Positions 1 through 64,000 of a DNA stretch of 64,000 bases are shown piece by piece. The notes under the pieces are model-generated. The model saw only the letters and a program-made list of their open reading frames with translations, was not told where the DNA came from and did not search any database. Position numbers and translations under genes: made by a program. The stretch comes from a virus. Numbering within the stretch: position 1 is the stretch's first letter; every line of letters starts with the position of its first letter. The DNA is taken from positions 1 to 64,000 of the IMG/VR virus record IMGVR_UViG_3300010370_002417. The stretch is one strand, 5' to 3'.

Positions 1-153
1 CATATCCGTCCACAAGGCTGTAAAGAACACGCCAGTGGCGATAACAGTCAGCAGATCAGTCATGAACAACGCGACGGAAATCGCGTACAACGTCTGAATC
101 ATGCTAAGAAACACTACAGCCAATGTGACTGGCTTGCCATACTTTGCCCACAT
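1..153 (-). CDS. Small membrane protein, 3' end cut by window edge
   Basis: ATG at 153-151 follows a good ribosome binding site (AAGGAG, six bases upstream) and the frame stays open for 51 codons to the window edge. The visible protein begins MWAKYGKPVTLAVVF and is dominated by two hydrophobic stretches (about residues 9-28 and 32-47), so an inner-membrane protein with at least two helices is likely. No family is recognised. It lies 14 bases downstream of the lipoprotein gene and probably shares its transcript. Confidence 0.6.
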   Translation of the reverse strand, partial: MWAKYGKPVTLAVVFLSMIQTLYAISVALFMTDLLTVIATGVFFTALWTDM

Positions 154-167
154 AGATATTCTCCTTC

Positions 168-428
168 TTACCAAGCTCTACAGATTCTACGCTCGCGCAT
201 ACCATATGGCGTGCGATCCCATGTGCTATAGCAATGCTGGGCTGGACGACGATATCCATAAGGATACGGCGCGACGTAGTGACGCTGCGCAATGTAAGGG
301 CGCGGAACAGGCGCAACATAGACTGGCGATGCGACAGCCACGTCAATTCCAGGTCGTGGCGTATAGACTGTTGCGTTGCAGCCAGCAAGACCAACAGCCA
401 AACAAGAAGCGATTAGAACCTTTTTCAT
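168..428 (-). CDS. Small lipoprotein
   Basis: An 86-residue protein. The first residues, MKKVLIASCLAVGLAGC, form a lipoprotein signal peptide with the lipobox LAGC, so Cys17 should be lipidated. The mature part is rich in Pro, Tyr, Val and Arg with several Cys near the C-terminus and matches no family I know. The start at 428 is chosen because the ATG overlaps the TGA of the upstream gene (ATGA); an upstream in-frame start would put four residues before the signal peptide. Small phage lipoproteins often act in lysis or superinfection exclusion, but nothing here shows which. Confidence 0.75.
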   Translation of the reverse strand: MKKVLIASCLAVGLAGCNATVYTPRPGIDVAVASPVYVAPVPRPYIAQRHYVAPYPYGYRRPAQHCYSTWDRTPYGMRERRICRAW

Positions 429-793
429 GCGATACTCCAAACATAGTCGTCGATTGTATAGACGGACTCCTGGCCGTCATATTCGTCGATGCGATATTTA
501 GTTCCAGCAGGCAACTCGTAAATGCGAAGATTAGCCGCAAAGCCATTGGCTGCATCACCCAGTTCTTCAACGGCTTGAACAAGCGCGCGATCCGTGCGCT
601 GACCGTCCAGATCGTATTGCGAATGCTGTTTGCCATCTTCGTCGAGAATCCAGCCGCTATCCCAAGATGATGTGCCGTCAGGTGCTAGATATTGCCAACC
701 CTTGATCTCGGCGATTCGCTTCATTGCAGCCGCAGAAAGACCAAAGCCGCCGTAGCAAGCATTATATACAATCTTAGTCACATTCATCTCCAT
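425..793 (-). CDS. Conserved phage protein of unknown function (KIVYNACYGGFGLS)
   Basis: About 122 residues. The N-terminus carries the motif KIVYNACYGGFGLS, which I recognise from hypothetical proteins of many large phages; no function is known to me. The rest is acidic. Two close ATGs are possible (793 and 787); GGAG abuts the second, and neither has ideal spacing. A longer frame begins upstream but would run into the tRNA-Arg gene. It ends with an ATGA overlap with the lipoprotein gene, so the two are probably translationally coupled. Confidence 0.7.
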   Translation of the reverse strand: MEMNVTKIVYNACYGGFGLSAAAMKRIAEIKGWQYLAPDGTSSWDSGWILDEDGKQHSQYDLDGQRTDRALVQAVEELGDAANGFAANLRIYELPAGTKYRIDEYDGQESVYTIDDYVWSIA

Positions 794-800
794 TGTCAAG

Positions 801-877
801 TGGCGATCGCGGAAGGACTCGAACCTTCGACCCACAGCTTAGAAGGCTGTTGCTCTATCCAACTGAGCTACGCGACC
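801..877 (-). tRNA. tRNA-Arg (anticodon TCT)
   Basis: The minus strand folds as a complete cloverleaf of 77 bases. The acceptor strand GGTCGCG pairs with CGCGATC (one G-U), the T arm contains GGTTCGAGTCC, and the anticodon loop reads CTTCTAA, giving TCT. The 3' CCA is encoded (801-803). Phage tRNAs of this type commonly supplement a host codon shortage (AGA/AGG). The 3' end of the small upstream gene runs into this tRNA. Confidence 0.95.
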
Positions 878-964
878 TTTTCGCTTATACTGTTTCCGCG
901 ATTGTTTCACGCGCACGCGATACTTGGGCGTGCGTAGATCTTTCGCGATAGGATTCTTACTCAT
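839..964 (-). CDS. Short basic protein, DUF7230-like, running into tRNA-Arg
   Basis: A 41-residue, very basic peptide beginning MSKNPIAKDLRTPKYRVRVK, which resembles the DUF7230 family of small phage proteins. Its ATG overlaps the TGA of the upstream gene (ATGA), supporting coupling. The last dozen codons lie inside the tRNA-Arg gene, and the stop is formed by tRNA sequence near its anticodon arm. Translation and tRNA processing of one transcript would therefore compete. The C-terminal tail is tRNA-derived and unlikely to be conserved. Confidence 0.65.
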   Translation of the reverse strand: MSKNPIAKDLRTPKYRVRVKQSRKQYKRKGRVAQLDRATAF

Positions 965-1602
965 GCGGACAATTCCTTCACAAGACGACCCATACGACGA
1001 CCGTGGGCAGGATACGCGACGACAGCCACTTCCTTGGACCAGCAGGCGCGACAATCGCCACATTTGCCAGAACGCTCGTATGCGTCGCAGACTTTGCTAG
1101 CCTTAGTTTCGCTATCCGCGAACGGGATAACAGTGGATCCGTGATCGGCGTCGAACTCGCCAGTCATGGAGTCAGCAGAATAACGAACCGCCACGTTGGG
1201 CAGAGTCTTCATACGCTCCAGGATCGCGCGGATACGCGGTACCTTGTAGGACTTGGTAGGAAGCCAATGTTTGACATGCGGCGTCTTCTGCATAACCAAA
1301 AAGATCTTGAACGCGAGCGCGGGATGATATACGTCGCCAGAATCAAACCAGCGGAAGAACTTCTGCCGTTTCAACTCTTTGACCATATCATCGACCCACT
1401 CGGCTCGCTTCCAGTCTTCGCGATTGTGCTCGCGGACTTTGATCGCGTCGGGCATCATATAGAAGCCTTCGTTCGCATAACAACCAGCGCAAACAGCAAC
1501 GGGCAACTTGGTAGCCTTGTCGATAGAACCAGGGCAGGTAGCACGAGCCTGGAGCGACCACGACTTAGCCGGCATCTTGGAAGCTTTGGACAACTTGATC
1601 AT
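961..1602 (-). CDS. GP88-like phage protein
   Basis: A 213-residue protein resembling the phage 'gene product 88' family: an early CxGCYA segment (VCAGCYANEG), a central FRWFDSGDVY, then GDCRACWS near the C-terminus. The conserved Cys residues and FRWFxSGD suggest a metal-binding enzyme of unknown reaction (inference). I start at 1602 because AAAGG lies six bases upstream; an in-frame ATG at 1617 (MKGFVM) is also possible and overlaps that site. A TTGACA-N17-TATCAT promoter sits just upstream. Confidence 0.75.
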   Translation of the reverse strand: MIKLSKASKMPAKSWSLQARATCPGSIDKATKLPVAVCAGCYANEGFYMMPDAIKVREHNREDWKRAEWVDDMVKELKRQKFFRWFDSGDVYHPALAFKIFLVMQKTPHVKHWLPTKSYKVPRIRAILERMKTLPNVAVRYSADSMTGEFDADHGSTVIPFADSETKASKVCDAYERSGKCGDCRACWSKEVAVVAYPAHGRRMGRLVKELSA

Positions 1603-1626
1603 AACGAAACCTTTCATCTTGGCTTA

Positions 1627-1655
1627 ATGATACCACGGGATGACTGGATTGTCAA
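1627..1655 (-). promoter_or_regulatory. Early-type promoter inside an inverted repeat
   Basis: TTGACA (1655-1650), 17-base spacer, TATCAT (1632-1627), upstream of the GP88-like gene. A 9-bp inverted repeat, TACCACGGG (1631-1639) and CCCGTGGTA (1658-1666), brackets the -35 box and spacer. Confidence 0.7.
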
Positions 1656-1681
1656 GGCCCGTGGTACTGTTAAGCTAAGAA

Positions 1682-2215
1682 TCAGTCGGCGAGAGCGTTC
1701 GCGCGAGGAAGATTCTCAGCGACCGCAACACGAGCGGCGAGCTGTTCAGCCCGAGCGGCTTCTTCCGCTTCCCACTCCGCCTCGAGCGCATCGAACTCCG
1801 CGCGAGTATCTTCCTTGATCTTATCAAGCGCCGTCTTCTCGCGCTTGGTCACTTCCTTCATCGTAGCCAGATTCTTGGCCTTGATCGCATCGACTTCTTC
1901 AGTCGACTTGGTCTTGGCTACAACCTTGGGAGCCTTCGCCTTAGCCGCAGCCTTGGGAGTCTTGGCCTTGGAAGCCTTACGGACAGGAGCGGCGGTAGCA
2001 GCGGCGAGTGCGCTGGACGAGATTGCACCCTGGAGCTGGTACGCGATAACGGCCTTGCCGCCGTCGCGGATCGCTTCGAGGACTACGCCAGCCTTGCGGG
2101 CAAGGAACAGCGCGCGACGAGCGCGGCGGGGCGTACCGGTGGCGGACTCAAGCTGCTTCGCGGTGAAGCGATTCTTGTTGTTCTTGAGAAGATCGATGAC
2201 ATACTGGGCTTTCAT
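1682..2215 (-). CDS. HTH-like N-terminus with Ala/Lys-rich tail, possible DNA-binding protein
   Basis: A 177-residue protein. Residues 1-60 resemble a small winged helix or helix-turn-helix (VIDLLKNN ... FTAKQLESATGTPRRARRAL), followed by an AK/AP-rich low-complexity linker (about 75-105, histone-H1-like) and a charged coiled-coil C-terminus. This suggests DNA binding or nucleoid association (inference). AAAGG lies eight bases upstream of the ATG, and a TTGACA-N17-TAGAAT promoter precedes it. The first part resembles the N-terminal half of the protein at 42802-43065. No named family is recognised. Confidence 0.65.
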   Translation of the reverse strand: MKAQYVIDLLKNNKNRFTAKQLESATGTPRRARRALFLARKAGVVLEAIRDGGKAVIAYQLQGAISSSALAAATAAPVRKASKAKTPKAAAKAKAPKVVAKTKSTEEVDAIKAKNLATMKEVTKREKTALDKIKEDTRAEFDALEAEWEAEEAARAEQLAARVAVAENLPRANALAD

Positions 2216-2248
2216 AGTATATACCTTTCGTTGGTGGTCACATTATTG

Positions 2249-2277
2249 ATTCTAGCGGGTCGCCCCGCGGTTGTCAA
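2249..2277 (-). promoter_or_regulatory. Early-type promoter
   Basis: TTGACA (2277-2272), 17-base spacer, TAGAAT (2254-2249). The -35 box is also bracketed by TCGCCC (2260-2265) and GGGCGA (2278-2283). The stop TGA of the upstream 34-residue gene lies within the TTGACA. Confidence 0.7.
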
Positions 2278-2378
2278 GGGCGATTATCGAGAATATGAGC
2301 TACAGTGAAGCCCACGATCATCACGACCCAAAGGAACGCGAGCGGAGCTATAACAATGGCGATATCACTGGTACTCAT
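2274..2378 (-). CDS. 34-residue single-helix membrane protein
   Basis: ATG at 2378 follows GAGAGG at a good distance and the frame closes at a TGA embedded in the next gene's -35 box. The product starts MSTSDIAIVIAPLAFLWVV and is essentially one transmembrane helix with the short polar tail HILDNRP. It has its own promoter (2408-2436). Function unknown; such phage peptides often target host membrane proteins. Confidence 0.55.
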   Translation of the reverse strand: MSTSDIAIVIAPLAFLWVVMIVGFTVAHILDNRP

Positions 2379-2407
2379 GGAATCCTCTCAATTCACCCTA
2401 TATTCTT

Positions 2408-2436
2408 ATTGTACGCGATTAGGGGCTGATTGTCAA
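2408..2436 (-). promoter_or_regulatory. Early-type promoter with 10-bp inverted repeat
   Basis: TTGACA (2436-2431), 17-base spacer, TACAAT (2413-2408). A perfect 10-bp inverted repeat, CGATTAGGGG (2416-2425) and CCCCTAATCG (2439-2448), brackets the -35 box with a 13-base centre. It could be an operator or a hairpin ending the transcript of the gene upstream. Confidence 0.7.
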
Positions 2437-2461
2437 GGCCCCTAATCGAATTATTTTATGG

Positions 2462-2608
2462 TTAAGCCTGAGCTTCCCAAGCAGCGATTAAGCGGCTATA
2501 GTTAAGGTCGTACGGCAAACCCATACGCTCAAGCTCACGAAGGTACGCGATTTTGTCGGTTACTGAAGCTAGACCTTGGAAGGTGGCGTAAATATAAGCT
2601 AAGGTCAT
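2462..2608 (-). CDS. 48-residue protein of unknown function
   Basis: ATG at 2608, with AGGGG five bases upstream; 48 codons starting MTLAYIYATFQGLASVTDKI and ending AAWEAQA. The product looks helical and soluble. Its transcript should start near 2705 from the promoter at 2712-2740, giving a leader of about 97 bases with a 5'-terminal hairpin and short direct repeats. No family recognised; accepted because start signal, promoter and open frame agree. Confidence 0.5.
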   Translation of the reverse strand: MTLAYIYATFQGLASVTDKIAYLRELERMGLPYDLNYSRLIAAWEAQA

Positions 2609-2648
2609 GTTAACCCCTACGGTTACGATTAAGCGGGCTTTAACTAAG

Positions 2649-2676
2649 CTATAAGCTAGGGCTTAACTATAAGCTA
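2649..2676. repeat. Direct repeat of CTATAAGCTA in a leader
   Basis: The ten bases CTATAAGCTA occur at 2649-2658 and again at 2667-2676, with further partial TAAGCT copies on both sides. They lie in the predicted 5' leader of the 48-residue gene. Role unknown. Confidence 0.5.
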
Positions 2677-2685
2677 AAGCTACGC

Positions 2686-2706
2686 TATAGGGGCGGATCC
2701 CCTATA
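2686..2706 (-). promoter_or_regulatory. Hairpin at predicted RNA 5' end
   Basis: An 8-bp perfect stem, TATAGGGG (2686-2693) with CCCCTATA (2699-2706) and a 5-base loop. The start predicted from the promoter at 2712-2740 is about 2705, so the RNA would begin with this stem-loop. Confidence 0.5.
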
Positions 2707-2711
2707 ATCTA

Positions 2712-2740
2712 AATGTATAGGGTTGGGGTGGGGTTGTCAA
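2712..2740 (-). promoter_or_regulatory. Early-type promoter
   Basis: TTGACA (2740-2735), 17-base spacer, TACATT (2717-2712), driving the 48-residue gene. A palindrome lies 12 bases upstream of the -35 box. Confidence 0.65.
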
Positions 2741-2751
2741 GGCCTTATTTT

Positions 2752-2767
2752 TGTTACGATCGTAACA
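2752..2767. promoter_or_regulatory. Perfect 16-bp palindrome, candidate operator
   Basis: TGTTACGATCGTAACA is a perfect palindrome just upstream of the early promoter at 2712-2740; a third half-site TGTTACG follows at 2773-2779. Position and symmetry fit a dimeric regulator site. A related GTTACGATCGT occurs near 47859-47869. Confidence 0.45.
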
Positions 2768-2852
2768 GATTTTGTTACGTTTTAAATCGGCTAGTTTTAG
2801 GACCTAAGATTAGCCGTTTTATAATCTAGCCGCATAGTGGCATCCCATAAAG

Positions 2853-2896
2853 AAAAACGACTGGGCCAAACGCCCACCAGAGCATTGACCCAGTCG
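2853..2896 (-). terminator. Rho-independent terminator after the outer-membrane protein gene
   Basis: Stem CGACTGGG/CCCAGTCG (2858-2865 and 2889-2896) with a second possible inner stem, followed on the minus strand by TTTTT (2857-2853) and more T-rich sequence. Confidence 0.75.
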
Positions 2897-2938
2897 CTAG
2901 AAATAAAAGAGCCGCGATTATATACGCGACCCTAATCA

Positions 2939-3454
2939 TCAGAACTTATAGTTCACACCAATCGTTGCGCGATCTTCGCCGGCGTTACGATCGAAATTGT
3001 CGACGTGACGATAACGAGCATCGAGATCGAGCGATGAAGTCAGCGAGAACTTTACGCCACCGCCGATGTTCCAAATTGCTTCGTCCTTGATGTCAGCAAA
3101 GCGATAGCCGACGCCAACGAGAGCATATGGAGTGAACGAGCCGAACTTATAACCACCGACAACATTGCCAGCTACGTCATGCGTTCCGCCCTTCTTGTAG
3201 TCATATGTACCTTCAGCGGCTACACCGATAGGACCGAGACCGATGACATTATAGCCACCGACAACGCCAACGGTCCATGGTGCATCCGAATTGATTCCAT
3301 CAGTAACAACTCCACCAGCATTTACGCCAGCATAGAATGCCTTAGAAGCGAAAATGGGAGCTGGTGCAGCGGGAGCACTCTTTCCAGGAAGGTCAGCGGC
3401 TACGGCGCTAGTCGCACCAAGAACCACTGCGAGTGCAGCGAGTGTATTTCTCAT
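2939..3454 (-). CDS. Outer-membrane beta-barrel protein (Omp25/Omp31-like)
   Basis: A 171-residue protein with a signal peptide (MRNTLAALAVVLGATSAVA) and mature start ADLPGKSAPAAPAP, the hallmark of Rhizobiales Omp25/Omp31-type outer-membrane proteins. Alternating hydrophobic strands follow and the C-terminus ends in Phe (IGVNYKF), the usual signal for barrel assembly. AAGGAG lies five bases before the ATG. It lies between tRNA-Gly and a strong terminator. A phage-borne surface barrel could mask a receptor or alter adsorption (inference). Host-derived origin seems likely. Confidence 0.8.
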   Translation of the reverse strand: MRNTLAALAVVLGATSAVAADLPGKSAPAAPAPIFASKAFYAGVNAGGVVTDGINSDAPWTVGVVGGYNVIGLGPIGVAAEGTYDYKKGGTHDVAGNVVGGYKFGSFTPYALVGVGYRFADIKDEAIWNIGGGVKFSLTSSLDLDARYRHVDNFDRNAGEDRATIGVNYKF

Positions 3455-3532
3455 ATGTTCTCCTTAATTGATGATAACATTATATAGAAATAGGACGAAT
3501 CCTACAGTCAATGGCATCCAAAGAAGGAAGCC

Positions 3533-3565
3533 TATCGCGAATAGTATATTTAGCCATTCGCGATA
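3533..3565 (-). other. 10-bp hairpin just 3' of tRNA-Gly
   Basis: Perfect arms TATCGCGAAT (3533-3542) and ATTCGCGATA (3556-3565) with a 13-base loop, beginning three bases after the tRNA CCA end. There is no T-tract, so a processing or RNA-stability element is more likely than a terminator. Confidence 0.5.
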
Positions 3566-3567
3566 TT

Positions 3568-3642
3568 TGGAGCGGCGAGCGGGAATCGAACCCGCGACCA
3601 ACAGTTTGGAAGACTGTGACTCTACCACTGAGTTACCGCCGC
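3568..3642 (-). tRNA. tRNA-Gly (anticodon TCC)
   Basis: Complete cloverleaf on the minus strand, 75 bases. The acceptor GCGGCGG pairs with TCGCCGC (one G-U), the T arm holds GGTTCGATTCC, and the anticodon loop CTTCCAA gives TCC. The 3' CCA is encoded (3568-3570). It sits between the peroxiredoxin gene and the outer-membrane protein gene and is probably cut from their common transcript. Confidence 0.95.
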
Positions 3643-3650
3643 AATTCTTA

Positions 3651-4229
3651 TTAGTTATTGTCAAGCCACTCCAAAATGTTCTCTGGAGACGTCTCGCCGT
3701 ACGGATCAGTATCGCAATTATCACTGAAGCCGGGCTCCTCGAACCACGCTTCAATCACGCCGTTATTGACGATCATAGCATAGCGCCAGGAACGATCGCC
3801 GAATCCCAGATTCTCCTTCGAAACAGACATACCGAGTTTGCTTGTAAACGTGCAGTTTCCGTCTGGAATCATCTTGACATTCATGACATTCTGAGATTTA
3901 GCCCAAGCATTCATCGTGAACGCATCATTCACTGAGATACAATAGATGTCGTCGATGCCGCGATCTTTGAACGCATTGTAGCAATTATCAAATCCTGGCA
4001 GCTGAAACGTTGAACAAGTCGGAGTAAACGCTCCAGGAAGCGAGAACACGATCACGCGCTTGCCACCAAAATAATCATAGCTGTTCACATCTTCCCAACG
4101 ATATGGGTTTGGTCCCTGGATAGAATCGTCGCGAACGCGAGTCTTGAATACTACCGCAGGAACGATAGAACCAACGCGATTGATACTAGCAGCTTGATGC
4201 TGTAGCTTCATCCATTCATCATATTCCAT
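3651..4229 (-). CDS. Peroxiredoxin (Prx5/redoxin type)
   Basis: A 192-residue thiol peroxidase that would reduce H2O2 or alkyl hydroperoxides. The active-site loop is FSLPGAFTPTCSTFQLPGF, giving the peroxidatic Cys72 in PxxxTxxC, and SWRYAMIV supplies the conserved region with the catalytic Arg. Length and the tight TPTCS loop fit the Prx5 subgroup. AGGAG lies seven bases before the ATG. Its neighbours (VOC protein, AdoMet decarboxylase homologue) suggest a metabolic and stress cassette; together with Dps and glutaredoxin it points to oxidative-stress management during infection (inference). Confidence 0.9.
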   Translation of the reverse strand: MEYDEWMKLQHQAASINRVGSIVPAVVFKTRVRDDSIQGPNPYRWEDVNSYDYFGGKRVIVFSLPGAFTPTCSTFQLPGFDNCYNAFKDRGIDDIYCISVNDAFTMNAWAKSQNVMNVKMIPDGNCTFTSKLGMSVSKENLGFGDRSWRYAMIVNNGVIEAWFEEPGFSDNCDTDPYGETSPENILEWLDNN

Positions 4230-4239
4230 AATATTCTCC

Positions 4240-4740
4240 TTACCAATTTTTTTCTACTGGATTTGATATAGCGTCTTCGAGAGGATTTCTCGGCTTGAAC
4301 ATAGAAGAAGGACGTAAACGACCATCTTCACCAATTTGATCCATGTCACAATATATTTCAAACTGATAACCATCAGGATCAAGAAAGTTTATACTGATGT
4401 TACAGCCAGCACCTTTGCGTCCTTCAAAAACTATAGGAATGTTGTTGTCAATGAAATATTGTTTTGCTTTCTGCAATATCTCAATGTTATCAACTTCGAA
4501 CGCAAGATGTTCAACTTGTAACGTACCGCTCATGTCTCGCTCGGACTTTTTACCAGATTGCATTGGCGTAAGACCGATAGCGTGATGATCAGAACCGCAA
4601 CGAAAGAATACCATACCCTTAGCGTTGCGATCTGTTTCCTCGAAGTTCATCACTTCTTTCCAAAACTTGACTGTTCTCTCAATATCGCTTACTTCATAAA
4701 CAAAATGACCAAGTTTGTTGACCTTGATTGGTGATGTCAT
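4240..4740 (-). CDS. VOC-superfamily (glyoxalase/dioxygenase fold) protein
   Basis: A 166-residue protein with two beta-alpha-beta-beta-beta modules. It opens with KLGHFVYEVSDIERTVKFW and has a second half with VEHLAFEV and DPDGYQFEIYCD. The triad His12, His78 and Glu128 matches the metal ligands of the vicinal oxygen chelate superfamily. Whether it is a dioxygenase, glyoxalase or resistance protein cannot be told. Its ATG overlaps the stop of the upstream decarboxylase gene (ATGA). The gene is more AT-rich than its neighbours, a sign of separate acquisition. Confidence 0.8.
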   Translation of the reverse strand: MTSPIKVNKLGHFVYEVSDIERTVKFWKEVMNFEETDRNAKGMVFFRCGSDHHAIGLTPMQSGKKSERDMSGTLQVEHLAFEVDNIEILQKAKQYFIDNNIPIVFEGRKGAGCNISINFLDPDGYQFEIYCDMDQIGEDGRLRPSSMFKPRNPLEDAISNPVEKNW

Positions 4741-5102
4741 GCTTGTCTCGTTAGATAGTTTGGTCGAACATACTTAGCGCCGAAGTATTCCTTAACCAGA
4801 GCGATGACAACCTGATCATCGTACTCCTTGCAAGAGAATACATCGAGATACATTGCGTTTCCACCCATACCATCATCGGGTACGAAGTGGGCGCAGATAT
4901 TGCTGGTCTCGATCAGCTGGACGAGAGTGTATCCAGCCTTGTTACCAGAGCCGAAGTTCACGATCTGCGGCTCGCCATAAGCTACCATGTCGATATCTTT
5001 GACAAGACGCTTGGTGAAGTTGTAAATAGTATCATAGCTGGTAATTGCTGCGTTGTCAAGTTCTGCGCAATCCAGAATGAGATGATAGCCCCAGTAAGAC
5101 AT
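4737..5102 (-). CDS. speD: S-adenosylmethionine decarboxylase homologue (pyruvoyl enzyme)
   Basis: A 121-residue proenzyme-like protein of the short SpeD family, which self-cleaves to form a pyruvoyl cofactor and usually makes decarboxylated AdoMet for spermidine synthesis. The site reads QLIETSNICAHFVPDD: Ser67 is the predicted pyruvoyl Ser, His72 and Cys91 (FSCK) the processing and catalytic residues, with Ser-to-His spacing as in bacterial SpeD. The residue before Ser is Thr rather than the usual Glu of ESH, as I recall for other phage homologues. Some SpeD-like proteins decarboxylate ornithine or arginine instead, so substrate is uncertain. Confidence 0.8.
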   Translation of the reverse strand: MSYWGYHLILDCAELDNAAITSYDTIYNFTKRLVKDIDMVAYGEPQIVNFGSGNKAGYTLVQLIETSNICAHFVPDDGMGGNAMYLDVFSCKEYDDQVVIALVKEYFGAKYVRPNYLTRQA

Positions 5103-5111
5103 TTGTTTCTC

Positions 5112-6071
5112 CTACAGTCCTTCGAAAGATTTGATACTTCTCGTGTCGTAAGTCCATTCGTACCACGACTCAAAAAATGCTCGTACCTCTTTCTCGTCGA
5201 ACTTAGGATCCCTGAGGATATCGACGATATTATCAGTCGTAGCCCTATTACTCACACAATCATATTCACAACGCCCGAACGTGACAATCGGCACTTTATG
5301 TAGCAGCGTTTCCATGCCAGTTCCAGAGTTCACAACTACGACTGCGCGCGCACGAGGAATGATCTCGTGAATGCTTACATCGTCCACCCATCTTGTGTGT
5401 CTGTATTTAGTGGCGATCGACATGAGATTCACCATGCTCATGGGATTCACGGGATGTCCCTTAACATACAGTGGGATATTTAGCTGTTCTGTCGCTTTGC
5501 AAGTTGCTTCAAGAGCTTCTTCGACAGTAACATTTGAATGATATTTAATTGTTTCGTCGTGCGGAATCTGACACGGAAAGAATACAAAATCGTCAGGCAG
5601 ACTCAGATTTTTCTTAGCAGGCTGATCAAACTTGCTTCCTCCCGCGAGCGCGCGAGCTTGCATCTGACCATAGAAACTGCCAGGAGGAACGATTCTATTC
5701 TTATCGAACAGGAACGGATAGCACGAAGCACCGCCAGCGAATCCCTTGGAGTCGACATAGAACTGCCACGGAAAGACTGATTGCATATAGTAGCGAACGA
5801 TCTTGTCGCGGACAGGAAACGTCTCGAGCGACTTGTGCGGAATGTAAACAATATCCGCATCGGCTCGTTCCGCTTCTTCGGGAGTAAACTGCCACAGTGG
5901 CTTTTCTATGAACTTTACATCGTCGCCTTTGATGCGATGATAATTCAAAAGCATATTTCCCATGTTCTGCCAATGAACACGGATAGGTGGGATCGGTCCG
6001 CGCTGCGCGGTAACAGGTCCTTGCTTGAATGTTACGTCAAGCCTAGGAAACATAATTAGAATCTTTCTCAT
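5112..6071 (-). CDS. Capsule-polysaccharide-type glycosyltransferase
   Basis: A 319-residue protein resembling KpsC/KpsS-like transferases (capsule synthesis family). The C-terminal half holds YVKGHPVNP and VVNSGTGMETLLHKVPIVTFG, the pattern of the sugar-nucleotide binding domain of that family. It is likely to add a sugar to a glycan, lipid or phage component; the acceptor is unknown. ATGA overlap with the upstream glycosyltransferase gene puts it in a three-gene transferase operon (5112-7503). Confidence 0.7.
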   Translation of the reverse strand: MRKILIMFPRLDVTFKQGPVTAQRGPIPPIRVHWQNMGNMLLNYHRIKGDDVKFIEKPLWQFTPEEAERADADIVYIPHKSLETFPVRDKIVRYYMQSVFPWQFYVDSKGFAGGASCYPFLFDKNRIVPPGSFYGQMQARALAGGSKFDQPAKKNLSLPDDFVFFPCQIPHDETIKYHSNVTVEEALEATCKATEQLNIPLYVKGHPVNPMSMVNLMSIATKYRHTRWVDDVSIHEIIPRARAVVVVNSGTGMETLLHKVPIVTFGRCEYDCVSNRATTDNIVDILRDPKFDEKEVRAFFESWYEWTYDTRSIKSFEGL

Positions 6072-6775
6072 CGAATCATCCTATCAAAATAATTCTTCTT
6101 TGCTACGTATGTTTGATTATCATACTTGCGCGGACCTTTACCAGTCCAGATCGTCGTTCCTTCGACAAACTCCCAATCCATAAACTGCGAATCAAAATAG
6201 TCGAAGCGATAGTCAGATATGTGTCTTTCATACGTTTCGTTGATAGCCACTTGATCTAGGAACCACAATACAGGCCCCTTGCGAATGCGGAAAGCAACTT
6301 CTTCAGCGAACTCTACTGCGTCGCGTGAGTAATATACTGCGCCCGCTGCGATCTTAGTACCGCGACTTTCCCATCCTTGTGTACCTTCCAGCGACTCGCG
6401 AATAAACAATCCGATCTGACCAGTAGGCTCTTCGATCTTCTTCATAATCAGACAATCTGTATCAATCACAAGATACGTATCGTCCGTGTATCTAAGACGA
6501 TTACCTACTGTAACAAATCTATCGCAAGCAAATATAGTTCTCAGTTGCTCTTTATCTTTTGCGCCCGTGAACATATCTCCCCATGAGAACGTAAACGTAG
6601 CAGAAGTCATGCTTTCCCATTTACCACTAAGATAGTGAAGGAAGTCGACTTCCGTCGGCGAAGCATTGACAACATGAAGATGAAGATTGTTTCCAGCGAC
6701 AGCAGCCGAAGCAACTAACGCTGGAGCGTGTAGGGTTAGATAGATGGAATCACACGACGCAAACAATTTGAACAT
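6068..6775 (-). CDS. GT-A-fold glycosyltransferase-like protein
   Basis: A 235-residue protein with an N-terminal Rossmann-like start (FKLFASCDSIYLTLHAPAL) and the acidic motif YLVIDTDCLIM, a DxD site for a metal-nucleotide sugar. Later VLWFLDQVAINETY resembles the GT8-type LDQD region. It overlaps the upstream gene by one base (TAATG) and the downstream one by ATGA, indicating tight co-translation. Substrate unknown: surface polysaccharide, virion protein or modified DNA are all possible. Confidence 0.6.
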   Translation of the reverse strand: MFKLFASCDSIYLTLHAPALVASAAVAGNNLHLHVVNASPTEVDFLHYLSGKWESMTSATFTFSWGDMFTGAKDKEQLRTIFACDRFVTVGNRLRYTDDTYLVIDTDCLIMKKIEEPTGQIGLFIRESLEGTQGWESRGTKIAAGAVYYSRDAVEFAEEVAFRIRKGPVLWFLDQVAINETYERHISDYRFDYFDSQFMDWEFVEGTTIWTGKGPRKYDNQTYVAKKNYFDRMIR

Positions 6776-7503
6776 TACTGACCTATGATATTATACTCGC
6801 CAAAGGTTTCGTTACTGAGTTGCGGCGTGTATCCATTAAGAACTGCTTCTGCGCGCATATCGTGCCACAATTTCACGAGATCTTGACGCGGATGCTCTTC
6901 GCCTTTGCCCGTGAACCAAGCAGGCCTCCACGGCTGGGTACTCATCTTAGTATAATGCAAGTGCCAGATGTTGTCAATAGATAATCCATCGCCGTCATGA
7001 CAATTCCAACGTGGATCGAGGTCTAGCACATAATCAGATCCAGAGAACATACCGATATAACGATGATGGATATCTGGATTTGGTTTCATGCGCGCAGTGG
7101 GCATCAATAGATCACCCATACGTTCGTTGTCAAATACGATAACACAAAACTCGTGGCCACCAAAGCGAGCACCGCGGCGAGCAGCCAAGGGATGATTTTT
7201 AAGATCCACCGAAAAAAGATCAGAAATGTCACGAAGATTAAGCTGATCAACATCCATGTAAATAGCGCGACCATGATAACCACATACCTCTGGAATAGCC
7301 CAACGGAAGCCTGAGAAAGGAGTAGACCAGCGTTGAGTCTGCCATCCACCCCAAGGACTATCCTCGTCCTTTGTCTGTCGCATCCACGTAATATCTAGCG
7401 GATGCGACGTATTCTTACGCAGCGTATATTCTAATACCATTTCGGCTTCAGCGTCTTCGTTGTTAGCCGATGTTCCAACGAATATGCGGATCGGTTCAAT
7501 CAT
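6775..7503 (-). CDS. GT8-like glycosyltransferase
   Basis: A 242-residue protein beginning MIEPIRIFVGTSANNEDAEA with the DxD motif AIYMDVDQLNL at about residue 82, typical of GT-A glycosyltransferases acting on nucleotide sugars. The C-terminal HLHYTKMSTQPWRP resembles the HxxGxxKPW motif of GT8 enzymes. First gene of the three-transferase set, and coupled by ATGA to the membrane protein upstream. Confidence 0.7.
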   Translation of the reverse strand: MIEPIRIFVGTSANNEDAEAEMVLEYTLRKNTSHPLDITWMRQTKDEDSPWGGWQTQRWSTPFSGFRWAIPEVCGYHGRAIYMDVDQLNLRDISDLFSVDLKNHPLAARRGARFGGHEFCVIVFDNERMGDLLMPTARMKPNPDIHHRYIGMFSGSDYVLDLDPRWNCHDGDGLSIDNIWHLHYTKMSTQPWRPAWFTGKGEEHPRQDLVKLWHDMRAEAVLNGYTPQLSNETFGEYNIIGQ

Positions 7504-8213
7504 TCTTTCTTATCTCCAAGGATCTGCAACAGGCTCATGAATATATTGATGAAGTCGAGATAGAGCTGCAACGCACCAAACACACCAGCCTTCTCGCGCT
7601 CTACACCTTCGATTGTGTCATACGTTTCTTTGATGTTTTGCGTATCATAGGCTGTAAGACCCGTGAAGATAAGAACACCAAGACAGCTGATTGCGAAAGC
7701 AAACATAGAGCTCTGCAGGAATAGATTAATTAGTCCGGCGACTACCAATCCCATCGCTCCCATGATAAGAAACGATCCCATGCTCGTCAGATCGCGCTTT
7801 GTCGTGTAGCCGTAGATTGACGCGAGCCCAAACGTCGACGCGGCGATGAAAAACACTTGTGCGATACTTCCTAGCTTGAACACCAGAAAGATTGACGACA
7901 GCGATAGACCCATCAAAGCAGCAAATGCAAAGAGAGCCATCTGTGCGCTTCTAACAGTGAACTTCTCAAAGAAGAACGCAAAAGCAAAAGAAGCAGCCAG
8001 CGGAGCGAAGATGGCGATCCACTTGAACGATGTGCCCCAGATGAGCGCCATAAGAGTAGGATTAAAGTTGAGTCCCATTGCTACAAGACCACTGATACCC
8101 AAAGCAACAGTCATGTAGTTGTAGACCTGCAACATATGATTGCGCAGACCGAGATCATATGCTAGACGATCTGCTTCTGTCGGGATTGTGTTGAAGGGAA
8201 TGTAACCGTTCAT
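7500..8213 (-). CDS. Bax inhibitor-1/YccA-family membrane protein
   Basis: A 237-residue integral membrane protein with about seven transmembrane helices and the family signature LTAYDTQNIKETYD near the C-terminus, where the Asp pair is linked in homologues to pH and Ca2+ gating. Bacterial relatives (YccA) modulate the FtsH protease and protect against membrane-protein stress. In a phage it could restrain FtsH or delay membrane damage before programmed lysis (inference). Loop QLYLDFINIFMSLLQILG is also typical. Coupled by ATGA to the glycosyltransferase set. Confidence 0.9.
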   Translation of the reverse strand: MNGYIPFNTIPTEADRLAYDLGLRNHMLQVYNYMTVALGISGLVAMGLNFNPTLMALIWGTSFKWIAIFAPLAASFAFAFFFEKFTVRSAQMALFAFAALMGLSLSSIFLVFKLGSIAQVFFIAASTFGLASIYGYTTKRDLTSMGSFLIMGAMGLVVAGLINLFLQSSMFAFAISCLGVLIFTGLTAYDTQNIKETYDTIEGVEREKAGVFGALQLYLDFINIFMSLLQILGDKKE

Positions 8214-8216
8214 CTA

Positions 8217-8816
8217 TTATCTCCTCTTAAAGAACATACCTGTACGTTGCATAAAAGGCTTTTGCATTGTCGATACTTCTCTGATCTTCATCGTCACGTC
8301 GTGATCATACTCCAATCCATACTTATTAAACACATCATGCCAGTATTCTTCTTCGCGACAATTAACATGATGATGACCAGGATAACCCGGCGGAGCAGCA
8401 GTTGCTACGACATATTTACAACGCGCGAAGTCCTGCATATAATTGTCTTGATACTTTTCTTCTACGTGTTCAAGAAACTCGACGCTCCAGCCAAGATCAA
8501 ACTCGCGAGTCCACTGTGTAGGACCAACTGTGTAGTCGTGAATCATAACGCGAACATCTTGTGGGCGCTCGACAGTCCAGTCGCCGTCAACGCCTACTGC
8601 ATCAAGCCCGCGCATCTGTGCCAACTCAACCATACCGCCAGGACCGCATCCAATATCTAGGAACGTCTTTATATTATACTGATTGACAAGAAATGTCAAT
8701 ACCCCACGATCATTGTGGGTCTTGTTGAGATGACCGCCCAGATGCGAGGGAAGAGAATCTGGATTTACTTCTGATGTGTTCTGGGCTTCGATGCCACTTA
8801 CCGTTGATGTTGTCAT
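8217..8816 (-). CDS. SAM-dependent methyltransferase
   Basis: A 199-residue class I methyltransferase: motif I FLDIGCGPGGMVELA (about residues 52-66), an acidic end to strand 2 (VGVDGD) and a motif IV-like region WSVEFLEHVEE. SHLGGHLNKTHNDRGVL before motif I is shared with phage methyltransferases I have seen. No target-recognition domain is visible; a small or glycan acceptor is possible given the neighbouring transferases. Its first 107 bases overlap the end of the upstream gene in another frame, and no clear ribosome binding site is seen. Confidence 0.75.
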   Translation of the reverse strand: MTTSTVSGIEAQNTSEVNPDSLPSHLGGHLNKTHNDRGVLTFLVNQYNIKTFLDIGCGPGGMVELAQMRGLDAVGVDGDWTVERPQDVRVMIHDYTVGPTQWTREFDLGWSVEFLEHVEEKYQDNYMQDFARCKYVVATAAPPGYPGHHHVNCREEEYWHDVFNKYGLEYDHDVTMKIREVSTMQKPFMQRTGMFFKRR

Positions 8817-9174
8817 TTATATAATCATCCCGTTCCAATACTTCATGCGCAAACTGTTCGCGCACTTCTTCATAATTTACGCGTCCCTTTGTACTGTGTA
8901 GCGAGATGATCTCTCGCCTGAACAAAGATTTGTTTGTTGTTTTGATTTGTTCTTTGAGAACTTCACTGGAACCGTAATATGATTTCCAGTCTGATTCTGA
9001 ACGTTGGCGACGGGACTTACCCTTCGCTTTTCTGACAGACCAGAAGTACTTGCGACCAATGTACTTCTGGCCTGCTGGTGTTGTGATAATATATACGAAA
9101 CCGTACGAGTTCCCGATATCCTCACTATCAAACTCTTTTCCGTCAAATGTCCACGGATTCTCATATGAAGCCAT
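8710..9174 (-). CDS. GIY-YIG-like nuclease-fold phage protein
   Basis: A 154-residue protein. GFVYIITTPAGQKYIGRKYF (about residues 26-45) resembles the GIY-YIG signature, followed by a basic segment and WKSYYGSSEVLKE. Homologues are frequent in large phages and are annotated as putative endonucleases; the catalytic Arg and Glu cannot be assigned with certainty. It may be a homing or DNA-processing enzyme. Its 3' end overlaps the methyltransferase gene by 107 bases, so the last 35 residues are constrained by two frames or partly dispensable. Confidence 0.65.
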   Translation of the reverse strand: MASYENPWTFDGKEFDSEDIGNSYGFVYIITTPAGQKYIGRKYFWSVRKAKGKSRRQRSESDWKSYYGSSEVLKEQIKTTNKSLFRREIISLHSTKGRVNYEEVREQFAHEVLERDDYINDNINGKWHRSPEHIRSKSRFSSLASGRSSQQDPQ

Positions 9175-9189
9175 GAACTTATATAGTTG

Positions 9190-10125
9190 TCACCACGCTT
9201 TCATAATATTAGACTTCTCTTCCTTTGACAGTGGAACATAATCTAATTCGTCTGCAATCGCGTCACCGTTCTCGAAAGCCCATCTAAAAAAGTTGAACGC
9301 TTCTTTTTGAGCTGTTTCGTTGACAGGTTTCTTGTACATTATAATATACGTTGGTGCAGCAATAGGCCAGTCGCCACTTTGAAATGATTGCTTTCCTGCG
9401 CGAACAATTTTCGTCGACGATTCGCCGCAGGCGTCCGTATAGTTAATCTGTAGAGTCGAATAACTGAGCTTGTTTTGTTTTGCATAAGCATACTCGACGT
9501 ATCCAATGGAGTTCTTAGTTTGTGCTACATTACCTGCAACGCCTTCGTTTCCTCTAGCGCCAACTCCTACAGGCCATTCAAGCGCAGTTCCTACACCGAC
9601 CTTGCTTTTCCACTCATCAGAAACAGACGCAAGATATCTAGCAAAGATAAACGTAGTACCAGAACCGTCACTTCTACGAACTACAGATATGTTTGTGTTA
9701 GGTAGATTGACGTTTGGATTCAGCTTCTTGATAGCTTCGTCATTCCACTTGCTGATCTTACCGAGATAAATGTTGGCTACCGTAGGACCATCAAGAACTA
9801 AATCAGAAATCCCCTCAAGATTATAAACTATCACGTTTCCGCCAATAACAGTTGGAAACTGAAACATTCCGTCCTTATCCAACTGTTGTTGTGTGAGGGG
9901 CATATCAGAAGCGCCAAACGTAACAGTCTTGGATTGGATTTGCTTAATACCTGCGCCCGAACCAACAGACTGATAGTTTACTTGCTTCCCCGTCTCCTTC
10001 TTATATGCGTCAGCCCACTTAGAATATACTGGATACGGGAATGTTGCTCCAGCTCCTGTGACGTCTGACGCATATACGTTAGTAGAAATTAAAATAGAAA
10101 ATACGAGTGCTAATAGCTTATTCAT
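9190..10125 (-). CDS. pstS: Periplasmic phosphate-binding protein PstS
   Basis: A 311-residue substrate-binding protein of the Pst phosphate ABC transporter. Signal peptide MNKLLALVFSILISTNVYA, then SDVTGAGATFPYPVYSKW, VGSGAGIKQI and RRSDGSGTTFIF, the loops that hold phosphate in PstS. Phage-borne pstS is known from cyanophages, where it boosts phosphate uptake for phage DNA synthesis. Here no transporter subunits accompany it, so the product must work with the host PstCAB. No convincing Pho box is seen; the start overlaps the upstream zinc-ribbon gene. Its AT-rich codons suggest acquisition. Confidence 0.93.
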   Translation of the reverse strand: MNKLLALVFSILISTNVYASDVTGAGATFPYPVYSKWADAYKKETGKQVNYQSVGSGAGIKQIQSKTVTFGASDMPLTQQQLDKDGMFQFPTVIGGNVIVYNLEGISDLVLDGPTVANIYLGKISKWNDEAIKKLNPNVNLPNTNISVVRRSDGSGTTFIFARYLASVSDEWKSKVGVGTALEWPVGVGARGNEGVAGNVAQTKNSIGYVEYAYAKQNKLSYSTLQINYTDACGESSTKIVRAGKQSFQSGDWPIAAPTYIIMYKKPVNETAQKEAFNFFRWAFENGDAIADELDYVPLSKEEKSNIMKAW

Positions 10126-10258
10126 CGTCTTCCTCTAGCTCTTCGATCTCGACGTCATCCGCGTCTGCACCGCAGAAAGGGCAATAGATTGGATCTAGCT
10201 TCTTTCCGCGCTTTTCGTAGCAGATAAGATACTCATATTCGCCACACGGGCAAGTCAT
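10118..10258 (-). CDS. 46-residue zinc-ribbon protein
   Basis: ATG at 10258 after AGAAGG; product begins MTCPCGEYEYLICYEKRGKK. CPC near the start and CPFCG later form a likely zinc ribbon, and the tail is highly acidic (ADDVEIEELEEDDE). Such phage peptides may bind host RNA polymerase or act as small adaptors (inference). It overlaps pstS by eight bases and follows the ribonucleotide reductase gene by 17, so all three are probably co-transcribed. Confidence 0.6.
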   Translation of the reverse strand: MTCPCGEYEYLICYEKRGKKLDPIYCPFCGADADDVEIEELEEDDE

Positions 10259-10275
10259 ATCCTTCTCTGGCACAA

Positions 10276-12183
10276 TCAGACCTCACAGCCGCCCGCGACG
10301 CAAGCAAGTTCCTGCGCTCCCGTTGTAGTGTCGGTCTTTTCATAGTCTCTGAGCTTATTCCAGTCAATCGCCTTAGGCATCTTCGCAGCGAATGCTTCGT
10401 AGTCTTCCTTCGAGCAATCCTGATAAGGTGCTTGCGCATAAACGTGATCGCTGAATGGAAGGAACGAAACGCCAGACATCTTATCGAAGTGATTGTATAC
10501 CCACGCTCCAACGTCGAGCCACTCGTGTTCCTTGACGGAGATAGTGACAGATGGCTTATGCTCGCACCAGTGATCCTGATACGTAACCCAAAGTTCCAGC
10601 TGCTCGATAGCGGACATATCCGTACGGAACACAGCGTTCTCTGGTGCCTTCATTGGGAATGAGAACACATATACGTTGTTTGGGCGCATCGCGCAATCTT
10701 CGACCGGAACACCAGCGTCGATCATCAGCTGGGCCAGAGGATCCTTTTTATCAGCACGAACGGTGCGAATGTAATAAGGATTATGGCGAGCATGGATACC
10801 ACTAGCAGAATCACACAGCTGAGAAACAGTGCCAGAGGGCTTGACACAAGTGACAGCAGCAGACTGCGGTATACCCAGGTCCTTCGAGAACTTTGCATTG
10901 GTAGACACTGCGATTGCTCTAAGCTCTTCGAGTCTCTCAGCAAGTCCCGGTAGTTTTCCATTTGTGAGCTCATTGTCCATGATACCAGTTAGGGAAACAC
11001 CAAGAAGCCTCTCTTCCTCGCAGTTCTTTTTCCACGCGGAAGAAAGATAGCGGAAGTTCGTAAGGGTAGACTGCCATGTGCCAAGGATAGTCGCCCAGTA
11101 TACCTTTTCTTTCAGATCTTCCATCGTATCCGTCGCGCGGATAACAACTTCCGTCAGATTGCAAAATTCCTTGTCGCGTAGAATGATCTCTGAGCATGGG
11201 TTAGTTCCAAAGTCGAAGTTAGGATCACGACGACCGTGCTTGTTGACAGTCGCTTTTGCTGATGCACGATTGAAGATGCCGCGCTCACCAGACTTAGATT
11301 CATAGAGAGACTTCCATTCTTCCATGAACAAACCAATATCTGGCTTTTCCTTATAGACAGCTGAGTTGTTAGCTAATGCTCGCTGAGACTGATCCATCCA
11401 CCATTGACCAGACTTGGCAACACGCATACGATCGTCAGATAGATCAGAGAGAGAAATAAGTGCAGAACGGCGCACACCACCAACAACGACGATGTCAGCA
11501 ATCTTACAGACGATATCATGGCATTCCAACGTATTGAGACGACGACCAGCAGCCTTCTTGAATATATCAACGCAGAACTTGAACAGTGCGTCAAGCGGCT
11601 CTGGACCAGAAGCACGACCACCAAATGTCTTGAGAGGTGTTCCTGCTGGGCGAATCTTGCTGAGATCCCACTTCGGAATCTGACCAGAATAGAGAAGATG
11701 AACAAGTTCCTTGAGAGCCTTAGCCCAACCGAGCTTGGAGTCGGCTACCATGATGGTCGTATCGGAAGGATGAAAATCTTCTGCGATAACTGGAAGTTGC
11801 TCGACGTCCTTTGACTCGACAGAGAATCCAACGCCTGTGCCATTCATGAGAATGTACAGAATCTCGTCAAACGAGCGTGGCGTATTGACTGCAACATACG
11901 AGCAGTTATATGCAGCAACGTTCTCGCGCTTGAGAGCTTCGCCGGCAGTCATAACGCAACGCATAGATGGCATGACTTTCTGTGACAGAACAGCGTCTTC
12001 CAGCTCTCTACGATAGTCCTTGATATCGTAGCCGTGCTGCTCCTTCAGATGAGACTCAAAGAAATTGAAGAAACGACCAATAGTTTCATCCCAACTTTCT
12101 CTACGACCTTCATCCCAAAGAAAACGTGAATAGCGCGACAGATGGATGAATTGTTGATAGAGCGTGGGAAGTGAATTTGACAT
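10276..12183 (-). CDS. nrdJ: Class II (adenosylcobalamin-dependent) ribonucleoside-triphosphate reductase
   Basis: A 635-residue enzyme converting NTPs to dNTPs with a B12-generated thiyl radical. The key residues match Lactobacillus leichmannii RTPR: Cys94 and Cys341 as reducing pair, Cys330 as radical site in NPCSEI with Asn328 and Glu332, and the same 11-residue gap between the last two cysteines. The C-terminal CVAGGC (628-633) is the redox shuttle. It is about 100 residues shorter than that enzyme. GGAG precedes the ATG. Oxygen-independent dNTP supply for replication; adenosylcobalamin must come from the host. Confidence 0.93.
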   Translation of the reverse strand: MSNSLPTLYQQFIHLSRYSRFLWDEGRRESWDETIGRFFNFFESHLKEQHGYDIKDYRRELEDAVLSQKVMPSMRCVMTAGEALKRENVAAYNCSYVAVNTPRSFDEILYILMNGTGVGFSVESKDVEQLPVIAEDFHPSDTTIMVADSKLGWAKALKELVHLLYSGQIPKWDLSKIRPAGTPLKTFGGRASGPEPLDALFKFCVDIFKKAAGRRLNTLECHDIVCKIADIVVVGGVRRSALISLSDLSDDRMRVAKSGQWWMDQSQRALANNSAVYKEKPDIGLFMEEWKSLYESKSGERGIFNRASAKATVNKHGRRDPNFDFGTNPCSEIILRDKEFCNLTEVVIRATDTMEDLKEKVYWATILGTWQSTLTNFRYLSSAWKKNCEEERLLGVSLTGIMDNELTNGKLPGLAERLEELRAIAVSTNAKFSKDLGIPQSAAVTCVKPSGTVSQLCDSASGIHARHNPYYIRTVRADKKDPLAQLMIDAGVPVEDCAMRPNNVYVFSFPMKAPENAVFRTDMSAIEQLELWVTYQDHWCEHKPSVTISVKEHEWLDVGAWVYNHFDKMSGVSFLPFSDHVYAQAPYQDCSKEDYEAFAAKMPKAIDWNKLRDYEKTDTTTGAQELACVAGGCEV

Positions 12184-12243
12184 AGGTTACTCCGTTTCTT
12201 ATTTCTTAGACAATAAATCTCATGCACAGACGTTGCGCCTGCG

Positions 12244-13251
12244 TTAGCATTTTTTCCAATCTCGGATAGCCAGTTTGAGGGCGAGACCCTTAAACGTGGA
12301 TTTATTTAGTATGTACTCAATCTCAGAACTACTGCATCCAGATAAAATAGCATCATTTATATCTTTATAATTCCAAGACGAATTCCAAATAACCATAGGA
12401 TATCCACGTCCAGCGAATGTTTCAACACGCTTCACAACCTGTTTGTTGCGAGGCTGATTATCGAAGATAAGAACTACGTTCTCACCGCTAATGTTATATA
12501 GGGCCCGCGCAAAGTCTGTTCCTCCCGCAGCGATAGCATTGTCAAGAAACATACTATCAATTGGGCCCTCTGTGACGTATATAGTCTTTCCGCGTTTTAT
12601 GCGATCTAGACCATAGATCAACGGATCGTCGGTAATTCTTACAGTCACGTATCGCAACGTGGAGTTACCCATAGCGCGACCAGTCACGCCAGTAAGCAAT
12701 CCATCTTCACGTCGAAATGGAATAACCAAACGCTCATCGGAAGCCAAACGACCTTCGTATGCAGGATTAAGCTGTTCTAGGATTTTCATATCGCGAGCGT
12801 AATAAAGATCTTCCCAACGTTCTTTGGGTATCTTTCGCGACTTAACATACTCAACTGCGCGATGATGCGATGGTAGTAAATCCACTCGATGAAGCAAATC
12901 GTCGAGAATAATTGATGGACGTACTACTACGGCTTCTTCTTTAGGAATGACGAAAGTTTCATTGTTAGCCGCAACGCGCTCTTTGTAAGATTCCAGCCTG
13001 TAAGCTCGAGCAAGACCAGGATCAACAAGATCAATGAGCTTACCAAGGCTAGCGCCCACGTCGCAATTATGACACTTGTATATAAGCCCACCGGATTTCT
13101 CAAACAGATAGCCGCGAGCCTTCAGTTTGTTTTTCTGAGAGTCGCCGCAGAAGGGACAACGAAAGTTATAGATTCGATCAGACTTCCGCTTGAACAGCGA
13201 AAGCCTGTGCGAGATCATCTGTGCATACTTGTGATCAGTGATAGCAGACAT
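12244..13251 (-). CDS. 61: DNA primase (T4 gp61-like)
   Basis: A 335-residue primase that makes RNA primers with the gp41 helicase. The N-terminus has a zinc finger (FRCPFCGDS with KCHNCDVG) and the middle a TOPRIM-like core: IYVTEGPIDSMF (about 225) and VVLIFDNQPRN. No Shine-Dalgarno sequence precedes the ATG; instead TATAAT ends six bases upstream, so the start codon coincides with the predicted transcription start and the mRNA is probably leaderless. Confidence 0.92.
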   Translation of the reverse strand: MSAITDHKYAQMISHRLSLFKRKSDRIYNFRCPFCGDSQKNKLKARGYLFEKSGGLIYKCHNCDVGASLGKLIDLVDPGLARAYRLESYKERVAANNETFVIPKEEAVVVRPSIILDDLLHRVDLLPSHHRAVEYVKSRKIPKERWEDLYYARDMKILEQLNPAYEGRLASDERLVIPFRREDGLLTGVTGRAMGNSTLRYVTVRITDDPLIYGLDRIKRGKTIYVTEGPIDSMFLDNAIAAGGTDFARALYNISGENVVLIFDNQPRNKQVVKRVETFAGRGYPMVIWNSSWNYKDINDAILSGCSSSEIEYILNKSTFKGLALKLAIRDWKKC

Positions 13252-13257
13252 AGATTC

Positions 13258-13286
13258 ATTATAATAAGCTCAAGAAAGATTGTCAA
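13258..13286 (-). promoter_or_regulatory. Consensus early promoter of the primase gene, leaderless geometry
   Basis: TTGACA (13286-13281), 17-base spacer, TATAAT (13263-13258): a perfect sigma70 consensus. Six bases then separate the -10 box from the ATG. Confidence 0.85.
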
Positions 13287-13289
13287 GAA

Positions 13290-13649
13290 CTATCTCTTTG
13301 GTGGCTGGGGTTTATCGGTCTTGTAGTATTTCTGATAGGCTGCGATTACAGCTTGTTGCTGCTGAATATATCGACGGAGTTCTGCAACGTTCATCGACAG
13401 ATTCTGATAGCCTTGTGGCGTAATAGCAAACAACACAGCATTTCCGCCGCGACCTTCGATCTCTTTAATCTTTGCTTCATAGTTCTCTGGCGTGATGATA
13501 GTCCATGTAACATTGGCCTGAGAAACTGGAGCAACAGTAGGAACGACAAGTTCTGCTCTCTCATAGAGAACCGGCTTATCTAGGACTTTAGCTGTTTCGG
13601 AGCAGCCGGCTAGTCCAAGAGCACACAACGCAATAACTAAATTCTTCAT
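13290..13649 (-). CDS. Lipoprotein, probable outer-membrane spanin subunit
   Basis: A 119-residue lipoprotein: signal MKNLVIALCALGLAGC with the lipobox at Cys16, then a Pro/Val region and a charged helix-rich C-terminus (LRRYIQQQQAVIAAYQKYY). It follows, with an ATGA overlap, a gene for a single-pass coiled-coil protein, the classic order inner spanin then outer spanin. The pair would join inner and outer membranes for the last step of lysis. The role is assigned from architecture and order only. Confidence 0.65.
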   Translation of the reverse strand: MKNLVIALCALGLAGCSETAKVLDKPVLYERAELVVPTVAPVSQANVTWTIITPENYEAKIKEIEGRGGNAVLFAITPQGYQNLSMNVAELRRYIQQQQAVIAAYQKYYKTDKPQPPKR

Positions 13650-14107
13650 GGTTTTTCCTTCGCAATCAACTCCTTAATAAGATCATTACATATTCCATTT
13701 CTTACTTTACCACTCTTTTCATCAGTTGTCAAGTTCGCACCTGTAATAAGTTCATTGCAACGCAGCGCATCTTTTGTGCCGCGATTGACTTTCATTTCGG
13801 TTTCGTCTGGATTCTTAAGAGACGACGCAGCCAAATCGCGATTAGCAAACTTCTGACTCAGCTGAGCAACTTCTTGCTGCGTGTCAGAAAACTTCTTAGC
13901 CATTTCATTATTAAGTTGCTGCATCTTGCGAACGTCTTCTTGCTGTTTCTCAAGAACGACTTTCTGCTGCTCAATAACCCCTTCCATTCGTTGCTGAATT
14001 TCGGCTGCTGCTTCGAGCTTGCCCTGAAGAGCCATGATATAGAAATATCCGCTAGTCATCACAGTGAATAATACACAAGCGATTATTAGCTTGATCTTCA
14101 GTCCCAT
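13646..14107 (-). CDS. Probable inner-membrane spanin subunit
   Basis: A 153-residue protein with one N-terminal transmembrane helix (about residues 7-27), a long Gln/Glu/Lys-rich coiled coil (about 30-95) and a periplasmic tail containing two Cys (RCNELI, GICNDL). This is the layout of Rz-type i-spanins. It overlaps the lipoprotein gene. A holin-like gene lies 900 bases upstream, while the GH19 endolysin lies far away at 35876, so the lysis genes are split. Confidence 0.7.
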   Translation of the reverse strand: MGLKIKLIIACVLFTVMTSGYFYIMALQGKLEAAAEIQQRMEGVIEQQKVVLEKQQEDVRKMQQLNNEMAKKFSDTQQEVAQLSQKFANRDLAASSLKNPDETEMKVNRGTKDALRCNELITGANLTTDEKSGKVRNGICNDLIKELIAKEKP

Positions 14108-14110
14108 GAC

Positions 14111-14620
14111 TTATCCTTTATGTGATGATTCCGATCCGTCGCTTCCGTTACCCATAGCGCTCGTGCGACTGACCGCCTTGACGCGCTTTCCAAGAGCCTT
14201 GTAGAATACAGTAGCTTCGTTCGTTGCTTTTCTGCGGATGACAGCTTTGAACATCATCGGCTGTCCGTATTTCTTAAGAGTACCTTTCATACCAATCCGA
14301 GGTTGACGCTTGCTCCAATGCACAGGTTCTGTGCTTACACCAGCACCAGCTACGTTAGCGATCCCGCCAGTTGTTGGGCTTCCAGGACCGCCGCCTAGAT
14401 CCTCATTAATTCTTTTCTTTGCGTCTGGATGATGAACGACATGAAACATCTGCGAACCATAACTATCTGTGTGATATTGCATACCATACTTATGTGCGCT
14501 ATCCCACGTATCGAAACGAGTATCAGGAACTCTTCTCAGAGCACCAGCGCGTGTTTTAGTAGCGATAGCGAACGGACCTTTGCTATGTTTGTCGGCCGGC
14601 TTTACTACTTCGTTAATCAT
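14111..14620 (-). CDS. Hypothetical virion-associated protein
   Basis: A 169-residue basic protein with no recognised family. A glycine-rich middle (GGGPGSPTTGG, then NVAGAGVSTEPVHWSKRQPR) resembles short linkers found in T4-type structural proteins of marine phages. It lies in a close-packed run of structural and lysis genes (stop 3 bases before the spanin gene, TAATG-like junction upstream), which is the only hint of a virion role. Confidence 0.5.
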   Translation of the reverse strand: MINEVVKPADKHSKGPFAIATKTRAGALRRVPDTRFDTWDSAHKYGMQYHTDSYGSQMFHVVHHPDAKKRINEDLGGGPGSPTTGGIANVAGAGVSTEPVHWSKRQPRIGMKGTLKKYGQPMMFKAVIRRKATNEATVFYKALGKRVKAVSRTSAMGNGSDGSESSHKG

Positions 14621-15009
14621 CAGATTTTCCTCAGCGTCTCGACTATTCGCATGTCCATGATGATATCGTTTGATCTAATTGTTTCACTGTCTGGACCAAT
14701 GTTTTCTATACGCTCCGGCCAATAGTTCAGCAACAAAAGAAACGGTTTCAGTAGATGCAAATGATCATACAGCTTAAAGGCCAACATTCGAGTAAGCGCT
14801 CTATGCTCAAAGACATTATATAAAACCATCAAATGATTTAATATCAATCTTTCTTTTAGCTCGCCGCGATTTTCATATCTACTGAACAGTCTTCGAAGAT
14901 TCTTTATTCTAGCCAAATCTTCTAAGAATTCATTTTCATCTACACAAGGATTTAAGTAATTTCGTGCAGCATAAAGAAAAAAATTATTATCGTCCAAAGT
15001 ACCTTTCAT
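14620..15009 (-). CDS. Conserved T4-type phage protein (DUF7207-like)
   Basis: A 129-residue, mostly helical protein. The block RLFSRYENRGELKERLILNHLMVLYNVF recalls a widely conserved small protein of T4-superfamily phages (DUF7207-like as I remember it). Function unknown; its consistent placement among virion genes suggests a structural or assembly role. It overlaps the downstream gene by one base and follows the holin-like gene by one. Confidence 0.6.
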   Translation of the reverse strand: MKGTLDDNNFFLYAARNYLNPCVDENEFLEDLARIKNLRRLFSRYENRGELKERLILNHLMVLYNVFEHRALTRMLAFKLYDHLHLLKPFLLLLNYWPERIENIGPDSETIRSNDIIMDMRIVETLRKI

Positions 15010-15010
15010 C

Positions 15011-15346
15011 TCACTGTTTAATTTCCTTAGCGGCCTCCACGATATCTTTATTGGCCGCTTCTGCCTTAATAAAAAAGCGCGCTGTCATAGACAACACGCC
15101 CCACGCTAAAAATCCAGTGACTGCTCCTGCTGCAAGAAGATGATCAATCGATTGTTTCGTTTCTAGAAACTCACAAATGATAGGAGCAAATATAATTGCT
15201 GATCCTGTGCAGACACCACCACGAATGGTAGCGTCTAGCACTGAAGATGGTCTCATGAAAGCAAACATAGTCAATCCGCCAAATAATCCACCAGCCGCTG
15301 ATGCAGCTTTAGTGACAACGTATGAACCTGCTGCTTCGATACTCAT
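15011..15346 (-). CDS. Holin-like membrane protein
   Basis: A 111-residue protein with about three hydrophobic segments (residues 14-32, 45-60, 70-92) and a charged C-terminal tail (KAEAANKDIVEAAKEIKQ), the size and layout of a class I holin. It lies upstream of the probable spanin pair. A second holin candidate sits next to the endolysin at 35383, so this one could instead be an antiholin or another membrane component. Confidence 0.5.
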   Translation of the reverse strand: MSIEAAGSYVVTKAASAAGGLFGGLTMFAFMRPSSVLDATIRGGVCTGSAIIFAPIICEFLETKQSIDHLLAAGAVTGFLAWGVLSMTARFFIKAEAANKDIVEAAKEIKQ

Positions 15347-15726
15347 TAGAATGTACCCAGTGCTACGCGCTTGATTGTTGTTGCATTAACTGCGATATAT
15401 AAATGTGTATTTGTGAAACGCATTTCTCCTACAGCCATACCAACAGTTGTTGCGTTGTTAGATCCTGGCGTTGTACCAAATGTGATCTTAACAACATTAG
15501 CAGTAAGAGTCTTTGTAACATTAACATTAGAAGCGAACTGTGCGCGATTACCGCTCACAGTTACGTTTGCACTGAATACTGTATTTGAAGGAACAGAACC
15601 GAAGAAGTTCTTTACTGTGATCTTCTTCGATACTGGCGTTCCGTTCGGATCATCAACGATCATCAGCAGATCTGGAGCCGCTGTGGTCGTCAATGCTGTA
15701 AGTTGCGATACCTTTTTATCAGCCAT
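15346..15726 (-). CDS. Virion structural / fibre-like protein
   Basis: A 126-residue protein. The start MADKKVSQLTALTTTAAPD followed by LLMIVDDPNGTPVSKKITVKN is the common N-terminal adaptor of phage fibre and structural proteins. The rest is Asn/Thr/Val-rich beta sequence with VGEMRFTNTHLYIAVN, also typical of tail fibres. Probably a short fibre or decoration protein on the late transcript that starts near 16530. Confidence 0.65.
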   Translation of the reverse strand: MADKKVSQLTALTTTAAPDLLMIVDDPNGTPVSKKITVKNFFGSVPSNTVFSANVTVSGNRAQFASNVNVTKTLTANVVKITFGTTPGSNNATTVGMAVGEMRFTNTHLYIAVNATTIKRVALGTF

Positions 15727-15744
15727 CTAGCGACTCCGAATCTA

Positions 15745-16482
15745 TTACACGCCCTTTGGCGATACTGTGAAGTTGGTGATACGCTGACCCCAACCATTCG
15801 ACAGGTTGTTAGCAACTGCGCCTGTGATTACAAGGTTAGCTGCGTGAGTCGTTCCCTGCTCTGGATTGTAGAGTGGGTTGCCAGTTACAGAAATCGACTG
15901 AGCATTGATGTGGTATGTAGCTTTAGCAGAACCAGCACCACCTTGCAGCTTAGGCATCGTGAATACGAGAACGTTGTTAGCAACATTTGCACGAGCAGCA
16001 GCAGAAGCTGCGATACGAGCAACACCATTGTTGCCGCCAGCTGTGTTTGCAAGATTGATCGACAGAGCGTTTGATGACGCACGAAGATGGACTGGCATAT
16101 TGAACACAACATACAGGTTAGCAGATACGTTCGCAGAAATCACGTTGTTCGCATTCGTCTTGACGAAGATCTCTACGATATCTGGACGACCAAGATGTGT
16201 GTTTGATGTGTAGTAGAAACCAGATCCTGGAGCAGCTGCAACAAGAGTTTCGTCGATCTGACGGCTGTTGCCGTGAGTATCAACCTTGTTTACGCGACGA
16301 ACCCAACCAGCTGTCGTGGCAATTACGTTGCGCTTGTTAGCTGTTTGAATCGCACCAGCAGTACCCGCGTCCTGGGAACCTGATGCTTGTGGAAGCGGGC
16401 GATAGCCCTTTACGATACCAGCAACTGTGTTTGCACCAGATGCTACCTGATTAGATTCTCTTGAAAAACCCCAAAGTGCCAT
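15745..16482 (-). CDS. Virion structural protein
   Basis: A 245-residue Asn/Ala/Val-rich protein with beta-strand periodicity and no cysteines, beginning MALWGFSRESNQVASGANTV. I recognise no named family, but composition, a CTAAATA late promoter 54 bases upstream and its place among structural genes make it a virion component. GGAAAGG precedes the ATG. Confidence 0.6.
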   Translation of the reverse strand: MALWGFSRESNQVASGANTVAGIVKGYRPLPQASGSQDAGTAGAIQTANKRNVIATTAGWVRRVNKVDTHGNSRQIDETLVAAAPGSGFYYTSNTHLGRPDIVEIFVKTNANNVISANVSANLYVVFNMPVHLRASSNALSINLANTAGGNNGVARIAASAAARANVANNVLVFTMPKLQGGAGSAKATYHINAQSISVTGNPLYNPEQGTTHAANLVITGAVANNLSNGWGQRITNFTVSPKGV

Positions 16483-16535
16483 TTGCGTTTCCTTTCCGCT
16501 TTTCGTTAGTGACTACTCGGCATAATATAGATTAG

Positions 16536-16542
16536 TATTTAG
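16536..16542 (-). promoter_or_regulatory. Late promoter box CTAAATA
   Basis: CTAAATA on the minus strand, 54 bases before the structural gene starting at 16482. The TAA inside the box is the stop codon of the preceding gene. Confidence 0.55.
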
Positions 16543-17570
16543 TCCTGATAACCAATTCTCTTACCGACGGCTTTATGAACGATCTTGTCGCCTTTTTCGC
16601 CGTACTTCTTTTTGATTAGAGCCTGGCTCTTATTTACCTTGCTCTGCTCTTTATCGTTCAGTTCATCACCGCGTTCGATCGCAGCGCCGTGAGCAGCAGT
16701 CTGACGCTTTACAGCTGTTCTGATCGCCTTCATCTTTGAGATCTCGTCGACCTGCTCTGCGTCTTCCTTGATACCAGCAGACTTCTTAGCAGCAGCCATT
16801 CCAACTGCATATGGCTCGCGAACAGAAGACTTATTCTTGATCAGCGACTTCGCAATCTCATGTCCCTTCTTGATGACAGACTTGGGAAGATTAGAAGCTT
16901 CCTTAAGAGGAGGATTTACTTCGATTGGCTCTTTGCCGAGCTTCGCATCCTTACCACCATGAACTTCGCATTTCATCTTTGATTCGTTTGTCGAGTCGCA
17001 GGTGCATTTGTCATTGCCAGCCTTGATCGTCTGAAGCTTCTTCTGAGCCTTTTGCTGCATAACGCTCATTTGCTTCTGCGCAATTTTCTGACGAATCTGC
17101 TTCTTCATCGCGTCTTTCTTAGCTGCGATCTGCTTTGCTACTGCGTCTTCAGCTTCGGTGACTTCTGTATCTTCCTTGACAGCTACGATTTTTGTTGGCT
17201 TGTTTTTGACGTACATTGGATGAGCTCTGACAACCTTCTCAGCTTCATCCTGTGTCTTAGCTTTATGTGCAGGAACAGTAACTGTAGCTTCGCCATGCTT
17301 TTTCGTTGTGACTTTGAACTTGAAGTTTTCTTCGACAGATTCCTTAGCTTGCTTCGCAGCTTGCTTCATCGGCTCTTTCTTATTGCCGTCCTTGTCGAGA
17401 TCAAGGAAATCTGGCTTAGATCCTTCGCCGCGCAGCTTCTTGAAGTCTGCTCCAGTGATCTTACCCTTTGGCTCTGCGACGTCAATCTTATGCTGATTGC
17501 CTTTGAGTGCTTCGCTTACTGCGTTCACCAGCGAATCGCTGAGACCAAACTTCTTTGGATCTATTGACAT
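16539..17570 (-). CDS. Virion-associated Lys/Ala-rich protein with EF-hand-like loop
   Basis: A 343-residue, lysine-rich, largely helical protein. LDLDKDGNKKEPMKQA (about residues 56-71) looks like a calcium-binding EF-hand loop and occurs in T4-like phages of marine bacteria. A possible metal site follows (KCTCDST, MKCEVHGG). Large numbers of LK, KK and helical repeats resemble internal head proteins that bind DNA (inference). It forms a unit with the 83-residue protein just upstream. Confidence 0.55.
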   Translation of the reverse strand: MSIDPKKFGLSDSLVNAVSEALKGNQHKIDVAEPKGKITGADFKKLRGEGSKPDFLDLDKDGNKKEPMKQAAKQAKESVEENFKFKVTTKKHGEATVTVPAHKAKTQDEAEKVVRAHPMYVKNKPTKIVAVKEDTEVTEAEDAVAKQIAAKKDAMKKQIRQKIAQKQMSVMQQKAQKKLQTIKAGNDKCTCDSTNESKMKCEVHGGKDAKLGKEPIEVNPPLKEASNLPKSVIKKGHEIAKSLIKNKSSVREPYAVGMAAAKKSAGIKEDAEQVDEISKMKAIRTAVKRQTAAHGAAIERGDELNDKEQSKVNKSQALIKKKYGEKGDKIVHKAVGKRIGYQD

Positions 17571-17571
17571 G

Positions 17572-17823
17572 TTAGTTTCCCTTCTGACCTTTCATGTAGT
17601 CATAAACTGAGTTGATATAATCTTCAGCTTTGGTGATCTTGCTTTGGACCCATCCTTCAAGCTGAGTGTTATCGTCGAGCATAGAAATAAGTTCCTGCGC
17701 GCGCGAAGCGATCATACGCAGTTCACCTTTAGCCATATTGCCTTCGTCATCGATTTCGTTGTTCTCTTTGACTTTACCGCGAGCTGCTTCGCGGATAGTT
17801 GATTCTAAGCTCTTGTATGACAT
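17572..17823 (-). CDS. Small conserved virion-associated protein
   Basis: An 83-residue helical acidic protein. LRMIASRAQELISMLDDN and KITKAEDYINSVYDYMKG form a pattern I recall from many T4-type phages of marine and alphaproteobacterial hosts, usually next to structural genes. No function is known. It starts with MSYKSLESTIREAARGK, a common start of prohead-targeted peptides in these phages. Confidence 0.6.
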   Translation of the reverse strand: MSYKSLESTIREAARGKVKENNEIDDEGNMAKGELRMIASRAQELISMLDDNTQLEGWVQSKITKAEDYINSVYDYMKGQKGN

Positions 17824-17832
17824 TTGCTTTCC

Positions 17833-19149
17833 TTATCTTGAAATCTCTTCCCAATCTAGAGACGCATAAATATCTCCACCATTTGTATCCGCGGCTGCTG
17901 TGAGAGTTAGTTCAAACGGTGTTAGTGTAAGACCATTGCGTTCTAACTGAAATTTAAACAGCGCTTCTTTTAAAATGTCGACTGGTGTAGATCCTTGAGC
18001 AGAACCGTTTAGAAATCCGCTAGCCATAGCTCTTCCGCCAGAAAATCCTGTTCCTGTGATATTGTATTCAACAGCAGAATCTGTTCCCGCGCTAACCCAA
18101 GTTCCACCTGTAGTTGTTCCGCCTGTTACAACTTTCCAGTTATAATTTACGTTATTGGTAAAACCAAGAAGAGAAAGTGCAGTAAGAATAACAATAGCAT
18201 CTAATCGATTTGGCGACGTTTTTAGTCTCAATGATATGACAGGATAGTATGTTCCTGCTGTTGTCAGATCACGAGGAGAACCAATAGGAGTTTCGATAGA
18301 TTGTTGTGATCCGCGTAGTTCATATCCACCTTCTGAGATAACAGTAGAACATACCTGCTTCAATGTGCTATTGTTAGCAGTTGCTGCTGTATTTTTGATT
18401 TCATAACGCAACGGCAATGAGCCAGTCGTCATGTAAGTCGTTTCCAACACATTCGCGTGATGGAATGAATGACAGTGAATCTGTTGTCCATCAATAACAA
18501 AACCGCAACGAACAGTTCCCAATCCAAGCCACTCAATATCTGTAAATAGAATTTGAGCTTTAGACAAATCGAGCGTGAGATGTGAAGGGCTCGAAGAAAC
18601 ATTGCCAAGAAGCGTGTCAACATTCCAATTAGCTTGAGATACGCGATTTTCTCTCAACGTTCCGTTGGTGTAGTTTCTTTCTACAAAGTAGATATCGCTG
18701 TTAGACTGCTCAAGATAGATACCATTGTTTGCACCAAAGTATCCAACGCGCTGCCTCAATCCAGTTTTAGGCTTATTCATTACAAAAGTGTTCATGATCT
18801 GTAATGACTTACCCGGCTGATAGGAAAATACTTTGATTGTTTCGCGAACAATTTCTTGATTCGCACCGGTCTTTATGTTTAGATTGATCAGGCCTTCATT
18901 TTGACTAAATGTGTATGATGTTCCAGCAGTATTTGATGTTGACCACAATCCGTTGTCGCGATATCTATGTGAAGAATCAAACAGCGTAAGTGGCATCGAC
19001 ACGCGAGAACGACCAAACGCATCAACAGCAACACCTGATGGGTTAGCAGGACCGATACGATTTCCATAAGGATCAGCCAACATCACGACCTCAAAGATCG
19101 TGTTGCAGTTTGGTAGATATCTACTCGTATCGGTTCTAAACTGCGCCAT
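17833..19149 (-). CDS. Large virion structural protein
   Basis: A 438-residue protein rich in beta-strands, starting MAQFRTDTSRYLPNCNTIFE and ending YASLDWEEISR, features I recall from structural proteins of cyanophages and related T4-like phages. FGRSRVSMPLTLFDSSHRY is a further conserved block. Probably a tail or capsid decoration protein. Its ATG overlaps the stop of the Dps gene by one base, so Dps is translated within a virion operon. Confidence 0.65.
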   Translation of the reverse strand: MAQFRTDTSRYLPNCNTIFEVVMLADPYGNRIGPANPSGVAVDAFGRSRVSMPLTLFDSSHRYRDNGLWSTSNTAGTSYTFSQNEGLINLNIKTGANQEIVRETIKVFSYQPGKSLQIMNTFVMNKPKTGLRQRVGYFGANNGIYLEQSNSDIYFVERNYTNGTLRENRVSQANWNVDTLLGNVSSSPSHLTLDLSKAQILFTDIEWLGLGTVRCGFVIDGQQIHCHSFHHANVLETTYMTTGSLPLRYEIKNTAATANNSTLKQVCSTVISEGGYELRGSQQSIETPIGSPRDLTTAGTYYPVISLRLKTSPNRLDAIVILTALSLLGFTNNVNYNWKVVTGGTTTGGTWVSAGTDSAVEYNITGTGFSGGRAMASGFLNGSAQGSTPVDILKEALFKFQLERNGLTLTPFELTLTAAADTNGGDIYASLDWEEISR

Positions 19150-19589
19150 TACTCACCTTTAGTGAAGGAACGCAGCATCCACGCATGCTTCTCGTGAGTG
19201 TCGATGCGATCTTCTAGAAAGTTCACGATTCCGCGCTTACCAGCAGCTTCTGCAGCCGCATGCGCTGCTTGAAGATCAGCAAGAATGCGCATATTGTCTG
19301 CATATAGTTTTGCCATCATCGCACGCGAAGAAGGAACGCTCAGTTCGTCTTCGATTGAAGTGAGCTGCTGAAAACGTGTCAGTGATCCTGGAACATATGC
19401 GTCAAGAGTACGAATATGTTCTGCAATAGTATCTACTGCACCCCAAACTTCTGCGTAGAGTTCACCCAAGAAGGTATGATACTCCGAGAAGCTATGACCT
19501 TCTACGTTCCAGTGATAGTTGTGCGCCTTGAGATAGAAAGAAAAGCTGCTCGCTAATACTTTCTTGAGCGACTCTACGAGTTGTTCCAT
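19149..19589 (-). CDS. dps: Dps-family ferritin-like protein
   Basis: A 146-residue four-helix protein of the Dps family, which forms dodecamers that oxidise and store iron with H2O2 and can bind DNA. The ferroxidase site is visible as KAHNYHWNVEG, then FLGELYAEVWGAVDTIAEHIR. A basic N-terminal extension would come from an upstream in-frame start, but that lies inside the preceding gene's end; I start at MEQLVESL. Located between a dockerin-like membrane protein and a virion gene, it may protect phage DNA or scavenge iron. The position among late genes is unusual. Confidence 0.9.
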   Translation of the reverse strand: MEQLVESLKKVLASSFSFYLKAHNYHWNVEGHSFSEYHTFLGELYAEVWGAVDTIAEHIRTLDAYVPGSLTRFQQLTSIEDELSVPSSRAMMAKLYADNMRILADLQAAHAAAEAAGKRGIVNFLEDRIDTHEKHAWMLRSFTKGE

Positions 19590-19590
19590 A

Positions 19591-19845
19591 TTACTTCGTT
19601 CCCTTTGCCTTAGCGACAGCCTTCGTTGCAGTCTTAGTTGCAACTTTCTTTGCGCGAGTTGCCGTCTTCTTTACAACTTCAACTGCGTCCTTAGCGTCTA
19701 CCTTGCCGTCCTTGTTAACGTCAGCTGCTGCCTTTACGTCAGCTGCGTCTACCTTACCGTCGCCGTTAACGTCAGCCTTTGGCCAGAACGTCCAAGCAAC
19801 ATAAGCAAGAACACCAATCACTACGAGCGTTACAATAGTTTCCAT
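19591..19845 (-). CDS. Membrane-anchored dockerin-like (EF-hand) protein with Lys-rich tail
   Basis: An 84-residue protein in three parts: an N-terminal transmembrane helix (METIVTLVVIGVLAYVAWTF), two adjacent calcium-binding loops (DVNGDGKVDAADV and DVNKDGKVDAKDA) like a type I dockerin, and an Ala/Lys/Thr-rich basic tail (about 58-84). Dockerin pairs bind a cohesin partner in other bacteria; no cohesin is seen here. The tail could bind DNA or membrane phospholipid. It ends one base before the Dps start, so the two genes are co-translated. Confidence 0.65.
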   Translation of the reverse strand: METIVTLVVIGVLAYVAWTFWPKADVNGDGKVDAADVKAAADVNKDGKVDAKDAVEVVKKTATRAKKVATKTATKAVAKAKGTK

Positions 19846-19860
19846 TTTCAGTTTCTCCTC

Positions 19861-22800
19861 TTAACAATCCCATGCTCTACGCGACCAGTAGTTAGCACTG
19901 GTCTTCTTTGTTAGATTACCCTGTACGCTTGAGCGAGCACAGTATGATCTCTTGCGTCCAGGTTGATCTTTCTTAATGCTCAATTTCTTATCACCAAAGT
20001 TCACCTTCTTGATGTTTCCTGTTGAAGGATCGCGAACATAAACCTTGGACTTCTTAACGTCGCCTTTCATAGGCTTATTCAAAGGAACATTACGTCCCTG
20101 ATATATAGCTTCATTCATCGCATCTTCTTGTGCATCGAGAGCTTCTTGAACTTCTGGGTGATGCTCGAACGCAGACTGTACTTGGATTCCGTAGTCGCGT
20201 GCGAATGGAGCTAGCTCAAATCCAGCCGCGAATGATTCATTAAGTTCATTCTGCTCACGGATACCTGAGAGTGCTTTACGAATCTCGTTGAAATGCTTCT
20301 TAGATGCATCATCCTTAGAATGATCTACTTCTGTTCTTGTGCGCGCTACAGGAGAACCATACGATGGCTTTTCTGGAGAAAACGCAGCAACTCCAATTTG
20401 ACCTGCAGCTTGTTCTTGTCCTGGAGTAGCAGCTGCATAGTTTCTGCGAATCGCATCGGTTCCTACGAAACGGTTTGATGGATCGTTAGGATTTGATGAT
20501 GTTGGTTCTGAGCCAGTATATCCTTCACTTGCATCTTTGAACTTCTTTCTAAGATCATCCTGCATTTCTTTGTTAGTCTTAGAAACATAAGGAATTTTGC
20601 CCGTAGGATGTGGATGTGAAGCTTCTTGCTGCACGGTCGTTGTTGTTCTTTCCTTACGGAATGTTGTAGTTCCGTCTGGATTGCGAACTTTCACCACCTT
20701 TACATCGGCAGTGCGTTGTGCTTCGTTTACTGACTTTGGATGCCAAGCATGAAAGCTCTTGACTTTCTTCACTCTCTTAGCAAGAGGAACAGCGTCATGT
20801 GTTGTCATGTTCTGTTCTGTGACACCAACCTTAGCAGCTTGATTCGGCTTCATATAATCTCTTGGACGAATCATAGTCTTCGGAGTCTTTTTACCTGGAG
20901 GAAGAACTTTTACCTTACCTCCGGAAGCAGTAAATCTTGAAAACATTTTATCAAGAGTTTGTTTATCTTGTGCCTTCGATGTTTCTCCAGGTCTACGATA
21001 GTCCTTCAGTCTGTATCCAGTTTGATGATACAACTTATTGGGATCATAGTTGCGACCCTTCTCGTTACCCTTAGAAGTGGAACGAAGTCCTTCGTTAGTT
21101 TCTTTCTTCTTCGTAGCGAGCTTGATGAGTTCTTTCTTCTTCATCAGCGCCATACGATTGATTGCTCCGCCCTTCTTGCCGCCAGCATATTCGCCGCGCT
21201 GCGTAGCAAGAGCAGCGCCAGCAGCGCGCTGTTGTGCGTCTGACTTAGCTGCTTCGTTCGTCGTATGAGTTACAACGCGCTTTCCAGAAGCATCGTTGTA
21301 GCCGTGAGTTACGACTTTCTTACCGTCTTTGTATGTCGTCGACTTGAATGGAACCTTGCCACCATGCTCCTTAGCTTTGTCGCCAAGAATCTTCTTAGCT
21401 GCAGGAGATACGTCTTCGTTCTTAGGAGTCTTACCTGCTTTCTTCATTGAGATAGCAATCGCAGCTTGCTGTGCTGGACTTACAGCTTCTCCCTTTGCTG
21501 ATCTGATCTGATCCGCTGTTGGTGCTCCCTTCTCACCTGGCTTACGCATGCGCTCACCAGAACCCGACTTGATTCTTTGACGCTTCGCGTGAATGTTAGC
21601 CCAAAGACCCTGACTCTTTTCACTTAGATCGTCTTCACGTAGATCCTTGTCAGCTCCGTGATAAGTTCCCTTACCTTTTGTAATGTAAGAGTTGACGCGA
21701 GCCATTCCCCATTGCTGCGGAGTTGTGCCTGGACGATGACCAGAGTTCCATGCTGCTACGCCACGACGATAAACCTTTCGCAGCGTATCAATTGAAACGC
21801 CAGATTTCTTAGCCTTCGCTGCTAGACCAGCTTCTGCTGCTTCATCCATAGCTTCTTCTCCGTACATTCTCTTATATTTTAGAGTATGTTTTGATGGTTT
21901 TGTTTTTGCAGTCGCGTCTCCAGGTGCTGGCTCGTATGCGCGAGGATCACGATCGGACAGCTTGTCCATCTTATCCCAATGAGCTTTTCTTGCAGATGCT
22001 GTCTTATCTGACAAACCAGCGCGATACTTGTGTGGGAGATCGACCTTTTCTGAAAGATCGTTATCTATTTCAGCAGCCTTTCCGCCAGCAATGAATGAGT
22101 TGACACGATTGAACGCTTTTGCCGAATCGTTGTCTTCTTGAAGACCACGAACGAATACTTCAGCAAGAATAGAAACGTCGATTCCTGATCTCTCAGCTTT
22201 ATTGAGCAGAGCGAGCGCTTCTTTCGTCATAACGCGATAACGAACGCGTGAATATGTTGCTGGATCTTGTGTCGTGAGATCAATCAGTTTGTCCAACAGA
22301 TCTGCGAGTTTTGCGCGCATCTCTGGCGATTGAAGTGCGGCTTTCTTTGAAGAACGCAAAGCACGACGATACTTTTGCAGCTCGTCTGTATCGGCTAGAC
22401 CAAGACGAAGCAAAAGATCTAGCTTCTGTGAAAGCGGACGTGATTTATTTGGATCTTCTGGGCGATCTTCGTCCTTAGCAACTTCTGCGATACGACGATT
22501 GCCTGGTGGCTCATCGTTATCGTATGCAGATACAGTGCGTGAGCGTCCTACGCCAAGATAAAACTCGTTGAACTTCTTACCGCCAAGGGAGATCTTCTTC
22601 TTCTCTGGCTTTGCACCATGAGCCATGACGTTCTTGAACGAAGCAAGAGATCTACCCGCTTGAATCGTGAATTCATGCTTATCCGCTGGAAGACGCAGAG
22701 CTTCGAACTTAGCGAGCATCTTCTTAGCGTCGGCAATAGAAACATGTGCCTTGTGTCCGTCAGCGAATGTCGTTTCGTGCTCGCCGCGAGAGTTGATTGT

Positions 22801-24252
22801 CTTGCGCATCTGATAGATAATGTTCGTATCGCCCGCATCACGTGCATCTTTGTCGGCTGAAGACTTGCGACCTTCGTCGACAGAACGAGCATAATGGGAG
22901 AGCTTTCTGTTCAAATGTAAGTGTCCTTGCTTTGGATTAGGCGCAACGCGATCGTTTTGAGTTGGATCAATACTAAGAGTATCCAGCTTCTGTGGATTGA
23001 TATTCAGCGGAGAATCGTGTGCTGCGTCGGCCTTTGTCTTTTCCCAATCTGCAACAGACATACCGCGTTTTGCAGCTTGAATCTTATCCTGTGCGACGTC
23101 CTTGGCTGATCCTTCTTTGTCCTTCGCTTCATAAACGAAAGACTCTTTTGTATCGCGAGCCTGTGCAACAGATGTTTGTGCTTTCTTACGAATCATTGGC
23201 AGTATTCTCTTTGAGATGCGATCTACAGCAGAATTCAATCCCTTACCAAAACGATTGACAAGAGCATTATCTACGGCAACGCGCTGTGAACGTGAAAGTG
23301 TGCTATAATCTAGATTTGTCTTGCCTGTTGCACGACGACGAAGAATCATCAGTGCAGCCTTTCGCGCGCGCATGCGGAGTCTTTGTTGTGCTGGCATTTG
23401 CTTGCGCTTGATATCACGCAGACGAGCAAGACGCTTCGACATAGATTTCATGCGTTGAGCGAGCTTCTGACGCGTCTGTAAAGAAAGAACTCTTGCTTCG
23501 TCGACTTCTTCCTTCTCGTCAATATCTTGACCAAGTATCACGTCAAGCATGAGAGCGTCTGCGTCGTCAAGATCAAAATCGTCGACGCTCATGTCGTCAA
23601 TATGCTTTGCGATTTCTCCGTCTGAAGGAATAGCAATATCCATCTCGTCGTCCGACGCTTCGACAATAAAGCCAACGAAACGTTCGTCATGACTGTAATC
23701 CATGACATCCTCTCCTAGCAATGCTTTACGAACAGCGTTATACATGTTCTTAGCTTGTGTGATCTTTAGCGTGTTTGGAGCGCCGCGAAGGAACTCTGCA
23801 ACCTTTTCGTCTTTAGCAAGAGCGCGCATTTTGCTAGCCGACATTCCTGAAACGTCGTCTGCGTCTGGATCGCGCTCGCCAGCGGACTTCACTTCGATCT
23901 TCTCGAAGTTGTATTCTTTGCCATTGTATCTGTTGAGCAGATTAGTGAACTCGGGAACGCGGTCGGATCCGCCAAACATTGTGACGTGAGTAAATCCTTC
24001 CTTCTCCAGATCCTTGAGAATCTGAATTACGTTCTTAGAGTTTGACTTGCGCACGATTGCTCCGAACGCTGCACGAGCGAACGAGATCTTCTTATCATAC
24101 GGAAGGGGATCTTTTTTGCCTACGGAATGAGACAGATAGACGCGAGGAGTAGCTTTCGTCTGACGAGCGTGAGCGAGCAGCTTGTTGACAAGCAGCTGAT
24201 GTCCCGTAGTTGGTGGGTTCATACGCCCAAACGTAAATACAACGCTCTTCAT
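19861..24252 (-). CDS. Giant nucleotidyltransferase-fused virion protein
   Basis: A 1463-residue protein. Residues 1-180 are a nucleotidyltransferase of the HxGH superfamily: GRMNPPTTGH (His18, with the first His replaced by Thr) and SASKMR (138-143), the counterpart of ISSTKIR. The rest is Lys/Ala/Asp-rich with low complexity and two modules resembling DUF5872-type repeats, each ending RVNSxIxxGK and then ADxDL or IDNDL. Such fusions occur in T4-like phages of marine bacteria. A TATAAATA late promoter stands 40 bases upstream. Probably packaged in the head and ejected with DNA (inference). Confidence 0.8.
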   Translation of the reverse strand: MKSVVFTFGRMNPPTTGHQLLVNKLLAHARQTKATPRVYLSHSVGKKDPLPYDKKISFARAAFGAIVRKSNSKNVIQILKDLEKEGFTHVTMFGGSDRVPEFTNLLNRYNGKEYNFEKIEVKSAGERDPDADDVSGMSASKMRALAKDEKVAEFLRGAPNTLKITQAKNMYNAVRKALLGEDVMDYSHDERFVGFIVEASDDEMDIAIPSDGEIAKHIDDMSVDDFDLDDADALMLDVILGQDIDEKEEVDEARVLSLQTRQKLAQRMKSMSKRLARLRDIKRKQMPAQQRLRMRARKAALMILRRRATGKTNLDYSTLSRSQRVAVDNALVNRFGKGLNSAVDRISKRILPMIRKKAQTSVAQARDTKESFVYEAKDKEGSAKDVAQDKIQAAKRGMSVADWEKTKADAAHDSPLNINPQKLDTLSIDPTQNDRVAPNPKQGHLHLNRKLSHYARSVDEGRKSSADKDARDAGDTNIIYQMRKTINSRGEHETTFADGHKAHVSIADAKKMLAKFEALRLPADKHEFTIQAGRSLASFKNVMAHGAKPEKKKISLGGKKFNEFYLGVGRSRTVSAYDNDEPPGNRRIAEVAKDEDRPEDPNKSRPLSQKLDLLLRLGLADTDELQKYRRALRSSKKAALQSPEMRAKLADLLDKLIDLTTQDPATYSRVRYRVMTKEALALLNKAERSGIDVSILAEVFVRGLQEDNDSAKAFNRVNSFIAGGKAAEIDNDLSEKVDLPHKYRAGLSDKTASARKAHWDKMDKLSDRDPRAYEPAPGDATAKTKPSKHTLKYKRMYGEEAMDEAAEAGLAAKAKKSGVSIDTLRKVYRRGVAAWNSGHRPGTTPQQWGMARVNSYITKGKGTYHGADKDLREDDLSEKSQGLWANIHAKRQRIKSGSGERMRKPGEKGAPTADQIRSAKGEAVSPAQQAAIAISMKKAGKTPKNEDVSPAAKKILGDKAKEHGGKVPFKSTTYKDGKKVVTHGYNDASGKRVVTHTTNEAAKSDAQQRAAGAALATQRGEYAGGKKGGAINRMALMKKKELIKLATKKKETNEGLRSTSKGNEKGRNYDPNKLYHQTGYRLKDYRRPGETSKAQDKQTLDKMFSRFTASGGKVKVLPPGKKTPKTMIRPRDYMKPNQAAKVGVTEQNMTTHDAVPLAKRVKKVKSFHAWHPKSVNEAQRTADVKVVKVRNPDGTTTFRKERTTTTVQQEASHPHPTGKIPYVSKTNKEMQDDLRKKFKDASEGYTGSEPTSSNPNDPSNRFVGTDAIRRNYAAATPGQEQAAGQIGVAAFSPEKPSYGSPVARTRTEVDHSKDDASKKHFNEIRKALSGIREQNELNESFAAGFELAPFARDYGIQVQSAFEHHPEVQEALDAQEDAMNEAIYQGRNVPLNKPMKGDVKKSKVYVRDPSTGNIKKVNFGDKKLSIKKDQPGRKRSYCARSSVQGNLTKKTSANYWSRRAWDC

Positions 24253-24290
24253 TTTCTCCTCGCGGGATTGCCTTAGCCTGACCGCATCAG

Positions 24291-24298
24291 TATTTATA
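24291..24298 (-). promoter_or_regulatory. Late promoter TATAAATA
   Basis: Perfect T4-type late box on the minus strand, 39 bases upstream of the giant nucleotidyltransferase-fused gene, whose ATG is preceded by GAGGAG. Confidence 0.85.
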
Positions 24299-24307
24299 AA
24301 AAGGGGC

Positions 24308-24336
24308 TTGACAACTTCAGAATGTAACGATATAAT
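24308..24336 (+). promoter_or_regulatory. Perfect consensus promoter on the plus strand
   Basis: TTGACA (24308-24313), 17-base spacer, TATAAT (24331-24336). All genes around it are on the minus strand, so an RNA starting near 24343 would be antisense to the 3' end of the ligase-like gene. No open frame of note follows. Confidence 0.65.
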
Positions 24337-24364
24337 GAGTAATGTGACGAGCGGTCAGTATACC

Positions 24365-25597
24365 TTAGCGTTGCCATCCTTTTATGATATCTGAACTAAA
24401 GTTAGCCTGACTGAATCCTAGTCTGTCAACTAGTTTCACAGCTCCTCCAGTAAGATGATCAACTGCAACGTATCCCTCAGGAGAAGTGATCGTCAGTCCT
24501 TTATTAGTACGAAGGAACGTGCCAATAGAAGCTGACGAGTTCATCTTTGCGATGATAAGCAGTTTTGCTTCAACCACGAGATTCATAAAATCAAAAATGC
24601 TCTTTAATTGTATAGCTGGTGTGCGTACAATCGGTCCGAAGCTATTCTTGAATCTTTCTCTAACAGCTTGTTTACCCTTCTCGGTCTTCTTGCTGTTTTC
24701 TTCCTTCTTATAATAGTCATTCATGTAATGCACGAAGCCAACAACATGAGATGTTGTGTTCGCGATCTTTTCGCCAGCACGAACTTTGCTGTTATTATAC
24801 GTCTTGATGCGAATTAGTAATTCTGGATCTGCGGAGAACGCATCTACAGCAGCGCGTGGCAGTTTCTGCAGAATTGTTCCCATCTGCGATAGAATCTTAT
24901 TGAGCTGCTCAGTTTCCGCAGCAGTCATTGTTGCGGTACCGCTGACGTCTTTGTACGTTGCGTCGTCCATCCAGATCGTATTGACTTGCTTCAGCTTTTC
25001 GACGATACCTTTAGCAAACGATGCTTGCATATTCTCAAACGAGTCGCCTTCGTATGTCGTATGCCATACAACGCCAATACTCGCAGCATTGATTCTTTTT
25101 CCGAGAGCTGAGTTCACAGGGACGGCATATACAATCGTGTTTGGTTGGAATGTGTAATAACTTGCGTCGTCGATCGTTTCTTTCTTCACGTCTCCCTTCG
25201 TGAACATCAGATCGCCCTGATATACACCGCGCGTGATTCCGAGCTTCTTGAACTCGCGCAGCGCTACAGTGAATTTGGCTGCAAGCTCACCGTCAAGATC
25301 TGCGTTGATATCAGCCTGTGTCTTGTACAGCTTTGGTGTCTTGTTGAAGATACCTTTCTTTGCGACAAAGAACTTTCCGTCGCGCGGATCAATACCAGCA
25401 AAGATCGCAGGTGCACCGTCCCACTTTACAGTCGCAGATACTTTCTTCTTAGTCTTTCCGCCAAGCATATCGCGGACTTGTGTCAGAAACGAGAAGATCT
25501 GCTTTGCGCCAGCAACACCATCATTGAGGATAAGATCCTCGATGTGCTCCATGTGCAGATTTTTTTCTTCTGCAATAAATGTTGAGAGCTTTTTCAT
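24365..25597 (-). CDS. Ligase-superfamily-like phage protein (DUF6267-like)
   Basis: A 410-residue protein of a family widespread in T4-like phages (DUF6267 as I recall). It carries signatures of covalent nucleotidyltransferases: SATVKWDGAPAIFAG with KxDG (Lys58, Asp60), a possible motif III GVYQGDLMF, SPEGYVAVDH as motif IV and GGAVKLVDR as motif V. This suggests an RNA/DNA ligase or capping-type fold; activity is unproven. ATGA overlap with the upstream PD-(D/E)XK-like gene makes them a pair. Confidence 0.7.
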   Translation of the reverse strand: MKKLSTFIAEEKNLHMEHIEDLILNDGVAGAKQIFSFLTQVRDMLGGKTKKKVSATVKWDGAPAIFAGIDPRDGKFFVAKKGIFNKTPKLYKTQADINADLDGELAAKFTVALREFKKLGITRGVYQGDLMFTKGDVKKETIDDASYYTFQPNTIVYAVPVNSALGKRINAASIGVVWHTTYEGDSFENMQASFAKGIVEKLKQVNTIWMDDATYKDVSGTATMTAAETEQLNKILSQMGTILQKLPRAAVDAFSADPELLIRIKTYNNSKVRAGEKIANTTSHVVGFVHYMNDYYKKEENSKKTEKGKQAVRERFKNSFGPIVRTPAIQLKSIFDFMNLVVEAKLLIIAKMNSSASIGTFLRTNKGLTITSPEGYVAVDHLTGGAVKLVDRLGFSQANFSSDIIKGWQR

Positions 25598-26337
25598 TCA
25601 AAACAACTTAGGTTCATTTTGCCCTTTTGAATCGTGACGCTTTTGCCGTCAACAGGAGCAATGTTGAAAGGAGACTTCGATTTCATCGAGAATTGCATTT
25701 CAAATGTAAATTGATAGTTGTCGCTGCCCTTGTACTGAACGCGAGCGCGATAGATAGCTTTGGCTGATGCGCCAAATGTAGGAACGTCTTTTAGACCAAG
25801 AGGATTCTTTTTACCCATTAGATAGAATCCATGCGTTCCGACGTTCACATAGTACGTATCTTTCTTATTATAGTATTCTTCGATCTTGGTCGCGGGAATT
25901 TCGCCCTTGATATCTTTGAATAGCTTTAGGTCGCGCTCATATCTTTGACGCGGAGTTTTCTTACCAGCGGTCACTTCCCATGCAGGGTCTTTATCTCTTT
26001 TGTATGGAACTTCTTTCCATTCCTTTTGAATAATCTTGAATAGGCCAACGTAATCGGCTAGTTCTTTGATGAACTGTTTTTCTTTTTCGTCTGGCTTGAT
26101 AGTTCCGAATCCCCAAGGATTCTTTTTATTCTTAGCGTCGTACTTTAGAACAAGAGATCCAGCTGAAGCTGCGGTGATCTTTAGCTCGCAACCAGCTTTG
26201 TTCTTTTTGTACTGTAACATAAGATCAGGTTGATCATGTCCAGCACCAGCAGGCACAAATTCTTTGGGAACAAATCCCATAGGTTTCAATATTTTTGCAG
26301 CGTTCTGCTCATATAGAAATCCTTGTTGCGCCGCCAT
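25594..26337 (-). CDS. PD-(D/E)XK-like nuclease-fold protein
   Basis: A 247-residue protein with the outline of a PD-(D/E)XK nuclease: Glu10 in an N-terminal helix (GFLYEQNAAKIL), Asp38 in HDQPDLML, and Glu51-x-Lys53 in AGCELKITA. A basic middle and a beta-rich C-terminus follow. Its stop overlaps the start of the ligase-like gene. It sits behind its own late box AATAAATA (26363-26370). Nuclease activity is inferred from the motif alone. Confidence 0.6.
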   Translation of the reverse strand: MAAQQGFLYEQNAAKILKPMGFVPKEFVPAGAGHDQPDLMLQYKKNKAGCELKITAASAGSLVLKYDAKNKKNPWGFGTIKPDEKEKQFIKELADYVGLFKIIQKEWKEVPYKRDKDPAWEVTAGKKTPRQRYERDLKLFKDIKGEIPATKIEEYYNKKDTYYVNVGTHGFYLMGKKNPLGLKDVPTFGASAKAIYRARVQYKGSDNYQFTFEMQFSMKSKSPFNIAPVDGKSVTIQKGKMNLSCFE

Positions 26338-26362
26338 AGCTTATCCTTGTTGTTATTTTGAC

Positions 26363-26370
26363 TATTTATT
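26363..26370 (-). promoter_or_regulatory. Late promoter box AATAAATA
   Basis: Seven of eight bases match TATAAATA on the minus strand. It stands between a terminator and the start of the nuclease-like gene (26337). Confidence 0.55.
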
Positions 26371-26376
26371 CAAATG

Positions 26377-26406
26377 AAAAAGGGGAGTGGCACCACGCCA
26401 CTCCCC
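26377..26406 (-). terminator. Rho-independent terminator
   Basis: Ten-bp perfect stem GGGGAGTGGC/GCCACTCCCC (26382-26391 and 26397-26406), loop of five, followed on the minus strand by TTTTT (26381-26377). It ends the transcript of the secreted hydrolase gene. Confidence 0.9.
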
Positions 26407-26439
26407 TGACTAATGACAAAAAATCCACCTCCTTGATCA

Positions 26440-27237
26440 TTAGCCCAAACGGCGATATCCCAGCAAACGATTAGCAGGATAGTATGCGACATTCACTTCC
26501 TTGTTCTGATTCCCACCAAGAACCTTGATGTAGCGAATGCCATTCAATGTTTCTTCTCCCATATAGAATCCAACGTGTCCCGCATATTGACTGCGACCAC
26601 GAGTGAACACCACGATATCACCTTCTTTAGGATACTTCGTAGCGACGCCGTATCCCAGGAAACTACGTGCTTGAAGCGAGCCAGTTCCTTCGTATCCAGT
26701 TTGCTTTAGAATAGCGTTAGCGAACGCTGCACACCATGGAATGCGTACTGGATCAACGACCATCTCATTACCCTTAGACAACAGATCGCGGAGTTCGCTT
26801 CTGTTTCTCTGAGCATGATATCCTTCCCACTGCTGAGCAACACGAACTGGCTCTGGAGCAAGTGGCGTTTTATTACGACGCGCAGGCGTATCGTTCGTCT
26901 TACGCGCTTTAGCAGTTTGTGTCGTATTATATGTGACTTGAATATTAGCCATACGAGCACGATCAGCAGCAAAGAATGCAGCTGCGCTGTCGTCGTCTGC
27001 GCGATAAGAATGAGCAGTTTCTACAGACGCTGGAGCTGGATTCCTGCGTGCGATTGTTTCTGGCTTCAGCATCGAGCAGAATCTAGCGTAATGAGCATAC
27101 TTTGGTTGAACGCTCAAATTGCAGCGCTGTAGTGCGGTCTGCTGTGATACTTGCTTTTTCTTTTGAGGAGCAGCTTCAGCGGAAACTGCCATAAACAGCG
27201 GCGACGCTGCTGTTAGTGCGATGAAAGTCTTCTTCAT
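26440..27237 (-). CDS. Secreted CHAP/NlpC-type cell-wall hydrolase
   Basis: A 265-residue protein with a signal peptide (MKKTFIALTAASPLFMAVSAEA), a linker of about 120 residues and a C-terminal peptidase domain of the TIGR02594/CHAP type. The domain holds RIPWCAAFANAIL (catalytic Cys near 169), GDIVVF and YAGHVGFYMG (catalytic His). It should cut peptidoglycan peptides or amide bonds in the periplasm. Signal-peptide export would let it work independently of a holin. A CTAAATA late box lies 75 bases upstream and a strong terminator follows. Confidence 0.8.
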   Translation of the reverse strand: MKKTFIALTAASPLFMAVSAEAAPQKKKQVSQQTALQRCNLSVQPKYAHYARFCSMLKPETIARRNPAPASVETAHSYRADDDSAAAFFAADRARMANIQVTYNTTQTAKARKTNDTPARRNKTPLAPEPVRVAQQWEGYHAQRNRSELRDLLSKGNEMVVDPVRIPWCAAFANAILKQTGYEGTGSLQARSFLGYGVATKYPKEGDIVVFTRGRSQYAGHVGFYMGEETLNGIRYIKVLGGNQNKEVNVAYYPANRLLGYRRLG

Positions 27238-27311
27238 CTTATCTCCTATTTTTGCTTGCGCTACGAAAGGAAGATACGACGCTCTGGACGTAACTATACC
27301 ATACGAATATC

Positions 27312-27318
27312 TATTTAG
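27312..27318 (-). promoter_or_regulatory. Late promoter box CTAAATA
   Basis: CTAAATA on the minus strand, 75 bases before the secreted hydrolase gene; the TAA is the stop codon of the glutaredoxin gene. Confidence 0.55.
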
Positions 27319-27566
27319 CTAAACAGAGTCTCAAACGTGCCGTTTTTGATGGCCGCTGAGAGATCATCATAGCTACCTACTCTCGTTTCACCCACAAAGA
27401 CTTGTGGAACTGTACGTACATTCGGAACCTGTTCGAAGAACTCTTCGCGAGTGATATCCCGACCAATCTTGATTTCATTGTACGAAACATTATGTAGTGC
27501 GAGCAGCGACTTAGCTCGCTCGCACCACGGACAATCATCTTTACTATAAATCTTAACTTCAATCAC
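27315..27566 (-). CDS. Glutaredoxin
   Basis: An 83-residue glutaredoxin with the active site DDCPWCERAKSLL (Cys-Pro-Trp-Cys) and RTVPQVFVG, the cis-Pro region that binds glutathione. It should reduce disulfides, plausibly those of the ribonucleotide reductase, as NrdC does in T4. The GTG start at 27566 gives the expected family length, overlaps the upstream gene by eight bases and is preceded by GGGG; no ATG is available near the family start. Confidence 0.88.
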   Translation of the reverse strand: MIEVKIYSKDDCPWCERAKSLLALHNVSYNEIKIGRDITREEFFEQVPNVRTVPQVFVGETRVGSYDDLSAAIKNGTFETLFS

Positions 27567-28089
27567 CGTATATATCCCCACCCTTTTGCTTAAAATGATA
27601 ATTATGCGCTCTACGCCACTCGTTGAAAATAATTTCCTGATCGCGGCGAGCTTCTTTTTCCCACGGCAGATCGAAATATGATCCGCGACCACGCCCCTCG
27701 GACTGAACTAATTTATTCTTCCATTTACAGTAGTCGGCGTGAGTAGCCAGATCTTTTAGGTCACCGGTCGCATATTGTCGAATATGGACTATCTCATGCG
27801 CGAGCACGCGGAACAGAGTTCTATCATTTATGTGATTGCACAAGTCCATATCAAACTCGCGCGGTCTGTTATTACTGTCAGCCCAAAGAACTGAACCGTA
27901 AACGTTCGTGTTCTTCAAATCGTTAACGAGATCGATTCTTAGGGAAACATTGTTGGCAAGTCTTGTTCCTAGGGTATAGCCAAGCATCCATCTAGCCGCA
28001 GCTTCGACGAGTTTTTTCTTCCTAGGTTTACCGCCAGCCACGTATATGTCGGCGGTATTATTCGAATATTCCAAAGCCTCTGGGAACAT
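27559..28089 (-). CDS. SprT-like zinc metallopeptidase domain protein
   Basis: A 176-residue protein with the zinc site LAHEIVHIRQYATGDL (HExxH), starting MFPEALEYSNNTADIYVAGG. Homologues occur in T4-like phages of marine bacteria. The substrate is unknown; SprT/Spartan relatives cut DNA-bound proteins, which would suit its place between helicase and glutaredoxin. The start at 28089 is supported by GGGAGGTGCC just before the ATG and by a TTGACA-N17-TATACT promoter at 28114-28142. Confidence 0.75.
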   Translation of the reverse strand: MFPEALEYSNNTADIYVAGGKPRKKKLVEAAARWMLGYTLGTRLANNVSLRIDLVNDLKNTNVYGSVLWADSNNRPREFDMDLCNHINDRTLFRVLAHEIVHIRQYATGDLKDLATHADYCKWKNKLVQSEGRGRGSYFDLPWEKEARRDQEIIFNEWRRAHNYHFKQKGGDIYGD

Positions 28090-28113
28090 GGCACCTCCCT
28101 CGCTTATTGGACT

Positions 28114-28142
28114 AGTATATTCTACTGGCGACAAAATGTCAA
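28114..28142 (-). promoter_or_regulatory. Early-type promoter
   Basis: TTGACA (28142-28137), 17-base spacer, TATACT (28119-28114), upstream of the metallopeptidase gene, with a CTAAATA box just upstream (28146-28152). Confidence 0.75.
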
Positions 28143-28145
28143 GAC

Positions 28146-28152
28146 TATTTAG
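28146..28152 (-). promoter_or_regulatory. Possible late promoter box CTAAATA
   Basis: CTAAATA on the minus strand between the helicase stop and the early promoter of the metallopeptidase gene; early and late control may be combined here. Confidence 0.4.
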
Positions 28153-28153
28153 T

Positions 28154-29575
28154 TTAGAACTTGAAGTTGTTGAATTTGGGTTTAGGCTTGTTGCGCTCAC
28201 GATCTTCCATCCCGAATTTGGTATTATCCATCACAGAGTCATATCGTTTAGTCTTACCACCGCGGCTGTCGTCGATCAAGTCATCCTGGGCTGTTTCTTC
28301 GACATCAAAAAGACGCATTTTGACACGATCGATACCCACGAAGAATCTCTTGTTTTCGCCAGGATCGCTGTAGCGATTTTTCAGCTGCTTGATAAGTATC
28401 TGTCCCCTTTCATCCATATCTTCAGTACGAACAAGAGCAATCATAAAGTCTGCAGTCGCAGGCAAGCCAAACGATTCCGAAGTATCTTCAAGCCCAGGAT
28501 CGCTGTTGGTGTATCCAGAGCGAGTCGTTTGCGTAGCAGAAACAATTGGTACATTCTTCTCAACAGCCAATCCACGCAGTTCTTCAGCGATAGCCTTGAC
28601 ATACGTGTAGCTGTTTACGTTCGATCCGGTCTTGATACGAGACGACATACAGATATTGAGATAATCAATGTAGATAATATCAGGAACAAAATTTCGCTTG
28701 AGATTGAGCTCATTGATAAGATGACGGAAATGTCCAACGTGAGCCGACGCAGTGGGATACTCCTTGATGATTAGCTTGCCAGTAGTCTTGGCTCTGAGCC
28801 TTTCAATCTTCTTTTCATATATATCTTTAGGCAGCATCGCAAGATCTTCTGATGCAACGTTCAACAGATTCGCGTCGATACGCTCAGCGATCTTTTCTTC
28901 AGCCATCTCCATAGTTATATAGAGAACGTTCTTTCCCATCGCAAGATTGGCTGCGGTCATATGACACATAGCCAACGTCTTACCGACGCCAGTTCCTGCA
29001 AGGATAATATTCAAAGATTTGCGAGATAGTCCGCCGCGTGTTACCTTGTTGAGTAACTCAATATCGAATGGGAGCTTTTCTTCAACGCGATGATAATAAT
29101 CAAATCGACGTTCGTAGTCTTCGATGAAGTCATGGCCGATATGACTATCAAATGAAACGCCAAGAGCTTCTGACAAAATCTCAGGGATAGAGTTCTTGGT
29201 GCGATTCTTATCTTTGCCGTCAAGAATAGAGATGCTATCCATGACCGCATTATATACTGCACGTTCTTGACAGAACTGCTCAGTGGTATCGAGAAGCCAT
29301 TGCATTTCGCTAGGCTCAGGCTCGATTAGATTGCGAACGATATCCATCGAACGCTTGTGTTCTTCTTCCGTAAGATTAGTCGCAGATTCAAGTTCAATAC
29401 CAATCGCTTCGCGTGTAGGATTGGTGTTGTACTTAGTCATAAAGTCAGTGATTCGTTTGAACACCTGACGCTCAGACGAATCACTGAAATATTCTTCTTT
29501 TAGAAAAGGTAGAGTCTTACGGGCGAAGTCTTCATTATGAACCAGATTCTTCAGAATCGTCAGTTCGATCTTCAT
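28154..29575 (-). CDS. 41: Replicative DNA helicase (T4 gp41-like, DnaB family)
   Basis: A 473-residue hexameric 5'-3' helicase. The N-terminal half holds the primase-contact domain; the RecA-like core has Walker A ILAGTGVGKT (about 195-205), VLYITMEMAEEKIAERI, Walker B DIIYIDYLNIC and IVSATQTTRSGY. These match DnaB/gp41. I start at 29575 because AAGGA lies six bases before this ATG; a TTG two codons upstream is less likely. It overlaps the 115-residue gene upstream by 41 bases. Confidence 0.93.
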   Translation of the reverse strand: MKIELTILKNLVHNEDFARKTLPFLKEEYFSDSSERQVFKRITDFMTKYNTNPTREAIGIELESATNLTEEEHKRSMDIVRNLIEPEPSEMQWLLDTTEQFCQERAVYNAVMDSISILDGKDKNRTKNSIPEILSEALGVSFDSHIGHDFIEDYERRFDYYHRVEEKLPFDIELLNKVTRGGLSRKSLNIILAGTGVGKTLAMCHMTAANLAMGKNVLYITMEMAEEKIAERIDANLLNVASEDLAMLPKDIYEKKIERLRAKTTGKLIIKEYPTASAHVGHFRHLINELNLKRNFVPDIIYIDYLNICMSSRIKTGSNVNSYTYVKAIAEELRGLAVEKNVPIVSATQTTRSGYTNSDPGLEDTSESFGLPATADFMIALVRTEDMDERGQILIKQLKNRYSDPGENKRFFVGIDRVKMRLFDVEETAQDDLIDDSRGGKTKRYDSVMDNTKFGMEDRERNKPKPKFNNFKF

Positions 29576-29882
29576 TCCCAATCCTTCCTACTTGTTTAAG
29601 TAAAATATCGAAAAGAATACCAGCAATCGTATCTTCAAATCGTTGCTTGATACTATCAGTCAGCATTTCTTCAGCAATGAACGATTCGACGACGTGATAA
29701 TTGAAGTTGAGCATCGCGTCGCCGTTTTCGTCTTCGGTATCGCTTACTTTTAGATTTTCGTAATGATACACCATCCCTTCGAACTCGCCTTCGTTGATTT
29801 TGATGCAAACGAATTTTTCTACTTTGGGATGCATAATATGACTATAATCTACTGCGACCGGATTGTCAATAGCTCTACTCAT
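29535..29882 (-). CDS. Conserved phage protein between uvsX and gene 41
   Basis: A 115-residue acidic protein of unknown function. KVEKFVCIKINEGEFEGMVYHYENLKV and NFNYHVVES form a conserved core that I have seen in T4-like phages at this position. GGAG lies six bases before the ATG at 29882, and the first codons overlap the end of uvsX. A helicase-loading or recombination accessory role is possible by position only. Confidence 0.6.
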   Translation of the reverse strand: MSRAIDNPVAVDYSHIMHPKVEKFVCIKINEGEFEGMVYHYENLKVSDTEDENGDAMLNFNYHVVESFIAEEMLTDSIKQRFEDTIAGILFDILLKQVGRIGNEDRTDDSEESGS

Positions 29883-30915
29883 TTTCATCTCCAAGGATAG
29901 CACCATGGGCGATGGAGTATCGTTCTTTGATATACTTAGCAAAGTCTGTTTCCTTGAACATCGTCTTCCAGAACTCGCCGTTGTCTTCGATATCCGAAGC
30001 TCTCATGTTCGGCGCAAGGACTTCTCCAGTCTCTTTGTCTACCCTAGCATACCACCCATTTTTTGGCTTAACAATATAACCGCCATCCAGAGCAACGTCA
30101 AGTAAACCGCTCCAGCGATTAATGCCACCTTCAAATGAAACGCTAATAGGGATCTTTGACTTTTCTTTGACATAACGACTCTTCTCCACGTTGATAACGA
30201 AGTGATATCCTTGGATACCTTCAGAATCCTTATCTTGCTGACGACCAAGAATCCAGATGTTGTCTGAGCCGTAGTACGAGCCAGTGCCGCCACCAACGAT
30301 ATCCTTCGGGAACATACCAATCTCTTTGTAGGTATGATTGACAACAGCCATAGGAATATCTTTGAGAGTGAGATAAGGAGTGATCATACGGAACAGCGAC
30401 TTGAGCTGCTTCGCACGAGACATATCTGCGACAGATTTTTCATTGAGCGCGTCTTCGACTTCCTTCTTAGAAGCAAGATTACCAATCGAGTCAATGACAA
30501 TCATAACATGATCGCCGCGCTCCAGCTCTGTGAGCTGTTTCATTATGTCGAATTTGAGTTGTTCGACGTCAGTGATAGGAGTATGCACAACAGAGTCAAA
30601 AGGAATACCAAAGGTATTAAAATAGGACTGAGGAGTACCAAACTCAGAATCGTAAAAAAGTATAACGCCATCTGAATACTTCCTTAGAAAGGCTGAAGCC
30701 ATAAGAAGCGCAAATCCAGTCTTAAAATGCTTAGACGGACCTGCAAGCATTGTAAGCCCAGGAGTCATTCCGCCATCAATGCTACCAGACAACGCAACGT
30801 TGATCATGGGAACTGTGGTTGGAATGACGTCTTTCTTTGTGAAAATCTTAGAATCTTCAAGAGTGGCTGTAAAAGCGATTGTACTATTTTTAATCAGTTT
30901 TTCTTTGAGCGACAT
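29875..30915 (-). CDS. uvsX: RecA-like recombinase UvsX
   Basis: A 346-residue strand-exchange ATPase. Walker A MLAGPSKHFKTGFAL (about 56-70), VILFYDSEFGTPQSYF, Walker B HVMIVIDSIGNL and DNA-binding loops AVVNHTYKEIGMFP and GGGTGSYYGSD follow T4 UvsX. It drives recombination-dependent replication with UvsY and UvsW. GGAGG lies six bases before the ATG, and the promoter 30934-30962 is its own. The TAG of the upstream gene lies within that promoter. Confidence 0.94.
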   Translation of the reverse strand: MSLKEKLIKNSTIAFTATLEDSKIFTKKDVIPTTVPMINVALSGSIDGGMTPGLTMLAGPSKHFKTGFALLMASAFLRKYSDGVILFYDSEFGTPQSYFNTFGIPFDSVVHTPITDVEQLKFDIMKQLTELERGDHVMIVIDSIGNLASKKEVEDALNEKSVADMSRAKQLKSLFRMITPYLTLKDIPMAVVNHTYKEIGMFPKDIVGGGTGSYYGSDNIWILGRQQDKDSEGIQGYHFVINVEKSRYVKEKSKIPISVSFEGGINRWSGLLDVALDGGYIVKPKNGWYARVDKETGEVLAPNMRASDIEDNGEFWKTMFKETDFAKYIKERYSIAHGAILGDENE

Positions 30916-30933
30916 AATTCACCTCCAACATGA

Positions 30934-30962
30934 ATACTATCATACTAAGCATAAGTTGTCAA
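30934..30962 (-). promoter_or_regulatory. Early-type promoter of uvsX
   Basis: TTGACA (30962-30957), 17-base spacer, TAGTAT (30939-30934); a normal leader with GGAGG follows. Confidence 0.75.
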
Positions 30963-31766
30963 GTTTTCTTTCTCGACTTTGATCTCTTTCCAGATATCAC
31001 CATCAGTTGTTACAGCTCCTACAGTTCTTATGTCACGACTGGCTGCAATGATAAGAAGAACAGCCAGAGGATCGATGACTAGTACAAGCAGAATAATCAT
31101 GATACGTATAGCAGATTCTAAATCCTTCTCAGAATCAGCGCCATATATCAGTTCTGCGACATAACGTATAGGACCGACTTCATTTCTAATCTCGCGAGTA
31201 GCCTTCATCAGTGGCGCTTTCTCGTCGAGCAACTTTTCGATATTAGTTTGCGCGTCTTTGATTTCAGCAGCTATGGTGTCGCGCTCTTTCTTTTGCTGAT
31301 TGCGTATCTGTAATGCAGTTTGAGCGCGATTGTTTCTGTCTATGATACTATCTATTGCTCGATCTAACTGTCCAACTTGTTGTTCTGCTTTCGTGATGCG
31401 CGCACGCTCGCGCGTGAGCGAGCCATCTATTCTTTCTATCTTGGCTGCAACTTCGCCACTCGGAGCAACTTGATCTAGATGCGCTTTGGATAAGAACCCA
31501 AAGATACCCATGCTTGTGATCAGCATGAGAATGAATAATGCGCTTACGAAATATGTTTTCATCAGAAACGGAACGTGCTTCCAGTTTCTGTATAGCCATG
31601 ACGCAAGGATTATTTTTCCGAACTCCAACGTGCCGCCAAGAATGACGATCGCCCAGAATGCTCCTGCGAAGATAGCTGTTAGACCTGTGACTGAGTACCA
31701 CGCAGCGACAACGGATAATGCTATCCCTGTTGCCATAATCAACCAACGATCTAAGTTAAGTGCCAT
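30945..31766 (-). CDS. Multi-pass membrane protein with coiled coil
   Basis: A 273-residue protein. Three transmembrane helices occupy residues 8-95, a coiled coil follows (about 105-185, KIERIDGSLTRERARITKAE), and a fourth hydrophobic segment is near 225-245 (IRIMIILLVLVIDPLAVLLI). Homologues of this layout occur in T4-like phages next to uvsX, function unknown. It could tether replication to the membrane or act on the host envelope (inference). Confidence 0.65.
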   Translation of the reverse strand: MALNLDRWLIMATGIALSVVAAWYSVTGLTAIFAGAFWAIVILGGTLEFGKIILASWLYRNWKHVPFLMKTYFVSALFILMLITSMGIFGFLSKAHLDQVAPSGEVAAKIERIDGSLTRERARITKAEQQVGQLDRAIDSIIDRNNRAQTALQIRNQQKKERDTIAAEIKDAQTNIEKLLDEKAPLMKATREIRNEVGPIRYVAELIYGADSEKDLESAIRIMIILLVLVIDPLAVLLIIAASRDIRTVGAVTTDGDIWKEIKVEKENLTTYA

Positions 31767-31935
31767 CGTGATCTTTTAGTAGCATCTTGGATGCTTCTAC
31801 CCATAGACGGACCGAAAGGAGATCATGGTATCCCGCAGTTCCATCATACAGTTCGACAACCATTTTTGCCACTTCCAGATCGCGTCCGTGCCACGTTAGG
31901 AAATCTTTATAGTTTTCTTTTGTTACTTCAAACAT
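31756..31935 (-). CDS. 59-residue protein of unknown function
   Basis: ATG at 31935, 59 codons, beginning MFEVTKENYKDFLTWHGRDL. Acidic and helical. It overlaps the upstream gene by eight bases and the downstream membrane-protein gene by eleven, as packed phage genes do. No clear Shine-Dalgarno is seen, so coupling to the upstream gene is likely. No family recognised. Confidence 0.55.
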   Translation of the reverse strand: MFEVTKENYKDFLTWHGRDLEVAKMVVELYDGTAGYHDLLSVRLWVEASKMLLKDHDGT

Positions 31936-32149
31936 TGATCTTAGACATCTTTCTTCGACCTATGGTTTCGTTAACTCGAGCGCGGATCTGTGCATTTTCC
32001 CAGGTCCAGCACTCGCCAGTGTCATCCTGAAACACAACCCACATCAAATCATTTTCCATACCGTAGTCAATAAGAAAGTGAGCCATAGCCCGACCCTTTG
32101 GTGTCATCAAAGGAATCGGTGGATCAATTCTTGTAATCGTACTCTGCAT
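31928..32149 (-). CDS. 73-residue conserved phage protein
   Basis: Begins MQSTITRIDPPIPLMTPKGR and continues FLIDYGMENDLMWVVFQDD and CWTWENAQIRARVN. This pattern recurs in small hypothetical proteins of T4-like phages near gene 43. Function unknown. Close packing with its neighbours suggests an operon running from gene 43 to uvsX. Confidence 0.65.
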   Translation of the reverse strand: MQSTITRIDPPIPLMTPKGRAMAHFLIDYGMENDLMWVVFQDDTGECWTWENAQIRARVNETIGRRKMSKINV

Positions 32150-32150
32150 A

Positions 32151-32519
32151 TCATCCTCTAGTTATTTTCAACACAGCATCCAACTGACGCTGACAGACTT
32201 CGCGCCTGTTAGGCCAGTGAATCCATTCTTTATCTGCAGTCTTCAATAGATTATTCAGCAGCGGAACTACGATAGCTTCAAGCTGTCTGATCTTATCGCG
32301 CATTTCTGTTTCTGTAGCACTGGAAGCTACGTTGTTCTGCATTCTGCTAAACTCAACAAGAATGCGATCTAGCTTTTCATCAACAGAATCGAAGCGATCG
32401 TCGAGATCGATATTGATAACTGGCTGCTCAACAGGAGCTGGCTTCGCGAAGTCTGGCTCATCGACTGCGGAGAACCCATAGTCTTGTCCAAGATATTCAG
32501 CAGGGATATTCACAGTCAT
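32151..32519 (-). CDS. Conserved phage protein downstream of DNA polymerase
   Basis: A 122-residue acidic protein with a predicted coiled coil (FDSVDEKLDRILVEFSRMQN) and the conserved C-terminal ADKEWIHWPNRREVC. Seen in T4-like phages next to DNA polymerase; function unknown. Its ATG overlaps the polymerase stop (ATGA). Confidence 0.6.
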   Translation of the reverse strand: MTVNIPAEYLGQDYGFSAVDEPDFAKPAPVEQPVINIDLDDRFDSVDEKLDRILVEFSRMQNNVASSATETEMRDKIRQLEAIVVPLLNNLLKTADKEWIHWPNRREVCQRQLDAVLKITRG

Positions 32520-35011
32520 GCAAAGAAATCCTCCAATGTACTTTGCTTTTCTTCGTGCCAGTTGATCACTTCAAGAATAGCGCGCAACGGCTCGAGAAAC
32601 GTCTTGTCAAATTGCATATCGTAATCAATGTACTTCTTCAGATTGAACTCTGCCGGCAGTTCATTGATCGCAGATATCACATTGTCATGTAATGGGTTTG
32701 GCATCTTGAGATAGGAGAAGCGAATCTTCTCACCATCTTTGATATACTCATACTTCTTATTCAGTTTCATCTCGCGAATCTTGCTGTTATACAACAGAGC
32801 GCCGCGCACATGAATCGGAATAGACTTTGTTTCCTTGGCATATTTAGTTAGATTCTGCACAGATCTTGGGAATGATACTTCTTCGAACGGCAGCTGGTTG
32901 AACTCGCTTCTAAAGTTCGCTATGAAATCCTGCAGCGTTGTTTCATCCTTCGACATAATAATGTTCAGCGCGTCGATGATAGCCTGACGACAAACTGCAG
33001 GAGTCGACGACTTAACTGCTTCGATACCCATGATCTTCAGTTTGGGCTTTGCATATCGCACGCCCTCAGAGTCATGAACGTTGAGGATATATCGTTTCTT
33101 CGCAGTCCAGATACCGCGGTCAGCAATAACCTCGCGCTTCATGTTCATCTTTTGCGCGAACGCCCCCATCCGAATAGCAAGATCCGAATAGATGCGATCA
33201 ATAACTGGTTCGATCTTCTCGCTAGCCATCTTATCAAGGAACGAAACAATCCGATCTTTCGAAACTTCTGAGTCGTTATCCGTCTCTCCTCGTTCTTCAA
33301 ACACCATGTGTACAAGTCTATCAAACGAGATGTAAAGTGAATCCGTATCCGAAGCAATGACATAGTCTTCTCCGTCAGTCTTGAGTAGTTTGTTCAGATA
33401 TTTGTTTATCTCATTCTCAGCCCAGCGAATAGAAAGCTGACCGCCGAGAGTAATCGCTGTAGCCTGATCAATATCAAAGAAACGAAAGTGAGGATTACCA
33501 ATCGCGCCGTAAGCTGAGTTCAACTGAACTTTCTTAGCGAGCTGCATATTTTTGTATCGAGATATATCTTTAGATGCTTGCTTATCTTTCGTCGCTTCGT
33601 ACTTCTTCTGCGCTTCGATCATCTTGTTTTTATATACAACACGATCGTTGTACATACGTTCCATGATCTCAGGTAGGAATCCTTGCTTGTCTTTCTTGAA
33701 GAAGCATCCATTCGCAGCCATGCCATACCCATCCGGCACTTCAGGGAATATGCCATCGAGCAGTTCATCGACGCTGGTCTGTGCTCTCTTTCCACGCAAC
33801 AACGTTTCAGGACTGATGTTGTACTGCATGATAAGATGCGGATACAGAGAGTTCAAGTCGAATGACATAACCCAGTTGTGTGCTCCGACCTGCGGATCTT
33901 TGACGAACGCGCCAACATACGCTTCGTCTTTGCTTCCGCCGCCAGTCAGCGGAACTGCAATCTTCTGCTTCCATAGATGATTGTGAATGATGACGTCCCA
34001 CATACGAACCTGTGTGAACACATCGAGCAATGTGACTTTCGCATCGTACGCGAGCGCGAGAGCCATGTCAATCAGTTTCATCTTGTCATCGAGCTTTTCT
34101 ACGAGCTCAACGTCTCGAATGTTATAGTCGATGAATCGCTGGAAATCTTTTACATAGAACTCATGCAGCGTGTCGTAGTCATATGATAGCTTTCGTTCGC
34201 CTAGCTCAATGAAGCCAATGTGATCTAGCTTGTATGACTCTTGCTGAGAATATGTAAACTTCTGATACATCTCAAGATAGTCGAGAGTCGCGATGCCGCC
34301 GATGTTGAATACAGTTTCTTCTTTGAACTTCGTACGAACCTGACGCTCTTTGAAGATTCTCCACGGTGAGAATCGCTTCGCTTCGCTCTCGCCAATGATT
34401 TGATTCATGCGACGAATGAGATACGGAATATCGAAGAACGTGACGTTCCATCCAGTTACGACATCAGGGTAGCCGCCTTCAGCCCACTCGCTGAGGAAGC
34501 GGGTGAGCAGTTCTCTTTCGTTGTTGCATTGATGATAGAACACATCGTTGCGCGAAGGAACATAGTCGCCATATCCCCACACATGGAATATGCTATCTTT
34601 CTTCAGCGTGATGGCTGTAACTTCGTGGAGTGCTTCGTCTGCGCTTGGAAAGCCAAACTCTGAGCTCACCTCGATATCGATGTACGCGACTTTGATTAGA
34701 TCACGATCGTACACGACTTCTTCTGGATATTCTTCGTTCAGATACGCATAGATAAATCGTGGGAGACCATAGACCTTGAAGTTAGATACATCTTCGTATC
34801 TATTGATAAAGTCTTTAGCCTCTCGGATAGAATCAAACTGCATACTATCCAGGGGCACGCCACGGATATCGCGCCAACCTGCATTCTCACGCTTGGAGGG
34901 AACAAACATCTTTGGCTTGTAGGGAATCTTTTCAGAGAAGGCTTGTCCGCGATCATAGCCGCGGACAAGAATGTTGTTTCCGTACTCGAGAGCATTAGTA
35001 TAGAACTTCAT
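32516..35011 (-). CDS. 43: DNA polymerase, family B (T4 gp43-like)
   Basis: An 831-residue replicative polymerase with 3'-5' exonuclease. Exonuclease residues: VAYIDIEVSSEFG (about 107-119) and WNVTFFDIPYLI. Polymerase motifs: A SFDLNSLYPHLIMQ, B KVQLNSAYGAIGN, C VIASDTDSLYISF. The C-terminal STLEDFFA is a sliding-clamp-binding peptide. No Shine-Dalgarno sequence is seen; TAGTAT ends six bases before the ATG, so the mRNA appears leaderless, in contrast to T4 where RegA acts on the leader. Confidence 0.95.
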   Translation of the reverse strand: MKFYTNALEYGNNILVRGYDRGQAFSEKIPYKPKMFVPSKRENAGWRDIRGVPLDSMQFDSIREAKDFINRYEDVSNFKVYGLPRFIYAYLNEEYPEEVVYDRDLIKVAYIDIEVSSEFGFPSADEALHEVTAITLKKDSIFHVWGYGDYVPSRNDVFYHQCNNERELLTRFLSEWAEGGYPDVVTGWNVTFFDIPYLIRRMNQIIGESEAKRFSPWRIFKERQVRTKFKEETVFNIGGIATLDYLEMYQKFTYSQQESYKLDHIGFIELGERKLSYDYDTLHEFYVKDFQRFIDYNIRDVELVEKLDDKMKLIDMALALAYDAKVTLLDVFTQVRMWDVIIHNHLWKQKIAVPLTGGGSKDEAYVGAFVKDPQVGAHNWVMSFDLNSLYPHLIMQYNISPETLLRGKRAQTSVDELLDGIFPEVPDGYGMAANGCFFKKDKQGFLPEIMERMYNDRVVYKNKMIEAQKKYEATKDKQASKDISRYKNMQLAKKVQLNSAYGAIGNPHFRFFDIDQATAITLGGQLSIRWAENEINKYLNKLLKTDGEDYVIASDTDSLYISFDRLVHMVFEERGETDNDSEVSKDRIVSFLDKMASEKIEPVIDRIYSDLAIRMGAFAQKMNMKREVIADRGIWTAKKRYILNVHDSEGVRYAKPKLKIMGIEAVKSSTPAVCRQAIIDALNIIMSKDETTLQDFIANFRSEFNQLPFEEVSFPRSVQNLTKYAKETKSIPIHVRGALLYNSKIREMKLNKKYEYIKDGEKIRFSYLKMPNPLHDNVISAINELPAEFNLKKYIDYDMQFDKTFLEPLRAILEVINWHEEKQSTLEDFFA

Positions 35012-35017
35012 ATTCTA

Positions 35018-35046
35018 ATACTATCATATCAAGACGCGGTTGTCAA
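35018..35046 (-). promoter_or_regulatory. Early promoter of gene 43, leaderless geometry
   Basis: TTGACA (35046-35041), 17-base spacer, TAGTAT (35023-35018), six bases, then ATG (35011). Confidence 0.8.
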
Positions 35047-35373
35047 GATCCCTTTCTTGGGTAATACAAGTCCAGAACCAAAGTTCTGATTGTATGTGTT
35101 CTCGATCTGTTCGTCTGGTTCGTATGTGAAAAGAACATTGCGCGGATCCAGAATGATTTCTTTGTTCCTAGCCATAGGAATGAAATCAATCAGAGCCATT
35201 TGTGTCTTTCCAGTTGCCGTAGGCTGCAACAGAACAGCTGCAGGTTTCAGCACTCTAATCATATTACCAGCGACACCAACCTTTCCGATGATCTCGTCGC
35301 CATTCAGCAAACGAAGCATCATAATGGTTGTACCAACATCTTGACTAGCAGCATTCACAGGATTCACATTCAT
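35029..35373 (-). CDS. Sm-like-fold phage protein
   Basis: A 114-residue protein. MLRLLNGDEIIGKVGVAGNM followed by IRVLKPAAVLLQP reads like an LSm/Sm core (gly-containing first strand pair, then a beta hairpin), and ends with QNFGSGLVLPKKG. Homologues occur in T4-like phages near gene 43. An RNA-binding role is possible. A second protein of similar N-terminus is at 53716. Confidence 0.5.
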   Translation of the reverse strand: MNVNPVNAASQDVGTTIMMLRLLNGDEIIGKVGVAGNMIRVLKPAAVLLQPTATGKTQMALIDFIPMARNKEIILDPRNVLFTYEPDEQIENTYNQNFGSGLVLPKKGILTTAS

Positions 35374-35382
35374 ATTATTTCC

Positions 35383-35865
35383 TCACTTCGTTACGCCCGC
35401 CATCTTCTCCTGACCACGGGACCAAGCAGCAATACCAAGAACAGCACCCATTGCGAGATGGAACAGACCAGCGCCTTGCAGCGTGAGAGGATTCCATTGC
35501 GTGAGTGGCATCTTTACCATGACTTGTGCGACCGACCACATAATTGGAAAGACCGCCATGTCGAGTACGCAGATAACCATATAACACCAACCCATTGCTG
35601 GACGCCATTTCTTCGCCATCCAGTCTTCATTCTGCTTTGCGTTTTCCGCTTCCCACTTCTTCTTCTCTAGTTCGATAGCAGCAAGTTGTGCTGCTTCTGA
35701 TAGTTGTGGAGCAGCAGAAGCGACTGGACCAGAAGAACGAGTAGTGGTCTCTACATATGTAGTTGGAATAGAAGCAGCTGCACCTTTCGTAGCAGCAGGA
35801 ATCTGATCCATAGCAGGTTTCGCGACGATTGGCTCGTCGTCTGTTGTAGTTCCGAATTTTGGCAT
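35383..35865 (-). CDS. Holin (three transmembrane helices)
   Basis: A 160-residue protein. The N-terminal 80 residues are Ala/Glu-rich with a helical charged stretch, and KKWRPAMGWCYMVICVLDMA starts a membrane domain of about three helices, as in the phage Holin_3TMs family. Downstream of, and 10 bases from, the GH19 endolysin gene, it would form the lesion that lets the endolysin through. The long acidic N-terminus is unusual for a holin. Confidence 0.75.
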   Translation of the reverse strand: MPKFGTTTDDEPIVAKPAMDQIPAATKGAAASIPTTYVETTTRSSGPVASAAPQLSEAAQLAAIELEKKKWEAENAKQNEDWMAKKWRPAMGWCYMVICVLDMAVFPIMWSVAQVMVKMPLTQWNPLTLQGAGLFHLAMGAVLGIAAWSRGQEKMAGVTK

Positions 35866-35875
35866 CGTGATTTCC

Positions 35876-36493
35876 TTATGCGAATATTTCTAAAGCAGCC
35901 GCATAATGTTCTTCACGATCTTTCAATCCTATAGTTCCACCGTTGATTTTCTTTGTGACAGTAAGAACGTCACCTCTATCAGCCCACTGATTCAGTTCAC
36001 GAGAATCCCAGAACCAACCAGCGGACCAAGCCGCACCTTCAGCTGTTTCGAGCCACTCAGTTGCTTCCGCGAGATCCATGTTCATGTCTGTCGCAAATGC
36101 TTGATAGTTGCTCTTTCCTGTCAGCTGAATAAGTCCACGCCCACAATAACGATAACCGTCTCCAGACTCTGGAGGACCGTTACCCATACGACTGGCGTAA
36201 ACTAGATTTGCAATCTTTTCAGGCTGTTTAGCGTATTGATTAGGATCTTTACCACGGAAATACTTTGGGAAGATCTTTACTAGCGTCTCAGCTCTATAGT
36301 TTAGATTTTCCTTACGAGCACGCAGTCCACCTGATTCGTGTCCTACCTGTGCAAGGAACATTGAGATACGATTCTTATTATTGATTTCGTAGAACTCCAT
36401 CACTTCGTTGAGTGGTTCTACGAACTCCTGAACGATGTCTTCGTCCGTATCCTCGAAAAACTCATTCAGTTGGTCAAATGTAACAAGCGCCAT
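35876..36493 (-). CDS. Endolysin, glycoside hydrolase family 19
   Basis: A 205-residue muramidase/chitinase-fold lysozyme. FLAQVGHESGGLRARKENLNY gives the catalytic Glu53 and Glu62, and CGRGLIQLTGKSNYQAF is the substrate-binding loop. No signal peptide, so it needs the holin encoded just downstream. AGGAGG precedes the ATG and a CTAAATA late box lies 20 bases upstream. Confidence 0.92.
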   Translation of the reverse strand: MALVTFDQLNEFFEDTDEDIVQEFVEPLNEVMEFYEINNKNRISMFLAQVGHESGGLRARKENLNYRAETLVKIFPKYFRGKDPNQYAKQPEKIANLVYASRMGNGPPESGDGYRYCGRGLIQLTGKSNYQAFATDMNMDLAEATEWLETAEGAAWSAGWFWDSRELNQWADRGDVLTVTKKINGGTIGLKDREEHYAAALEIFA

Positions 36494-36512
36494 TGGACCC
36501 TCCTTTCAGCTG

Positions 36513-36519
36513 TATTTAG
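36513..36519 (-). promoter_or_regulatory. Late promoter box CTAAATA
   Basis: CTAAATA on the minus strand, 20 bases before the endolysin ATG; its TAA is the stop of the short frame at 36516-36596. Confidence 0.55.
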
Positions 36520-36596
36520 CTGTAAGGGCGGTTCCCCATCTTTTCGCGCATTAGATTCTTGGTTTCTGTGATGATGTTGCATATAAACTTAAGCAT
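36516..36596 (-). CDS. Possible 26-residue peptide
   Basis: An open frame starting MLKFICNIITETKNLMREKM whose ATG overlaps the stop of the DUF1127 gene by eight bases, which would allow coupled translation. It has no ribosome binding site of its own and no known relatives. It may be a chance frame in the gap before the endolysin gene. Confidence 0.25.
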   Translation of the reverse strand: MLKFICNIITETKNLMREKMGNRPYS

Positions 36597-36738
36597 TGGG
36601 CACCAGATGTGTTTTATAAGCGACGTAAACGATTTCTTCGCGATACATACCAAGCTGCTCGAGCTCGTCGTCGCTCAGCTTCATAAGCTCGATGATTGTG
36701 TTATAGTAACGATATGTTTGTGTGAACCAGTCTAACAT
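36589..36738 (-). CDS. DUF1127-like small protein
   Basis: A 49-residue protein: MLDWFTQTYRYYNTIIELMK then LSDDELEQLGMYREEI. The motif L(S)xxELxxLGxxRxxI is that of DUF1127 (YjiS-like) proteins, which are abundant in Rhizobiales; some bind RNA and affect phosphate and carbon metabolism. AAGGAG sits just before the ATG at 36738. A phage-borne copy may mimic a host regulator. Confidence 0.7.
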   Translation of the reverse strand: MLDWFTQTYRYYNTIIELMKLSDDELEQLGMYREEIVYVAYKTHLVPNA

Positions 36739-36756
36739 GTGTGTCTCCTTAAACAG

Positions 36757-36786
36757 AAAAAAGCTGGGCAGCGTGAACTGCCCAGC
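36757..36786 (-). terminator. Rho-independent terminator after the Hsp20 gene
   Basis: Nine-bp stem GCTGGGCAG/CTGCCCAGC (36763-36771 and 36778-36786), followed on the minus strand by TTTTTT (36762-36757). Confidence 0.9.
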
Positions 36787-36812
36787 GCATAGCAAAAAAC
36801 TCAATAGGATGA

Positions 36813-37271
36813 TTAGTCCTTGATTTCGATCTTCTTAGACTTTTGATGCTCTGGAATAAGATTCTCGAGCCACACCTTAAGAATGCCGTTAACGAGCTCT
36901 GCGTTCTTGACTTCTACCGTGTCGGAGAGCGTGAAGTGGCGCGTAAATGCGCGTTCAGCGATTCCCTTATAGAAGTAGTAAACGTTGGCGTTGTCAACGT
37001 CGTTCGCTTCCTTCGTCTTTCCTGAGATGACGAGCTTTCCGTTCTCAAGAGTCATCTCGATGTCTGTCTTGGCGAATCCAGCTACAGCCATCTCGATAAC
37101 GTATTTGTTATCGCCGACCTTCTTGATATTGTATGGAGGATAGCCTGGAAGGCTCTTTCCAATGTTATCAAGTTGAGAGGAGAGGAGCTTGAAGGTCTTG
37201 TCGAATCCTACAGAGAATGGATCGAACTGACCGAAAGGCGAAGGGATTTGTGCGTATTCATTCTTTGCCAT
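36813..37271 (-). CDS. Small heat-shock protein, Hsp20/IbpA family
   Basis: A 152-residue alpha-crystallin-domain chaperone, which holds unfolding proteins. NIKKVGDNKYVIEMAVAGF begins the core, ENGKLVISGK is strand 7, NGILKVWLE strand 9, and the C-terminal KKIEIKD has the I-x-I tail. Phage copies occur in T4-like phages of cyanobacteria. The start at 37271 follows AGGAGGTAACACT; an in-frame extension upstream contains no credible signal. Confidence 0.88.
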   Translation of the reverse strand: MAKNEYAQIPSPFGQFDPFSVGFDKTFKLLSSQLDNIGKSLPGYPPYNIKKVGDNKYVIEMAVAGFAKTDIEMTLENGKLVISGKTKEANDVDNANVYYFYKGIAERAFTRHFTLSDTVEVKNAELVNGILKVWLENLIPEHQKSKKIEIKD

Positions 37272-37323
37272 AGTGTTACCTCCTGTTAGGCAAGGTTGAG
37301 TTTGTGACCTCGAAAGCGTCACA

Positions 37324-37512
37324 TCAGTATATATAAGCGGTGCAACCAAAAATGTCAAGGGTGTTGCACAAATAATATTGGAACCTGTATGCGAAGTAGA
37401 TTCCTACAGCCAGCCCTATATTCAGCAGCTGGCTGAAGAAATGAACTAGGAATAGATCAGTCGACTGATCTTTTCTTCCCGATGTTATACTTGGCTTCCA
37501 GTTTCCAATCAT
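37324..37512 (-). CDS. Possible small membrane protein overlapping regA
   Basis: A 62-codon frame starting inside regA (AAGGA five bases before its ATG) and running past it. The unique part, LLNIGLAVGIYFAYRFQYYL, is hydrophobic. Most of it lies between regA and the Hsp20 promoter, where no other gene exists. The overlap makes the start doubtful. Confidence 0.3.
   Translation of the reverse strand: MIGNWKPSITSGRKDQSTDLFLVHFFSQLLNIGLAVGIYFAYRFQYYLCNTLDIFGCTAYIY
37330..37358 (-). promoter_or_regulatory. Early-type promoter of the Hsp20 gene
   Basis: TTGACA (37358-37353), 17-base spacer, TATATA (37335-37330). Inverted repeat TGCAAC (37341-37346) and GTTGCA (37363-37368) brackets the -35 box. 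Confidence 0.7.
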
Positions 37513-37864
37513 TCTTTTCCTTATGCGCTAGAATCTTGATTTGATTCAGCGGCGCGATAGGATCCTTCGTGCGATTGTCGTCTACAATATCAATCAAGTC
37601 CCACTCAGCCAAAAGATTGGCGATCGTATTGCGACGCGCCTTATCTTCGTCCGAGAAATTCGTAGGTTTGCCGTCGAGCGCAAACAGCTCTTTGAAATGT
37701 ACGATATAGTAACGCCCTTGCTTATGCAGAATGTGACAGGACTGAAACAGAACCTTGTCTCTGCGTGACGCTACACCAATTCTTGTGAGGGTTTCTCTGA
37801 TCTTCAAAAAGTCTTCTGCTGTGCGCAGCTTGACTTCCACCATTGAATCAACCGATGCATTCAT
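37457..37864 (-). CDS. regA: Translational repressor RegA
   Basis: A 135-residue protein close to T4 RegA: TAEDFLKIRETLTRIGVA, then VLFQSCHILHKQGRYYIVHFK and LLAEWDLIDIV. RegA binds leaders of early phage mRNAs and blocks ribosome binding. Since several genes here appear leaderless, its targets may be limited to those with leaders or may include the start region itself. Its ATG overlaps the stop of the gp62 gene (ATGA). Seven extra N-terminal residues compared with T4 RegA. Confidence 0.92.
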   Translation of the reverse strand: MNASVDSMVEVKLRTAEDFLKIRETLTRIGVASRRDKVLFQSCHILHKQGRYYIVHFKELFALDGKPTNFSDEDKARRNTIANLLAEWDLIDIVDDNRTKDPIAPLNQIKILAHKEKNDWKLEAKYNIGKKRSVD

Positions 37865-38253
37865 ACCTTTCCACCTTTGTCGAGTGCTACCTCGATCATG
37901 GTCAACTGTTCATCGGTTAAGACTCGCAATGCCTGCTCCGCCTTAGCACGACCATAGCCGAAATACTCCATGATCATTTCGACGGTTGCGTCGGGGGCTT
38001 GCTTTTTCCATTTGGCATACCTCTTACGCTTCCGCAAGCTATTTAGTAAATACTCGTACTGCGGCTTATGCTCGAGATGTGGGCGCACATTCATCTCGTT
38101 GGCGTAAAGGATTGAGTCCTGAAAGTAAGACAGCGAACGATTAGTCAGATAGGGCTTGTAGCCTTTCTCTGCGAGTTCATCGTTCGCTGTCCCACGCATC
38201 AGATTCTTTTTAGTATGGCTTACACTATCGACATAGACAAAGGGATTACTCAT
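37861..38253 (-). CDS. 62: Clamp loader small subunit (gp62-like)
   Basis: A 130-residue protein of the divergent gp62 family of T4-like phages: NPFVYVDSVSHTKKNLMRG, NRSLSYFQDSILYANEMN and SLRKRKRYAKWKK match forms I recall from cyanophages. With gp44 it forms the clamp loader that puts gp45 on DNA. Shorter than T4 gp62 (187). The order gp45-gp44-...-gp62-RegA is conserved, which strengthens the call. Confidence 0.8.
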   Translation of the reverse strand: MSNPFVYVDSVSHTKKNLMRGTANDELAEKGYKPYLTNRSLSYFQDSILYANEMNVRPHLEHKPQYEYLLNSLRKRKRYAKWKKQAPDATVEMIMEYFGYGRAKAEQALRVLTDEQLTMIEVALDKGGKV

Positions 38254-38545
38254 CAAAGAATCTATCTAAAGTTGCTCCAACGCGATCGTTCTTTTCTTTA
38301 TCGCGGCGCATCTTAGTCTGTGCATCTCTACACTCGACGCATATGCGTTCAGAAGGATCGAGCACGTTGTATGGTTTCGTTTTGGTGTAATCGGGCGATC
38401 TCATATAGAAGCTTGTTAGCGATCTGTGATTATAACATTTTGGGCAGAACTTGCTTCTAACTGTGGTCGTCCCGTATATAGTATTCGTTGTCAGTTGTTC
38501 AGGAGTCTTTCGCCATACAACTGGTATATTCGCTTCTCTTCTCAT
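38246..38545 (-). CDS. Zinc-finger protein with clamp-binding tail, gp33-like candidate
   Basis: A 99-residue protein. SKFCPKCYNHRSL and ERICVECRD form a four-Cys zinc site, and the last residues GATLDRFFDE resemble the C-terminal clamp-binding peptide of gp43 here (STLEDFFA). Small proteins with a C-terminal clamp-binding motif, such as T4 gp33, couple the sliding clamp to RNA polymerase for late transcription. The assignment is an inference; sequence similarity to gp33 itself is not clear. One-base junction (TAATG) with the gene upstream. Confidence 0.6.
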   Translation of the reverse strand: MRREANIPVVWRKTPEQLTTNTIYGTTTVRSKFCPKCYNHRSLTSFYMRSPDYTKTKPYNVLDPSERICVECRDAQTKMRRDKEKNDRVGATLDRFFDE

Positions 38546-38853
38546 TATTTAATCCTCTTGATCTCGGGTCCGCAGAGGTAAATAATGGCTTCGTTGACTT
38601 CATCCAATGTGATGTCACCAAACCATTCAAATCCGCCTGCCCTCAAAAGTTTATCCCTGAAATAACGATGGAGCACCTTGTCCGATCCACGGGCGCGCTC
38701 TCCGATATTCCAGATAGCTCTAGTATATAATGGTTCAAATGTTTTGTCAAACTCTATTCTGCGTTTCTCAACGCCTGATAGAGATTCGGTTTCACCAATC
38801 TTCAGGCGGTTAGCCTGAAGATCAGTGTCGGTAGCAAGACAGTAGATATACAT
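38545..38853 (-). CDS. T5orf172/GIY-YIG-like protein
   Basis: A 102-residue protein beginning MYIYCLATDTDLQANRLKIG and continuing GVEKRRIEFD ... SDKVLHRYFRDKLL. The layout YxYxxxT...KIGxT...R resembles the T5orf172 (MUG113) branch of the GIY-YIG superfamily. Catalysis cannot be judged. The stop of the preceding gene lies two bases before its ATG. Confidence 0.55.
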   Translation of the reverse strand: MYIYCLATDTDLQANRLKIGETESLSGVEKRRIEFDKTFEPLYTRAIWNIGERARGSDKVLHRYFRDKLLRAGGFEWFGDITLDEVNEAIIYLCGPEIKRIK

Positions 38854-38854
38854 C

Positions 38855-39787
38855 TTACTGTTTCCGATAGGGCAGAAACTCGTAAGTGATTTCCATTGAG
38901 CAATATTTCAGCCAATCATTGATAGCCTTGATAGTGCTCGTCTTGAGCTTGGTGTCGCTGTAGTTCTTGAAGTGAAATACAATATGCGCCCTGTTATAAT
39001 TCAGCGCATTTCCAACAGCCTTGCCTAGCGTCTCGTAGATCTTATCGCGAGTAACAACGGCCCAAGTGACTGCAACGCTCTCGTCGTTCTGTTCGAACTC
39101 CTCTTCAAGCTCCTGCTTGATGAGATTCATTTCACTGGCAGAATATTGTCTAAAGTTGAACTTGGAGCGAAGCTCTTCTTCTTTAAGATCATTCTTAGCT
39201 TCCATGATCAGCTTACCAATCGTGGAGCTCTTCATCTGCACAGAAGCAGAAATGGCAGATTGATAGTCAGCCGTATCCACATTGATACCACTGATGATAT
39301 CTTTACGAATCATATCGCGCACATCAGACTTGGTTGTCTTGTTATGTACAACTTCTATACGATTCATCACAAGCGCAATTTGAACCAGCACTCGTTCACG
39401 ATCATTAGCATCTTCGGGAAGACGATTTTCGGGGATAACAACGATCTTGGCGTCAGTCAGTCCCTTGACCAGCTTCTTCTCAAAGGCTTCAACATAAGCG
39501 GCGCATGTGTGATTGCCGTTAATGAGTCGAAGCGAGCCATCGACGCGGCGCTCAACAAGAATCGGATCAGCGAAATCCATGTGACCAAAATATCGAATAC
39601 GATCGATGATTTCAGCCAATACATCAACATTGATTTTGTTTGATCGAACTTGAAGAACGGAAGTTTCGTCTGTATACCATTTAAGGACCTGCTTAAAAGC
39701 AGCCTTAGAAATGGCGAACTTGCCATCTTTATAATCTGCGACGATAGATTCAGCCACGCGCAGGTGTTCATTATGCGTCATACCCAT
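38855..39787 (-). CDS. ParB/Srx-fold protein
   Basis: A 310-residue protein. FADPILVERRVDGSLRLINGNHTCAAYVEA matches the ParB/sulfiredoxin fold (GNHR-type motif, here GNHT). This superfamily includes CTPases, ATPases and nucleases. A helical, charged C-terminal half follows. Substrate unknown. GGAG precedes the ATG. Its own promoter (39876-39904) gives an 82-base leader with predicted hairpins, the longest in this cluster. Confidence 0.65.
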   Translation of the reverse strand: MGMTHNEHLRVAESIVADYKDGKFAISKAAFKQVLKWYTDETSVLQVRSNKINVDVLAEIIDRIRYFGHMDFADPILVERRVDGSLRLINGNHTCAAYVEAFEKKLVKGLTDAKIVVIPENRLPEDANDRERVLVQIALVMNRIEVVHNKTTKSDVRDMIRKDIISGINVDTADYQSAISASVQMKSSTIGKLIMEAKNDLKEEELRSKFNFRQYSASEMNLIKQELEEEFEQNDESVAVTWAVVTRDKIYETLGKAVGNALNYNRAHIVFHFKNYSDTKLKTSTIKAINDWLKYCSMEITYEFLPYRKQ

Positions 39788-39850
39788 TTGCTTTCTCCTC
39801 TAAAGGTGCCCGATCTGTCACAGCGACTATTCGGCTACAGCCTTTTTCTA

Positions 39851-39869
39851 AGTGAGCAAATCACTCACT
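39851..39869 (-). promoter_or_regulatory. Hairpin at predicted RNA 5' end
   Basis: Stem AGTGAG/CTCACT (39851-39856, 39864-39869) with seven-base loop. The predicted transcription start of the ParB-like gene is 39869, the first base of the stem. A second small stem-loop GGCTGTAGCC follows. Confidence 0.45.
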
Positions 39870-39875
39870 ATCTTT

Positions 39876-39904
39876 ATAGTACCACGATGGCACCAGATTG
39901 TCAA
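39876..39904 (-). promoter_or_regulatory. Early-type promoter of the ParB-like gene
   Basis: TTGACA (39904-39899), 17-base spacer, TACTAT (39881-39876). Confidence 0.75.
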
Positions 39905-39908
39905 GGGT

Positions 39909-40847
39909 TCATTTGAACTCACAATCGATCATAATCTGCGTCATGCAGGCTGCCAAGTTGATTTCTTGGTCAACAACGAACGCAGCCTTGTACTGATAGT
40001 CAGCCAAGGCTAGAACCAGTGGCGGAATCGACTCTGGCTTCATAATTGCGCTTGCTGCGTCATACAGCTTACGAAATAGCACATTCACGTCCATGCTGGC
40101 GTTCTGGGCGACCCATTTGCGCATATTCTCGAACTCGCGTCCCTTTAGATACTTTACCAGCTCCTTGATCTCCACGTTGTCCACGGAGGCAAGAATGCCA
40201 GCATCAATCGCGCCACGGGCAGAATACCGCTGCAACTCATTGATAACTCGACGCCAATCAGGGAAGTGCTTCATAATCACTTCGGCTAGGACTTTCTTGT
40301 CATAGCCAACGTTCTCCTGATCCAGGATCCCGCATGCGCGCGCGAGGAACTGTTTAGCCAATTCGCCCTTTTCCTTGCTGCCAATCTTAAACTCTACGAC
40401 AGAGCAACGAGAGTGCAGAGGATCAATGATACGATTAACAAAATTACAAGTAAGAATGAATCCACAATTTGATGAATATTCTTCCATAAAATTGCGGAGA
40501 GCAGGCTGAGTGCTATTCGCGTTGAGATAGTCAGCCTCGTCAAGGATGACATACTTTCTTCCTCCGCCGAAGGAAACTGTCGCTGCGAAGTTACGAATGT
40601 CCGTTCGCAACGTATCAATGTTTCCATTCATTGATCCGTTAATGATAATGTAATCTGCTTCGATCTCCTCCAGCATAGCACTAGCAACAGTCGTCTTACC
40701 AACGCCTGCTGTGCCAGAGAGAAGTAGATTGGGAATGTTGCCGTCTGCTACAAACTGCTGGAATGTAGCCTTGAGATCCTCGGGCAGAATGCAATCTGCG
40801 ATCTTACGAGGACGATACTTTTCAACCCACAGAAATTCTTCGCGCAT
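39909..40847 (-). CDS. 44: Clamp loader large subunit (gp44-like)
   Basis: A 312-residue AAA+ ATPase: VEKYRPRKIADCILPEDLK, Walker A LLSGTAGVGKTTVA (about 41-54), Walker B KYVILDEADYLN, sensor 1 GFILTCNFVNRI and the SRC motif PLHSRCSVVEF. It opens and loads the gp45 ring with gp62. GGAG lies near the ATG. It is read through the weak terminator after gene 45, as in T4, or from internal starts. Confidence 0.94.
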   Translation of the reverse strand: MREEFLWVEKYRPRKIADCILPEDLKATFQQFVADGNIPNLLLSGTAGVGKTTVASAMLEEIEADYIIINGSMNGNIDTLRTDIRNFAATVSFGGGRKYVILDEADYLNANSTQPALRNFMEEYSSNCGFILTCNFVNRIIDPLHSRCSVVEFKIGSKEKGELAKQFLARACGILDQENVGYDKKVLAEVIMKHFPDWRRVINELQRYSARGAIDAGILASVDNVEIKELVKYLKGREFENMRKWVAQNASMDVNVLFRKLYDAASAIMKPESIPPLVLALADYQYKAAFVVDQEINLAACMTQIMIDCEFK

Positions 40848-40870
40848 ATTGGCTCCATGATATAAAGAGG

Positions 40871-40889
40871 AAAGGGGACCGAAGTCCCC
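40871..40889 (-). terminator. Hairpin between gene 45 and gene 44, weak terminator
   Basis: Stem GGGGAC/GTCCCC (40874-40879, 40884-40889) with CGAA/TTCG loop, followed on the minus strand by TTTCC. A partial terminator would keep clamp levels above clamp loader levels. Confidence 0.6.
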
Positions 40890-40892
40890 TTG

Positions 40893-41558
40893 TTATTCGC
40901 CATACTTGCTAGACTGTTCTGTAGCAATCCAGTATTCCACATCTCCAGTCTTCGACTTGAAGTGAGAGATACCCTTAGCTGACACGCGAACTTCGTAATC
41001 GCGATTGAGAATCTTGAGATTGTCAATCTTGAAGATCATGCGATAGTTAGCCTCAGCCAAACCAACTTCGTACTCAAACGAGTTGGAGCCATCGTTGCGA
41101 GAATCAATCGCAGCAAGATAAGCCTTGCCCTTACGACCAATCAACGCAATCTCAGGAAGACCAAGAACACCAGCTGCGCGCAATGCGCTCTGCAATGCAG
41201 AAGCATCGAGAGTGAACGAGATCTCCGTGGAAGGAAGATTGATTTCCTTCGCAGGCGGCGCTTGGATCAGATCCGTCTTAGCATAGCGAAGAGTCGTCTT
41301 AGCCTTACCATTGGTGATCGTAAGCGAATCGTCGCCAAGATTGAGATCGGGATCTTCGAACATAGAAACAGTCGAGATGAACTGCGTCAGATCGTAGATA
41401 GCGAACTCCTTGTCGAAGCTCTCGGTAACATTAGCCTTAGCAAGAACAGTCTTCTGCGGGCTGACAGTCTTCTGTACACTGCCAGCCTGGAAGATAAGCG
41501 ACGGATTGATCGCCGCAAAGTTCTTGAGGATTTCGGTAGTCTCTTTAGAAAGTTTCAT
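40893..41558 (-). CDS. 45: Sliding clamp (gp45-like)
   Basis: A 221-residue trimeric clamp. MKLSKETTEILKNFAAIN is nearly the T4 gp45 start, followed by EFAIYDLTQFISTVSMFEDP. It tethers polymerase and, with gp55 and a gp33-type protein, activates late promoters. Two adjacent ATGs exist (41561, 41558); the second matches T4. GAGGAG precedes, and a TTGACA-N17-TATATT promoter lies 20 bases above. Confidence 0.93.
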   Translation of the reverse strand: MKLSKETTEILKNFAAINPSLIFQAGSVQKTVSPQKTVLAKANVTESFDKEFAIYDLTQFISTVSMFEDPDLNLGDDSLTITNGKAKTTLRYAKTDLIQAPPAKEINLPSTEISFTLDASALQSALRAAGVLGLPEIALIGRKGKAYLAAIDSRNDGSNSFEYEVGLAEANYRMIFKIDNLKILNRDYEVRVSAKGISHFKSKTGDVEYWIATEQSSKYGE

Positions 41559-41578
41559 CATGTTGTCTCCTCATATTC

Positions 41579-41607
41579 AATATATCACTATGTATGCGGA
41601 TTGTCAA
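41579..41607 (-). promoter_or_regulatory. Early-type promoter of gene 45
   Basis: TTGACA (41607-41602), 17-base spacer, TATATT (41584-41579), with a normal leader carrying GAGGAG. Confidence 0.8.
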
Positions 41608-41608
41608 A

Positions 41609-42469
41609 TCACTTCTTCTTTTTCTTTGGCATAGAAGTCTCGTCAGCCGTAGCTCCAGCGCCAATCGTAGCAAGATCCATAAGAGATCCACCAAACACAT
41701 AAGAGCCAGTATGCTGCAACTTCATCCAGGGGCAGAGCCAAGTCTTAAGACCAACTTCTTGCGCCTTCTGACAGAACCAATAGTCTTCTGAAAGATAACG
41801 CTTCGACGCTGGATCAACTTCGGCTTGGAAAGCCATAAGAATCTCGCGCGATCCATCGAAATGCTCTGTGCGAACGTGATCTGGCTTGTAGTAGTATTGC
41901 GGATACGACTTAGCGAAATGCTCCAGTGCTTCGCGCTGGATCATCATAAAGCCAGTGCCGCCTTCAAGAACTTCTACAGGCTCATCGAGAGGAATCGAAG
42001 TCGTTTCGCCTTTCGGATTGAACACATAGTCGCCAACATATTTCTCAAGATTGCTAGGATCTTTGTCAGCGAATCCCTTATCGACTGCTCGCTTGATCTT
42101 TTCCCAGGCGATGCACTTCTTAGGATACGGACCGCAGACGATATGCTTATCGGAGCCGGCTTCAGCGATAACCGCAAGAGCGATAACGTCGTTCGGATCG
42201 AAGCCAATGTCTGAGTCGATAAACATCAGATGCGTACAATCAGAGCGGAGAAACTCATCGACAAGATAGTTTCTTGCTCTGGTGATTAGTGATTCGTTGA
42301 AAAGATAAAAGAAGCGAACGTCCATACCATACTGTGCAGCCATAGATGCTAGATCAGCCGTGGACTTGCAATACTGTCCGCCGCAGATGCCGCCATACAT
42401 TGGCGTCGCGACGAAGATTTTCTTTTTGCGTAGTTCTTCAACAGATACTGTAATTTCAATGCCAGCCAT
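41609..42469 (-). CDS. Glycosyltransferase-like protein (GT-A fold)
   Basis: A 286-residue protein. KKIFVATPMYGGICGGQYCK, LITRARNYLVDEFL and THLMFIDSDIGFDPND (DxD at about 105) are typical of GT2-like phage glycosyltransferases common in T4-like phages. LSEDYWFCQKAQEVGLKTW resembles the acceptor-base region. The target may be DNA, protein or surface glycan. The tail MPKKKKK is strongly basic. Located just upstream of gene 45, in the early/middle cluster, so a DNA-related acceptor is worth testing. Confidence 0.7.
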   Translation of the reverse strand: MAGIEITVSVEELRKKKIFVATPMYGGICGGQYCKSTADLASMAAQYGMDVRFFYLFNESLITRARNYLVDEFLRSDCTHLMFIDSDIGFDPNDVIALAVIAEAGSDKHIVCGPYPKKCIAWEKIKRAVDKGFADKDPSNLEKYVGDYVFNPKGETTSIPLDEPVEVLEGGTGFMMIQREALEHFAKSYPQYYYKPDHVRTEHFDGSREILMAFQAEVDPASKRYLSEDYWFCQKAQEVGLKTWLCPWMKLQHTGSYVFGGSLMDLATIGAGATADETSMPKKKKK

Positions 42470-42504
42470 GATTACTCCAATGTTGTTTTATTATATATGC
42501 TCCA

Positions 42505-42744
42505 TCAGAGCAGTTCTTGAATCTCAGCCTGCTTTTTCTTCCAGCGAATGATAGCCTGCTGATGCTTCAGTCGACGCTTGATCGAAGGCTTGGTATAATG
42601 TTCACGATCTGCCAAATCGCGCAAGAGATTCTCGCGCTGGACTTTCTTCTTCAAAATGCGCAAAGCACCGTTCACATCATTATTGCGAACAGTGACGGAA
42701 ATACCCTTGAGATGCTCCCAAGGCTCACGATTATCAGTGGACAA
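42505..42744 (-). CDS. rpsU: Ribosomal protein bS21 homologue
   Basis: A 79-residue protein matching bS21: ISVTVRNNDVNGALRILKKK, VQRENLLRDLADREHYTKPS, IKRRLKHQQAIIRWKKK. bS21 sits next to the anti-Shine-Dalgarno region of 16S rRNA and influences initiation. Phage bS21 copies are known from some other large phages. The only start upstream of the conserved part is TTG at 42744, preceded by GGAG nine bases away. A phage bS21 could bias host ribosomes towards phage messages (inference). Confidence 0.88.
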   Translation of the reverse strand: MSTDNREPWEHLKGISVTVRNNDVNGALRILKKKVQRENLLRDLADREHYTKPSIKRRLKHQQAIIRWKKKQAEIQELL

Positions 42745-42759
42745 TTATCTAAACTCCAT

Positions 42760-42792
42760 GAAAGATAGGGAGGGGAATTGCTCCCCCTCCCT
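42760..42792 (-). terminator. Hairpin terminator between the HTH gene and the bS21 gene
   Basis: Nine-bp stem AGGGAGGGG/CCCCTCCCT (42767-42775, 42784-42792). The following sequence, ATCTTTC, is only partly T-rich, so termination may be incomplete, giving basal bS21 expression. Confidence 0.6.
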
Positions 42793-42801
42793 TATATAGC
42801 A

Positions 42802-43065
42802 TCACGCAGCGTGAGAAAACGCGGTCGTGCCGAGAACCGCATACGCAGCAGCGACCATCGCGCGCGAAGGCGTGCCGAGACGGTACTTCTGCGTCACTTC
42901 GCCCTTCGAGTTCGTGCGCTCGTTGAGATAGATCGCGTAGCCCTTCTCGCGAAGAACACGAACAACCTCATGCGGATTGCCAACGGCGAAGCGCGAGCGG
43001 ATCTGCGAAGCGGTCAGCTCCTCACCAGAGAGAAGAGCCTTGAGAACGGAATCAGTCTTAGTCAT
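42802..43065 (-). CDS. Small HTH-like phage protein
   Basis: An 87-residue protein: DSVLKALLSGEELTASQIRS then EVVRVLREKGYAIYLNER form a winged-helix-like core, followed by YRLGTPSRAMVAAAYAVLG. Relatives occur in many large phages. It is a candidate transcription factor. The N-terminal third resembles the start of the protein at 1682. An ATG three codons upstream is an alternative start. Confidence 0.6.
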   Translation of the reverse strand: MTKTDSVLKALLSGEELTASQIRSRFAVGNPHEVVRVLREKGYAIYLNERTNSKGEVTQKYRLGTPSRAMVAAAYAVLGTTAFSHAA

Positions 43066-43102
43066 AACAATCATACTCCATAGATGGTGGGTTTAATTAC
43101 GC

Positions 43103-44302
43103 TCAGAAAGAGATTTCCTGAGCGTTCTCCGCTGCTTTGTCAGTTTCTGCAGCAGGAGTCTCGGTGACGGGATTGATCGTAGGATCAACCTTTGAATAGA
43201 GATCAAGGAATGCAGTCTTGGTCTCTTCGTCGAATCTGTTGATGCACAGGCGAATAGACTTCGCACGATCGCCAATCATACGATACGTCTGTGCAATATG
43301 AACAAGGCGGCGAGTTGAAATAAGCTCGTCAATCGCACCCTCGGTGAAAGTCTTGCGAATGATCTCAGACCAAACAACAAGATGCTCAACGAACGCCTTA
43401 TCATCTTCAGTCATTGTATCATCTGACAAGTAATTTGTCAAGATCTTTTTCTCGATGGCAGGAGTCGGATACTCTTGCTCAATCGTGATCGGGAAACGCT
43501 CGAGCCACGCATCGTCGAGCATCGTAGCAGCAACGTATCGACCGTCGTCGGAGCCGCGACCCTTAGTGTTAGCCGTAACAACCACGTTGAAGCCAGGAGT
43601 GGCTGTGACGATCTCGCCAGTCTTCTTCATGAAGTAAGGCTTGCCTTCGAGAATGCCCTGGAGACACATAGCCTTGCCAGGATCAGCGCGGTCAGCTTCG
43701 TCGATCAGCAAGAGAGCGCCGATCTCCATCGCGCGAAGGACAGGACCCTTCATGAACTTAGTCTCGCCGTCGATGAGACGGAAGCCGCCGATGAGATCGT
43801 CTTCGTCAGTCTCGCGTGACATTTGCACACGGATCATCGGACGCTTGACCTTGGCGCAAACCTGCTCGACCATGAACGTCTTGCCGTTGCCAGAATGACC
43901 TGAGATAAACACGGGGAAGAACTGACCAGACGAGATAATCTTCTCGATCATCTTGAACTCGCCAAACGGCACATAGTGCTTGTCCTTAGCCGGAATCTGC
44001 GCATAGTCATGCTCGGAAACAACGTTCGGATCGAACTTCTTGGCGCTCACAGGATTCTCGCGACGGATAGGAACGATATCAGCCGCCATGGCTGCAATGG
44101 ACTTAGAGTCGCCTTCGTATCGAGGCAGACGATACTGTCCGCGATCGTGACGATACTTGGGCTTGTAGAGCCAGTGGTGATCTGCGTTGGCTAGATTGTG
44201 CTGACGAGCCAGCTCGACCAGCTCAGCGACAGCCACAACAGCTTCGCTGCCAAATGTATCAGTAGCCAACTCGAGGAACTTGCTTTGATTCGCCTTCAAC
44301 AT
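43103..44302 (-). CDS. CobS/MoxR-like AAA+ ATPase
   Basis: A 399-residue ATPase: FISGHSGNGKTFMVEQVC is Walker A, ALLLIDEADRADPG Walker B and sensor region, and NVVVTANTKGRG sensor 1, as in MoxR/CobS. It lies directly downstream of a VWA/HExxH protein (44564), the usual MoxR-VWA or CobS-CobT pairing. CobS and CobT insert cobalt during B12 synthesis; MoxR-type pairs are chaperones. Start 44302 follows AAAGGTGAG; an in-frame ATG ATG at 44323 coincides with the predicted transcription start (MMKGETIM extension). Confidence 0.85.
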   Translation of the reverse strand: MLKANQSKFLELATDTFGSEAVVAVAELVELARQHNLANADHHWLYKPKYRHDRGQYRLPRYEGDSKSIAAMAADIVPIRRENPVSAKKFDPNVVSEHDYAQIPAKDKHYVPFGEFKMIEKIISSGQFFPVFISGHSGNGKTFMVEQVCAKVKRPMIRVQMSRETDEDDLIGGFRLIDGETKFMKGPVLRAMEIGALLLIDEADRADPGKAMCLQGILEGKPYFMKKTGEIVTATPGFNVVVTANTKGRGSDDGRYVAATMLDDAWLERFPITIEQEYPTPAIEKKILTNYLSDDTMTEDDKAFVEHLVVWSEIIRKTFTEGAIDELISTRRLVHIAQTYRMIGDRAKSIRLCINRFDEETKTAFLDLYSKVDPTINPVTETPAAETDKAAENAQEISF

Positions 44303-44329
44303 GATCGTCTCACCTTTCATCATATATGT

Positions 44330-44358
44330 ATTGTATCACAGGCGTCAGTGGTTGTCAA
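44330..44358 (-). promoter_or_regulatory. Early promoter with ATGATGAAAGG leader (CobS-like gene)
   Basis: TTGACA (44358-44353), 17-base spacer, TACAAT (44335-44330), six bases, then ATGATGAAAGG at 44323-44313. Confidence 0.8.
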
Positions 44359-44359
44359 G

Positions 44360-44512
44360 TCACATTCGTTCGATAGTCGGTTTGCCAACAAGCCCAGTAG
44401 AATTGATAAGGGCTCGCATGAATGCAAAGGCATCCTTGAGATAGCGGAACGTGGCAGACTCGTCCGTGAGCAGTTTATCTTCGCCCTTGAGCGTATATGT
44501 TACCTTGAACAT
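44360..44512 (-). CDS. 50-residue phage protein of unknown function
   Basis: ATG at 44512 follows GAGGAGAAGG; the frame gives 50 residues, MFKVTYTLKGEDKLLTDESA to TIERM. Predicted beta-alpha, soluble. It has its own promoter (44539-44567), and the next promoter begins right at its stop. No family recognised. Confidence 0.6.
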   Translation of the reverse strand: MFKVTYTLKGEDKLLTDESATFRYLKDAFAFMRALINSTGLVGKPTIERM

Positions 44513-44538
44513 TTTGCCTTCTCCTCTACTCTAAGATA

Positions 44539-44567
44539 AGTATATATGGTCTAGGTTCTATTGTCAA
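44539..44567 (-). promoter_or_regulatory. Early-type promoter of the 50-residue gene
   Basis: TTGACA (44567-44562), 17-base spacer, TATACT (44544-44539). Confidence 0.75.
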
Positions 44568-46828
44568 GCGGCAATCTTCTCGATGAATCGAGAAAGAACC
44601 ATACGAGATCCGCCACGCTTGTTCTGGGCGTTGATGAACGCTTTGGCTAGTTGCCCCTTCTTCAAGTCCTTGGCTTCTTCGAACTTAGCCTGCTGTGCCT
44701 GAAGATTCGCGCCACCCTGGATAAGATAGAACTCATGGAAGTTCAGCATCTTAGGGATGATCAGACTTCTTTCTTTCTTATATTTGGCTAAGGTCTTATC
44801 ATATTGTTCTGCAGGCGTGTATCTTGAGATGGCGTTACGAACTTCGTATGTGTTGTTCGTAATGTAGAAGCCAACGAAGTTAGAATCTGTGGCATCACGA
44901 ACGATGCGCGCAAACATAGCCGTGACATCCGAATAAGCATTGAAGTTCATTGCTGTCTGCATTCGCGTTTCTTCGTCGATGAAGATGCGCGTGACATTAC
45001 TCCACGTTGGCATAAGATTCATCATACGTTCGACGCCCTTTGTATCTGTGACGATCGAATGATTGCTCTCGCCATCCGTGATGCAGATGAAATTCATAAT
45101 CTGCACGTTCTTTTCTTTGCGGAACTTATTGATCAAGTCGCGACACACAAGCAACGAATCATTGAGCGGCGTACCGCCAAGACCAAAGAATCTAAGACCA
45201 TAAAAGCCAAAGATGCTATCCATCATCGAATTTTGGCCATTGAGCGTAAAGCCGTTCTTGATTGCGAACTCGTTGCTATGATAGTCGAACTTCGAGGCTA
45301 CCGCAAGAAGAATGCCAATCATTTCGTTGAATTCTTTGAGATTCATCTTCTCGTTGAATAGTTCGAGAAGATCGAACTCTTTGTCGGGGAACACGAAGTC
45401 CTTGTTGAGGCGTTGTTGGATTCTGCGCTTCATCTCTCCGCGCGCGCCAGAGCGAGCGAGCTTGGTCTTAGTCCAGACCTGATCATTGCCAGAAATAACG
45501 CTGGTGAAGCCATAGAAACGATGCGGGATACCAACGCGGCGGCAGAACATAGCCAACGAGATCAGCTGATCCATCGCGCCACGATAATTCTGCGACATAG
45601 AGCCAGACATATCAAGGATCGCAACAACGCCGTGATTCTTGCCAGTAGGCTCAATGGTCAGTCGCTTGAAGATATCATCGTTGAACTTGTAGCTGTGGAG
45701 CTTGTTCACGTCGATCACGCCAGTCTTAGCCTGCTTAGAGCGAGAGTAAGCGATAGCCGCTTTCTTCATCTCGAACTCTTTGACCATATAATTGATAGCC
45801 GAGTTGTTCTCACGGCGGAACTTGGTAGTCAGCCAGCCACAATAAGATCTGAACAGATACGGATTCTTGGCTCGCGCCAAGTCACTATCCACCAGCTCTA
45901 AGACTTCGCGATAGCCATAGGTGAACGGCTCGTATGCTAGATCTTTGGGAAAGTAGATATATTTGAACTCGCGGCTCGAAAGACTAGGATCGAGGAGCTG
46001 TTCCATACGTTCGCTCATCGCGCGATCAGTCTTAGCCTCGTCTACATTATCTTCTTGCTCTTTCGTAGTGGCACTATCAATAGAACCGTTGTTGCCAACG
46101 CCGTTTTCATCGTGGTCATCAGCTTCGCCTTCGCCTTCGCCGCTATCGTCTTCGATTTCGTCGAATTCTTCGCCTTCTTCACCCAGTTGGGCAAAAGACT
46201 CAGAAGTCTGCTCCAGCTCTTCTTCTTTCTTAGCCTTGACATACTCAAGGATATCGCGGGCAAGATTCTCCACGTCTTCGAATGTGATAGTCTGTTCAGC
46301 TCGCTGCACGAACATACGTTCTTCTTCACTGAACTTGACGCGAACAATCGTGCCCAATTTGAAGTAGAGATTGATACGATCGATCAGCGATAGGCTGTCA
46401 AGATCGTCGTTCTTGATCTCGAAGAAATCGTTCTCGTGCAGCCACTTGTAGCCGTCGATGAAATCGCGGCGCGATCCAGGGAACTTGGTCTTGATCTTGC
46501 GCTCGATGCGAGCATCTTCTATGACGTTGAGATAGCCCTGGAATGTATGCGCGATGCGCTTGGACTCTTTTTCTTCTTCTATCTTGTCGATAGCGCCTTT
46601 CCATTCCGTGGCGTCAGTATATAGAGCGTGGCCAACCTCATGCAGCGCAAGGAAATGATACAGATACTCTGGCATGTCCTTCCACATAGGAAGAGCCAGG
46701 ACACGATTCTTCACGTCGAAATAAGCCGTTTTGATGGGCTTGTGTTCGACCATAATATTTTCTGCCGCCAACAATTTAGCCAGCTTATCTAGCGAGCCAG
46801 GCTTGATTAGATTCGTGGTGTCAGCCAT
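44564..46828 (-). CDS. CobT-like protein with HExxH site and VWA domain
   Basis: A 754-residue protein. The N-terminal part has a zinc metallopeptidase signature, FLALHEVGHALYTD (His63, Glu64, His67). An acidic low-complexity linker (about 205-275, SGEGEGEADDHDENG) follows, then a von Willebrand A domain with MIDAS motif VAILDMSGSMSQNYRG and GTPLNDSLLV. This is the CobT/VWA half of a CobS-CobT or MoxR-VWA pair. The HEVGH is consistent with proteolysis. GGAG lies six bases before the ATG at 46828; an in-frame GTG and ATG lie just upstream. Confidence 0.85.
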   Translation of the reverse strand: MADTTNLIKPGSLDKLAKLLAAENIMVEHKPIKTAYFDVKNRVLALPMWKDMPEYLYHFLALHEVGHALYTDATEWKGAIDKIEEEKESKRIAHTFQGYLNVIEDARIERKIKTKFPGSRRDFIDGYKWLHENDFFEIKNDDLDSLSLIDRINLYFKLGTIVRVKFSEEERMFVQRAEQTITFEDVENLARDILEYVKAKKEEELEQTSESFAQLGEEGEEFDEIEDDSGEGEGEADDHDENGVGNNGSIDSATTKEQEDNVDEAKTDRAMSERMEQLLDPSLSSREFKYIYFPKDLAYEPFTYGYREVLELVDSDLARAKNPYLFRSYCGWLTTKFRRENNSAINYMVKEFEMKKAAIAYSRSKQAKTGVIDVNKLHSYKFNDDIFKRLTIEPTGKNHGVVAILDMSGSMSQNYRGAMDQLISLAMFCRRVGIPHRFYGFTSVISGNDQVWTKTKLARSGARGEMKRRIQQRLNKDFVFPDKEFDLLELFNEKMNLKEFNEMIGILLAVASKFDYHSNEFAIKNGFTLNGQNSMMDSIFGFYGLRFFGLGGTPLNDSLLVCRDLINKFRKEKNVQIMNFICITDGESNHSIVTDTKGVERMMNLMPTWSNVTRIFIDEETRMQTAMNFNAYSDVTAMFARIVRDATDSNFVGFYITNNTYEVRNAISRYTPAEQYDKTLAKYKKERSLIIPKMLNFHEFYLIQGGANLQAQQAKFEEAKDLKKGQLAKAFINAQNKRGGSRMVLSRFIEKIAA

Positions 46829-46852
46829 AGTCATCTCCGTCACTATTTACTA

Positions 46853-46881
46853 ATGATAGCGGGTTGGCGGCGAGTTGTCAA
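46853..46881 (-). promoter_or_regulatory. Early-type promoter of the CobT-like gene
   Basis: TTGACA (46881-46876), 17-base spacer, TATCAT (46858-46853); the predicted start is near 46846, three bases before an in-frame GTG. Confidence 0.75.
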
Positions 46882-46884
46882 GGG

Positions 46885-47091
46885 TCAATGCGCCTCAAAA
46901 TAGCGGATATCCGCTTCCGTGGTATACGGATCCTCAGCTTGGATCTGGCGAATCAGCTCTTCGCGGCGCTCGCGCAAGGCATCGATCTGTTTCAGCAGAT
47001 GATCAGCCAGCGGATAGGCACCGAATTTCATAGCCATGTCATAATTAGACTCCAGCTCGTCGAGGGTGGTGCGAATCTGATTGATGTTCAT
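46885..47091 (-). CDS. 68-residue helical protein
   Basis: Begins MNINQIRTTLDELESNYDMA and continues DHLLKQIDALRERREELIRQ, an amphipathic helical hairpin, probably a coiled coil. Start chosen because AAAGG lies upstream; an in-frame ATG ATG (MMKGNEM) at 47109 coincides with the predicted transcription start. Unknown function. First of three short genes (46885-47726) that share the same promoter-leader design. Confidence 0.6.
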   Translation of the reverse strand: MNINQIRTTLDELESNYDMAMKFGAYPLADHLLKQIDALRERREELIRQIQAEDPYTTEADIRYFEAH

Positions 47092-47115
47092 TTCGTTACC
47101 TTTCATCATATGTTC

Positions 47116-47144
47116 ATTGTAGTAAGTTGGCGGGCAATTGTCAA
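47116..47144 (-). promoter_or_regulatory. Early promoter with ATGATGAAAGG leader
   Basis: TTGACA (47144-47139), 17-base spacer, TACAAT (47121-47116), six bases, ATGATGAAAGG. Short inverted repeat CGGGC/GCCCG brackets the -35 box. Confidence 0.8.
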
Positions 47145-47470
47145 GCGCCCGTCCAGCGAACGTTCGACAAGGCCTGCAGCACATTGCCACGGGCGAAGTT
47201 CTTCGCGGGGGCGCGCCAGCTAGCCGCCTTGAGAATGTCGCCGCGCTTGAACTTGCCATCGTCGTCCAGCATAATGAAAGAATGAACGCCAGTCTGCGGA
47301 CCGGTGATCACCTTGATGAACTTACGATGGATCTCGTATCGAATCGAGGCGTCGAACTCTTGGATCATTTCAGCGCGAGTGGGTGACATCGGGCTATATC
47401 CAGCATAGTCAGCCTTGATGGCTTGAATGTAACGTTCAACGCCAGCCTTGAGGTCAGAAGCGATAGTCAT
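47141..47470 (-). CDS. 109-residue phage protein of unknown function
   Basis: Begins MTIASDLKAGVERYIQAIKA; the C-terminal half, KFKRGDILKAASWRAPAKNFARGNVL, is basic and has a nucleic-acid-binding look, which I recall from short proteins of large phages. AAAGG precedes the start at 47470, and an in-frame ATG ATG at 47488 lies on the predicted transcription start. Confidence 0.6.
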   Translation of the reverse strand: MTIASDLKAGVERYIQAIKADYAGYSPMSPTRAEMIQEFDASIRYEIHRKFIKVITGPQTGVHSFIMLDDDGKFKRGDILKAASWRAPAKNFARGNVLQALSNVRWTGA

Positions 47471-47494
47471 GCCATTTCCTTTCATCATATGTTC

Positions 47495-47523
47495 ATTGTA
47501 CACGGTGGCAGGCTGGTTGTCAA
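47495..47523 (-). promoter_or_regulatory. Early promoter with ATGATGAAAGG leader
   Basis: TTGACA (47523-47518), 17-base spacer, TACAAT (47500-47495), six bases, ATGATGAAAGG. Confidence 0.8.
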
Positions 47524-47726
47524 TACCGTTCCGACCACCGATCGTTTTCTTCGTCTTCGTCGAGAAAGAATTCCGCCAGCTGACCCAAGAAAATGATCAG
47601 GTCTCTGGTATCGCCCTTCTTAATGTTTTCGCTCGGCCAATCAAAGCCGGCTTTGACCGCCGAAGGCTTGAGCATAAGTATGGCTTCGATCAAGTCGTTG
47701 CGGTTGGTTCGGGTCTTGTAACTCAT
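47520..47726 (-). CDS. 68-residue acidic protein
   Basis: Begins MSYKTRTNRNDLIEAILMLK and ends with an acidic tail (FFLDEDEENDRWSERY). Unknown function. AAAGGAAG precedes the start at 47726. Its stop lies over the -35 box of the next gene's promoter. The leader starts GTGATGAAAGG, a variant of the shared design. Confidence 0.6.
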   Translation of the reverse strand: MSYKTRTNRNDLIEAILMLKPSAVKAGFDWPSENIKKGDTRDLIIFLGQLAEFFLDEDEENDRWSERY

Positions 47727-47750
47727 GTGGCTTCCTTTCATCACTTTTTC

Positions 47751-47779
47751 ATTGTATGGGGTATCGGGTTGGTTGTCAA
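47751..47779 (-). promoter_or_regulatory. Early promoter with GTGATGAAAGG leader
   Basis: TTGACA (47779-47774), 17-base spacer, TACAAT (47756-47751), six bases, GTGATGAAAGG. The T-tract of the upstream terminator abuts the -35 box. Confidence 0.8.
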
Positions 47780-47782
47780 ACG

Positions 47783-47810
47783 AAAAAACCCCCTGTAAAA
47801 ACAGAGGGTT
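47783..47810 (-). terminator. Rho-independent terminator after the CmoA-like gene
   Basis: Stem AACCCTCTGT/ACAGGGGGTT (47810-47801 with 47796-47787, one mismatch), tight T-rich loop, then TTTT on the minus strand. Confidence 0.85.
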
Positions 47811-47868
47811 ATAGCTAAGTCACTGATATTATGGGGAAAACTTTTTTGTAAAATCTTGGTTACGATCG

Positions 47869-48552
47869 TTAAGGATTTTTTAACGCAATAAAGCCGGTAA
47901 AGGCATGATTTTGCCAGAACGAATCGACTACCTTGAAGCCGGCGGCTTTACACATATCCACGATTTCCTGCCTGGTGCTAGGCTTAGTCATGTGGCGTAG
48001 TTGTCGTTCCTTATCCATAATGTCTTCTGTCGTAAATGTCTTGCGCTTGAAATCGTAGTAGGTAAATGTGCGGATCTCGTGTACGCGCACGTTCTCTGGC
48101 ATAGTCTTTTCTGCGAACACGAACGCGCCTCCAGGTAGCAAACCGTCGTGAACTTTACTTACAACTTCTTTGCGATCCTTGAACGACATAAACTGTAATG
48201 TAAAGATTGAAGTGACATAAGAACAGTTTCTAAAGTCATAGTTTAAGACATCGCCGCGATAGTATGTCAAATTCTCATATTGATTTTCGTCAGCGATGAA
48301 TCCCTTCCAAAAGTCTTCTTCGATCTCGATACCTTCATAGATGGCGTCTGGAGCAAATGTGTTCTGTGCGATCATGCTCTTAAGCATCTTGCCAGTAGAA
48401 CAACCAATATCAACGACAGAGGTATTGTTCTCGACGAAATACTGCGAGATGTCAACGACGTCTTGCCAAAGATGACCATATCCACGGATCGATCCGTCAA
48501 TGTGATTGTCAAAGCCTTCTTCGCGTGTAGCAAACGTGAACTTACCTGTCAT
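47869..48552 (-). CDS. CmoA-like SAM-dependent methyltransferase
   Basis: A 227-residue protein close to CmoA, which makes carboxy-SAM for wobble uridine modification. SVVDIGCSTGKMLKSM is motif I, and the C-terminal half follows CmoA: VTSIFTLQFMSF, DGLLPGGAFVFAEKT, TYYDFKRKTFTTEDI, NHAFTGFIALKN. No CmoB is seen here, so host CmoB or another function would be needed. The ATG at 48552 overlaps the stop of the cytosine methyltransferase gene (ATGA). Confidence 0.8.
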   Translation of the reverse strand: MTGKFTFATREEGFDNHIDGSIRGYGHLWQDVVDISQYFVENNTSVVDIGCSTGKMLKSMIAQNTFAPDAIYEGIEIEEDFWKGFIADENQYENLTYYRGDVLNYDFRNCSYVTSIFTLQFMSFKDRKEVVSKVHDGLLPGGAFVFAEKTMPENVRVHEIRTFTYYDFKRKTFTTEDIMDKERQLRHMTKPSTRQEIVDMCKAAGFKVVDSFWQNHAFTGFIALKNP

Positions 48553-49688
48553 GACAATTCCTTGTAGGGCTTCAAAATGTTTTCGTAAATGCAAGTAGAA
48601 AGGGCGCACATCATCTTTGGTGCAACCATGCGACCGATGCGTTCAGCCTGCTGATCGAACGTACCAGTCAATTCATAATCATCAGGTAAGCTCATGATAC
48701 GCTTCATTTCTTTGATTGTCAACTTTCTATTCGCCGCGTAGTGCATAACACCACTGGCGCTTCTTTGCTGACCCATCTGTGTGAGCGTAGGAGATGGCTT
48801 GTTGGGAGCTGGTCGTTTCATATTGAAGCAAGACGTCTTACCGTTGACTGGTCCTGGCTTCAATACTTTGTGAGGATTGAAAGGCATTGTTTCCACGAAT
48901 TTCTTCTGGAAACTATTTTCGCAGAAGTCCAGGAGCATTTGAACTTCTGCTGGATCATTATCGATCCCTTCTATTGCGCTGGCGATTGATACACCATCGC
49001 TTGTCGTAGGCATTGGAAATACTCGACTCGCGAGTTGATACTCCTCCAGCCCCAGAGCCGCGAACACATCGTTCCTGACTCCCACGAAGAATGTTCTCAT
49101 ACGACTCTGGGGCACCCCAAACTTCGAAGCATCCATGACTTGATACACCATCTTATAGCCTGGTGTAATGCGTTCGAAGCCTGTTACGAAATCTCTTAGT
49201 TTCTCAATAGCAGCTCGGGCTGTGATTCCCTCGACGTTTTCTGCTATAATGACTTTAGGTTGGATATCCTCTGCAATCCTTATATATTCCAGGAACAAGT
49301 CTTCAATGTTCTTTACAGTCTTGCCATCGGAATATTTTTTCTCTCTGTTCCAACCTTTCTTCCCTTTACCAGAAGATGAAAATGCAGAACACGGTGGAGA
49401 TCCATCAAGAATATCAAGCTCGCCTGGATTTAGATTACCGATCTCGAGCAGATCTTTTCCTTTTATATTCTTGATATCTCCAAGGATTACCTTCGTGTCG
49501 GGAAAGTTGCGCGAATAGGTAGCCACTGCTTCCTCAACGAACTCGTTGATCGCGACAACTTTCCCGCCTGCAAGCCGATATCCAGTTGAAGATCCGCCAC
49601 CGCCTGCGAATGTTGAGACCACCGTAAACAGTTCGCGCGCGGACGAGCGTCGCACATCTTCAATAGTATATGGCTGATAGTTGCTCAC
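48549..49688 (-). CDS. C5-cytosine DNA methyltransferase
   Basis: A 379-residue enzyme methylating cytosine at C5. Motif I TFAGGGGSSTGYRLAGG, motif IV LDGSPPCSAFS with catalytic Cys100, motif VI IIAENVEG, motif VIII FGVPQSRMR and motif X near the C-terminus. An orphan methyltransferase (no restriction partner) fits protection of phage DNA from host enzymes. The GTG start at 49688 overlaps the deformylase stop (GTGA); no ATG is available. Confidence 0.92.
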   Translation of the reverse strand: MSNYQPYTIEDVRRSSARELFTVVSTFAGGGGSSTGYRLAGGKVVAINEFVEEAVATYSRNFPDTKVILGDIKNIKGKDLLEIGNLNPGELDILDGSPPCSAFSSSGKGKKGWNREKKYSDGKTVKNIEDLFLEYIRIAEDIQPKVIIAENVEGITARAAIEKLRDFVTGFERITPGYKMVYQVMDASKFGVPQSRMRTFFVGVRNDVFAALGLEEYQLASRVFPMPTTSDGVSIASAIEGIDNDPAEVQMLLDFCENSFQKKFVETMPFNPHKVLKPGPVNGKTSCFNMKRPAPNKPSPTLTQMGQQRSASGVMHYAANRKLTIKEMKRIMSLPDDYELTGTFDQQAERIGRMVAPKMMCALSTCIYENILKPYKELS

Positions 49689-50215
49689 GCAGTCCTCATT
49701 CTTCGTTCAGCTTTGTTCTTGAAGTTCTTCGCTTGTTCTAGATGAAACCGATTAGCTCTTTGCTGGAATGTGATTCCATTGAGATGATCGTACTCGTGCT
49801 GAAACACGCGAGCAGTATATCCTTCATAACGTGTAGTGCCAGCTTCTCCATCCCATCCACGATAGCGGACACGAATACCGCGCGATCTTTTGATTTTGAT
49901 GAACATCCCAGGATACGTCAGACATCCTTCTTCGTATATCACTTTTTCTTCATCGTAGTCTAGGATGATTGGATTGAATACGCCAATGATGCTTGCTGGA
50001 TCGCTGAAATTGCCAATAACAAAAACGCGAGTCATGATTCCTAGCTGACAAGCAGAAAGACCGACACCTTTGTTGGCTATCATCGTATCGCGCAGAAGCT
50101 CGTACAACTCTTTGGCGTTGTAGTGAGTTCCGTCTTCTGTCGTGTATCCCGCTTCAAAGTCAAACTCTGGGCAGATTTGCGAAAGCCTTGGATCGTTACC
50201 TTTTAGAAGTTCCAT
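49685..50215 (-). CDS. def: Peptide deformylase
   Basis: A 176-residue metallohydrolase that removes formyl groups from N-terminal Met. All three motifs are present: GVGLSACQLG (50-59), EEGCLTYP (Cys98) and VFQHEYDHLNG (His140, Glu141, His144). Phage deformylases are known in cyanophages, where they favour phage or photosystem proteins. Its ATG overlaps the stop of gene 46 by one base (TAATG). Confidence 0.95.
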   Translation of the reverse strand: MELLKGNDPRLSQICPEFDFEAGYTTEDGTHYNAKELYELLRDTMIANKGVGLSACQLGIMTRVFVIGNFSDPASIIGVFNPIILDYDEEKVIYEEGCLTYPGMFIKIKRSRGIRVRYRGWDGEAGTTRYEGYTARVFQHEYDHLNGITFQQRANRFHLEQAKNFKNKAERRMRTA

Positions 50216-51918
50216 TACACTATCCTACTAAAATTCTTCTGCTTTGTAAAGCGAATAACGTTGCTAAACTTATCGTGTAGAACATCACCCTTATGCGAGA
50301 TGACAAATATATTCGTTTGTTCCAAATTATGAATGAGCTTCAGAAACTCATCACAGCCATTTGCATCAAGCGACGCGTCGAATACTTCGTCTAGAATCAG
50401 AAGATTCGTGTTGGCGCTGTTCTTCATGCGAGCGATTGAACGCCACGTGAAAAGAAGCGCAAGATCGATACGCATCTTTTCGCCTTCACTGAAAGAATCG
50501 TAAGTAAAGTCGTCGCGATGGCGCGATAGGATCTTTTCTTCGAACGACTCGTTCAACTCGAACTTCACGAAGAAGTCCATGGCGGCGAGGTATTTATTCA
50601 CCAAAGTATTGATGACTGGTACATACTGTTTTATGATGCGAGACTTGATGCCGCTATCGCGAAGGATAACAGTAGCAAGATCGAACATTTCACGCTCTTC
50701 GAGAATAACATTCTTCTTTCCTAGAAGTGCAGTATAGTCTTCGTTCAATTGTTTGATGACAGATTCGTTGAACGCTTCTGTCTTTTTCTCGGCGTCATTT
50801 ATTTCTTTAGTCCAAAGAGAGATTTCTTTTTGATGGGTCTTGATGGAAGACTGTAGCTCCCGTAGAACGTTTTGCTTTGCACTAATCTCACGTTGTATCC
50901 GCGAGATAGAATCCAACCGATTCTCCGCTTCGCGTAAGTTGTCTTGTAACGACGCGAGCGCGATATCAACATCTGTGATAATCTTTTCTTTCTCATCGAT
51001 TTTCTCACATTTTATAGTTTCGTCAATATTCTGCGTGCATGTAGGACATTCATCGTTATCGTGATAGAACTTGATAGTTTTGCGCGCATTACTCTTTTTC
51101 TTCTCAAGATTAGATTCGAGATTGAGTATCTTTTGAATTCTTGCGCTTACAGTTTCTTTGTCGTCGATTTGCGTAAGAAGATCATTGATTTCAGCTTCAA
51201 CAGTAGCAGCTTCCGCTTCGTCACGCAGGAACGATGCGTTAGCTGTTTCAATACGCTTACGATATTCATCGATCTTCTCGCTCTTTTCTTGCGCCAAGTC
51301 GTTGCGCAACTTCTCTTGCAGTTTGATGCTTTCGCTTGTGTTGGATATATCGTTTTCGTTGAGCTTATATGTTTCGCGATTAGTAGCAACGCGATCTTTG
51401 AGCAACAAAGCCATCGAGGAAAAGACGCGGATATCTAACAAATCCTCGATGACTTCGCGTCGCACATTGGTTGTAAGTTGCATGAACGGAACGAAAGAAG
51501 AAGATCCCAGGATAACTATCTGGGTGAACGACTTCATGCTCAACTTAAGAATGTTCTTCTCAAGCATTTCCTGATAGTCGCGCATAGCTGCGTCTTGATC
51601 GATCAGAGATCCGTCTTCATAGATCTCAAACAGATTTGGCTTGATACCACGCTTGATTATGTACTGATGATCGTGTGTGTTGAACTCAATCTCAACAACA
51701 ACATCGCGTCCATTGACCGAGTTGATAAGTTGATCTTTCTTGATCTTACGGAATGGCTTGCCATACAAACCAAAACACAATGCGTCGAGCATTGTAGATT
51801 TGCCAGCGCCGTTCTCACCAACGATGAGCGTAGAGTCGTTCTCGTTTAGCTTGATTTCTGTAAATGCGTTGCCAGTCGAAAGGAAGTTCTTCCAGCGCAC
51901 CTTTTTGAAATGAATCAT
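50215..51918 (-). CDS. 46: Recombination nuclease subunit gp46 (SbcC/Rad50-like)
   Basis: A 567-residue ABC-type ATPase. Walker A LIVGENGAGKST (Lys40), long coiled coil (about 180-440) with the zinc-hook CPTC at 291-294, and C-terminal SFSEGEKMRIDLALLF (signature) and LLILDEVFDASLD (Walker B). With gp47 it resects DNA ends for recombination. Stop and start codons are shared with its neighbours. Confidence 0.94.
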   Translation of the reverse strand: MIHFKKVRWKNFLSTGNAFTEIKLNENDSTLIVGENGAGKSTMLDALCFGLYGKPFRKIKKDQLINSVNGRDVVVEIEFNTHDHQYIIKRGIKPNLFEIYEDGSLIDQDAAMRDYQEMLEKNILKLSMKSFTQIVILGSSSFVPFMQLTTNVRREVIEDLLDIRVFSSMALLLKDRVATNRETYKLNENDISNTSESIKLQEKLRNDLAQEKSEKIDEYRKRIETANASFLRDEAEAATVEAEINDLLTQIDDKETVSARIQKILNLESNLEKKKSNARKTIKFYHDNDECPTCTQNIDETIKCEKIDEKEKIITDVDIALASLQDNLREAENRLDSISRIQREISAKQNVLRELQSSIKTHQKEISLWTKEINDAEKKTEAFNESVIKQLNEDYTALLGKKNVILEEREMFDLATVILRDSGIKSRIIKQYVPVINTLVNKYLAAMDFFVKFELNESFEEKILSRHRDDFTYDSFSEGEKMRIDLALLFTWRSIARMKNSANTNLLILDEVFDASLDANGCDEFLKLIHNLEQTNIFVISHKGDVLHDKFSNVIRFTKQKNFSRIV

Positions 51919-52100
51919 TTATTCCCAATAATATCACAAGGATGATCTTGGTCATCCCATCTGTATCGACCAACAAGATTTAAGAGAAGGCGCGTCTTAG
52001 TTTCAGCGCATTCAAATATCTGTACGCCTTGGCGACGTTCAATATAAATGTATTCTTTGCCTTCACGACTTATATAGGTTTCGCCAGCAACGAATGTCAT
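51915..52100 (-). CDS. Short protein between genes 47 and 46
   Basis: A 61-residue protein, MTFVAGETYISREGKEYIYI to CDIIGNK. Beta-rich, with one pair of Cys. T4-like phages often have a short gene between 47 and 46 (T4 46.1/46.2 position). Its ATG overlaps the gp47 stop (TGATG) and its TGA overlaps the ATG of gp46. No function recognised. Confidence 0.6.
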   Translation of the reverse strand: MTFVAGETYISREGKEYIYIERRQGVQIFECAETKTRLLLNLVGRYRWDDQDHPCDIIGNK

Positions 52101-53161
52101 CACTCAGTTTCCATTTGAAGAGCTTCATTATATAACGAACGCATGAGCTTGTCAAGTTTTTCATTATCTACATTAGACTCAATCGTCTTGATATATTTCG
52201 ACAGAATCGTAAGAGTATCTTCAGCCTCATTCAATAATTCTTGCTCGTCGATAGAATCCATGTTGCGATGATCTTCGACGATAGTAACTTCAATTGGGCT
52301 GGCTTCGTAGAGCTTCGTAGTAAACAAATCAAACGTGAACGGATTATCTTTGTTAGATACAATGAGTTTTACGTATGCGCCAGCATACTTACTGAAGTCG
52401 CGTTCTAGGATTTCTTCTGTCGTCTTATCTTTATCGTTGTACCACACTTTGCGAAACATCTTGTAAGGATTTTCTATAAACGCCAACTCACGAGTTTCAG
52501 TATCGAAGATATGGAATCCCTTAGGGTCATCGTAGTCGCTCCAAGTAAATTCAGCATGACTACCAAGATAATGGATATTCCCACTAGAGGAACGATGATG
52601 ATAATGACCAGAGCATACCAAATCAAACCTATCAAAAATAGACCGGTCATCACCGTGACTGACAGGACTGCCTCGATACATTTCGAAGCCAGCGATTTCA
52701 AGATGTCCCATGCAGATTTGAGCATTGGTCTTCCTTATGAGATTCATCGCGTGTTCACGATTGTCTTCGCAAATCCACGGCATAAACAAAATCTTGACAC
52801 CATCGAACTCGACTTCCGTCGCTTCTTCATACAGAATGAAGTCGTCTAGATACGCTTCTCTAATGGCGTTGACTGAATTCGTATTCTTGTAATAGGTGTC
52901 GTGGTTTCCGAGGGTGAGATGTGGCTTGATGCCTCTTGCGTGTAGAGGTGAAATAAAATCCTCACGCAGGCGTCGCGCTGTATAGATGTTAATGTATTTA
53001 CGGCGATCAACAAGATCACCGAGATGGATAACAGTAGAGATGCTATTATCATCGATATACGGAAAGAAAACATTATCTAGAAACTTCTTGTTGTTGTCAA
53101 GGAACGCAATCTGATCGTTGCGCACACCCCAGTGGGTGTCAGTGATAATAGCAATTTTCAT
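52100..53161 (-). CDS. 47: Recombination nuclease subunit gp47 (SbcD/Mre11-like)
   Basis: A 353-residue metallophosphoesterase: ITDTHWG (Asp8, His10), VIHLGDLVDRR, LTLGNHDTYY, MGHLEIAG and SGHYHHRS carry the two-metal site. It works with gp46. No Shine-Dalgarno sequence precedes the ATG; TAGAAT ends six bases before it, so the transcript appears leaderless. Confidence 0.94.
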   Translation of the reverse strand: MKIAIITDTHWGVRNDQIAFLDNNKKFLDNVFFPYIDDNSISTVIHLGDLVDRRKYINIYTARRLREDFISPLHARGIKPHLTLGNHDTYYKNTNSVNAIREAYLDDFILYEEATEVEFDGVKILFMPWICEDNREHAMNLIRKTNAQICMGHLEIAGFEMYRGSPVSHGDDRSIFDRFDLVCSGHYHHRSSSGNIHYLGSHAEFTWSDYDDPKGFHIFDTETRELAFIENPYKMFRKVWYNDKDKTTEEILERDFSKYAGAYVKLIVSNKDNPFTFDLFTTKLYEASPIEVTIVEDHRNMDSIDEQELLNEAEDTLTILSKYIKTIESNVDNEKLDKLMRSLYNEALQMETE

Positions 53162-53167
53162 AATGTA

Positions 53168-53196
53168 ATTCTATCACGCTACCTTAGAGTTGTCAA
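53168..53196 (-). promoter_or_regulatory. Early promoter of gene 47, leaderless geometry
   Basis: TTGACA (53196-53191), 17-base spacer, TAGAAT (53173-53168), six bases, then ATG (53161). Confidence 0.8.
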
Positions 53197-53716
53197 TCTT
53201 TTTATTGCGCTTGATGTTCTTGCTCGCTTCGAAGTCAGCCATGAACTTTTCCATCTGCTCCTTCGACCACTCGCCATACTTGATATCTGTGTCATGTGAT
53301 CTATCGCCATCCTGCGATTCAGAAGTCTCACCCATGATATTGGCGTATTCGATAGCGGCATACTTAGTGTAGAGATGCTTCTTCTCTTTCTGAATGCGAC
53401 GAATGAATGCAAAGTAAATGATCTGCGTAAAATACGCAAACGGATTCTGAGACTTAGCAGGATCGAAGTTATTGATGTAGAGCAAACAGTTCTCGATACC
53501 GTCAGAAATCATTTCTTCGCGGAACGTATAGTTTGCAAAGTTCGGACGATAGGCTAAGTGAGTAGCGATCTTCATGATACACTCGCCAATGTAGTGCGGG
53601 ATACGAGGGTTTTGTTTACCTGTATCTTTAGCTTCGTTGACAAGATTCTTGTATTCTATCATCGCAGCATACAGATCTTTGTTGTTGACGTAGTGTGTCT
53701 TCTTCTTAGCAGTCAT
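53174..53716 (-). CDS. 55: Late-transcription sigma factor gp55
   Basis: A 180-residue minimal sigma-like factor that directs host RNA polymerase to late promoters. YRPNFANYTFREEMISDGIE then NCLLYINNFDPAKSQNPFAY and FTQIIYFAFIRRIQKEKKH match gp55/sigma region 2. Its targets here should be the TATAAATA/CTAAATA boxes listed. It overlaps the upstream Sm-like gene by one base (TAATG). Confidence 0.93.
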   Translation of the reverse strand: MTAKKKTHYVNNKDLYAAMIEYKNLVNEAKDTGKQNPRIPHYIGECIMKIATHLAYRPNFANYTFREEMISDGIENCLLYINNFDPAKSQNPFAYFTQIIYFAFIRRIQKEKKHLYTKYAAIEYANIMGETSESQDGDRSHDTDIKYGEWSKEQMEKFMADFEASKNIKRNKKIDNSKVA

Positions 53717-54111
53717 TAGTGTATGGTTCCTGAACTGTTGTTCGCATTATTGATGATAGCCTGTGATAGCGCGCGACTTACTAAACGACGGGCTTCTTCT
53801 TCGCGCATCTGCCTAACGCTTCTAGATTCTTTATTGATAGAGTTTAGATACTTTTCTGCAACTTCGTCATCTACTAACATATACGTCATAATATGCGACT
53901 TGTCAAGTCTTATCTTCTCAGTCATCATATTTTCGAATGGAATCCATCGCATGATGGCTGTAGTCACAACCATATTGGAAGGAGACTGCATGGCTTCTAC
54001 TCTGTATGGCTGAGTGACATATAAGCAATCTGGCTCATCGCCAACAAGCATGCAAAGTAGATCTTCGCCATTATTCAGTTTCAGAAAATAAACTTCGCCT
54101 TCCTGTTGCAT
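53716..54111 (-). CDS. Sm-like-fold phage protein
   Basis: A 131-residue protein with EVYFLKLNNGEDLLCMLVGD and CLYVTQPYRVE near the start, read as an Sm/LSm-like beta core, then a helical C-terminus (SVRQMREEEARRLVSRALSQ). Similar in plan to the protein at 35029. AAGGAG lies five bases before the ATG at 54111. Located between gp55 and UvsW. RNA binding is possible but unproven. Confidence 0.5.
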   Translation of the reverse strand: MQQEGEVYFLKLNNGEDLLCMLVGDEPDCLYVTQPYRVEAMQSPSNMVVTTAIMRWIPFENMMTEKIRLDKSHIMTYMLVDDEVAEKYLNSINKESRSVRQMREEEARRLVSRALSQAIINNANNSSGTIH

Positions 54112-55567
54112 CATCACTCCTTAGCTTGATAGCGTGCAGTTCATAAGGAAACCCTTCGCTATTATACATCTTGACACGTTCAATAAGATGATTGAGAGTA
54201 TAGTTTTTCTTATTGCTGTGTGACAGATTATCAGCGATATCAAATAGTGTGCAAGTATTCTTTACGTCTGAAATGCGAAGTCCACGACCAATAGATTGCA
54301 GCGTTCTAATACGACTCTTCGTTGGGCTTGCGAATATGACGTTGTGTAGGTTTCTGATATTTATACCCGTCGAGAATGTGCCGTAAGATGCGACGATTAT
54401 AGCATCAGTTTCTTTCTCTACGATACTGCGAATCTCTTCGCGTTCTTCACCGTCAACGCCGCCATGCACGAAAAACACTTTACGATTCTCAGCTTTGTTG
54501 TTTATCAGATCGTAGAGAACTTGTCCATGCTTCTCGACGTATGCGTAGAGTATCAGCGTATTACCTTTGAGCGATAGCGCAAGATTACGGATAAATGTGT
54601 TGCGCGGCGGAAACGAGATTATATGCTCGACTTCTTCCTGATAGCTGCATCCAGCTAGTCGCTTGCATTCTTCGATAGGATGATTGAGCGTAAGAACTTT
54701 CACTTTGAGCTGTGCGAGTTTACCCGTATCAATAAGTTCTTTCGTATCGATGATCTTATGCGTAGGACCAAACAATCCTGTTAGTACAAGCTCGTTGACC
54801 TGCGATCCATCCAGTGTACCAGTAAGACCAAAACGATATTTCGTGTTAGTCATATTAGTCATGATCTTTGTAAGAGACTGCGCTTTGAACAGATGCGCTT
54901 CGTCACCTATGATTAGATCAAACGAATCAAAATACGATTTAGGAAGTTCATAAACCGATTGCCATGTTGAGATGGTAACAGGCTTATTAGATGCTTTGTC
55001 TTGTCCACCAAATACAGTATGAACGTTAGCATCGACATCAAAACCGTAATCAGCAAAATCGGAACGTAGCTGATGAACAAGAGAAATAGTCGGAACAAGT
55101 ATAAGAGCACGACCAGCATAATAACGAACCAATGAGTAGATGATTAGTGACTTACCACTAGCAGTAGGAGAAATGAGAATACCGCGATTGTTCCTAATCG
55201 CCAGAGCAAGTGCGCGTATTTGATGCTCGTGAGCTTCGAATGGTAGATTGAGTGATTGTGTGAACTCTTTTGCTTCTGCAAGAGAATATTCCTCTGTTTC
55301 TATTAAATTGGAATCAACTTCGATGGAGTAGTCGCGTTCTTCGCAGAATTGCTTGATCTCGTTAGCCAGTCCTGCATACGTTTGCATGTTGCGTGAGTTG
55401 AGCAAACGAATCTTTCCATCCCACACACGCGACTTATATTTTGGTGAGAACTTAGCTCCAGGCACTTCAAAAGTTAAATGTTCCGCGAGCTCGCGCGCGA
55501 TACCCATATCGCCGTCTACGCGAAGCCATGCTTCATTTACTTTTGTGAGCTTTAGGTCAGAATCCAT
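54071..55567 (-). CDS. uvsW: DNA helicase UvsW
   Basis: A 498-residue superfamily 2 helicase. GILISPTASGKSLIIYSLVR is motif I, LIIGDEAHLFKAQSL motif II (DEAH), FGLTGTLDG motif III, and VASYGTFSTGINI with QSIGRGLR motifs V-VI. It unwinds branched DNA and removes R-loops. I start at MDSDLKLT (55567), which overlaps the end of the UvsY gene; an in-frame start seven codons earlier is possible. Confidence 0.92.
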   Translation of the reverse strand: MDSDLKLTKVNEAWLRVDGDMGIARELAEHLTFEVPGAKFSPKYKSRVWDGKIRLLNSRNMQTYAGLANEIKQFCEERDYSIEVDSNLIETEEYSLAEAKEFTQSLNLPFEAHEHQIRALALAIRNNRGILISPTASGKSLIIYSLVRYYAGRALILVPTISLVHQLRSDFADYGFDVDANVHTVFGGQDKASNKPVTISTWQSVYELPKSYFDSFDLIIGDEAHLFKAQSLTKIMTNMTNTKYRFGLTGTLDGSQVNELVLTGLFGPTHKIIDTKELIDTGKLAQLKVKVLTLNHPIEECKRLAGCSYQEEVEHIISFPPRNTFIRNLALSLKGNTLILYAYVEKHGQVLYDLINNKAENRKVFFVHGGVDGEEREEIRSIVEKETDAIIVASYGTFSTGINIRNLHNVIFASPTKSRIRTLQSIGRGLRISDVKNTCTLFDIADNLSHSNKKNYTLNHLIERVKMYNSEGFPYELHAIKLRSDDATGRRSLFSETE

Positions 55568-55994
55568 TCGTGAACTTTCGCCACTCAATCGCAGACTTGA
55601 TATCGTATCCGCGCTTGTGAATGCACTTCATAATTTCTACGATCACTTCAACCTTTTCTTCGAGCAACGCTATCCGTTCATCCATCTTGATAAGATCGCG
55701 GTCTGAATCTATGTAGCCCTGAACTTCGTTCTTCAGGACTTTGTTAAGAAATGGCTCGCGCCCAATACGTTCGAGATCTTGTGGATTGTTTAGATTGCCA
55801 AGATAATAATCACGGAGCGTGCTATAATGTGACTTCTTCTTAATCATGATCGCGCGCAATTGACTGCGCGTTTCGCTCAGTAGGCGATTGTATTTGGCGT
55901 GTAATGAGGATATGTTAAGAGAGTCGGCGTCCAAGTTAAGATCATCGTACTTGGCGTCTTTTTCCCACATTTCATAAAGTTCTTCAAGGGTCAT
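55557..55994 (-). CDS. uvsY: Recombination mediator UvsY
   Basis: A 145-residue helical protein like UvsY: MTLEELYEMWEKDAKYDDLN, SLHAKYNRLLSETRSQLRAI, MIKKKSHYSTLRDYYLG. UvsY loads UvsX on single-stranded DNA. It is next to uvsW, as in T4. No Shine-Dalgarno sequence: TAGAAT ends six bases before the ATG, so the mRNA appears leaderless. Confidence 0.88.
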   Translation of the reverse strand: MTLEELYEMWEKDAKYDDLNLDADSLNISSLHAKYNRLLSETRSQLRAIMIKKKSHYSTLRDYYLGNLNNPQDLERIGREPFLNKVLKNEVQGYIDSDRDLIKMDERIALLEEKVEVIVEIMKCIHKRGYDIKSAIEWRKFTNGF

Positions 55995-56000
55995 TTTATA

Positions 56001-56029
56001 ATTCTACTACAGATTAAGCCAGTTGTCAA
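56001..56029 (-). promoter_or_regulatory. Early promoter of uvsY, leaderless geometry
   Basis: TTGACA (56029-56024), 17-base spacer, TAGAAT (56006-56001), six bases, then ATG (55994). A mirrored TTGACA on the plus strand (56043-56048) makes a 9-bp inverted repeat at 56023-56049. Confidence 0.8.
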
Positions 56030-56094
56030 GAATAAAAATATCTTGACAAGCAAACAGTTTGGCCAAATAATTTGAATGTGTTCAAGCGATCATA

Positions 56095-56640
56095 TTACGT
56101 TTCTAAAACGTAACGGCGATATCTAAATGTGGCTGTAGCTTCGAGATATTCTAACGTGGTGTTAGTCGTATCAAAAGTAAGCTCTGTCAATCCAATTGGA
56201 AACAGATCATAAAAGAAAACATTTTTATTGAGATTCTTGTTACTTGTCAATATCGACAGTACGCCGTCAGAAACGAAAGTCATAGCTGTTCCTATTCCAC
56301 GATACATAGGAACTTCACTTCTAATCTGCTTTGATAGGTTAGTGGTTTGTTCGAGGCTTTCAGGATGTCCTAGTCCTTCAATCCAGGACTGAATCTCAAA
56401 GTAATTTCTAAGATCCTCGTCAACTTTAAATCTAATTGTCAGCGGATCATATGTAATTCTATCCCCAGGACGAGGAACAAATGCAAATGGCGTAGGAGAT
56501 TCAATCGCGACCATAGAAACGGAAGGGAGCGTTACGGTCTGACAGAAATAATTAACGCCAGGCAATCTCTTGATCGCAAAACGAAATCCGTTTTGACCAA
56601 GGAAATTGATATTAGTAGGTTGATTGTCTAATGCTGACAT
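56095..56640 (-). CDS. Tail tube-fold or baseplate virion protein
   Basis: A 181-residue protein. INFLGQNGFRFAIKRLPGVN and YDPLTIRFKVDEDLRNYFEI, ending FDTTNTTLEYLEATATFRYR, form a family I recall from T4-like phages of marine bacteria, annotated as tail tube or baseplate-associated. Beta-rich as expected for tail-tube folds. CTAAATA lies five bases before the ATG, so the late RNA may start at or near the codon. Confidence 0.65.
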   Translation of the reverse strand: MSALDNQPTNINFLGQNGFRFAIKRLPGVNYFCQTVTLPSVSMVAIESPTPFAFVPRPGDRITYDPLTIRFKVDEDLRNYFEIQSWIEGLGHPESLEQTTNLSKQIRSEVPMYRGIGTAMTFVSDGVLSILTSNKNLNKNVFFYDLFPIGLTELTFDTTNTTLEYLEATATFRYRRYVLET

Positions 56641-56645
56641 ATCAC

Positions 56646-56652
56646 TATTTAG
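56646..56652 (-). promoter_or_regulatory. Late promoter box CTAAATA
   Basis: CTAAATA on the minus strand, five bases before the ATG of the tail protein (56640). Confidence 0.55.
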
Positions 56653-56653
56653 T

Positions 56654-56682
56654 CAAAAAAAAGGGAGAGCCGAAGCTCTCCC
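56654..56682 (-). terminator. Rho-independent terminator after the capsid gene
   Basis: Eight-bp stem GGGAGAGC/GCTCTCCC (56663-56670, 56675-56682) with TTCG tetraloop and nine Ts on the minus strand (56662-56654). Confidence 0.95.
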
Positions 56683-56709
56683 AGTTTGCGGCTTGAAACC
56701 GTCTTCTTA

Positions 56710-58104
56710 TTACATAAGGTTCGTAACAGCAACGAAGCGATAGTAGAGGTTCGCCTTTGCGTCGCCGAACGAGCCGATCGTGCCGTCTGCAGTCGACGTT
56801 GCGAATGGGTTTGCAACCATGCCGTAACGTGTCTTGAAGCCGATCTTTGGCTGGAACGTATCCTGACCAACGGCGCGAACCATCTGGAGAGGAACGTATG
56901 GGCAGTAGAACAGACCGGCGTCGAAAGCTGAAGAGCCCTTATAGCCGAGTGTGAAGTACTGCTTGCCAGAAGACGATGTGAAGTATGGGTCGATATAGAC
57001 CTTGATACGTCCATTGAGAACACCAGCGAAGGTGTTGCCCGTGTCGTCGACGTTGAGGTTGTTAGCAAGAGCTGGGGTGTAGTCCAGAACGCCTGCCATC
57101 TGAAGAGCTGATGCAACGTCCGATCCGCAGATCAGAACGTTACCCTTGCCGCGGCGGGTTGCCTTAGCAATCTGGTTAGCTTCGCGCTCGATCTGGAACA
57201 GAAGTCCCTTGAACTTCTCAACCATCCAACGACCGTTTGAGTCAACGTCGAGGTTAAACGTACCAGCAGTTGTTACGTTTTCCTGAGCGCCAGCCGAAGC
57301 GGTGTAGTTGATTGTACGAACAACTTCTCTGTTGATTTCCGAAAGGATTTCAGCAGCGAGGATGTTGGAGAGCTCGGTCTCAGCGTCGAGGCCGTGGATA
57401 GCCTTGAGATCCTGAGCGAGTTCCATCGTGTACTCAGCCTTCAGAGCACGCGATACGGCTGTAACAGCAACCTTCTCGATCGAGAAAGCCATTTCCTGGA
57501 AGCCGTTAGCAGCTCCGTCGCCGAGAGCTTCAGCAGCGGAACGTGACATACCGGTCGAAACGGTATAGCCAGAAGCGCCAGCCTTTACACGACCCGTTGG
57601 ATCGCTGCCGTCCTGAACACGTCCGGTTGAAGAGTTAGCAACAACCTTACGTGAAGCTGTGTTACCAGCAGCAGAAGCAGAGAAGGTTGTGTTAGCTTCG
57701 TTGAAGAGAGCTTCCGAACCACCCTGTGTGCTGTAACGTGAACGCATTGCGAAGATCAGGCCTGTTGGACCTGTCATTGGCTGAACGCCGCAGATATCGT
57801 ATGCGATCAGGTTTGGCATGGAACGACGAACCAGCGAGATGAGAACTGGATCGAACGTGTCGATCGAGCCGTCACCTGCTGTGGATGACGAAGCACCCAT
57901 AGCGTTGATTGGAGCAGCTTCGCCCAGGAGACCTGGAGCGCGATATCCGCCCGAACCGAATGAATCTTCACGAGCAGCCTTCTCCTGATTCTCAAGGAGC
58001 TGAGCCACTACGCTACGACGATGAACGTCCTTAATGGGAGCCAGATCAGGATGTTCCAGGACTGGCTGCCACTTCTTCTGAATTGTCTCGTTCAGAGATT
58101 GCAT
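56710..58104 (-). CDS. 23: Major capsid protein gp23
   Basis: A 464-residue shell protein with the T4-superfamily HK97-type fold. The start MQSLNETIQKKWQPVLEHPD and YDICGVQPMTGPTGLIFAMR are hallmark blocks. GLLGEAAPINAMG holds the gp21 cleavage site after Glu62 (L-x-E|A), so mature protein begins near Ala63. Followed by a very strong terminator. Strong codon use typical of a highly expressed gene. Confidence 0.97.
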   Translation of the reverse strand: MQSLNETIQKKWQPVLEHPDLAPIKDVHRRSVVAQLLENQEKAAREDSFGSGGYRAPGLLGEAAPINAMGASSSTAGDGSIDTFDPVLISLVRRSMPNLIAYDICGVQPMTGPTGLIFAMRSRYSTQGGSEALFNEANTTFSASAAGNTASRKVVANSSTGRVQDGSDPTGRVKAGASGYTVSTGMSRSAAEALGDGAANGFQEMAFSIEKVAVTAVSRALKAEYTMELAQDLKAIHGLDAETELSNILAAEILSEINREVVRTINYTASAGAQENVTTAGTFNLDVDSNGRWMVEKFKGLLFQIEREANQIAKATRRGKGNVLICGSDVASALQMAGVLDYTPALANNLNVDDTGNTFAGVLNGRIKVYIDPYFTSSSGKQYFTLGYKGSSAFDAGLFYCPYVPLQMVRAVGQDTFQPKIGFKTRYGMVANPFATSTADGTIGSFGDAKANLYYRFVAVTNLM

Positions 58105-58129
58105 TTTCTTATTTCTCCTAATTTACCTA

Positions 58130-59233
58130 TTACTTCTTGATTCCGCGAGCGATCGCGTTCATATAAGCAGCCATTTCAACTGGAACCTGTTTTTCAGCGA
58201 CGTCGTCGCCCACTGGTTCCTCATCGAGAGTTACGCTTTCAGACAAAGTCCCGGCCGAAGACTTTGAAGGGAAGTAGCTCTCACGAAGAGTTCCAACCTT
58301 CTTCTTGAATGATTCAACATCCTCGAAGTCGATGGACTCAGAAAGTGAAGACAGCTTTGCAACTTGCGTATCTGTCAGGCCTTCTGAAACTTCTGCGAAC
58401 GCGAGTGAGCGTTCGAATTCCTTGATGCGAGCAGTAAGCTCAACATTCTTCTCGATTTCTTCGTTGATTGCAGACTCGAGAACTTCTACCTGAGAAGCAA
58501 GCTCTTCTGCAACGTCAACGGCGTCGTCTGGAATGTCGATGTAGTGCTCTTCGAACAGACCCTTCAGTCCGTTCATGAACGACTCAACGATCTCAGCCTT
58601 AAGACCGCGCTCGATAGCAACGGCGTTGTTTTCCATCCACTGCTCAACAACATAATCGAGATATGTGTCGATGCGCTCAACGAGTTCTTCGTTGATCGTT
58701 GTGGTTTCTTCGCTGATAGTAGCCTGAACTTGCTCGTCGAGAGCTTCGATCTGCTCGTTTACCTTGGAAAGAACAGCAGCTTCGAATACCTGAGTAGCCT
58801 TAGCGATGAACTCTTCGGAAACGTCGGCACCAGCAAAGATAGCCTTGATATCTTCGGTTACGTCGATATCCTCGGCTGTCAGCTTTGCGAGCTTCATTTC
58901 TGTCTCCTCAGCAACGCGGCCCTTTGGACTAACAGATGAACCCTGCATTGGATTTGTCTTGTCGCCCTTGAATGAATCATAAGCGGCTGATACTTCCGCC
59001 TTCTTCATGCCGGTAAGAGCCTGAACCATTGCATTGATCATTCCGACCTTTGTATATGGCTTGATTCCAGAGCCCTGTGTCATTGGGCCTGACTTCTCAC
59101 CCTGCTGGGCAACACCACCAGGAACTGCGGCCTGAACTCCAGTAGGGTCAGCGACCTCAGCGTCAACGCCGTAGCTCGCCTTCTTTGCTTCTTGCATGTC
59201 GAGCTTTTCGACATTTGTGTCCTGAACTGACAT
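58130..59233 (-). CDS. 22: Prohead scaffold gp22
   Basis: A 367-residue acidic helical scaffold protein. Long Glu-rich coiled-coil segments (about 120-290) and placement between gp21 and gp23 match T4 gp22, which is degraded by gp21 during maturation. The N-terminal 90 residues, with PYTKVGMINAMVQALTGMKK, are a feature of cyanophage-type gp22. A TATAAATA late promoter lies 41 bases upstream. Confidence 0.85.
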   Translation of the reverse strand: MSVQDTNVEKLDMQEAKKASYGVDAEVADPTGVQAAVPGGVAQQGEKSGPMTQGSGIKPYTKVGMINAMVQALTGMKKAEVSAAYDSFKGDKTNPMQGSSVSPKGRVAEETEMKLAKLTAEDIDVTEDIKAIFAGADVSEEFIAKATQVFEAAVLSKVNEQIEALDEQVQATISEETTTINEELVERIDTYLDYVVEQWMENNAVAIERGLKAEIVESFMNGLKGLFEEHYIDIPDDAVDVAEELASQVEVLESAINEEIEKNVELTARIKEFERSLAFAEVSEGLTDTQVAKLSSLSESIDFEDVESFKKKVGTLRESYFPSKSSAGTLSESVTLDEEPVGDDVAEKQVPVEMAAYMNAIARGIKK

Positions 59234-59274
59234 ATTAATATTCTCCCTCAGGGTTGTAGAAGATTCTTCTAGTT

Positions 59275-59282
59275 TATTTATA
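59275..59282 (-). promoter_or_regulatory. Late promoter TATAAATA
   Basis: Perfect T4-type late box on the minus strand upstream of gp22; it should drive gp22 and gp23. Confidence 0.85.
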
Positions 59283-59295
59283 AAAATGACGCCAT

Positions 59296-59949
59296 TTAGA
59301 GTTTCTTGAGGAACTTATTAAACGCATTGAGCAGAATTGCTTCACGCTCCTCGCGAGTGCTATATCCCTCGTTAATCTCTGCCTTGATTCGAGCAACGTC
59401 CTTTTCTACGAGGATGCCGTTGTCCCAAACCCACTCTTTACCTTCCATGATTCCATTAGCGAGTGCTGCTGGGGCCGATGGATCGGCAACGATATCTGCA
59501 GCCGTAGCAAGATAGAAGTCTTTCTGTACTTCCATCAGATCGCCTCTCTTAACGAGCGATCCCATGCCACGAGAAGAGAACCCGAGTTTGGCTCCTTCTT
59601 TCATCAGATTCTTTACGATGTTTCCGTACGGTGTGTCCATGATCTTAACGCGGCCGACGAAATTATCGCCTTCCTGACGCAGTGACTTGATCATGTGTGA
59701 AACGCGCTCGAGATTGATGGTTGGTCCTTGTGGATGACCAAGCTCGCCGTAAGCGCGGTTCTGCTCAACGAACTCACGATTGTAACGTGAAACTTCGTTG
59801 GCTAGTGTTTCGGTAGGATACATACGACCATTTTTGTTCTTGAGATTACCCTGCATCAGGATACCTTCAAGAAAATACTGTTTCTCACCTGCTTCATTAG
59901 ATTCTGTGATGATCTGTATGTTTTCGTTAACTTCGCAGATGAGTTTCAT
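59296..59949 (-). CDS. 21: Prohead core protease gp21
   Basis: A 217-residue serine protease (family S77). FLEGILMQGNLKNKNGRMYP, GELGHP (His72) and LGFSSRGMG (Ser125 or Ser126) match T4 gp21. It cleaves capsid and core proteins after L-x-E or I-x-E. One-base overlap (TAATG) with the gene upstream. Confidence 0.93.
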   Translation of the reverse strand: MKLICEVNENIQIITESNEAGEKQYFLEGILMQGNLKNKNGRMYPTETLANEVSRYNREFVEQNRAYGELGHPQGPTINLERVSHMIKSLRQEGDNFVGRVKIMDTPYGNIVKNLMKEGAKLGFSSRGMGSLVKRGDLMEVQKDFYLATAADIVADPSAPAALANGIMEGKEWVWDNGILVEKDVARIKAEINEGYSTREEREAILLNAFNKFLKKL

Positions 59950-60335
59950 TAGTATTGCGAGCCTCCGGCAATAGAAACGGTTTTATGCAACTTGAGAACA
60001 AGTGTTGCGGGACCAGTTCCAACTTTTGTTACAACAACATTTGAAGTCGCTTCTGCGTCGCCATTGTCGATGAGACGTGAATCAGAAAAATCCATAACGT
60101 GCTGACCGTCTGTTAACAGCAGAATTGTGTTTGAGCCGCGCTGAACTACCCAGTGTACGTTGTTACCGCAAGACCACTCAGCTGAAACAATGTTCATACG
60201 AGTGACGTTTTCGCCTGCGGAATTAGCACCAATTGTAGCTGTTGGATGATTTCTTTTAATGAAACCACTAGCGTTGAACTTGGCGATGAACCATCCGCCT
60301 TTAACGTGCTTGTTTACAATTCCTTCTGCAGCCAT
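59949..60335 (-). CDS. Head-associated structural protein
   Basis: A 128-residue beta-rich protein. EWSCGNNVHWVVQRGSNTIL and LTDGQHVMDFSDSRLIDNG form blocks I have seen in T4-like phages next to gp21. Function unknown, probably capsid or prohead related. One-base junctions (TAATG) on both sides tie it to the gp21 operon. Confidence 0.6.
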   Translation of the reverse strand: MAAEGIVNKHVKGGWFIAKFNASGFIKRNHPTATIGANSAGENVTRMNIVSAEWSCGNNVHWVVQRGSNTILLLTDGQHVMDFSDSRLIDNGDAEATSNVVVTKVGTGPATLVLKLHKTVSIAGGSQY

Positions 60336-60901
60336 TATTCATCTCCGAGTGATTCTACAACGAAGTCAAGAATCTTCTCAAAAGAATCTGCGCTTTCGTT
60401 GACGGCTGCACGGAATACTTCGCGATTGCCTGTATTCAGATTTTCATAAACCTGATGGAGAGCATCCCAAGTATCTTGATTGATTTCGATTGCATCCCCG
60501 TTCAGCAGATCAATATAAACGATGTCTTCGTCAGACTCGCTGATTACTGGCTGATTAACGAAGAGTGATTCTTTGAACGCTTGAACTGAAGAAGGAGACT
60601 GACGTACTGGCTTCATATCGCCTTGTGTCTTGTCAGCGCGTGTCAGTGGCGTCTTGCTGCCTTTGAATCCAGATTGATCCTTAAGATCGGAAGTTCCCTG
60701 CTTGATAGGAGAGCGATCGCCGTTCTCTGGTTGATGCTCAGCTTGCTTGGTCTCACCACCCTTGCTTGATACAGGATAATCTTTTACTTCGCGAGTATGC
60801 GCATCAGCAAAATCAACTTCTCCCTGAGCGCGCGGTCTAAGAGCGGCCGCTTCAGGATTTGCTTTGTCTAGAGCCTCACGCAGTTGTCTGAACGTCTTCA
60901 T
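60335..60901 (-). CDS. Probable prohead core component
   Basis: A 188-residue charged, low-complexity protein starting MKTFRQLREALDKANPEAAA. The start resembles the targeting peptide found at the N-terminus of several T4-type core proteins (F-x-x-L-R-E). C-terminal part is acidic and helical (VYIDLLNGDAIEINQDTWDA). Its position between gp68-like and gp21 genes suggests a scaffold component. Confidence 0.5.
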   Translation of the reverse strand: MKTFRQLREALDKANPEAAALRPRAQGEVDFADAHTREVKDYPVSSKGGETKQAEHQPENGDRSPIKQGTSDLKDQSGFKGSKTPLTRADKTQGDMKPVRQSPSSVQAFKESLFVNQPVISESDEDIVYIDLLNGDAIEINQDTWDALHQVYENLNTGNREVFRAAVNESADSFEKILDFVVESLGDE

Positions 60902-61085
60902 CTGAAATATTCTCCTGTTCTGCGGGCTCTTCTGCCTGAGAATTAAACATGGAAGAAGCGATCTCGATCTTTCTCAGCTCGAGGGCGTCTTGAATCTTTG
61001 TTGCTATAGCAGCACCAATGGCGTCACGAAACTCCGCGGCGTTCTCGTTTGATGCGGCTTGAATAGCAGTGTAAATATGTTCCAT
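60876..61085 (-). CDS. Small prohead core protein (gp67/gp68 position)
   Basis: A 69-residue acidic protein: MEHIYTAIQAASNENAAEFR, then ALELRKIEIASSMFNSQAEE. The motif LRKIEIASSMFN recurs in small head proteins of T4-like phages upstream of gp21. A TATAAATA late promoter stands 23 bases before the ATG, marking the start of the capsid operon. Confidence 0.65.
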   Translation of the reverse strand: MEHIYTAIQAASNENAAEFRDAIGAAIATKIQDALELRKIEIASSMFNSQAEEPAEQENISDEDVQTTA

Positions 61086-61108
61086 TATGATACCTCAACT
61101 TGTGATTC

Positions 61109-61116
61109 TATTTATA
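61109..61116 (-). promoter_or_regulatory. Late promoter TATAAATA
   Basis: Perfect T4-type late box on the minus strand at the head of the capsid operon. Confidence 0.85.
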
Positions 61117-61128
61117 AAAAACATCTTG

Positions 61129-64000
61129 TTAAAAGAAGGTTAGGAATCCTTGCTCTCTTACAAAATTCCATCCGTTCGAAGTTTCAGACCCAAAACCAGC
61201 TAGATCTGTTGCATCATCGTTGTAAAATAGTGCGGTCGCAGGAATAGCTTCTTTAGGAGAATTACGAACATAAACTGAAGACCGCACGCTTCCTGGTGTT
61301 ACAGAAGTATTAGGTGTAGCAACTACATTATAATTGTTTATTTTAATGTGACGTACATTTTGCGGCGTTGTATTAGCAACTACAATCTTAGCGTACCAAC
61401 CACCTTCAATTGGATCTGATACAACGTCAGCTGTGCTATCTACAATAATTGGATTTGCTGTATTCGCTCCAGATATTTCAAATTTATTAGTTAAAATGAA
61501 TGTGCTGTTTCTATTAAAACTAATTGTTGCATTATAGGCCGTATTTTTGATGCTATAGAAAGTAGCAGTTTTTGATCCACCTACAACACTTCTAGAGCGA
61601 ACAGTTAGCGTACCAGCACCGGCCTGATTCAACGTAGAAAAAATGTTTCCATTAGCTGTGAACGTCTTAGCAGAAGCAGAAGTCATATTAATTGTACCAA
61701 GACCAGAATATGTGATGTTGCTGCCATCTGCCAAAAATGCTGAAGCTCCGCTTCCAACAACTGTTATCTGACCGTTGGTGCCATGATTGATTGTTCTCGA
61801 AGCAGTTCCAGAAGCAGTAAACGTTCCTATTGTAAACGTGTATCCATTCAATACAAGATTGCCGGATGTGTATGTTGTTAGGCGTGTTGAACCAACTGTA
61901 ACCGCGCTCCCTAAAGAATAAGATCCTGTACCGCTGAATGTTACAGGTTTATCAATAGTTTCGCCGTTGGTAGTAATTGTTTGCGTTCCAGTACCAGCGA
62001 ATGTTAATGTGCCGCTGCTTCCACCGGTAAATGTAACATTGCTGCTTCCTTCAAAAATAAAATTGCCATATACTGTAAGATTTTCTGTTATTGAACTGAA
62101 TGTATAAGCCTTGTCTTTAAATGTGATATTTTTAACGCCATTCCCCGATGTTATAGTGAAAGTTCCATCCGTTAAATCGATTACAAAACTAGTAGAATTA
62201 GATTGTGTCAATCCAGTCGAACCTGGAGAGATCTGTCTGGTATTTGTTGAACCAGATCCATATAGTTCTACTGTAAGATCAGTGATAGTTAGATTTGTAG
62301 CAACCGCAGTATTCCAAACGTTTGTAGTGCTTGAAATATTGTATGTGTTTTTCCAAACACCGCCAGTTGAAGTTATGCCTCTTACGCCAGTACCGCCTCC
62401 GCTAAATGTTCCAGCAGTTTGAACAATATTGTAATTGCCCATAACAATAGTTCCGGTTGTTAATGTAATAGAACAACCGTTTCCAGATGTGCCACAAGTA
62501 AATTGATCTTGCAAAGTATATTGTGCAGTACCGCTAAAAGTTATGTTACTCCAGTTAACATTTTTACCATTGGTTGTGATATACTGATACGTTTGCCCAT
62601 TTGCTACAGTCCCTGCAAATGTTAATGTTGTGCCAGTAGAATGATTTATACTCATTCCGCTTGATATTATTAGATTACCATATATCGTAAGGGTGTCTGT
62701 ACTCCATGTAGTAGTACTTCCAGTGAAATCAAGAGTTCGAACGTAACCTTGAATATTATGTACGCCTGTTGTTGAAGAAGTGATATACAAATCAACAGAA
62801 TTTGTTTCAGTAGCACCTGAAGTATCACCATGGAAAAATATTATTCCAGGAGTATCTGTATATTCTACTCTTCTGTTACCAGATACAGTAAAGTTGGTTA
62901 ATGTAGATCCGTCCCATTCTCTATTTGATGGTTGTCCCACACTTCCAGTAAGAACAATTTTTCCACTAGTACCAAAAGCAATACTTCTAGCCGTTGAGCC
63001 AGTAAATGTAAACGACGGTGTTGTTAATGTTTTATCGTTAAGAGTAATAGTTCCTGCTGTTAAAATAGTATATAATGTAGCAGTATAATTATCTTGCAAC
63101 GTCCATCCACCACCAACACCGTTAAATTCAACTTCTAATAACGAAGTGCCATTTGTAGTGATTGTTTTTCCAGTAGATGTACTTGCAAATACTAATTTTC
63201 CAGATATAGTTTCTATGCCAGTAAACGAAAAATTAGTAGAAGGAATATAAAAATCGCCATAGACATTAATTATAGCACCTGAGCCATATATTGTTAATGT
63301 CATTGCGCGATCTAAACCGGAAGCTGTAAAATTTCTACAATTTACAGTAACACCTGTTCCAGTTAAAATATCAAATGCAGATCCGCTATCTGATCCTGCG
63401 TCAAAATATACATCAGTGTATTGATCTGGATAATATCCTGCGCTGCTTCCTCCAGAGAAATAAGACCAATTGGTAGTGCTTGAGTTGTTCCATGTTCCAC
63501 TACCACCAATCCAATACAATGGTGGATTGTAGAAATATAGATTTGTGTTGTTGCTGGTGTTAGTTGAGTTTGGTCCCATGTACCAAGTATCAACTGGGCT
63601 GCCTGTGATATCTCTTACAGTCACATAGTTTGTGCGAACTTTAGATGATCCAGCATAAACTAACGTGGCTGCAACACCAGCAGTTGTAGTATCTAGCGTA
63701 GAAACATCGCCTGAGTTATTTGCAAAAGAAAATGTGCTGAATGTATTTGTTGTTCCAGCTTCAAATCTTAGATTACCACCAGAAGTAATAGTTAACGTGT
63801 TAAATGTGTTACTTCCATATATGTCAAATCTATTTGAAGATGATGAAGTTGTAAGATTATTATATGTTAATCCACCACCTCTAAACTCAACCGTAGTAGT
63901 TGAAGCATGAGTTGAAGAAATATTGGCTGTACCTTTTATAAAAGTAAGATTTGTCGTAGTTGTAGTATTCCAAATGGCACCAGTACCATTTAAAGTCCAT
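61129..64000 (-). CDS. Giant beta-repeat fibre/adhesin, 5' end beyond window
   Basis: The frame is open from the window edge to a stop at 61129, giving at least 956 residues. It is Thr/Ser/Gly/Asn-rich with degenerate repeats of about 50-70 residues, such as GTLTFAGTGTQTITTNGETI, SGNLVLNGYTFTIGTFTASG and TLTFAGTVANGQTYQYITTN. These predict a long beta-helix, as in tail fibres and adhesins that touch the host surface. DNA is more AT-rich than elsewhere. The C-terminal part (about the last 130 residues) is non-repetitive. No internal GTG or ATG is a convincing start. Confidence 0.75.
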   Translation of the reverse strand, partial: WTLNGTGAIWNTTTTTNLTFIKGTANISSTHASTTTVEFRGGGLTYNNLTTSSSSNRFDIYGSNTFNTLTITSGGNLRFEAGTTNTFSTFSFANNSGDVSTLDTTTAGVAATLVYAGSSKVRTNYVTVRDITGSPVDTWYMGPNSTNTSNNTNLYFYNPPLYWIGGSGTWNNSSTTNWSYFSGGSSAGYYPDQYTDVYFDAGSDSGSAFDILTGTGVTVNCRNFTASGLDRAMTLTIYGSGAIINVYGDFYIPSTNFSFTGIETISGKLVFASTSTGKTITTNGTSLLEVEFNGVGGGWTLQDNYTATLYTILTAGTITLNDKTLTTPSFTFTGSTARSIAFGTSGKIVLTGSVGQPSNREWDGSTLTNFTVSGNRRVEYTDTPGIIFFHGDTSGATETNSVDLYITSSTTGVHNIQGYVRTLDFTGSTTTWSTDTLTIYGNLIISSGMSINHSTGTTLTFAGTVANGQTYQYITTNGKNVNWSNITFSGTAQYTLQDQFTCGTSGNGCSITLTTGTIVMGNYNIVQTAGTFSGGGTGVRGITSTGGVWKNTYNISSTTNVWNTAVATNLTITDLTVELYGSGSTNTRQISPGSTGLTQSNSTSFVIDLTDGTFTITSGNGVKNITFKDKAYTFSSITENLTVYGNFIFEGSSNVTFTGGSSGTLTFAGTGTQTITTNGETIDKPVTFSGTGSYSLGSAVTVGSTRLTTYTSGNLVLNGYTFTIGTFTASGTASRTINHGTNGQITVVGSGASAFLADGSNITYSGLGTINMTSASAKTFTANGNIFSTLNQAGAGTLTVRSRSVVGGSKTATFYSIKNTAYNATISFNRNSTFILTNKFEISGANTANPIIVDSTADVVSDPIEGGWYAKIVVANTTPQNVRHIKINNYNVVATPNTSVTPGSVRSSVYVRNSPKEAIPATALFYNDDATDLAGFGSETSNGWNFVREQGFLTFF

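Follow-up and report, generated by a model that had tools for sequence, protein, structure and literature searches.

Promoters and genes in the window

The window is a stretch of 64,000 nucleotides from a 77,258-base IMG/VR virus record, which is incomplete. The record belongs to a T4-like phage, as judged by its gp23, gp43, UvsX, UvsY, gp44, gp45, gp47, and gp55 genes. Among named phages, Melnitz (OM43) and cyanophages are the nearest (approximately 40–51%). The primase gene was identified by its match to PHROG 47, and gp43, gp47, and UvsY were identified by Pfam and/or PHROG (Table 1). The window also carries auxiliary genes. One of these, a PstS-like gene, has its nearest cellular matches in alphaproteobacteria; at approximately 57% identity these are too distant to name a host, and the gene is a weak hint. 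A peptide deformylase gene lies at 49685–50215; such genes are common in cyanophages too. An Rfam search returned two tRNAs only.

Four sites on the minus strand, at the primase, gp43, gp47, and UvsY genes, have the arrangement TTGACA-N17-TAnnnT-N6-ATG, as an earlier note on this sequence had claimed. The same note had described these genes as lacking a Shine–Dalgarno (SD) sequence, and SD is indeed absent at all four and present at most neighboring genes. A fifth clean case, which the note had not included, is found at a 99-aa ORF (ATG at 29834). This ORF has no family match, and it too lacks an SD. The −35 box of the gp43 promoter falls within the end of an upstream ORF (35029–35373).

The promoters form a genuine class in this phage. 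The pattern TTGACA-N16..18-TAnnnT matches the coding strand at 29 places and the other strand at 2, and its reversed control pattern has 3 and 1. An ATG stands at exactly N6 after 8 of the 30 strict N17 promoters, whereas other positions average 1.1. None of 20,000 rotations reached 8 (rotation test, p < 1e-4). When the ATGATGAAAGG-class promoters are removed, an ATG at N6 is found after 5/27, with p = 0.00175 in the rotation test.

The genes with the leaderless geometry use TTGACA-type promoters, as opposed to the late-type motif TTATAAATA at some SD-led genes. The late-type motif was seen upstream of SD-led genes at 61117, 59283, and 24299 (minus strand). Over their first 50 nt, the five predicted leaderless mRNAs do not consistently show less structure than SD-led genes, and reduced 5′ structure was rejected as their common feature.

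Table 1. Features of the window discussed in the text, in window coordinates.
Feature	Position	Strand	Details
Primase promoter	13258..13286	-	TTGACA (13286-13281)-N17-TATAAT (13263-13258)-GAATCT-ATG; predicted +1 = A of ATG 13251
DNA primase (gp61-like), predicted leaderless	12244..13251	-	PHROG 47, E 5e-69; no SD
gp43 promoter	35018..35046	-	TTGACA-N17-TAGTAT-TAGAAT-ATG (35046 to 35011)
DNA polymerase gp43 (family B), predicted leaderless	32516..35011	-	Pfam PF00136/PF03104; no SD
gp47 promoter	53168..53196	-	TTGACA-N17-TAGAAT-TACATT-ATG (53196 to 53161); overlaps gp55 gene end
gp47/SbcD-like nuclease subunit, predicted leaderless in this lineage only	52100..53161	-	PHROG 100, Pfam PF00149
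uvsY promoter	56001..56029	-	TTGACA-N17-TAGAAT-TATAAA-ATG (56029 to 55994)
UvsY recombination mediator, predicted leaderless	55557..55994	-	Pfam PF11056, E 1e-22
Promoter of the fifth case	29841..29869	-	TTGACA-N17-TATAGT-CATATT-ATG
99-aa ORF, predicted leaderless	29535..29834	-	between uvsX and gp41-like helicase gene
uvsX promoter, contrast case	30934..30962	-	same promoter type, but SD leader (GGAGGT, ATG 30915)
RegA translational repressor gene	37457..37864	-	Pfam PF01818, E 6e-43, match 37460-37864
Phage-encoded ribosomal protein bS21	42505-42744	-	match 42544-42699; PF01165, 57 bits
Promoter with ATG at N6 (47488)	47495..47523	-	then SD-like AAAGGA and in-frame second ATG (47470)
Promoter with ATG at N6 (47109)	47116..47144	-	AAAGG, in-frame second ATG
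Promoter ahead of ATPase gene, ATG at N6 (44323)	44330..44358	-	AAAGG, in-frame ATG 44302
GTG version, GTG at N6 (47744)	47751..47779	-	ATG 3 nt on, AAAGGA, in-frame ATG
PstS-like phosphate-binding protein	9190-10125		auxiliary gene
OmpA-like barrel	2939-3454		auxiliary gene
S-adenosylmethionine decarboxylase	4737-5102		auxiliary gene
Hsp20	36813-37358		auxiliary gene

Promoter spacing and initiation classes among relatives

We collected relatives by protein similarity and not by promoter. For each relative the ATG was set from the protein alignment, and the promoter was looked for afterwards. The earlier note had proposed a scan of sibling phages for the same −10-to-ATG distance, and this distance is kept at primase, gp43, and UvsY. 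It is 5–7 nt (N5–N7) in 42/47 distinct starts of primase, 36/44 of gp43 (5/6 nt), and 39/39 of UvsY (6/7 nt). Pooled, these are 117 of 130 distinct starts, in each of which the −10 box lies approximately 12 nt upstream of the start codon. The distance is exactly 6 in 98 of the 117, with 5 and 7 also occurring, and SD is absent in 116.

The sequence between the −10 box and the ATG has 13 distinct forms in primase, 21 in gp43, and 25 in UvsY, so that its length, and not its sequence, is conserved. The N-terminus of gp43 varies by one codon among relatives (MKFY vs MTKFY/MSKFY), and the promoter is 5–6 nt from the ATG in both forms. Some UvsY relatives have an 18-nt promoter spacer, and the −10-to-ATG distance is still 6. 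Primase relatives of 50–56% identity keep the trait with quite different promoter sequences. The base at −1 of the ATG is a pyrimidine in 109/117 of the N5–N7 starts, compared with 69/144 of SD-led or promoterless starts, which is what a preferred transcription start site (YR) would show. The relatives are non-independent samples, and Fisher tests therefore overstate significance.

The start codon is ATG in 130/130 starts of the three families, which is a mild test because the start-reading script favors an ATG if one is near. Non-AUG starts on leaderless mRNA are inefficient in most bacteria. In Sinorhizobium meliloti all 171 mapped leaderless starts are AUG (PMC3616915). The conserved position, the lack of an SD, the ATG-only starts, and a −10 box that tracks the ATG support putative leaderless mRNAs at primase, gp43, and UvsY on sequence grounds. 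An SD-bearing conserved leader, named beforehand as an observation that would count against this, was found at none of the three genes in close relatives. SD leaders are confined to remote UvsY relatives (<45% identity) and to gp43 of Melnitz.

In the primase tree the geometry is present in 57 of 70 distinct rows, through clades of approximately 50–99% identity, and at least 6 gains or losses are needed. One of the losses is the relative L112 (94% identity), in which an insertion of approximately 640 bp follows codon 6 (L112:4358–5001). The leaderless promoter and the first six codons persist upstream of this insert, and primase restarts downstream of it. The insert is possibly a mobile endonuclease element.

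Among named phages, the cultured Melnitz (OM43 Methylophilales) has TTGACA-N17-TATATT-N7-ATG at primase, with the ATG at 26014 of MZ577096. In HTVC008M a small ORF that precedes gp45 has a leaderless-like spacing. The trait is absent at the orthologues examined in cyanophages, phiM12, T4, and Cr30.

The geometry had been read in the earlier note as a leaderless mode for key early genes, among them gp47. This stands for primase, gp43, and UvsY but not as the general mode of early or replication genes. Within the clade uvsX, gp45, gp44, and RegA have SD-led starts, which rules out a leaderless mode for the whole class of key early genes. The gp41 gene is mostly SD-led in the clade, with the leaderless geometry in a few remote relatives. 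For gp47 the claim holds in the window and its closest relatives (L271, L272, and L191) only. In most other relatives gp47 has neither promoter nor SD and may be coupled to the preceding gene. Of the relatives in which the start of the 99-aa ORF can be read, L323 alone shows the geometry. Because gp47 and the 99-aa ORF are thus limited to close relatives, the conserved leaderless set of this large, uncultured phage family consists of primase, gp43, and UvsY. The earlier note is partly supported: its observation is correct and is stronger for three of the four genes, and its reading is right in kind and too broad.

The same promoter type also precedes SD-led genes, at −10-to-ATG distances of 17–21 nt for uvsX (some 45), 17–36 nt for gp45, 23–24 nt for a 759-aa peptidase-like gene, and 26–34 nt for an ATPase. 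An SD is present in 69/71 starts of these four genes (distances 17–45 nt). None of the 190 promoter-bearing starts falls at 8–16 nt. Two initiation classes, leaderless and SD-led, are indicated most clearly by this gap. A comparable bimodal distribution of leader lengths has been reported for Lactococcus cremoris (PMC10986495).

A further group of promoters, likewise not included in the earlier note, is predicted from sequence to give dual starts, in which a 5′-terminal AUG is combined with an SD start and the N-termini are of the MMKG type (sites 44323, 47109, 47488, and 47744). An upstream ATG at N6 was counted in 50/186 SD-led promoters of the window and its relatives; this sample is biased, and the rate inflated, by loci L081–L110, which were fetched with the ATGATGAAAGG motif. 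Two of the 50 cases are in the window, plus one related window case. The count at N6 is far above that at neighboring positions, except for N9, where the second ATG of ATGATG falls. The first AUG is in frame with the SD-led start in 39/50, in a sample enriched by the search. The remaining 11/50 are out of frame, which rules out an in-frame 5′-terminal AUG as a property of the whole ATGATGAAAGG class.

Upstream starts were also seen elsewhere. In L349, L028, L030, and L032 the SD-led start of uvsX, at N45, has an in-frame ATG ahead of it at N6, possibly giving a 13-codon N-terminal extension (MLKDWFFLRR...). The promoter at 2249–2277 of the window (minus strand) has ATG TGA, a start followed by an immediate stop, at N5. 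This makes a minimal 5′-proximal uORF upstream of the SD-led gene at 2215.

Proposed mode of expression and alternatives

We propose, with a probability of roughly 0.85, that primase, gp43, and UvsY, and in this lineage also gp47 and the 99-aa ORF, are expressed as leaderless mRNAs, each from its own host-sigma70-type promoter. The N5–N7 spacing and the pyrimidine at −1 suggest that the first nucleotide of the mRNA would be the A of AUG. The ribosome (the 70S form, by analogy) would bind the 5′-terminal AUG directly, without pairing to an SD. On polycistronic read-through RNA these genes would be poorly translated, since they have no SD, and the output of each gene would be set mainly by its own promoter. 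A leaderless gp43 mRNA, having neither leader nor SD, would offer no place for a T4-type operator hairpin, and T4-type autoregulation of gp43 through a leader RNA operator would be impossible on it. RegA is encoded in this phage, so the question raised in the earlier note, of how it acts on gene 43, stands. RegA could bind at codons near the gp43 AUG.

A close variant is that transcription starts 1–4 nt upstream of the ATG, leaving a very short leader with translation that is still SD-independent. The choice of start by RNA polymerase is not strict to the single nucleotide, and distances of 5 and 7 occur besides 6. HTVC008M has N11–N12 between TATAAT and ATG at both primase and gp43, without an SD. 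The predominance of distance 6 and of the −1 pyrimidine among the 117 starts nevertheless favors the A of ATG as +1, and we consider a short leader unlikely. Much less probable is translational coupling, in which ribosomes that end the upstream gene would translate the SD-less genes and the adjacent promoter would be incidental. The gp43 and gp47 starts, 17 and 12 nt past the upstream stop, would suit it, as would most gp47 relatives, which resemble coupled genes in having neither promoter nor SD. However, primase and UvsY have the same geometry 38 and 100 nt past the upstream stop, which makes coupling unlikely at UvsY, and incidental promoters would not hold a fixed distance in 117 starts. 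Coupling may contribute at gp47.

That promoters and start codons match by chance in an AT-rich intergenic context has a negligible probability in our estimate. The four sites were picked from 64 kb in the earlier note, and an out-of-context ATG at N5 also occurs, for example at 24344 (plus strand). Against this stand the rotation test, with or without the ATGATGAAAGG class, and the conservation of the geometry across dozens of relatives, which rules out chance for primase, gp43, and UvsY. Chance is not fully refuted for gp47 and the 99-aa ORF, which share the geometry with near relatives only. A phage IF3 was rejected as an explanation, as no homologue was matched in the 77-kb record, itself incomplete; this has no bearing on host IF levels. 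A search for RegB gave no match, with a model that matched no control genome either.

A broader version of the leaderless reading is a two-mode program. It would consist of a leaderless regulon (primase, polymerase, and UvsY) favored by a ribosome state that prefers 5′-terminal AUGs, and a dual class in which a 5′-terminal AUG is in frame with an SD start, with phage bS21 shifting ribosomes between the modes. bS21 affects SD use in some bacteria, and a link to leaderless translation is conceivable. We regard the program as doubtful. Melnitz also encodes bS21.

Comparison with known systems

Leaderless mRNA is of a known kind, and its conserved use for core replication genes in a T4-like clade looks undescribed; a partial literature search found no description of leaderless core replication genes in T4-like phages. 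T4 is the textbook example of leader-based translational control of replication genes (RegA, and the gp43 and gp32 operators). A related clade predicted to lack leaders on primase, polymerase, and UvsY would have to regulate these genes by other means, the simplest being the promoter. The system is also a natural experiment, as the same promoter type in one phage feeds both leaderless and SD-led genes. For annotation, the start codons of these genes are fixed, and gene callers that rely on SD may place them wrongly. Because the cultured Melnitz has the geometry at primase, the prediction is open to a test. The portion of the Melnitz paper considered here gives early and late promoters and does not discuss leaderless expression of the phage's own genes (PMC9004378).

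Kasugamycin is reported to spare leaderless translation (PMC5230787). Leaderless bacterial genes are marked by a TAnnnT signal approximately 12 bp upstream of the start (PMC3160421). In Deinococcus-Thermus a −10 motif of this form is adjacent to ORFs, a few bases before the start, and the spacing is required (PMC12340547, PMC3160421). The sites described here are similar in this respect; they differ in having a full TTGACA −35 box and in their phage setting. The predicted dual starts resemble the 5′-terminal AUGs that exist on SD-bearing mRNAs of E. coli and can be translated, where an AUG at the mRNA 5′ end (here predicted) comes first, then an SD, and then the main start (PMC4965119). Unlike in E. 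coli, the two AUGs often share a reading frame here, giving MMKG-type N-termini.

In phages, the leaderless mRNA of lambda cI from PRM concerns one repressor gene of a temperate phage, whereas here a conserved replication and recombination gene set of T4-like phages is concerned. T4 and RB69 share with this phage the same gene 43 and a RegA orthologue, but their gene 43 is controlled through an autogenous translational operator, a region that a leaderless mRNA would not contain. The lytic phage phiYS40 of Thermus thermophilus is similar in having leaderless mRNAs for one gene class, and its leaderless transcripts are middle and late (PMC3594737). Its host itself widely uses leaderless mRNAs, and infection shifts IF2/IF3. 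Here, unlike in phiYS40, the set is small, its promoters are of the sigma70 (early) type, and it stands beside SD-led genes with the same promoter.
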